DNA from: Xiphophorus maculatus
Taxonomy: Eukaryota; Chordata; Actinopteri; Cyprinodontiformes; Poeciliidae
DNA: 64,000 nucleotides
NCBI RefSeq assembly: GCF_002775205.1
Contig: NC_036461.1
Coordinates: forward strand, 20,308,015-20,372,014
Reading direction: 5' to 3'
Below the pieces are notes generated by a model. That model did not search any database, was not told the DNA's origin, and saw only the letters and a program-made list of their open reading frames with translations. The translations under genes were made by a program, and so were the position numbers. Shown here piece after piece: positions 1-64,000 of this stretch; the first letter of the stretch is position 1, and every line of letters starts with the position of its first letter.

Positions 1-1539
1 CAAGGGTGTATAGAAAATGGATGGGATGGAATGGATGGTCTCATAATGGTCTGAAACATGACAAAAAGGTCAAAACAGAAATCTGTAAACAGGCAAATTG
101 TTCTTACAGCACTAAACATATTAAAGTGAAAATGGGTAAAACTGACATAGTTTCATGTTTCAAATAAACTTCACCAGTAATGTTCACAGTTATAAGGGTG
201 TTCTATTAAAATGACATTGAAATACAGCTTCCAATGTCCCTGCAAAGTCCTGCCAATAAAGGACAATGTTTCACGTTTTATATAAAGGCTGTTTCAGAAT
301 AGATCCTTAGCTTTTGTGTTTGAAAACTGTATTGTCCAGTTTTGTTGACATCACTTTTAATCAAGCTTTAGTGAAAAAGAAATTGAAGGTTTTTCTGGCT
401 CTAGTGGCCTTTATTTGCAGCAAATAAGACAGAAAATAGGTAAAGAGCAAGTAAGGTCCAGACTCAGGAACTGAATGCATCAAGGACTTAGAGATGCCAT
501 AAACAGGCAGCTGCTCTACCTCAACACCGTCACCACCCCAGTATGAGAATAAATTTCAAGTTGATATTAATGATGTAAACCCGCTTTCATTTCCAAGTTT
601 ATTGTGGTTTTTCCAATGAGCACAACAGCTATTAAAATGCATCCTAAAAAATCTCCCAAAGGGAATTAAAATATTGCAGCATAAATAACTCTGGTCAGCA
701 GCCAAAAAAAAATGTCAGGGGGTTTTCAACAGTTTTAGGGTCATGTTGATGAGCTGAATCCAAAAATCTCATTGGTTTTGCTCAATCAGGTCAACTTTCT
801 GAATATGGAGCAACATGAGCATCAAAATGCAGGACTTGTTCTGACATCCGGATCACTGAGTGATGAGCAGGAGAGATTCCATCAGGACGGAAAAGAGACG
901 GAGAATTTTACACAACGAAGACATAATGTTCAATTTACATGTACTTACCCTTAGTGTTTATTATTCAATTTATAGAAATCCAAGTTTGTAGCATTTAATT
1001 AATACACTGTGTTGGACCTTTTTTCCTTGAAACCTTTGTTGGATGAGAAATATGAACAGAAATGAACTGATAATGTCACAAAAATGTAATTTAGTCAGAA
1101 GATCAGATTTCTTTACATGAATTTAGAATAAAAACCTGACCTGATTGAGAAAAATCAATGTCATTTTTGGATTCAGCGGTGCAAAACTTCAAAAAAAAAT
1201 TTTTTTTGTAGCCTAGTGTTATTAATATAAAAGTACCAAACAGAAGTAGAGATTAGCAATGTTCAACTCAGATCAAGATGAACACGTTTACAGACGGCAG
1301 CACAGCAATAAAAAGTGAAAGAGCACACCTTGTGGTGAGGAGGCAGATGGTGCCTCTCTGTTGATGACTGAAAAACTCACAGTGGTCTCTAAAATAACTT
1401 GAAACTGACAAAAGTACTAATGAGTAAAAGTTTACTGAAAATAAACCAGTGAAAATCACTTTTGTATGGTTAAACACAAAAAAGAAACTAATGGAACAGG
1501 CCTGAACAAAAACGATGGTGCCTGTACTTGATGTTTTGT
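1..1539. other. Intergenic DNA, nothing recognised
   Basis: AT-rich sequence with no exon, repeat end or RNA gene that I can support. It opens with a short degenerate GGAT-rich stretch (about 19-40). The only longer open frames are short, start at random ATGs and show no family motif. It could hold the 3' UTR of a gene to the left, but nothing proves it. Confidence 0.4.
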
Positions 1540-2095
1540 TCCACAACCTTTGCAGGCAATCCACGTAATCGAACAATTCCTGTAGCAGTGAAGGGCACTT
1601 CAGAATAGTTCAGTGTTTTGCTCTTGGTGATTCTTGGGTCATTTGAGTCTTTATCCTGTTGAAAGATCCTATGACCTGTGACTGAGATCAGGCTTTCTGA
1701 CAAGGCAGCACATTTCTGTCCGGAATACCCAGAGAGTCTTAAGATTTCATCATACCCTGCATCGAGACGCCCTGCACCAGATGTAGCACAGCAGCCCCAG
1801 AATATAACACATTTCATTTTTCAAGAAATGAACCAAGAGTTCATTTCTTGGTGTGCTTCAGTGCTGCATCAGTGAATAAAGAACTGACACGCCTTGACAA
1901 AAAGGCCCAGTGTTGTCTCATCTGTCCGAAGGACAATCTCCTAATGACCATCATCTCCTTGGCTTCCTGTGGCCCATGTTCAGTGTGGTACACACATTTT
2001 TATAGAGTTTTCCATATTCTGCTTTGAGGCATTTTTAAATTTTCTGTCACTGTCATTTTTAAATTAAATAAAATCATTGGCCAAGGGTCGAACAA
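1540..2095 (-). mobile_element. Tc1-like transposase relic
   Basis: The minus strand translates in broken frames to a Tc1-type transposase core: a motif like FWGC..SG.GRL, then about 45 residues later FQQD followed by a degenerate version of the DPKHT motif. Both are hallmarks of the Tc1/mariner DDE domain. Frames are interrupted and no clean terminal inverted repeats were found, so this is a dead 5'- and 3'-truncated copy. Confidence 0.6.
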
Positions 2096-2212
2096 CTGCT
2101 GACAAATATATCTTTCACCCTAAAGGAAGACTGATGTCTTCTGTCTGTTTATACATTTGTGTAAATAGGTATTTAAATATATTACAATTAAAGTTTCAAA
2201 ACTGCTAAAACC

Positions 2213-2516
2213 AGGGATGCACGATATATCTACATTAACATCGTATCGGCCGATGTAGCATATCGACATGAGCGTGATAAGTAGGAATGTGCAGATGTTA
2301 ATTACCAATATTCATTTCCATCCTAGTGTAAAAAGTACTTTTTGGCATGGCGTCACATGGTTTGGAGGTTGCTTAACTGAAGCAGAAAAACCATATCAGT
2401 GGTGTGGTTGTTTATTCTTGATGTCAGAAGGGCAGGGAAAAATAAATATCAGCTGTAACAGCAATATCAATACTGGATATCAATATCAGCCCAAATTTTC
2501 CCATCGGTACATCCCT
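2213..2516. mobile_element. Short hAT-like MITE
   Basis: The stretch is bounded by the inverted ends AGGGATGCA and TACATCCCT, with internal sequence rich in ATATCGGCCGAT-type words. This matches the common fish repeats that begin AGGGATGCACCGAT. It has no coding capacity. The family is assigned from its termini only. Confidence 0.5.
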
Positions 2517-2919
2517 AGCTAAAACTTTGCCACAACACCTTTACAGATTTATGTCTCCCAAAGAAACTGGGTTGTCATATGGTTGACCTGGTACATGAAG
2601 TCAGACTCACTACCAACAGTTCCTCCCCGGACTCACCAGGACACAGCAGGCGTCTGCTCATCGCTGCCATCTGGCCACATACAAGGCCAAAATACACTAA
2701 ATACAATGGCGGAGCGAGCAGAAAGGACTTCAGATTTTTGAAGCATAAAGTAACCCTGTGCTCCCGCTCTCTTCCACCGCACACTGCAGGTCAGCTGGCT
2801 GAATGAATGGTCTTAAAAATAAGACAAATTTGGCTTTTAACAAGACTTACAATATGTGCATGTGAACGGCAAAAAGGAATAACACATTTTGCAAAAAATT
2901 TTTTAAAAAACCTTGATAA

Positions 2920-3234
2920 TTCTATTTGAAGGGGTGTGCATAGACTGGAATAATGTCATAAACACGACATAGCACCTGTTATGAACATGGAGTCTTCATG
3001 AACGTTTATGGCTGTTGTCATGAAGTGTCATTTGGTAAATAATGACACTGTTAGTGCAAAGTTTACACTTTTAATGCAACTTTTAGTACAACGTTGCATT
3101 AAGTGTCATTATTTACCGAATGACACTTCATGACAAGTCATAAACATTCATAAAGACTCCATGTTCATAACAGGTGTTATGTTTATGACAGCACTATGCC
3201 AGTCTACTGCACACCCCTTCAAATAAAGTGTTAC
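2920..3234. repeat. Palindromic MITE family A, copy 1
   Basis: A roughly 315-bp imperfect palindrome. Its left arm (GGGGTGTGCAT..., then TCATGAAGTGTCATTTGG and TAAATAATGACAC) returns as the reverse complement in the right arm, which ends TGCACACCCCTTCAAATAAAG. Two further copies lie in tyro3 introns at 14245-14610 and 18689-18991. There is no ORF; it is presumably a non-autonomous DNA transposon. Confidence 0.75.
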
Positions 3235-3673
3235 CAAAACCTTTCTACTTTAAAACCTTCACCTGAATTTAATGTGTATGTATGAAAGTTAAAACAATAT
3301 TCTAAGTGTGATAAATGTAGAGATGACTTTGCTGCAGTCAATATGTGGTTGTACATTTCAAATAAAAGATGAAGTGTGTGAATACTTTGATAACATGATT
3401 TATAGTTATTTTATCTATGGATGTTTTAGTGTCATGGCACACTTATTATCTCACACCTACAGTTCAGTACTGATGTAAGGGTCGTACATCGTTAGTCTGC
3501 TGCTGCCAACAGAAATCCTCAGACACCAGTGCCACCAGTAACACTTTATTTTTTACAAGTTCAGCCCACCTCAGTATTCCCCACAGATCTGAAGTCAGTG
3601 ATTTACAGAAAGGTTAAGAAAAGGCAGTTAAAACCTCACAATGCAGCACATTATTAGGAAAACCTAAAGCAGC

Positions 3674-4512
3674 TACAGTTGAAGCCAGAAGTTTACATAC
3701 ACTAAATAAAAACACACATTTTCTCCCCTCACTGTGTGAAGTCAAATCAGACTAACCTTTTCTTGCTTTAGGTCAGTTAGAATTACCAAAATTATTTCTA
3801 TTTACTAAATGCTGCAAAAACAGGAGAATGAAACAGAGATTTATTTATTAATATCTTTGAACTCAGATGTTTACATACAGAATGATTACTAGCTCTTCAA
3901 ACAAGAAGGGAAAGCCCAGATGGTGATGATGGTGATGATGTCATGGCTTTGGAAACCTTATTTGGAGGAAACCAAGGCCGACACTTGGAAGCCTCTACAC
4001 CGTTCTAACTGAAGTATGGGGGAGGCAGCGTCATGTGGTGGGGCCGTTTTGATGAAGGAGGAACTGGTGCGCTTCATAAAGTAATGGCATTATGAATAAA
4101 GAACATTAAAGATGTCAGCCAGGAAGCTAAAGCTCCAAATGGACAATAACCCAAAGCATCCGGCCAAAGTGGCTTAAGGACGACAAAGTCAATGTTTTAG
4201 TGTGACCATCAGAACTCCAGTAAACTACTGTGAGAAACCTCTGAGAGGAAACCCAAGAGGTTTGACTCAAGTCATACACTTCAAAATACAATTATCCCTG
4301 ATAACGGAAATGTAAACTTCTGAATACGAAGAAAATTACAAAATAATCTCTAAAAACATTTTCCTCACTTTGTTTACTGGCAATTATCAAGTAAAATTGT
4401 GGTGATTCTGATTAGGCTAAAACAAGAGATGTTTGATCTGATTTAACTTCAGACAATGAGAAAATGAAAAATTTGTCCTTTTATTCAGTTATGTAAACTC
4501 ATGGTTTAAATT
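3674..4512 (+). mobile_element. Degenerate Tc1 (Sleeping Beauty-type) transposon
   Basis: The left end carries the typical fish Tc1 terminus CAGTTGAAGCCAGAAGTTTA, and an inner repeat of GTTTACATAC lies near 3870. The right end (about 4390-4512) is the inverted counterpart of the first ~130 bp. Between them, plus-strand remnants of the transposase remain: a GGGSVMWWG-like motif near 4016 and MDNNPKH-like near 4138, followed by stops. The copy is internally deleted (about 840 bp against ~1.6 kb for an autonomous element) and cannot encode transposase. Confidence 0.8.
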
Positions 4513-4873
4513 TTAAGAGTTCAGTTCACCATGATCAGCAGACTGCACACGCTTCAGGTTAAAAACATGTCTAAAACCATTTCACATGTGCCACATCATG
4601 TCCCAGAGGGGCTAATAAAGTCAACACCAACGTATTAACATTAGCATGTTAAATGGAGCAGCACATTTTCACCAAGGCAACAGCTGCTGGTTCATCTTCT
4701 ACTCACCTGCTGTAGCCTTGACTACCAGACCAAAACAGTTTAGTCCCCAGGACAAAAGGTCTGATTTGGGAGCTTTAGGAATGCAAATAACCTGATTTAC
4801 AAGATGCTAACAGCTAGCAAGAGAGTTTTGATTATTGTGAAATAACCTGTTTGCAAAACAAAAACTCTTAGTT

Positions 4874-5436
4874 TTAAAGAGGGGATATTATGTATTTTCC
4901 ATACACATACACATAAGTAACTGTTAGCTTCAGTTGAAAAATGCTATATATAGCAAACATAAAACAAATTTGACTTTGAAGTTTAATGCCTTGAAATTAG
5001 GCCTCTGTCTCTTTAAGAAGGTCCTACTCTTTCCAACACTCCGCCCTCAGAAAGTCATCACAACATGGCTCCTCTATTATGCTCTTTACAACCGTTCTTA
5101 GGAGTGTTTCACTGAGAAGTAGCTCCTATGATGAGCTCAGCGGATGTGCGGTTCCATCAGGTGTTTGCTAATTGCTGCCACTAGTCTGAAGGAGCTGAGG
5201 GGGGGGAGTGGTGCTCAATGAGGAAGAAGCTCAACTGGAGACTGCAGCTCAGAGGAGGAGCTTAGTAGAAATAGGCGGAGCATCCCTGAATGGTTGCCAT
5301 GGGAGATTAAAGGATTTCTCAAACATGCCTTCAAGAATCAAAGCAATGCTTCAGGTATGTTTTTGATGAGGGAATAACATTGTAACATGCAGTACAGCTC
5401 AAAACAGTTGATTTAACATAATATCCCTTCTTTAAA
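4874..5436 (-). repeat. MITE family B, copy 1
   Basis: A 563-bp element with inverted ends TTTAAAGAGGGGATATTATG and CATAATATCCCTTCTTTAAA. Its reverse complement aligns along most of its length with 43571-44150 in haus2 intron 5, sharing blocks such as AGAGGAGCCATGTTGTGATG and CAGCTCCTTCAGACTAG. No coding capacity; non-autonomous DNA transposon of unassigned superfamily. Confidence 0.75.
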
Positions 5437-5570
5437 GGCTGATATTTATTGTAATCCTTGTGCATGTCATTTATTTTCCAGGATTTCATGCGACATGTCA
5501 GACCTTCACTGCCTTCTGCTACACAATAAAAGCTTACCCAGAGTTCTTAGTGCTGCCATAATTAAATAGC

Positions 5571-5576
5571 TTTATT
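5571..5576 (-). terminator. tyro3: Candidate tyro3 polyadenylation signal
   Basis: The minus strand reads AATAAA here, about 1.85 kb past the tyro3 stop codon and just outside MITE family B copy 1. The stretch between it and the stop (5577-7421) has no transposon that I recognise, which fits a long 3' UTR. Another AATAAA on the minus strand near 7093 could serve a shorter transcript. The choice is inference. Confidence 0.4.
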
Positions 5577-7421
5577 GACAACTCATTGAAAAACAGTGTT
5601 AGTGTCAGAAATGTTCAGAATAAAACCATTAAAAGCTGTTTCTATGTACAACATTATTGCTCTTCACCTGTTGCTAACACTGAGGCACGTTTTACGCCTG
5701 CCTGTTAAAGTTCTGCATGTCAAACTGGGCCGTCCCGTCTGACTGCTGAGTTATCACTGACGATGCATTTAATACCATCTCTCTCATTGCCTAGATCCTG
5801 CAGTGCGTCACCGTGGCAGCAGCTGTTGCCTCGTACTCCAGCCTGATTAGCTGGTACACTGGTTTACAAGGAAGAATATAAAAAACATGACACACCATTT
5901 CCTCAGCTTGTTTTCTTGTTGATAATGAGGAAGCTCAAGTGCAGAGCTGTGCAGCTTCCCTGTATGTCCGCATGTCCCAAGCCTCTCCTCCAGTAACATT
6001 ATTCTCCCAGCGGAAACAAACCGGTTCATGTAGAAAGTTTTCCACACCGAACAAGTCATGTTTTTACAGCAGGACAATCCCCGTGTCTTCTGCAGAGGAT
6101 TTGCTTTGATCATTCCAAGGAGTCGGTAAATCATCAGCGGAGATAATATCAACTCCCATCAGATAATACTGACTTCACTTTTGTAGATAGACTCCAAACC
6201 GTTTTCAATACCCGCCTACGTCTACGTCTCAACCAAATGCAGAATCCTGGCACAACCCAGCTTCACAGTTCTTAAGAAAAAAGAGCAAGTTTCACAAAGT
6301 CACCAATAAAGAGGCTTAAATCGTTTTAAATTATTGTGTAACGTGGAGCAAAACCACAGGGAAAAGTCCAAAAGTTTGCCATCAGTATCACGGTTTACCA
6401 GTGACAGTTACCCTCCACAGATCCACAGATCCACAGACCACAGTTCTGTGGCCGATTTCTTCTCTGGAGTTTTTACACGCTTATCCCGATTTCAGTCATT
6501 TCTAAATTGCTGTTGTAGCACTTCTGCTACCATCCCTGTCATCACGAGTCATTATTTAAATTAGCTGAGTTCTGCATGTCATCAAGCTAACATTTTTTTT
6601 TACCATTTTTTGCTAAAAAATCTTAAACCTGGATTAGGAATTAGTACCAGTTATTGTAGTCATGAACGGAATACTGTAGAGAAAACTCTATGGCTTTACT
6701 ATTTACAACAGACACGGAAAACTCAAACAGATCAACGGAAACCATTTGCTTGTTCTCTGTTCAAGCAGTCTGCTGAACATCTCTCCCTCTATGCAGACAT
6801 TGATGAATTGTAAAAAACACTGTTTCCTTATAAGTAGCTTCTTCCACCTCTGTGCTTCTTCACTCTTCACAGTGACTGAAATCAGCTCATTTTGAGTTCT
6901 TGCCACAAGTAACGGCCTCTACATCATGGTGCATTTACTGAACCTAAAAAGATGCAGTTTTTTAGCCAGCCTCTGGTCAGATGAAAATCATCCGACTCTG
7001 AGAATCACCAGCTGATTTCTCTAGTAATTATTTCACCAAACGTAAAGCGGGTGGTTAGCGGCTCTCAGAGGTGAGAAATGTTTTCAAACTGTTTATTCCT
7101 ATTATTGACCTCATGATAAACTAGCGAAACACTAAGGTATTTAAGTTCATTTTTTCTGCCTCAGAAGCTGGAACCAAAGAAATATTTCCTCCTTTTACAA
7201 ACAAATCTCTGAAACGACTCAGAGATTCTGAGCTCCTCAACCACTGACTCACTCAACAACATGCCAGGAATGTGCGCTGGCAACAGATGAAGGTCACTTT
7301 GCCTGGGAGAGTTGGTCTTTAGTACCTTACCTGGTCTCTACCGACTGCAGCCGCTCTGAGACATAAAGCGAACAGCCGATCAGGAGAGAGGAGCAAATCT
7401 GGGCCGTGCCAGGTCCATCGA
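5577..7421 (-). other. tyro3: Probable tyro3 3' UTR
   Basis: Sequence directly downstream of the tyro3 stop codon on the minus strand. It is non-repetitive, unlike the DNA on its far side, and has no splice-linked open frames. Its 3' limit depends on which AATAAA is used. Confidence 0.4.
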
Positions 7422-29003
<21,582 letters not shown>

Positions 29004-29240
29004 CTCATGGTCTCAACAGGCTCCTTCCGCTCCGCTCGTCCTCATGGTTAATAAAGCCTGAGTCTCCAGCGTGTGAACGGAGGAACACCGACGGAATGAC
29101 CGGGGGAGGGGAGGAAAACACTGGCGGAGCCGCGGAGCACAGAGGAGACCCGGGGGAAAACAAGCTGGTGGTAGAGCTCCTCCTCCTGAACAAGTCCTGA
29201 AAACTTACTGCACTCAATTCAATAAGCTAGAATATTGTTG
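29004..29240 (-). promoter_or_regulatory. tyro3: tyro3 5' UTR and putative promoter with two short uORFs
   Basis: A GC-rich stretch just upstream of the tyro3 start on the minus strand, in contrast to AT-rich flanks. Two upstream ATGs precede the coding start: one at 29045 (11 codons including the stop, ending 29013), and one at 29008 (ATG AGA TGA) whose stop overlaps the main ATG at 29003. No TATA box is evident. The transcription start is not determinable from sequence. Confidence 0.45.
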
Positions 29241-29359
29241 AAAATGTAGGAACTTTATCACTAAGTGGAGCACATTATATGGATAAATAATCTATGATGA
29301 CTTTACACTAATGAAAACATGACATTTCAAATTTAAAAGCTAAAAAAAAACTCAAATTG

Positions 29360-29362
<3 letters not shown>

Positions 29363-29440
<78 letters not shown>
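29363..29440. repeat. (TA)n tract 1
   Basis: A pure TA run of about 39 units, directly 5' of the R4/Rex6-like fragment. Confidence 0.97.
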
Positions 29441-29443
<3 letters not shown>

Positions 29444-29950
29444 AAAGCGTACATGGAACGACATAACCAAGTTGCAGGCATAGTGTACAGAAACATCTGT
29501 GCAGAATATGGACTGGAAACCCCGAGATCAAAGTGGGAAACACCCCCAAAGGTGGCGGAGAACGCCAGAGCTAAGATCCTGTGGGACTTCCAGATCCAGA
29601 CAGACAAAATGGTAATGGCAAACCAACCAGACATTGTCGTAGTGGATAAACAACAGAGGAAAGCCGTTGTGGTAGATGTAGCAATACCAAGCGACTGCAA
29701 CATCAGGAAAAAGGAGCACGAGAAACTAGAGAAATACCAGGGCCTCAGGGAGGAACTGGAGAGGGCCTCGAAGGTGAAGACCACAGTGGTGCCTGTGGTC
29801 ATCGGGGCCCCCGGGGCAGTCACCCCCAAACTGGACCAATGGCTACAACAGATCCCAGGAACAACATCAGACATCTCAGTCCAGAAATGTGCAGTCCTTG
29901 GCACAGCCAAGATACTGCGCAGGACCCTCAAGCTCCCAGTCCTCTGGTAG
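29441..29950 (+). pseudogene. R4/Rex6-like LINE, C-terminal endonuclease fragment
   Basis: An open frame of about 165 codons after the TA tract, ending in TAG at 29948. It carries NQPDIVVVDK then RKAVVVDVAIPSD, a PD...D/E-type spacing typical of the restriction-like endonuclease at the C-terminus of R2/R4-group non-LTR retrotransposons, and the tail PVVIGAPGAVTPKL...AKILRRTLKLP that is very common in fish genomes. The reverse transcriptase is missing, so this is a 5'-truncated copy. It is flanked by TA microsatellite on both sides, suggesting insertion into, or tailing by, TA repeats. The family name is from memory of the domain, not from a search. Confidence 0.7.
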
Positions 29951-29999
29951 AGGACCTGAGCTCAGAGGATAAGAACCACCCGCGGTGGTTGAGAAGGGA

Positions 30000-30007
<8 letters not shown>

Positions 30008-30092
<85 letters not shown>
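30008..30092. repeat. (TA)n tract 2
   Basis: About 42 TA units, 58 bp after the LINE fragment stop codon. Confidence 0.97.
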
Positions 30093-30096
<4 letters not shown>

Positions 30097-30333
30097 GATA
30101 TTACCTAAACTATAGGAGACTAAAGGCTTAGATAGTAATGGTGTATATACTTTGCTATCCTGGATTTTGTTCATGTTTATTGTTTTTACTATCTTTTTGT
30201 GACAAATGTCTCTTCATTTGTCTTTTTTTCCCTTATACATTCATATTTCCAATGTTTCCTCACTACACTTCCTGATTCTTCTTCCATAGTTCCTCATCTG
30301 ATTTCTTTCTTTCAAAAATGTTTATTTAATCAT

Positions 30334-30338
<5 letters not shown>

Positions 30339-30402
<64 letters not shown>
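30339..30402. repeat. (TA)n tract 3
   Basis: About 32 TA units bordering the palindromic element on its left. Confidence 0.97.
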
Positions 30403-30404
<2 letters not shown>

Positions 30405-30476
30405 TGCTCAAAAAAATAAAGGGAACACTTAAACAGGTGTTTAACACTTAAAGTGTTCCCTTTATTTTTTTGAGCA

Positions 30477-30479
<3 letters not shown>
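30402..30479. mobile_element. 78-bp palindromic Tc1/mariner-type MITE
   Basis: Two near-perfect inverted arms of about 30 nt (starting ACTGCTCAAAAAAATAAAGG) are separated by a loop of roughly 15 nt, with TA on both sides. The arm is the terminus of a well-known fish Tc1/mariner-group transposon. Here almost nothing but the two ends is left, inside a TA microsatellite. Confidence 0.8.

Positions 30480-30523
<44 letters not shown>
30479..30523. repeat. (TA)n tract 4
   Basis: About 22 TA units between two transposon insertions. Confidence 0.97.
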
Positions 30524-30527
<4 letters not shown>

Positions 30528-30908
30528 AGACCAAAAGTTTGGACACACCTTTTAATTCAATGAATTTCCTTTATTTTCATGACTATTGACATTGTAGATT
30601 CACACTGAAGGCATCAAAACTATGAATAACATGTGGAAATATGCACTAAACAAAAAAGTGTAAAACAACTGAAAATAGCCCTTATATTCTAGTTTCTTCA
30701 AAGTAGCAACCTTTTGCTGTGATTACTGCTTTGCACACACTCTGCATTTTCTTGATGAGCTTCAAGAGGTCGTCACCTGAAATGGTTTTCACTTCATAGG
30801 TCAACCTGTCCTGTCAGGTTAATAAGTGTGATTTATTGCCTTATAAATAGTCATGAAAATAAAGAAAACCCATTGAATTAGAAGGTGTGTCCAAACTTTT
30901 GGTCTGTA

Positions 30909-30910
<2 letters not shown>
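30523..30910. mobile_element. Non-autonomous Tc1-like transposon, 388 bp
   Basis: Inverted ends of about 58 bp begin AGTACAGACCAAAAGTTTGG and mirror at the right end as CCAAACTTTTGGTCTGTACT. The interior includes GCTTTGCACACACTCTGC and TTGATGAGCTTCAAGAGGTC, remnants of the Tc1 5' region. No transposase frame survives. TA lies on both sides. Confidence 0.85.

Positions 30911-30955
<45 letters not shown>
30911..30955. repeat. (TA)n tract 5
   Basis: About 22 TA units on the right of the Tc1-like element. Confidence 0.97.
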
Positions 30956-30958
<3 letters not shown>

Positions 30959-31048
30959 AATGCCTTTTTGTTTTTGACCTTTGTAGACCACTTAACTTTA
31001 TATCATCCTGTATGAAAAATACTCTGCAAAGATGTGTGTATACATGTG

Positions 31049-31073
31049 GGTGGATGGATGGATGGATGGATGC
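31049..31073. repeat. (GGAT)n microsatellite
   Basis: About six GGAT units. Confidence 0.9.
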
Positions 31074-31689
31074 CTCTAATCTGTTTTAAACGTCCCTGCA
31101 GCTGAAAGATATTCACATGTGACCAGAATATGTCCACTGTCATCCTGTGTGTCTCTGCTGCAGCTTCCTGTTGAGAACATCCTGTTTACAGCCACACAAT
31201 GTCCAGGTTGATCGAGCGTCGGCTGACAAAGAACACGGTTTAACCAGAACATTGAGTGTTGGAGAACACAGAGAGATGGACAGGTCCGTCCAGACATTTA
31301 CAGAAGGTCTAATGAAGTTCTCCTGTGGAGGTTATTGATAATTTATTTGGGTTCTGATATGTTTTTGTTTTGATCAGTGAAAGTTTATGTCAGAAATATT
31401 TTCAATGTTTTAGCTAACAATTAAAAAAACAGTTTGATGTTTAAGCTGATAAAAATAAATCAAAAAGATATTTATTAATAGTGGGCAGTGAAGTATTAGA
31501 ATTAAAATATGTAATGTGTAAGAATAGTAATCACTCATCTTTGGATTTATGGACTTAATTTAAAGTTTAAATTAACATAACTTCATGTTATTGATCTTTT
31601 CCCAGCCTTTTGTTTGATTCACATTCCCATCAGCTCAAGTTTTAATCTCTTGTTTTTCTGGTGAGCAGAATCAAATTAAGCTGGATGGA

Positions 31690-31890
31690 AAAGAATCTTT
31701 ATTTGCTGTAGTTTACTTTAACTGGGCCATTACAGCCATGCTTTTGTGGATCAGCAGTTGTAGGTTCGCCCAGTTTGGACCCACGGTTTCCAAAACAAGT
31801 CCATATCATCACTCCTTCCCCACCATTCTTGACAGTCAAAGTGCCGTGTTTGTGTTTGGCCAAACACAAAATGTCCACAAGAGCTGTCAT
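31690..31890 (-). mobile_element. Tc1-like transposase scrap
   Basis: The minus strand reads KHGTLTVKNGGEGVMIWTCF, resembling the Tc1 transposase motif VKHGGGSVMVWGCF. It is followed by unrelated sequence and is a short relic. Confidence 0.5.
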
Positions 31891-32169
31891 TTTTTTCTTT
31901 AATAAAAAATATGCTTCCTTTTACCATCTCGCTAAAGAAGTTATCCAGGTTTTGTATTTTGCTAATTATCTTTTTATGAGCCTTAACGTCAACCTGCTGC
32001 CGTAGGCCTGTGGCGTTTCAGATGGAGCTAATTATCAACACAAACCTGTCGAACATGTTCAGCTGACAGACGACTCTGACTGGAACGACACAGGTTGTTA
32101 AAGCTGGACTCAAAATATCGGTGAGGTTTTAAGAGAGAAAAAATGAAGCATACATTGACTGACTTGTTG

Positions 32170-34133
32170 AGCATCTGCTTTAATTAAAGACAAGAAAAAA
32201 AAAAAAGATTATAGACAAATTTCCCTGGACATGCTGGAGAGCCACTCCTTCACTCCACCTGTTTGTTTCAGCAGCAGAGTACAGAATGCATCTGTTTAAA
32301 CACAATTACAGAGCAAACACCGACACATCCTGGCTTTAACAGAATATCACTTCAGTTGATTATTTTAAAGTAATAAAGGTAAGTGAAAACACCTGCTTAG
32401 TGTCTTAGTTACTAACAGTCATGGTAAAACGGAAGTACACACTTTGAAAAAGCTTCCACAGGCCGTTTCACGTACAACTTTTCCACTTTTAGTTCCGTTC
32501 CATTAATACGTTTTATTGTGAATGAACAAACAGAGAGCAGTGCAAACCTGTGGAGTCGGAGGAAAACGGTGGCACGGTTCACAAAGTCCTTCGCAACCAC
32601 AACTCTAAAAAGACATGCAGAACTCTTCAGTCCCTAAATAAATTCCAGCACAACCAGTTTCATTCAGAAGTCGCCTAATTGTACACAAGAGTCCAGATTT
32701 GTGCAATAAAATCTGAGTCTGGATGCAGCTGCTGGGTTTGTTAGAGAGCATTAGAGAACGAGCAGCATCGTGGAGACGCAGCAACCCAGCAGCAGCTCAG
32801 GGAGGAAGTTCTGGAGAAGTTAAAAAGCAGGGTTAGCAGAGTGAGGTGGAGGTTCACCTTCACATGCAATCAGAGCCAATTTAGATCAAACTGCATGCAT
32901 ATGCTAGAATGGCCTAGTCAAAGGTCAAAATCAAACAGAATTTGTGGAGTGCTGTTTGATTTGACTGAAACAGAGATAATGTCTCCGTCTGCTGGGAGAC
33001 CTGCAGCATTCTCCTCATGCTGTGAGCTGATTGGTCGATCACACTTCTTCTGAAATACACTGAGGGTTGAGGCTGTAAAGTGGAAAAGTCCAGGGAGTAT
33101 GAAAACTTTTGCACTGATCTGGACGAATCCGGGATTTTTGTGCTCAATGCAGTTTTCCCCTCATTGCTTTTCACATTATTTCATCATCTTTGTTTAATAA
33201 GCAACAGCATTGGGGAACCTGTGATGTGGGATTCTCCAAAACTAAAGTGATTTAAATCATTGTAATACATGATGAAGTGTCTTTGTATAACCGGATTATC
33301 AAATATAAATACATAGCCGATGAGAAAATATGAAAAAATCCATGGAATTATTAATTTATGGATGGTGGGAGGAACTCAGCTGACACAGAAGAAGTCTGGT
33401 TCAGAGACTCAAACACAGCTCGACTGTTTGCACATTACATTACATGTTTACGTCTGCCGGATAATAAGAAGCAACACAAACGCTCCCTAAAAGAAGAAAG
33501 GATTTAGAGTCCACACACTGCTGGGTGGAGCTTCACGGGGTCACATGGTGGGACGCGCTAAAGATGGTGGCGATTAAATAAAACTGCAAGGCATGAGAGG
33601 GGGGGGGTGGAGCGGTTTAATGTTTTTGCTAAAGGGTGAGTACGACGTGATGCCACACTGAGCAGCTGCACTATAAAGCCACCAGACCTCATGCAAGACA
33701 AAAACAGCCGTGAAGCGTCCAACATGTCCGGAGCCTCCTGAGCTCTGCCACAGGGCCAGAGTCTCAACATGCAGAGAAAAACTCTGATTAAAAAAACCTG
33801 CTGGTTTTTTTGTTTTCTCCTCTTCTGCATCGAGATCAGGACTTGTGAAAGTGCGTGACATCACGTGCATGTCGCTCACCGCTTAGTGAACACTAAAGCC
33901 TGGAGGCAAATCCTGGTTAAAAAGCCGCTCTGGATCTCAAGGGGGTCGTATTGAGCCTGCCTCGCCGTCATCGTCCGTCTCCGTGTGTCAGCAGGTCCGG
34001 TGTCTGTGTGGAGTGCTGCAGGAAGCACCTCGCTGCAGACCAATAAGAAGGTCCGGCTGGTGCAGGATGGGGGTGGGAGGTATGGTGGGTTACAGACCGA
34101 CGCCAAGTCTAGAGTCGTCATGGTAGCGGGGAT
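32170..34133 (-). other. lrrc57: Probable lrrc57 3' UTR and flank
   Basis: Follows the lrrc57 stop on the minus strand. A minus-strand ATTAAA lies near 32183 and could act as polyadenylation signal. The stretch at 32880-32945 (ATGCTAGAATGGCCTAGTCA) resembles a transposase WPSQSP region, so part of it is transposon-derived. The 3' end is uncertain. Confidence 0.35.
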
Positions 34134-37112
<2,979 letters not shown>

Positions 37113-37676
37113 TCACATCCAGCTCACGTCCAGAGGTGGGGACGTTTCCATAGAGCTCCTCCCCCTCCTCCTGGTTAGAAGCTGTTAATGAGATCAGAGG
37201 ATGAAATCTCTGCAGGACACGCAGTCCACACTGACACCCTCCTCATAAACAGCCGCTGACACCTAATCCTGACTGTGGGAATGAAACACAGTATTGGGAT
37301 CTTTTCCTTCTTCCCTGATTTGCGGATCCATGTTGGATCGTTTCCAGGTGTAAAATAACACAGATGACAGAAAAAAACTGACTGAAGATGTTCATAATGC
37401 ACAGATGTAAACATATCACTGATCAACTCTGAGCTAATGGCCTACAAGTGAACTAAACAACCATAAACGCCACAGGCTGCAGTGTTTATGACAATGCAAC
37501 TGTTTTATTTGGATGTTTGCACAGTAAAAACATGGTGTTATGACCCATTTCTGCTGGGTTAAAACCGAGCTTGTGAACATGAATGAGTTGTTGTCTTTGA
37601 ATACTTCAGTGCATGTAGTAGATCATGAGCTCACTGCTTCGGGACAGACCCAGCTTTGTTCTGAACTCTGAAAGGT

Positions 37677-38089
37677 AGCCCTGTTGCGATAACACATTTT
37701 GCTGCGGAATAAATTGTTCCATCAGTTGTTGCGATAAATGATAATATTGCTGTTTTGAGACCATTTTCAAGTGATATAATGGTAATGGCAGAATAGTGCG
37801 AGAACACATTCTCAAAGATCAATAAACTTTTAATTCCAACGAACATTTAACATTGGAACTGGAAGACATTATAAATATCCTAATTAAATAAACAAAACAA
37901 CAAATAAAATGGAAACTGAAGCCTCTGTAAACAAAACTGTCCCATAAAAAAAGTGTCTGGTTGAAAGTGTCAAGTGTCTTACAGTTTTTGGTAGAAAGAG
38001 AGAAAAGAGAAAAAAGAGAAATCTAGCAAATAGAAATGATGCTTGTTTAAATTTTCATACAATTAACTGATTTATTGCAACAGGACTAC
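37677..38089. repeat. MITE family D, copy 1
   Basis: About 413 bp starting TAGCCCTGTTGCGATAACAC and ending ATTTATTGCAACAGGACTA, its imperfect inverse. It shares AAATGATAATATTG, GTTTTGAGACCATTTTCAAG and AATAAACTTT with the second copy at 38246. It lies in the 5' intron of lrrc57. Confidence 0.7.
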
Positions 38090-38245
38090 TGGAAGGTAAA
38101 GAAAAGGGGATTAAAATAGTCTAATTAATTTTTTCTACCTAATTAGAGAATGCATCTCCAATTTCTGTGGACGGGTGAGTGCTGAGTCAGAGCAAAGAGA
38201 CGGTAGAAAGAGCCAGACCAACCAGCTGACAGAACCAAGATGTTG

Positions 38246-38664
38246 GGTCTGGCCCTGTCACGATAACAAATTTTGCCGGACGATAAATTGTTCCAGAACT
38301 TATTGCAATAAATGATAATATTGTTGTTTTGAGACAATTTTCAAGTGATGTAATAGTAAATAATGGCATAAAAATGCAAGAACACATTGTCAATGATCAA
38401 TAAACTTTAAATTCTAATGAACATTAAACACCGGAACAGATAAACAACAAATAAAATTAATAATGAAGTCTCTGTAAACAAAATTATCTATCAAAAAAGG
38501 GATAGTTGAGACCAAAACACCAGGCTGAAGACTTTTATCATTCAGTGTTTAGTAAGAAGAGAGAAAAAAAGATAAAAACGGTAAATCAAGCAAATGAAAA
38601 TTATTTTGTTCCTTTTCATTTATTATGTGATTAATTGATTTATTGTTTATTGTGACAGACCTAG
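38246..38664. repeat. MITE family D, copy 2
   Basis: About 419 bp starting GGGTCTGGCCCTGTCACGAT and ending TTTATTGTGACAGACCTAG. Same orientation as copy 1 and only about 160 bp away. Further partial copies lie at 16180-16260 and 54160-54400. Confidence 0.7.
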
Positions 38665-39780
38665 CTGGGTCAACCAACCTTTGATCAACTTAAAATCTGA
38701 CGGTCAGTCACGACTGCAAACTTTAGTCTTCCATCAAGATAGTTTTTAAATTTGCCAATAATTTGGTTCTGGATTTCAGAAAGAGGAGCAGTGCATACAG
38801 GCTGAGCCACACAGTAGGATCTCTATCAAAAACTGATATTTAGAAAACCAAAAATATGTGTGAAAAAGCATAACTTTACAGAGAGATGAGTTGCACAAGT
38901 CAAATGTTAAATTGGATAAAGATAATCTTCTACAAAGGATGATTAGGACCTCTGGAGAAAAATAAAAACAATTCTGATGTCAAAGCAGAGGAGCACCAGG
39001 AGAAACCAGCTTCACAGACAGATGTGAGATGTGCAGGAGAAGAAACTACCTGGAAGAACATGACGATTTAAGTGATTTTATTTTTATTTTTATGTGGCTG
39101 TAGAAATCAGAATTCAAAGAAGAAGGAAAAAACTGTTTTTTAGTGGCTTTACTCTTCTTCCAGGACATTCATTCTTAATTCCACTCACGTTGGTTTTGTC
39201 TTTCACAACTAAAACATATGATCATAATTACATTGATTCTTTTCATGACTCGATCCAGAATAGTTATTGAATTTACAAATAAAGTATAAATATGAGGATT
39301 CCAATGAATATTTTCATTATCTACTGCTTTGAATAAAGCGTCATTTTTAGGCTTCCTATCAAAAAGAATCTCCCCTCTCAAATTTTCATAAAATTGAGAG
39401 CAAATATATGTAACCTAATGAGACTGAGGAACATTTTCTTTTATGAATAAATAGATGTTAAACTAGTTAATAGGTCCAGTTAATCATGTAAGATTTTGTG
39501 AGGTTTATAACTTCGCTACATACTGACACATGAACTATTGGTCCTCTTTATTATGCCTATACATTCACTATTAATATTAAGCAAGAATTGTCACCGTTTT
39601 ATTATCATAAATATAATAATCAATGTTATGCTGACTTTTATTGTTGCTTTAGGATTTTAACTAGCACCAGTTAAATTGTGCTACACATTGCTGCTTTCTT
39701 TTGTTGAACTTTCTTTTGTTGAACTGCCATAGTTACCAGAACACATTAGAATGCCACCGAAACACACATTAGTTTCCTGC
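38665..39780. other. lrrc57 5' intron remainder, nothing recognised
   Basis: AT-rich DNA between MITE family D and the promoter region. I see no exon, repeat end or RNA gene here. Confidence 0.35.
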
Positions 39781-40700
39781 CAGCAGCTCAGGCCCCTCCA
39801 CTGAACCACAGCCGCCTGAGCTCCATGAACCCTCTCAGCTTGGTGTTCCGTGTTAAAGTCTCTCTGCTCACAGATTACCGTGACGTGACCCTGCAGCTAA
39901 CTTCCGGGAGTTCGGTGTTGTTAACTCACCTCGCCGTGGATTCGGAGGACGGTTCTGGTCCGGGTCAGTAAACTGAACTCTGATCGAACCGATGAAAACA
40001 AGTTCAGTGAGGAGGATCAGCTGAGGGCGTCGCTGCTTCCGAATGAATCTCCTCCTCTTCCCTTTCCGGCTTCTTCGTCTTCCGTTTGCAGAGTTAGTTT
40101 AGTTTTTGGTGTATTTCTGCCACCTATTGGGCTGGAGTGGTAGTGCTCTAACTGTGACTCCATCAGTACTGCGTGGACAAGGATATGGAGGCTTTTGAGA
40201 AAAAAAGATGAAAATAAAGTTCTACTCTTCCATCCACTTCAATTTAATTTTACTCGCTTCTTATTCTTATTTTAATTCTTGACATATTTCCTCTCCCTTC
40301 GTCCCCCGGTTCAGAACCATCATCCTAAATATCTTGGTGAAAAATAACTTGTATTCATCAGCTCCTGAATAAGAAATCCCTATAAAATGGATATAAGTGG
40401 TTAAAATCGGCCCCTACACTAAACACTAGCACTCCACAGGGCTCTGTGCCAATGTGAAATTATAATAAAATAATGTTCATAATAATTTTGAAAAAACCAT
40501 CGAATCCACAAAAACTAACTTTTGTTTGAGTCCAACAATCAGACCAGTAGGGGGCGGTGTTGTTTTTCTAAGATGTTTACCAGAAAAGAAGAAACTTGGC
40601 GGCAAAGCGCTCAGATTTGAGTGGAAAAGCCACAGCCGTCCTCCGGTCAGACAGAGCGGGTCGGTGATGTGGTCGGTAGCCTGAGTAACGACGGGAAGGT
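39780..40700. promoter_or_regulatory. Bidirectional lrrc57/haus2 promoter with both non-coding first exons
   Basis: On the minus strand a perfect donor AG|GTGAGT at 39930/39929 ends a likely non-coding lrrc57 exon 1 that starts near 40080-40100. On the plus strand a likely non-coding haus2 exon 1 ends at 40698 (GGGAAG|GTGAG). The region is GC-richer than its surroundings, lacks a TATA box and has several ETS-like CTTCCGG words (about 39901 and 40063), plus a TTGGCGGCAAA E2F-like word near 40595. This is the usual layout of housekeeping gene pairs. The start sites are inferred. Confidence 0.55.
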
Positions 40701-41673
40701 GAGAGCTTAACCTTCAGCTGACCTCCGGTTCATCCACCCCGGAGTTTCCCAGGTCAGAGACAGTCTGTCTTTGAGATCTGTTGAACCAATAGCTGTGATG
40801 CATATTTGGAAGATAAAAACCTCTGAAAGGCAGCAGACAATGACAGAGATATTCATGTCTTTTGGTTTTTACTGCTTCGCACTTTGGTCTTTCTGCCTGT
40901 CCTCTTTAGAAACCGACCAAGCCTGTTCAGATCAGGATCAGACAACATCCATGTTATCTTTCAGAAAGTTTCATTCCCATCCGTGGACTTTCACAGCTAG
41001 AATTATCGTCTGTTGTTCTCATTACACTGATTATTTTGCTTCAGTTTACGTTGTTATGATTTTACATGATAAACCCACCACAATAATACATAATTGTGTT
41101 TGTGAAACCTCTAAATGAAATCAAGTGCAACTAATTTCAAAAGTTACCTGATTAGTAAACAGAGCAAAGCTGTGCGTCATGTAATCTGTATAAATCCAGT
41201 TGTTTTGTTTCTGGCCTCTTAGGGTCATTAGAGATCAGTAGAGACCAAAACAGCTTCATGAAGGCCAAGAAACACAAATACAAACTAAAGGGAAAAGATA
41301 AACCTGCAAGGAGCTGTATGTACATGCAAAGTGCAAAATTCAATTCTTCTCTTAGCTGGAAATGGGTGTGGCCCTTTTTATTTATCTGCTTGAAAATCGT
41401 TTCCTCGGAGCTGCTGTTATAGTTTTCTCCTGCGTTGTAAACGTGTACGTGTTACTTTTTTTTTAGTCCTGATTATATCAACATAAAGGTTGTTTGGTTT
41501 TTTTTGTCTTAGTTGACCACCAAACCCTCCCTCTGGAGGCCAGAATGATCCCTGTTGGAGGTTAACTGGGCAGAAAATCCAGCAGCATTCAGACTGATGC
41601 GTTCGCTTCCATTAGCTGCTCTTGAGATCTGCTGTATTAATAATGTAGTTGAATGTCCATGTTTCACTTCCAG

Positions 41674-44547
41674 ATGCATCAGTGGGATTTGTCTCCGTTC
41701 TCAGTGACTCCGGCCGCGAGTTTGCTGTCCAGATGTGTCTCTGTGGGAGCCGCGTCCCAGGTCAGGACGCCATGTCCTCCTGCCGTTATATGAATTATTT
41801 CCTCCTGATCTTATTTCCTACTTATCCCCTCATTAAAAAACAAACATAGATATCAGATGAGTTAATTTGCAACATATGAGCACAGTTTACCGATTCACTG
41901 TGTGAAATGTTTTGTGATGGAGCAACATGTCACACATGAACCTGTGCAAATATGTAAATAGAACCTTTCAAGATTGTTTTTAAATGTGTAAGCAGGAAAA
42001 CCAGACATTTTAGTCACTTTCTACATTTTTCTCATGAATCCAGATGTGTGAGTTATATTCGATAGGTCAGCGCTCTGGAGTGACATCTTGTCTCTATCTC
42101 CCCTTAGGATGAAATCGACTCGGCCTTTTCTGAGCCGAGTCCCGTTTTCTCGGCCCGCCTGCGTGAGGCAGAAGAGCTCATCAGAAAGCAGAAGCGGCTG
42201 GATGAGGTACGCCTCGCTGTGATCCCACTCACTGCTTGTTGCACTACATCCTAAAGTCCTGGCTGCACTGATTTCAGTTACAATCTAGTTGTTCTAATCA
42301 GCACAGAGTGACCACTTTATGCACAGGATCTAATTTCTACGTAACAACAAGGTTTGTTGTTGGGGCTGAAACGATTAATTGTGATGAATCTATTATTTAA
42401 CTTATTGTCTGCTAATTTAGTAATTGATAAATCATTAACTGGACAAAAAAAACCCTCAGAACAAGTTCAGAGCAGTAATTAAGTAAAAGCTGTACAAAAA
42501 AAGCTGTACATTTTGCATTTAAGATACAAAAAGTGTTTTGTTTGTAAATATGTTCTTTCCTGAACTCCTCAAGTAGCTTGTTGATGAGCCGATCCGACTT
42601 TCAGGAAGGAAAAGTCCTGGTTTACAGAGAAAAATGACGTCTCATTAAGCGAAAAAAACCCAACAATTTCTGTCCTTTTGGTTCTTCAGGCTATAACAAC
42701 TGTACATGTGTTCTGTCCGGTCCCACTGATCCAGGTGCAGCTGCAGTTGGAGCTGTTGAAGGTGGATGAACAAAGTGCTGACGTCGCCCACGGATTCCAC
42801 CTCGGTGAGTCTCACTCTCATCCAGCTCTGTCACAAACTTTTTATTTGAATCTGAAATCAGAATTAGACTGACTAGACATGTCGTTATGGATCAGGCACA
42901 TAGTCACCGTTACCCTATCTATATTTTTTTTTTCAATGTTGTGACCAATACAGATATGAATGTTGGATCAGTCATCTCTACTTTTTAAAAGTGCTTCATG
43001 AGAAATCCAGCTCCGTTTGTGACATGACGGAAACCAGAGCAGTCACATGCTTGTAATCAGATTTCTGCTGATGAACCCCCCCAACCCCGACTCCTCCTCT
43101 CTCCATCAGGTCAGAAGAATGAGAAGCTGCAGTTGCTTGGTAACCACCTCCAGGGCATCCTGAGGGAGCACAAGGTTCTAAGACAGAGGCTGATGCGACC
43201 GCTGGCTCGCACCAACCTACCAGTCCTGGCTCACCTGCACGCGTAAGACCTGACTGTTTATAACAAGAGTCGGTCATCTGGTGTCTATACTGACCTGGAG
43301 AAAAGTGTTTTTTTTCTTCAGATAAATCAAACACATTTCTTTCCCTGCACCGGTCAGCTCCAGCTCATGTCTTACTCTTTGCTCCAGCTCTGTGGTGGAC
43401 TCCATCAGGCTGATGATGGACTTCATAGGATGTCTGGAGGAGAAGCTGAGATCTACCCACAACCGAACCACCAGAACCGACTCTCTCGCCCTGCTGGTCA
43501 GTTCCGTCACAGACGTGGAACCACAAACCGTAACCCGGTATTCGTTTGCGGGATGTCAGTGCTGAACTTCTTAAAGGGGCAGTAACATTTAAAATCGACT
43601 TTTTTAGAGCTTTACATCATGTTATAACGTTGTTCCCTTATCAGTAGCATACCAGGAGTGTTGCTTTAATTTTTTCATGCATGTTTGAGAAATACTTTAA
43701 TCTCCATGGCAAAATTCAGCCGTGCAAAACGCCTGGTTGGACTTAGCTCCGCCTTTGAGACGCAGCTCCTCCTCAGCTACAGCTCTCCCCCGTGACGTCC
43801 CCATTCAGCTCCTTCAGACTAGCCAACAGCAATTGGCAAACACCTGGTGGAACTGTGCATCTGCAGAGCTCATCACAGGAGTCACTTCTCAGAGCAACAC
43901 TGGTAAAAACGTTGCTAAAGGGTTAGTAGAGGAGCCATGTTGTGATGACTTCCTGAAGGGGGAGTCTCAGAGCAGGACTTTTAAAGAGACAGAGACCCAG
44001 TTTCACGGCATTAAATTAGAAAGTCAAATTTTTTTTAAGTCATATTTGTTATACGCAGCATTTCCTTAACAACTGAAGGTAATAGTTACTTAGTTATGCC
44101 ATAAAATGGCACTAGGTGCCTGGAAAACACATAATACTGCCCCTTTAAAGACGATCAGTCTGGATAAATGAAAAGAGTGTAGGAAAGTAAATAGTGTTTT
44201 ATACTTTTCAGTCCATTTGTCCATCCATTCTTATCCGTTGTTCCAATAGTAGTTATCCCAGTCAGATGAGCAGTAACTCTTGGGGTTGGCTCAGTAACAG
44301 ACACATGGGAACATTTGGAGCACATTTAGCATAAAACATGTTCTGACCACAGTCTGCAGGGACATGATCATTCTAAAGTTAGTCTCTCCCTGTCTCTCCT
44401 CTCCAGGATAATTCGCTCGCCCTCCTGCTGACTATGGCTTCAGAATCGGAGATGTTGTTCCACAGGATTCAGCAGTGGAGGTCGATCAGCTGCAGCCGCC
44501 CAGGAGCGTCTGAGGCACAGACTGGTTCTGAGCTGTCTGCTTCCTGA
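41674..44547 (+). CDS. haus2: HAUS augmin-like complex subunit 2
   Basis: Subunit of augmin, which recruits gamma-tubulin to existing spindle microtubules. Coding exons: 41674-41760, 42108-42206, 42735-42804, 43110-43242, 43388-43529, 44407-44547. They total 672 nt, giving 223 aa (human HAUS2: 235 aa). All phases join cleanly. The ATG lies directly after an acceptor AG, giving MHQWDLSPFS. Two heptad-rich segments follow: one around EELIRKQKRLDEVQLQLELL (exons 2-3) and one in exon 4 (LGNHLQGILREHKVLRQRL). The exon 4-5 part matches the family pattern for NHL..L..K..LRQRL..P and L..TFIE.LE. Divergent in sequence, as is normal for augmin subunits, but the position head to head with lrrc57 supports the call. 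The last exon ends in a short polar tail. Confidence 0.88.
42360..42445. repeat. Repeat fragment (haus2 intron 2)
   Basis: GGGGCTGAAACGATTAATTG followed by AATCTATTATTT resembles the start of a dispersed fish repeat. It has no second end. Confidence 0.35.
43571..44150 (+). repeat. MITE family B, copy 2 (haus2 intron 5)
   Basis: A 580-bp element with inverted ends TTAAAGGGGCAGTAAC and ATACTGCCCCTTTAA. It is homologous in the opposite orientation to 4874-5436. It makes up about two thirds of haus2 intron 5. Confidence 0.75.
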
Positions 44548-44631
44548 GGACTCAGTGGAGCCCGCTCTGATGAGAACTGGACCTCAGTGTCATCTTTCTC
44601 ATAATATTGTAACCCAGACTCTTCAGATTTG

Positions 44632-44637
44632 AATAAA
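44632..44637 (+). terminator. haus2: haus2 polyadenylation signal
   Basis: AATAAA 84 nt after the stop codon, in GATTTGAATAAAGCACACTT. It is the first such signal downstream and ends a compact 3' UTR. Confidence 0.75.
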
Positions 44638-44917
44638 GCACACTTGAATTATACATAAGAAAATCTTTATCTTTTAAGTTAGTCTTTTTTTTTTCTTTAC
44701 AATTCAAGTTTCCACCATTTGTTAACTTTCTCTGTCAAGACAAACTGGCTGATTGACCGCAGCGCCCCCTCTGGTGGATTTGGGTGGTAAGAAGATCATG
44801 TGTGAACTTGACAGGTGGGAGTTAAAAGTATTGGATCTAAAGTTTGTTGTTAATTTTCTAAATTTGTAAAAAAAAAAAAAAAAAAGTTTTGTTTAAAAAA
44901 TACATTGTTGGGCCCTA

Positions 44918-45450
44918 TTGATGAGAAGTATATTTAAAAAAAAATGTTTTTATTACCTTGTCTTATGTTGCTTAGATAAATATTATGTTGCTTTGTTTAT
45001 TTTTGTTTATTTATTTCAGCAATTATTACGACAAAGATCCAACTTTGACACTAACAGCTGTACCTTTTGTGACAATGACACTGAAACAACAAACCATCTT
45101 TTTTTCTATTATCTGCACACTGCAACATTTTGGGAAAACATTCGGTACTGGATCTCAGCAAAACTTGTAATTTTTGGCAGCGCCCTCAGAGACAGAAGAA
45201 CCGACCTCAGACTTGACAACCTGCTGATCCTTGACCAAATTCTTCATCCACTCCTGTGAACGAGGAAATAGAAAACCTGACTTTTCAAAAGCCAATAGAC
45301 AATCACTTCAGAGCCTTAAAAGTGATGAAAAGCGAGCACAGCACGGAATACAGCTCTTTAACACCTGTAATGAGCTGAATTTATTATATGAGAACTATTA
45401 CCCTTTTTTTCTTTTTGCTTTTGTCATTTTTCTTTTTCCTCTGTTTGATG
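44918..45450 (+). mobile_element. L1-like LINE ORF2 C-terminal remnant
   Basis: The frame contains CTFCDNDTETTNHLFF, then FWENIRYWIS. This is the C-x2-C...H zinc-knuckle-like tail seen after the reverse transcriptase of fish L1-type LINEs. After a stop, a second frame has IHSCERGNRKPDFSKANRQS, resembling the last residues of such ORFs. It is 5'-truncated and runs into a (TA)n tract. Confidence 0.6.
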
Positions 45451-45456
45451 TCTAAC

Positions 45457-45460
<4 letters not shown>

Positions 45461-45532
<72 letters not shown>

Positions 45533-45539
45533 TTTTTTT
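45461..45539. repeat. (TA)n tract followed by a T-run
   Basis: About 27 TA units, then about 26 T. It adjoins the end of the LINE remnant. Confidence 0.95.
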
Positions 45540-45789
45540 GCAGTCATCTTATAATTTTATGTGCTTTAAACCTGTAAGTTCTAAGACTTCGCATCTTCTT
45601 GTACATACATGCCACGTGATTATGTACAATTGTTCAAAGCTTTGTTGTTTTTTTGTTTGTTTTGTTTTAAAAAGGGTAGTGTGTGGATGGTTTCACGACA
45701 CTCGGGGAACGTTTTTCAACCAAAATACCTTAAAATACAGTTCAGGTGGCCGTTTCAACAAGCACTTCCATGCGCCAGTCCAGTAAGCG

Positions 45790-45923
45790 GCGCTACTACA
45801 CCCACAAACTGAATATAAACAACCCATGATGACGCAGGACTTCCGGTTAAGTACAGTTTATTTGACGCTTCCCTGGTGGAGTTTGGGAACGGCTACGTTT
45901 ACATTGTAGTGTCGAGCGCTCGG
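45790..45923 (+). promoter_or_regulatory. srp54: Putative srp54 promoter and non-coding exon 1
   Basis: GATGACGCAGGACTTCCGG (about 45828) combines a CRE-like TGACG and an ETS CTTCCGG word, typical of TATA-less housekeeping promoters. About 75 nt further on, the sequence ends in GAGCGCTCG|GTAAGC, a strong donor at 45922. The partner acceptor is at 54819-54820, just before the coding start, giving an 8.9-kb first intron. Inferred from sequence only. Confidence 0.55.
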
Positions 45924-46135
45924 TAAGCCTGAACAACTACTGATACATTTCTCCTCATTTAGTTTGTGGTCCAGTTTCCGCCATTTTAGATAATAATGAG
46001 CTAAATGGACCCGGAAACAGTTTCCAGATGAAGACAGCGAACTGTTGGCAGTCCAGCTAGCTACCTGCTAGGTCTTTAGCACTGCTGTAAACAGCTGTGA
46101 TGTTGTTGAGAGCCGCCGGCTAAATGTAGTAGAAT

Positions 46136-46540
46136 TAAAAAAGAAGATGTTATATCTAGAATAAGATTTGGACATACAGGATTAAATAGCACTCTTGAAA
46201 TAATTAATAAGCATACTACAGGTTGTTGTAACTACTGTGAAAAATTAGAAACAGTCCAACATATTTTTTTTTTTAGAATGTAATGAACATGTTCAGGAAA
46301 GAGAGATGTTACTTAGAGATTTAAGTAGGAATAAAAATAAATTAGATATTAGGGAATTGTTTCAGAGATCATCCCGGGATGTAGTTTTTAGCAGTATTTT
46401 TTGTTTTCTAAGAAGAACGGGCATTATGGGGAGATTATAGTAGGTTAACGTCTGATCCATAGTCCAATCTGGAAGGTGGCGGTAATGCACCTATAAGTTG
46501 TTTGCCAACCGCCATAAAAATAAAAAGAAGAAGAAGAGCC
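46136..46540 (+). mobile_element. LINE 3' fragment with GAA tail (srp54 intron 1)
   Basis: The plus strand carries IRFGHTGLNSTL...TTGCCNYCEKLETVQHIFF, a GHTGLN...C-x2-C...E.V.H motif typical of the end of fish non-LTR ORF2. It is followed by a conserved tail GGCGGTAATGCACCTATAAG ... CCGCCATAAAAATAAAAAG and (GAA)n. The frame is broken in a T-run. Clade not settled. Confidence 0.65.
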
Positions 46541-47139
46541 TCAGGTTGATAAGCTGAGGAAAAAACACACACACCACCAATCTGAGGCCTCGTTGTTGGC
46601 GTCCACCAGAGACTGACTTCGTGCTCAGTTTGGTTAGTTTTATTTTGGGGTTTTATTTAGCTTTGTTTGCTCGTCGGTCACTCAGTTTCTGCGACGATGT
46701 AGATTAAACTGGAAGGCTTTAGCGGAGTCCAACGGACCGCTGTTCACCCAGCACAGCTCAGGATTAAGAACACTTTTTGATTAATTTCCTCTCCAGAGGA
46801 AATTAAAATAAGTTTACTATGTTAAGAGCTTAAATATATAAGAATTGGAGTCAAACTAAATGACAGGTGATGTTTTTCGACCTTACAAAAATCACAGATT
46901 TCTTCATTTATTGACAGTCATCATAGAGCCCTGTGTTTGCTTTAAACACACATGATGAGATGCATTACATGTATCTCACTGGGACCTCATGTTATAAACT
47001 AGCTAAAGAAAAATGACAAAATAGAAGAAAAACTCTGAACTAGTTGTCAACATTTTCTTGTGTAAAGCTCTTTAAGATCAGACAGAGAGCTTCTGTCAAC
47101 ATTATTCTTTACGTCTTGCTGCAGTTCTTTTCCCCAGTT
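46541..47139. other. srp54 intron 1, nothing recognised
   Basis: About 600 bp between the LINE tail and the Tc1-like relic. No feature is supported. Confidence 0.35.
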
Positions 47140-47263
47140 GGGTTTAGCTCTGGACTTTGACTGGGCCATTCTAGCAATTGAACATGCTGCTCACTGTAGC
47201 TCTGGCTCCATGTTCAGAGTGGTCCTCCTGATGGAAGGTTAAACTTCCACCCTAGTCTAATGC

Positions 47264-47456
47264 AGTTCTCTTTCATAGCATTCGTTTCGTGTCTCACTAT
47301 GGGAACGCCCTGGGCGTGACCTCATCAGAAGCTCCAATTACACTCCACCAGCCCTGATTGGCTGGGGATAAGTCTGTCAGTGCCAGGGAGAGGGGGCATG
47401 TCCCACCCCCCTACCTATATATAGGACTGGCCCTGCACAGACAGATCATTCAAAAA
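47264..47456 (+). repeat. DIRS left inverted terminal repeat
   Basis: Outer part 47264-47304 is the reverse complement of 52756-52796. Inner part 47291-47456 is the reverse complement of 52896-53061 over 166 nt. Confidence 0.92.
47340..47422 (+). promoter_or_regulatory. Candidate DIRS promoter within the terminal repeat
   Basis: A reverse CCAAT word (GATTGGCT, about 47356) lies about 60 bp before TATATATA (47415-47422). The mRNA would start near 47445, ahead of the Gag ATG at 47759. The same elements are mirrored in the right repeat pointing outward on the minus strand. Confidence 0.5.
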
Positions 47457-47758
47457 CCTCTTCTCGCTACGAGCAGAAGTCCCGACTGGTTTCTCTCTTT
47501 TGCCTGCCGTTCTGGAGCTTAGCTTAACTGTCCATAGATACGAGTGCGAACTCGATCGCCGGGCGCTTTGTACCAGACTGGTAGTCTATATCGGGAGAAA
47601 ACTAGCGTTCAGTCTGTTGCAAAACAGCACTGTTATCTGTGAATAACTGTGCGGAGTAGAAATACGCTTCACTGTTTTTCACTGGAGTAGCAATACTCCA
47701 TTGGTAGCAATACCGGCAGAAGTAGCGATACTTCACAGAAATCGTTCCTGCAGTTAGC

Positions 47759-49063
47759 ATGGACGCCGGAAAGGCAGACGCTAAAGCGGACGAAAATCCA
47801 CGTGCTTGCCCGTGTGGAAATAAAATTTCGAGTTGGGACACTCACCAAATGTGTGTGTCGTGTCTCGGCTTAAGGCATGCCCAAGCAGCCCTCGAGTCAT
47901 CGGAGGAATGCTCTCATTGTAGCCGGCTCTCACTCAAGGTGCTGCGTCGCCGTCTGGCCCGTCAATTGACACTGTCCGGAGGCGACCCCATCCTGGCTTC
48001 TGCTGCAGCTAGCCAAGAAACGGCGGCTCAAGGACTGACACCGGTCCCTGATGCAGAACCAGGACCAAGCTGGGGCGATATGCTTGACGCTGTTAACCCG
48101 TTGCCACTGGATGTGAGCGGCCATAGCTTCACAGCTTACCCGCTCGATTACCCCATGGCAGGTGACGACGGAGGCTCGGATGCAGATTCTGAGCTTCTCA
48201 TCACCGACGAAGAAGAAGATGATGAACCGTCTCTTGTGCTCCGAGGTCGGGTCGCAAGACCTACACCTTCGGGCGTCAGCCAGGCCGGTGATGGTGACTC
48301 TTCTTCGTCTGCCTTGGATGTGGACCTGCATGACGTGTGTAAACGCGCCGCAGCAAAACTTCATATCCAGTGGCCCGAAGTTCAGGCTGAAGCAGCAAGA
48401 TCACGTTTCGACGGCAAAAAGCTGCCAAAAGCCAAGAGAACGGGAAAGCAGTTCCTGCCTTTCTTCCCTGAGTTGCTGGAGGAATTTTCAGTTTCCTGGC
48501 GCAACAAACCGTACAGGGAGAAGCACCCAGTGGCAGGTGGCTCGGTTCTAGACTGCGAGGGAATGGACGACCACGGTCTCCGCCAAATGCCTCGAGTCGA
48601 ACCAGTGGTGGCAGCGCACCTTCACCCGAAAACGTCTATGTCTTCGGGTGGGTTGGCTCCATCCCTCCCTTCAGCAGCGGACCGCTTCCAATCAAACCTG
48701 ACGGAGAAATCCTACAAGGCGGCCGCTCTATCAGTTCGCGCCATGAACGCTTCTTCCATGCTGATGGCGTATCAGGCGGAGCTGGAGGAGGAGATGACTG
48801 CATCACCGGACGCTACACTGTGGGAAGAAGTGTGTATCATCACTGATCACTGTCTCCAGCTCCATAAGGTAGCGATCCAGGCTATGGGGAGAACTATGGG
48901 GCTCATGGTTCTACAGGAAAGAGCTAGATGGTTAAACTTAACCACGCTTTCCACCAGGGAAAAGGAGGACCTCCTCGATACCCCCATCACCCCGCAGGGC
49001 CTGTTTGGTGCAGCTGTTACATCTATGCAAAAGAGGTGTGAGGACAAAAAAAAGGGACGATGA
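47759..49063 (+). CDS. DIRS Gag-like protein, frame broken near the C-terminus
   Basis: A 434-codon frame starting MDAGKADAKADENP. A cysteine/histidine cluster follows at about residues 18-58 (CPCG, HQMCVSCLG, CSHC), as at the N-terminus of many vertebrate DIRS Gag-like proteins, then an acidic linker and a helical domain (about 300-400). The frame runs into TGA just after an A8 run (49046-49053). Sequence typical of the family's continuing C-terminus (EALKLCLPRR, then a Pro/Lys-rich tail) resumes one frame over and stays open to 49331. The family normally encodes this as one protein, so a one-base insertion, a sequence error in the A-run or a frameshift event is likely. Function: presumed particle or nucleic-acid-binding protein. 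Confidence 0.8.
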   Translation: MDAGKADAKADENPRACPCGNKISSWDTHQMCVSCLGLRHAQAALESSEECSHCSRLSLKVLRRRLARQLTLSGGDPILASAAASQETAAQGLTPVPDAEPGPSWGDMLDAVNPLPLDVSGHSFTAYPLDYPMAGDDGGSDADSELLITDEEEDDEPSLVLRGRVARPTPSGVSQAGDGDSSSSALDVDLHDVCKRAAAKLHIQWPEVQAEAARSRFDGKKLPKAKRTGKQFLPFFPELLEEFSVSWRNKPYREKHPVAGGSVLDCEGMDDHGLRQMPRVEPVVAAHLHPKTSMSSGGLAPSLPSAADRFQSNLTEKSYKAAALSVRAMNASSMLMAYQAELEEEMTASPDATLWEEVCIITDHCLQLHKVAIQAMGRTMGLMVLQERARWLNLTTLSTREKEDLLDTPITPQGLFGAAVTSMQKRCEDKKKGR

Positions 49064-49243
49064 GGCTTTAAAGCTGTGTCTCCCAAGACGGGCGCCGGTG
49101 CACGCAGCCACCGGCCCCACGTCCCAGCGCCAAACCTTTGCCCAGGCTGCGGCGCGTTTGCCTCCCACTTTCAGAATCCCTAAATTGCCGAAGACCCAGA
49201 CGGCCGCTAACCCTCCTCCGAAAGGCGCTGCTGCTAAGGGCTC

Positions 49244-51659
49244 GTGGCCGAAGAAACCCGAAGCCGCCCGCTCGGATCAGCCGCCACCCGGGTCCACCCA
49301 GACGGTGAGGAGGAGGAAGCGTTTGGCCTGACAGCTTTTTGGAAGTCAGAGAGCGAGCTGGACTCGCCCTCAGACGCGGCTCCGTTACCGAGCCCTTCCA
49401 TAAAGTTCAGCAAAGTTCGGCGCACAAACGAGGGGATGTTCGAGCCCGCTCAGCGCGCACGAAACGGGAACCGTGTTCAGTTCGGGATGTCCCGCGTTGG
49501 ACCCAGTTCATGTCCCACAAGCACTGTTTTATGTCACAGAACATTAAACTTTCACAAGCTGCCGCATCCAGGCAAAACGCCGAGGGCGCAGCTAAAAATG
49601 TTGCAAAACAAACAAATACCAATAAGAGGGGAGATGGTTTGTCGCTCCCTGATAGGTGCACAGCCTCTCCCCCCCATAAGCAGACGCTTGACCGAGGGAA
49701 ACCCTTGCGCATGCGCGATGCGAGACGAGAAGTCTTGCAAGCCAGCGCCACAAGAGGGCGGTATTACCCCATGCAACACAAACTGGCCCGTCAGCCCGCT
49801 GTCACTGAGACCGATAAAATGGGCAAACTGCACAAACTCAGAGTGGGTTTTAAGAACAATAAACCGTGGATACCGGCTGCAATTCGCTCTGCCGCCTCCA
49901 CAGTTCAGGGGAGTGATTCAATCGCAGGCCAGTGGCTCCGCAGCTTTTTTCCTACAAGAGGAAATATCCTCTCTATTGGAGAAAAGAGCGATACAATTAA
50001 TCCCTCAGGAAAAATGCCAAGCAGGTTTTTACTCCAGATATTTCCTGGTCCCAAAGAAAGGTGGTCGAGGGATGCGTGCAATCTTAGACCTTCGGGCTCT
50101 AAACAGACATCTGAGAAAATACAAGTTCAGAATGCTGACACACGCTTCCCTCTTACGTTTCCTGCGCCCAGGCGATTGGTTCACATCAATCGATCTGAAG
50201 GATGCGTATTTTCACATTCCAATTTATCCACCACACAGGAAATATCTAAGATTTGCATTTCAGGGGAAATGCTACGAGTATCTCGTTCTCCCATTTGGCC
50301 TCTCCTTGAGCCCAAGGGTGTTTGTGAAATGCACAGAAGCTGCTGTGGCACCACTCAGGCAGCAGGGGGTACGTGTAGCCACGTACATAGACGATTGGTT
50401 GATCGCAGCTCCGTCACAGCGGGAGGCTGCAGATCATACAACATTGCTCTCAAAACACATGCTGGATCTGGGATTCAAAATAAATGTGGAGAAGAGCATC
50501 CTATTTCCCTGTCAAAAAAATCTCTTTTATCGGTCTGTTTCTAGACTCTGCCCAGGCCAGAGTGAAACTCACAGAGGAGAGAGTAAAATCACTTATGAAC
50601 TGCATGTCCCTGTTCCACAAGGGAAATTTTGTGTCTCCCCGTCTGTGCAGACGATTACTGGGTCTAATGGCCTCAGTTTTAGACGTTGTCCCACTAGGCC
50701 GCCTTCATATGAGGGGAGTCCAACGTTGGGTGGCTTCTCAGATGGTGGGCTTACACCCCCCCCACAGAGTAAGGGTCTCAGCCACCTGCAGAGCAGCCCT
50801 ACGTCCCTGGAGAAGTGTACACTTCCTATCTCAGGGTGTTCCCATGGGAACTATACTGAGCAGAAAAGTGGTGACGACAGATGCCTCCCTGTCAGGCTGG
50901 GGGGGGATCTTCGAAGGGAAGTCAGTGAATGGGACATGGGACAGACACATGCGTGTGTTCCATATAAATTATCTGGAACTGCTGGCTGTTCTCCTGACAC
51001 TGAAACATTTCCTCCTTTTCCTAAAGGGTCATCACGTATTAGTTCGGACAGACAACACAACTGTGGTGGCATACATAAACCGACAAGGGGGTCTAAGATC
51101 CCTTCATCTTCATATGCTGGCCCACAAGCTGGTCACTTGGAGCAGCAATCTTTTTCTGTCACTAAGGGCCACTCATATCCCAGGAGTGTTAAACCGGGGA
51201 GCAGACCTTCTCTCCAGGGGAAACCCTCTGTATGCAGAATGGAGACTTCACCCCGAGGTAGTCAGGATGATCTGGCTGCGTTACGGGCAGGCCTCAATAG
51301 ACCTGTTTGCGTCTCGGGAAAACACACAGTGTCCTCTGTTTTTCTCCCTTCACGACCGGGAAGCACCTTTGGGGGTGGATGCTCTCTCCCACCAGTGGCC
51401 TCGAGCTCTCCTGTATGCATTCCCACCTGTAGCCCTCATTTTGCCGACGATAGCCAGAGTTCGAGCCGAAGGCTTGTCAATGATTCTCATTGCACCTCAC
51501 TGGCCATCGAAGCACTGGTTGGCAGAGATAATCCAGCTTCTCCAGGGAGAACCATGGCCTCTACCTCTGCGCCGGGACCTGCTGTCTCAGGCGGGGGGGG
51601 AAATCCTCCACCCCCACCCAGAAAGGCTGGCACTATGGGCCTGGCCTGTGAGTGGTTAA
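49244..51659 (+). pseudogene. DIRS reverse transcriptase / RNase H, one frame change
   Basis: The N-terminal part is in frame with 49244 and carries RT motif A (FTSIDLKDAYFHIP), motif B (LPFGLSLSP) and catalytic YIDD at 50384-50395. At an A7 run (50514-50520) the family-like sequence moves to the frame of 50484 and continues with RNase H: TTDASLSGWGG (Asp at 50880), ELLAVLLTL, RTDNTTVVAYINRQGG and RGADLLSR, all catalytic acidic residues present. The segment after RNase H (SIDLFASRENTQCP..., to the stop at 51657) is the conserved region that some authors relate to a DNA methyltransferase; I make no claim on its activity. One extra base in the A-run explains the break. The original frame happens to stay open to 52699, which creates a misleading 1151-codon ORF. 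Confidence 0.85.
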
Positions 51660-52699
51660 ATTTACACTCTGTAGGCCTCCCACACAATGTTATTGAGACA
51701 ATCCAAAGTGCAAGGGCCCCCACCACCAGGTCTCTGTATGACTGCAAATGGGCCATATTTGAAAAATGGTGTGCAGAAGCACAGGAAATATCCATTCAGT
51801 GCTCTGTAGTTACCATTTTGACTTTCCTGCAGGACCTGCTGGATAAGGGTAAGGTTTTTTCCACCATAAAAGTGTACTTGGCAGCAATCTCAGCTTGCCA
51901 TGTTGGTTTTGGTGGGAAAACCGTGGGACAGCACCCCTTGGTTTGCCAGTTTATGAAGGGAGTTCGTCGTCGGCTTCCTGTCTCTAAACCCCTTGCCCCA
52001 TCGTGGGACCTTCCTCTGGTTCTGGATGCTCTGATGGATGCTCCATTTGAGCCCCTGGGACAGGTGGATTTGAGATTTGTTACTCTGAAGACAGCGCTTT
52101 TACTGGCACTTACTTCGGCTAAGCGGGTGGGTGAGCTCCATGCTTTTTCAGTGAACCCAGCTTGTATCAAATTCTCTGCAGGGAATAGAAGGGTGACCTT
52201 AATTCCTAATCCTGCCTTTTTGCCCAAGGTGTTGGGGTCATGTTCGGCAATAGACTTGGTGTCTTTTAGCCCCCCACCTTTTTCCTCAGCGATGCAGGAG
52301 CGTCTTCATGGACTCTGTCCAGTTCGGGCCCTGCACACTTATATGGATAGGACCAAAATATTGAGGAAAAGTGACCAGCTGTTTGTTTCTTGGGCGAAAG
52401 GTCACCTTGGTAAACCTGTATCAAAACAGCGACTTTCACATTGGATAGTTGCTGCAATTGCTTTAGCTTACACCTCTAAGGGACAGCAGCCGCCTGAGGG
52501 CCTTCGTGCCCACTCTACACGAGGGGTGACCACCTCATGGGCCCTTTTTAGAGGAGTTTCCATCCAGGAGATCTGTGCCGCAGCTAGCTGGGCTTCTCCC
52601 CATACATTTGCTCGGTTTTATAAGCTTGATGTCACAGCTCAACCGCTGGCTCATTCAGTGCTCAGCTTGGCATCAGTGCCACCAAGCACCCATCAATGA
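51554..52699 (+). CDS. DIRS tyrosine recombinase
   Basis: 381 codons from the ATG at 51554, overlapping the end of the RT/RNase H frame by about 105 nt, as is common in DIRS elements. An N-terminal SAM-like core-binding region (TTRSLYDCKWAIFEKWC) is followed by the catalytic domain. Arg is in SAKRVGELH (52124-52126), His-x-x-Arg in HSTRG (52511-52522) and the nucleophile Tyr in FARFYKLD (52619-52621). The catalytic residues are intact and no stop interrupts the frame, so it looks capable of acting. In this family the enzyme integrates a circular DNA intermediate without making target duplications. The start codon is a choice; translation could begin further upstream in the same frame. Confidence 0.87.
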   Translation: MASTSAPGPAVSGGGGNPPPPPRKAGTMGLACEWLNLHSVGLPHNVIETIQSARAPTTRSLYDCKWAIFEKWCAEAQEISIQCSVVTILTFLQDLLDKGKVFSTIKVYLAAISACHVGFGGKTVGQHPLVCQFMKGVRRRLPVSKPLAPSWDLPLVLDALMDAPFEPLGQVDLRFVTLKTALLLALTSAKRVGELHAFSVNPACIKFSAGNRRVTLIPNPAFLPKVLGSCSAIDLVSFSPPPFSSAMQERLHGLCPVRALHTYMDRTKILRKSDQLFVSWAKGHLGKPVSKQRLSHWIVAAIALAYTSKGQQPPEGLRAHSTRGVTTSWALFRGVSIQEICAAASWASPHTFARFYKLDVTAQPLAHSVLSLASVPPSTHQ

Positions 52700-52754
52700 C
52701 TCATATTGTCAGCAGTCGGTCTTGGGTCTGCATCGCAATCCGGGAGTCAGGATT

Positions 52755-52848
52755 TTCCCATAGTGAGACACGAAACGAATGCTATGAAAGAGAACTTTAG
52801 GTTACTTTCGTAACCCCGGTTCTCTGAGTAGCATGAGTGAGTGTCTCA
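52755..52848 (+). repeat. DIRS internal complementary region
   Basis: 52756-52796 is the reverse complement of the left end (47264-47304), and 52795-52848 is the reverse complement of the right end (53056-53109). The two halves overlap by 1-2 nt at C-T (52795-52796). It contains the small hairpin GGTTAC-TTTC-GTAACC (52800-52815). Confidence 0.92.
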
Positions 52849-52895
52849 CCTAGCCACCCTCCTTGCTCATTTGTAGCGAGGAAGAGGGTGTGAGT

Positions 52896-53109
52896 TTTTT
52901 GAATGATCTGTCTGTGCAGGGCCAGTCCTATATATAGGTAGGGGGGTGGGACATGCCCCCTCTCCCTGGCACTGACAGACTTATCCCCAGCCAATCAGGG
53001 CTGGTGGAGTGTAATTGGAGCTTCTGATGAGGTCACGCCCAGGGCGTTCCCATAGTGAGACACTCACTCATGCTACTCAGAGAACCGGGGTTACGAAAGT
53101 AACCTAAAG
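52896..53109 (-). repeat. DIRS right inverted terminal repeat
   Basis: 52896-53061 mirrors the left repeat. The outer part 53062-53109 is unique to this end and is copied in the internal complementary region. It ends CCTAAAG, next to GTT of the flank. Confidence 0.92.
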
Positions 53110-53345
53110 GTTCCAACAGGTTTTCCTCCAGGATTCTCCTGGATATATACTTTGTCAATATTCAAGCGTTAATTCTGGCCACAGCATAACGCTGCCTTCA
53201 CCGTTTATCACCATTATGATGGTGTGTGTAGAGTGATGCGAGGTGTTAGTTTCATAGAGTTTTGCATGCAGGCCAAACATTTAATTCTCCCTGCTTCACC
53301 TTGTTGCACGTTTTCTATGGTAAACTTGAATCTGGACGACTTGTT

Positions 53346-64000
<10,655 letters not shown>

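Follow-up and report, generated by a model that had tools for sequence, protein, structure and literature searches.

The element analysed here can be set beside several described systems. In ray-finned fish, DIRS1-like copies were present in all 5 genomes tested, with more than 4,000 copies overall (PMC3266345). The teleost DIRS1-like elements GaDIRS1/2 and TnDIRS1a, described in Table 3 of that survey, measure 5.3 to 5.9 kb, start with GTT, and have an AAC circular junction, a right extension, and a long overlap between open reading frames (ORFs). Our element is like them in each of these features, and its inverted terminal repeats (ITRs) have divergent and conserved parts of similar length to theirs, a comparison made from their descriptions. 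Of 28 elements, half, among them those of stickleback and pufferfish, were recorded with a "long ORF overlap," and integration was modeled as recombination of a circle into a short matching site (PMC3266345). Dictyostelium DIRS-1 is also similar, with three partly overlapping ORFs, ITRs that have promoter activity, an internal complementary region (ICR), and circular cDNA; GFP fusions to its ORFs are mentioned in PMC5633606. Its host is distant, however, and it is reported to target its own copies, whereas the fish copies lie in unrelated-looking flanks. Ngaro and PAT likewise encode a tyrosine recombinase (YR), but both have split direct repeats (PMC9210276 for Ngaro, PMC3266345 for PAT) where our element has ITRs, and Ngaro has no methyltransferase (MT) domain (PMC3266345). 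A gag ORF with a LAP2alpha-like domain is described for DIRS1-like elements of Xenopus in PMC9210276.

We found no explanation of the purpose of the DIRS ORF overlap in the PMC literature, as far as its texts were available. Neither a test of selection on the overlap nor one of its translation in animals appeared there, the available parts of PMC3266345, PMC9210276, PMC5633606, and PMC5941688 included, and a search there for ribosomal frameshifting in connection with DIRS tyrosine recombinases listed no paper.

The window, the whole stretch of 64,000 nucleotides of Xiphophorus maculatus DNA that was analysed, contains a full-length DIRS1-like retrotransposon on the plus strand at 47265..53109. 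Its bounds were set by comparing copies, with GTT at the left end and CCTAAAG at the right. A sequence-only reading of the window had started the element at 47264; the end that it gave, 53109, stands, and the other copies place the first base at 47265, the G of GTT. That reading also had two 166-bp inverted repeats without visible differences. On realignment, the left ITR (47289..47460, plus strand) and the right ITR (52892..53063, minus strand) were indeed near-identical, but they span 172 nt and agree at 171, the single mismatch following the first 168 exact positions. Outside the match to the right ITR lies a divergent part of the left end (47265..47288, plus strand), which is copied in the left ICR; a right extension (53064..53109, plus strand) is complementary only to the right ICR.

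The internal region had been described as complementary to both outer ends over 41 and 54 nt, and both matches proved exact, with the right one at 55 nt. The left ICR (52755..52795, minus strand) pairs with 47265-47305 over 41 nt with no mismatch and holds the AAC circular junction at 52793-52795. The right ICR (52795..52849, minus strand) pairs with 53055-53109 at 55/55 nt. With equal base frequencies, a 6.8-kb sequence is expected to contain about 2e-11 exact inverted 30-nt matches. The DIRS1-like traits are present as ITRs with a right extension, an ICR matching both ends, and a GTT terminal trinucleotide, of the NTT type, complementary to the AAC circular junction in the ICR. No split direct repeats of the PAT or Ngaro kind were found, the longest direct repeat in the region being 24 nt (88% or less).

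All coding regions lie on the plus strand, in the order gag, reverse transcriptase (RT), RNase H, a weak Dam-like domain, and YR. The gag ORF (47759..49063, in a frame that opens at 47726) ends early in this copy, and its tail continues in another frame to 49331. The RT part of pol occupies 49238..50520, with an RVT_1 match at about 50048-50506 (E 1.2e-22) and a YIDD motif; its PDB matches were retroviral and Ty3 RT chains, and with the RNase H match below they agree with the Ty3/gypsy kinship of DIRS1-like RT and RNase H. The RNase H and Dam-like MT part follows at 50521..51659 in a frame that differs from that of RT, the break lying near 50.5 kb. RNase H matched PF17917 (RT_RNaseH) at E 6e-6, and the Dam-like MT matched PF05869 weakly, at E 0.0036, under the curated cut-off. 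A LAP2alpha-like domain in gag was also weak and under cut-off (PF11560, E 0.03-0.055), and Pfam found none in the gag of a second family from the same genome (family 2, below). Overlapping pol, a stop-free frame in phase with YR runs through 49309..51634, in one frame over 49309-50544 and then, past the same pol break, in that of YR.

The YR domain (51635..52699) shows the pattern R..HSTR..W..Y. Pfam had no match to the window's own YR domain and only weak ones to that of family 2 (E 0.004-0.006, under cut-off). In an alignment of 32 sequences including the window's, R164, H293, R296, and W319 were invariant and Y329 was present in at least 90%. An AlphaFold model of YR (mean pLDDT 79; last 25 residues below 50) was matched best by Cre chains (E 1.7e-8, TM 0.61/0.66). 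By its catalytic residues and fold model, the window YR is a Cre-like tyrosine recombinase, predicted to serve in place of a DDE integrase. These matches also uphold the RT, RNase H, and tyrosine recombinase motifs with catalytic residues reported from the letters, and with the ITRs, the ICR, and the Cre-like YR all found, the earlier assignment to DIRS holds. The element is a further member of an already known type.

How young is this copy? Searching the whole genome assembly (704,300,149 bases in 101 contigs) with the terminal 410 bases gave 81 matches, many of them pieces or other families, and a YR search gave at least 117. The window's own family (family 1) has three full-length copies, the window copy included. 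They differ by 3, 4, and 3 pairwise substitutions over about 5,844 sites, a substitution identity of 99.93-99.95% to copies on other chromosomes, and their flanks differ by eye. If substitutions accumulate at 3.5e-9 to 1e-8 per site (time counted in generations or years), these copies have a mean age of about 28,500 to 81,500 such units. A fourth copy, with internal deletions, is about 1% different over 4,328 sites; among the older relatives are one interrupted copy (about 97% identity) and one remnant (about 78-86%).

Family 2 comprises 11 full-length copies of about 5,787 bp (L015-L025), ten of which are 99.5-99.9% identical to the remaining one, L017, and all three frames are open in 7 of the 11. 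In a third family (family 5, L047-L056), 10 copies were compared over some 2.9 kb and proved at least 99.6% identical. What were first counted as families 3 and 4 form a single family, a pair of copies that are 99.2% identical. Judged by these copy-to-copy comparisons, DIRS families have moved recently in the Xiphophorus maculatus genome.

We took age from comparison between copies and rejected ITR identity as the clock, because in the young family 2 the ITRs of L017 differ by 7 gap positions. Each of the four family 1 copies has one ITR mismatch, so the mismatch is probably inherited. The sequence-only reading was right that the copy is young and that near-identical relatives exist in the same genome (two further full-length copies); its argument from identical repeats was weak, and its remark that full-length vertebrate DIRS copies are uncommon finds no support, given 3 such copies in family 1, 11 in family 2, the near-identical copies of family 5, and the numbers published for ray-finned fish (PMC3266345). 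Might the copy instead be old, with ITRs kept identical by gene conversion? Replication may partly enforce ITR identity in DIRS elements, but the near-identity to copies on other chromosomes extends over the whole element, and we consider an old copy extremely improbable. That the element is a DIRS1-like retrotransposon that moved recently is a joint claim that we make with high confidence.

The ends of the copies bear on how they were inserted. All 15 copies whose left end was read, 4 from family 1 and 11 from family 2, start with GTT. At the right end, a G follows CCTAAA in 15 of 15 copies read (5 of family 1 and 10 of family 2, with L025 unread), the trinucleotides being GTT in 11, GGT in 2, GGC in 1, and GAT in 1. 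No target-site duplication beyond the trinucleotide was seen by eye in the flanks. Together with the unrelated-looking flanks, this agrees with a circle recombining into a short matching site.

The ITRs also hold a presumed promoter. A simple word search placed a TATA-like box at 47416..47421 (plus strand) in the left ITR of the window copy, and the first ITR mismatch is at 47457; in family 2 the TATA is at offset 142, and the ITRs first differ at offset 179. The two families examined thus agree in that their ITRs cease to be strictly identical just past the expected transcription start. This limit would fit an untranscribed outer part of the left ITR that is rebuilt from the right ITR in each cycle, and a transcribed part that would be inherited on its own. 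Transcription would begin some 30 nt downstream of the left-ITR TATA box, and RT would copy the RNA; the missing ends would be rebuilt from the ICR and the right ITR, and a circle with a GTT junction would form. YR would then recombine the circle into a genomic site sharing at least a G, with no target duplication.

The element had been called almost complete. It is full length from end to end, but its gag and pol frames are broken once each: gag stops early near 49.06 kb, and in pol the frame changes near 50.5 kb, after the RT core and before RNase H. Gag is 534 codons long in the other two full-length family 1 copies (L009 and L010), and pol in L010 is a single frame of 806 codons. One of these copies has all three long frames open; the other has gag open and shares the pol break. 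A break common to two copies could mean mobilisation by a helper copy, a slippage-prone place, or an assembly error. With gag and pol both broken, the window copy probably lacks autonomy, assembly errors at the two places aside. Both are single small length differences, and the copy shows no other disabling change relative to one with open frames, as an autonomous element misassembled at two places would; the pol break recurs in the copy on C14, however, and no frame break was seen by eye in the srp54 exons that were aligned. We regard autonomy of the window copy as doubtful.

The frame that lies over pol in the phase of YR is open for 1,129 codons in L010, where it spans all of pol except its first 71 bases, and for 1,143 codons in L017. 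In the window copy itself, the 364 codons of the RNase H/MT part contain no YR-phase stop; the lowest of 20,000 shuffles had 2. We shuffled synonymous codons of pol in one copy from each of four families (L010, L017, L058, and L059 for families 1, 2, 4, and 5). The pol overlap has no YR-phase stop in 782, 797, 757, and 643 codons, respectively, against shuffle means of 29.2, 25.1, 28.8, and 16.9 and lowest values of 16, 12, 15, and 6 among 3,000. A shuffle that roughly keeps codon-junction dinucleotides still gave 14.9 and 14.3 stops, with a minimum of 7 (families 1 and 2; 300 samples each). Family 3 (L057), being 99.2% identical to family 4 and disrupted in pol, was left out of the four-family test; with its YR offset of 1, it has no stops against a shuffle mean of 8.3 and a minimum of 1.

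T-ending codons stand before AA, AG, or GA codons, where they would complete a stop, in 0/157, 0/148, 0/142, and 0/94 cases, versus 46/239, 51/268, 49/248, and 37/202 before other purine-starting codons (Fisher p 2.7e-7 to 1.5e-11). As controls, gag and the YR-only part were examined in families 1 and 2 only, and at the equivalent frame offset neither showed stop avoidance; the +1 frame of the family 2 YR-only part had 11 stops versus 15.9, and 33 of 1,000 shuffles were as low. The third frame of pol had somewhat more stops than its shuffles (56 versus 48, 62 versus 54). The copies used in these frame tests had long open frames by choice; other stop-free matches, which also cover most of YR but are open over a shorter span, measure 683, 589, and 335 codons.

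The encoded sequence fared differently. Fourfold-degenerate sites in the overlap diverge by 0.63-0.80 across six family pairs, about as much as those in YR-only codons (0.67-0.77), so silent change there is saturated. YR-phase amino acids over the overlap are identical at 0.24-0.31 of positions in the six pairs. For families 1 and 2 this identity is 0.284, versus 0.245 under a null that keeps the pol amino acids (sd 0.013; highest of 300, 0.272), and the largest excess is at L010:3378-3666 (0.47 versus 0.30). Since this identity exceeds the null, local sequence constraint on the overlap frame is possible. As the cause of the open overlap, constraint at the protein level is unsupported by the fourfold sites, though identity does exceed the null. 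A hyper-conserved RNA signal inside pol was also discarded as a candidate, the family 1 versus 2 peaks in the share of identical codons, 0.54-0.88 (mean 0.36), resting on 8-20 codons each.

Database proteins gave a wider sample. Two protein searches, taken as the best 120 of 1,213 and the best 120 of 470 matches, yielded 207 proteins. Among these best-120 lists, 53 of 207 have at least 400 residues before YR with no pol homology, and in 50 of the 53 a stretch of at least 132 residues matches the overlap frame. A further 102 of the 207 are joined pol, YR-phase, and YR proteins; 40 carry pol and YR but little of the overlap frame, and the remaining 12 are short YR proteins. When 37 of the 53 were aligned with the sequences of families 1 and 2, pairwise identity in blocks of 60 residues had a median of 0.19-0.32 over the overlap, the first 180 residues being covered by 20-60% of rows only, and it rose to 0.57-0.67 at residue 781, where pol ends. 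The closest protein to the RT-YR query among the best 120 of 1,213 was Cyprinodon tularosa LOC119798106 (P0001; 60% identity over 85%), and the named relatives among the matches listed for that query were teleosts; for the YR part, the closest among the best 120 of 470 was Epinephelus fuscoguttatus LOC125889068 (P0121; 79% over 97%). No near-identical protein was among the best 120 of either search. Together, the shuffles and the alignments suggest that the YR-phase frame over pol is kept free of stops by selection, with its encoded sequence hardly conserved.

Where would ribosomes enter such a frame? In family 2 the first YR-phase ATG lies 1,059 nt into the open frame, and the 352-353 codons before it contain no stop versus about 11 expected. 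Upstream of that first ATG, 0, 4, 187, and 2,736 of 20,000 shuffles were stop free in families 2, 4, 5, and 1, respectively; in family 1, the window's family, the openness is not significant alone. By this measure, three of the four families keep the frame free of stops even ahead of its first AUG, which would imply ribosome entry without an AUG near the end of gag. The relation of gag to the YR phase varies: in families 2 and 5 they form one frame split by a single stop (TAG and TGA, respectively), and in families 1 and 4 the YR phase is shifted by +1 relative to gag, its open stretch beginning 20 and 29 nt, respectively, ahead of the gag stop. The ORF called "gag" in families 4 and 5 was assigned by position only, and the sequence used covers part of it.

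On these frame relations, ribosomes would enter the YR-phase frame at or near the gag end, by stop readthrough where the two share a frame and by a +1 shift where they do not; the product would be a Gag-linker-YR protein whose linker has no required sequence. A single recoding signal could not work in every family, because the gag-to-YR relation is +1 in families 1 and 4 but 0 in 2 and 5. Predicted RNA structure after the gag stop, spotted in a scan and then tested, had z values of -2.9, -3.1, -0.3, and -1.6, notable and supportive of recoding in families 1 and 2 only, where the structured stretches directly follow the stop (L010:2461-2540 and L017:2905-2984). Equally low windows occur elsewhere in 3, 4, 33, and 10 of 73 windows per family. 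We set this structure aside as a common signal, since it appears in two of four families only, and likewise canonical slippery heptamers: the pol frame has 6 of them in family 1 and 2 in family 2, but no two occupy equivalent positions in the two families.

Recoding at the gag stop is the leading reading of these frames, ahead of an early -1 frameshift in pol and of splicing. If YR were made by a -1 frameshift soon after the start of pol, the product would be an N-terminal part of Pol joined through the linker to YR, and gag would not be involved. The pol-to-YR phase is constant (-1) in all four families tested, as such a shift would have it, but an overlap this long cannot easily change phase, so constancy is expected anyway. 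Pol is joined to the YR phase in one protein in two of the three full-length family 1 copies (the window copy and L009) and in the 102 of 207 best-120 proteins noted above, a number biased by the joined query and including many gene models. In family 2, no canonical slippery heptamer occurs in the pol frame before L017:4105, yet the YR phase is open from 2905. We think a frameshift early in pol unlikely. Equally unlikely, in our judgement, is a spliced RNA with its acceptor near the gag end, which would oblige the frame to stay open from there. Such splicing would account for the openness before the first AUG and for the variable relation of gag to YR, and several database proteins jump from pol or gag pieces to the YR phase, as intron-bearing annotation would; but a splice model does not demand an acceptor so far upstream in every family. 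Returning to entry at the gag end, we propose tentatively, and short of calling it probable, that ribosomes making teleost DIRS YR would read through some 640-800 codons of a frame opposite RT/RNase H/MT, kept open by selection but free in sequence, which they would enter without an AUG at the end of gag, so that one gag terminus would feed two other frames and yield Gag-linker-YR.

The host locus was described earlier as intron 1 of srp54. A tblastn search with a human SRP54 query placed the first coding exon of srp54 outside the element, at 54841..54921 on the plus strand. The element lies upstream of this ATG exon, in the orientation of srp54, and a splice-acceptor-like sequence read by eye precedes the exon; but no srp54 exon was located upstream of the element, so the intron 1 position is plausible and unproven. 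Within the element, over 47501-53000, the CpG observed/expected ratio is 0.6-1.0 across gag and the start of pol and 0.24-0.48 across RNase H, YR, and the end; in so young a copy, decay after insertion is an unlikely cause of this fall. Elsewhere in the window, an open frame at 29315-29950 beside a TA repeat reads by eye like the end of what we take to be a LINE reverse transcriptase ORF, and exon-like frames on the minus strand at 7422-10542 and 34971-36523 look by eye like parts of two proteins, a receptor kinase of the TYRO3 type and a leucine-rich-repeat protein such as LRRC57.

The locus thus presents a fresh DIRS copy in or beside the housekeeping gene srp54, in a genome where DIRS elements also moved recently in two further families (11 and 10 near-identical copies) and a pair at 99.2%. 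The long ORF overlap was already described for DIRS; what is new here is the stop-avoidance test for a frame that is open and sequence free. Where stops are strongly avoided but silent sites vary freely, a need to be read can be told apart from a need to encode something, and an open but sequence-free frame is, in our judgement, unusual among overlapping genes. With such a frame, the route by which a retroelement recombinase is expressed can be tested directly, and its openness despite a free protein sequence suggests that the element's inserting enzyme is produced in an unusual manner.
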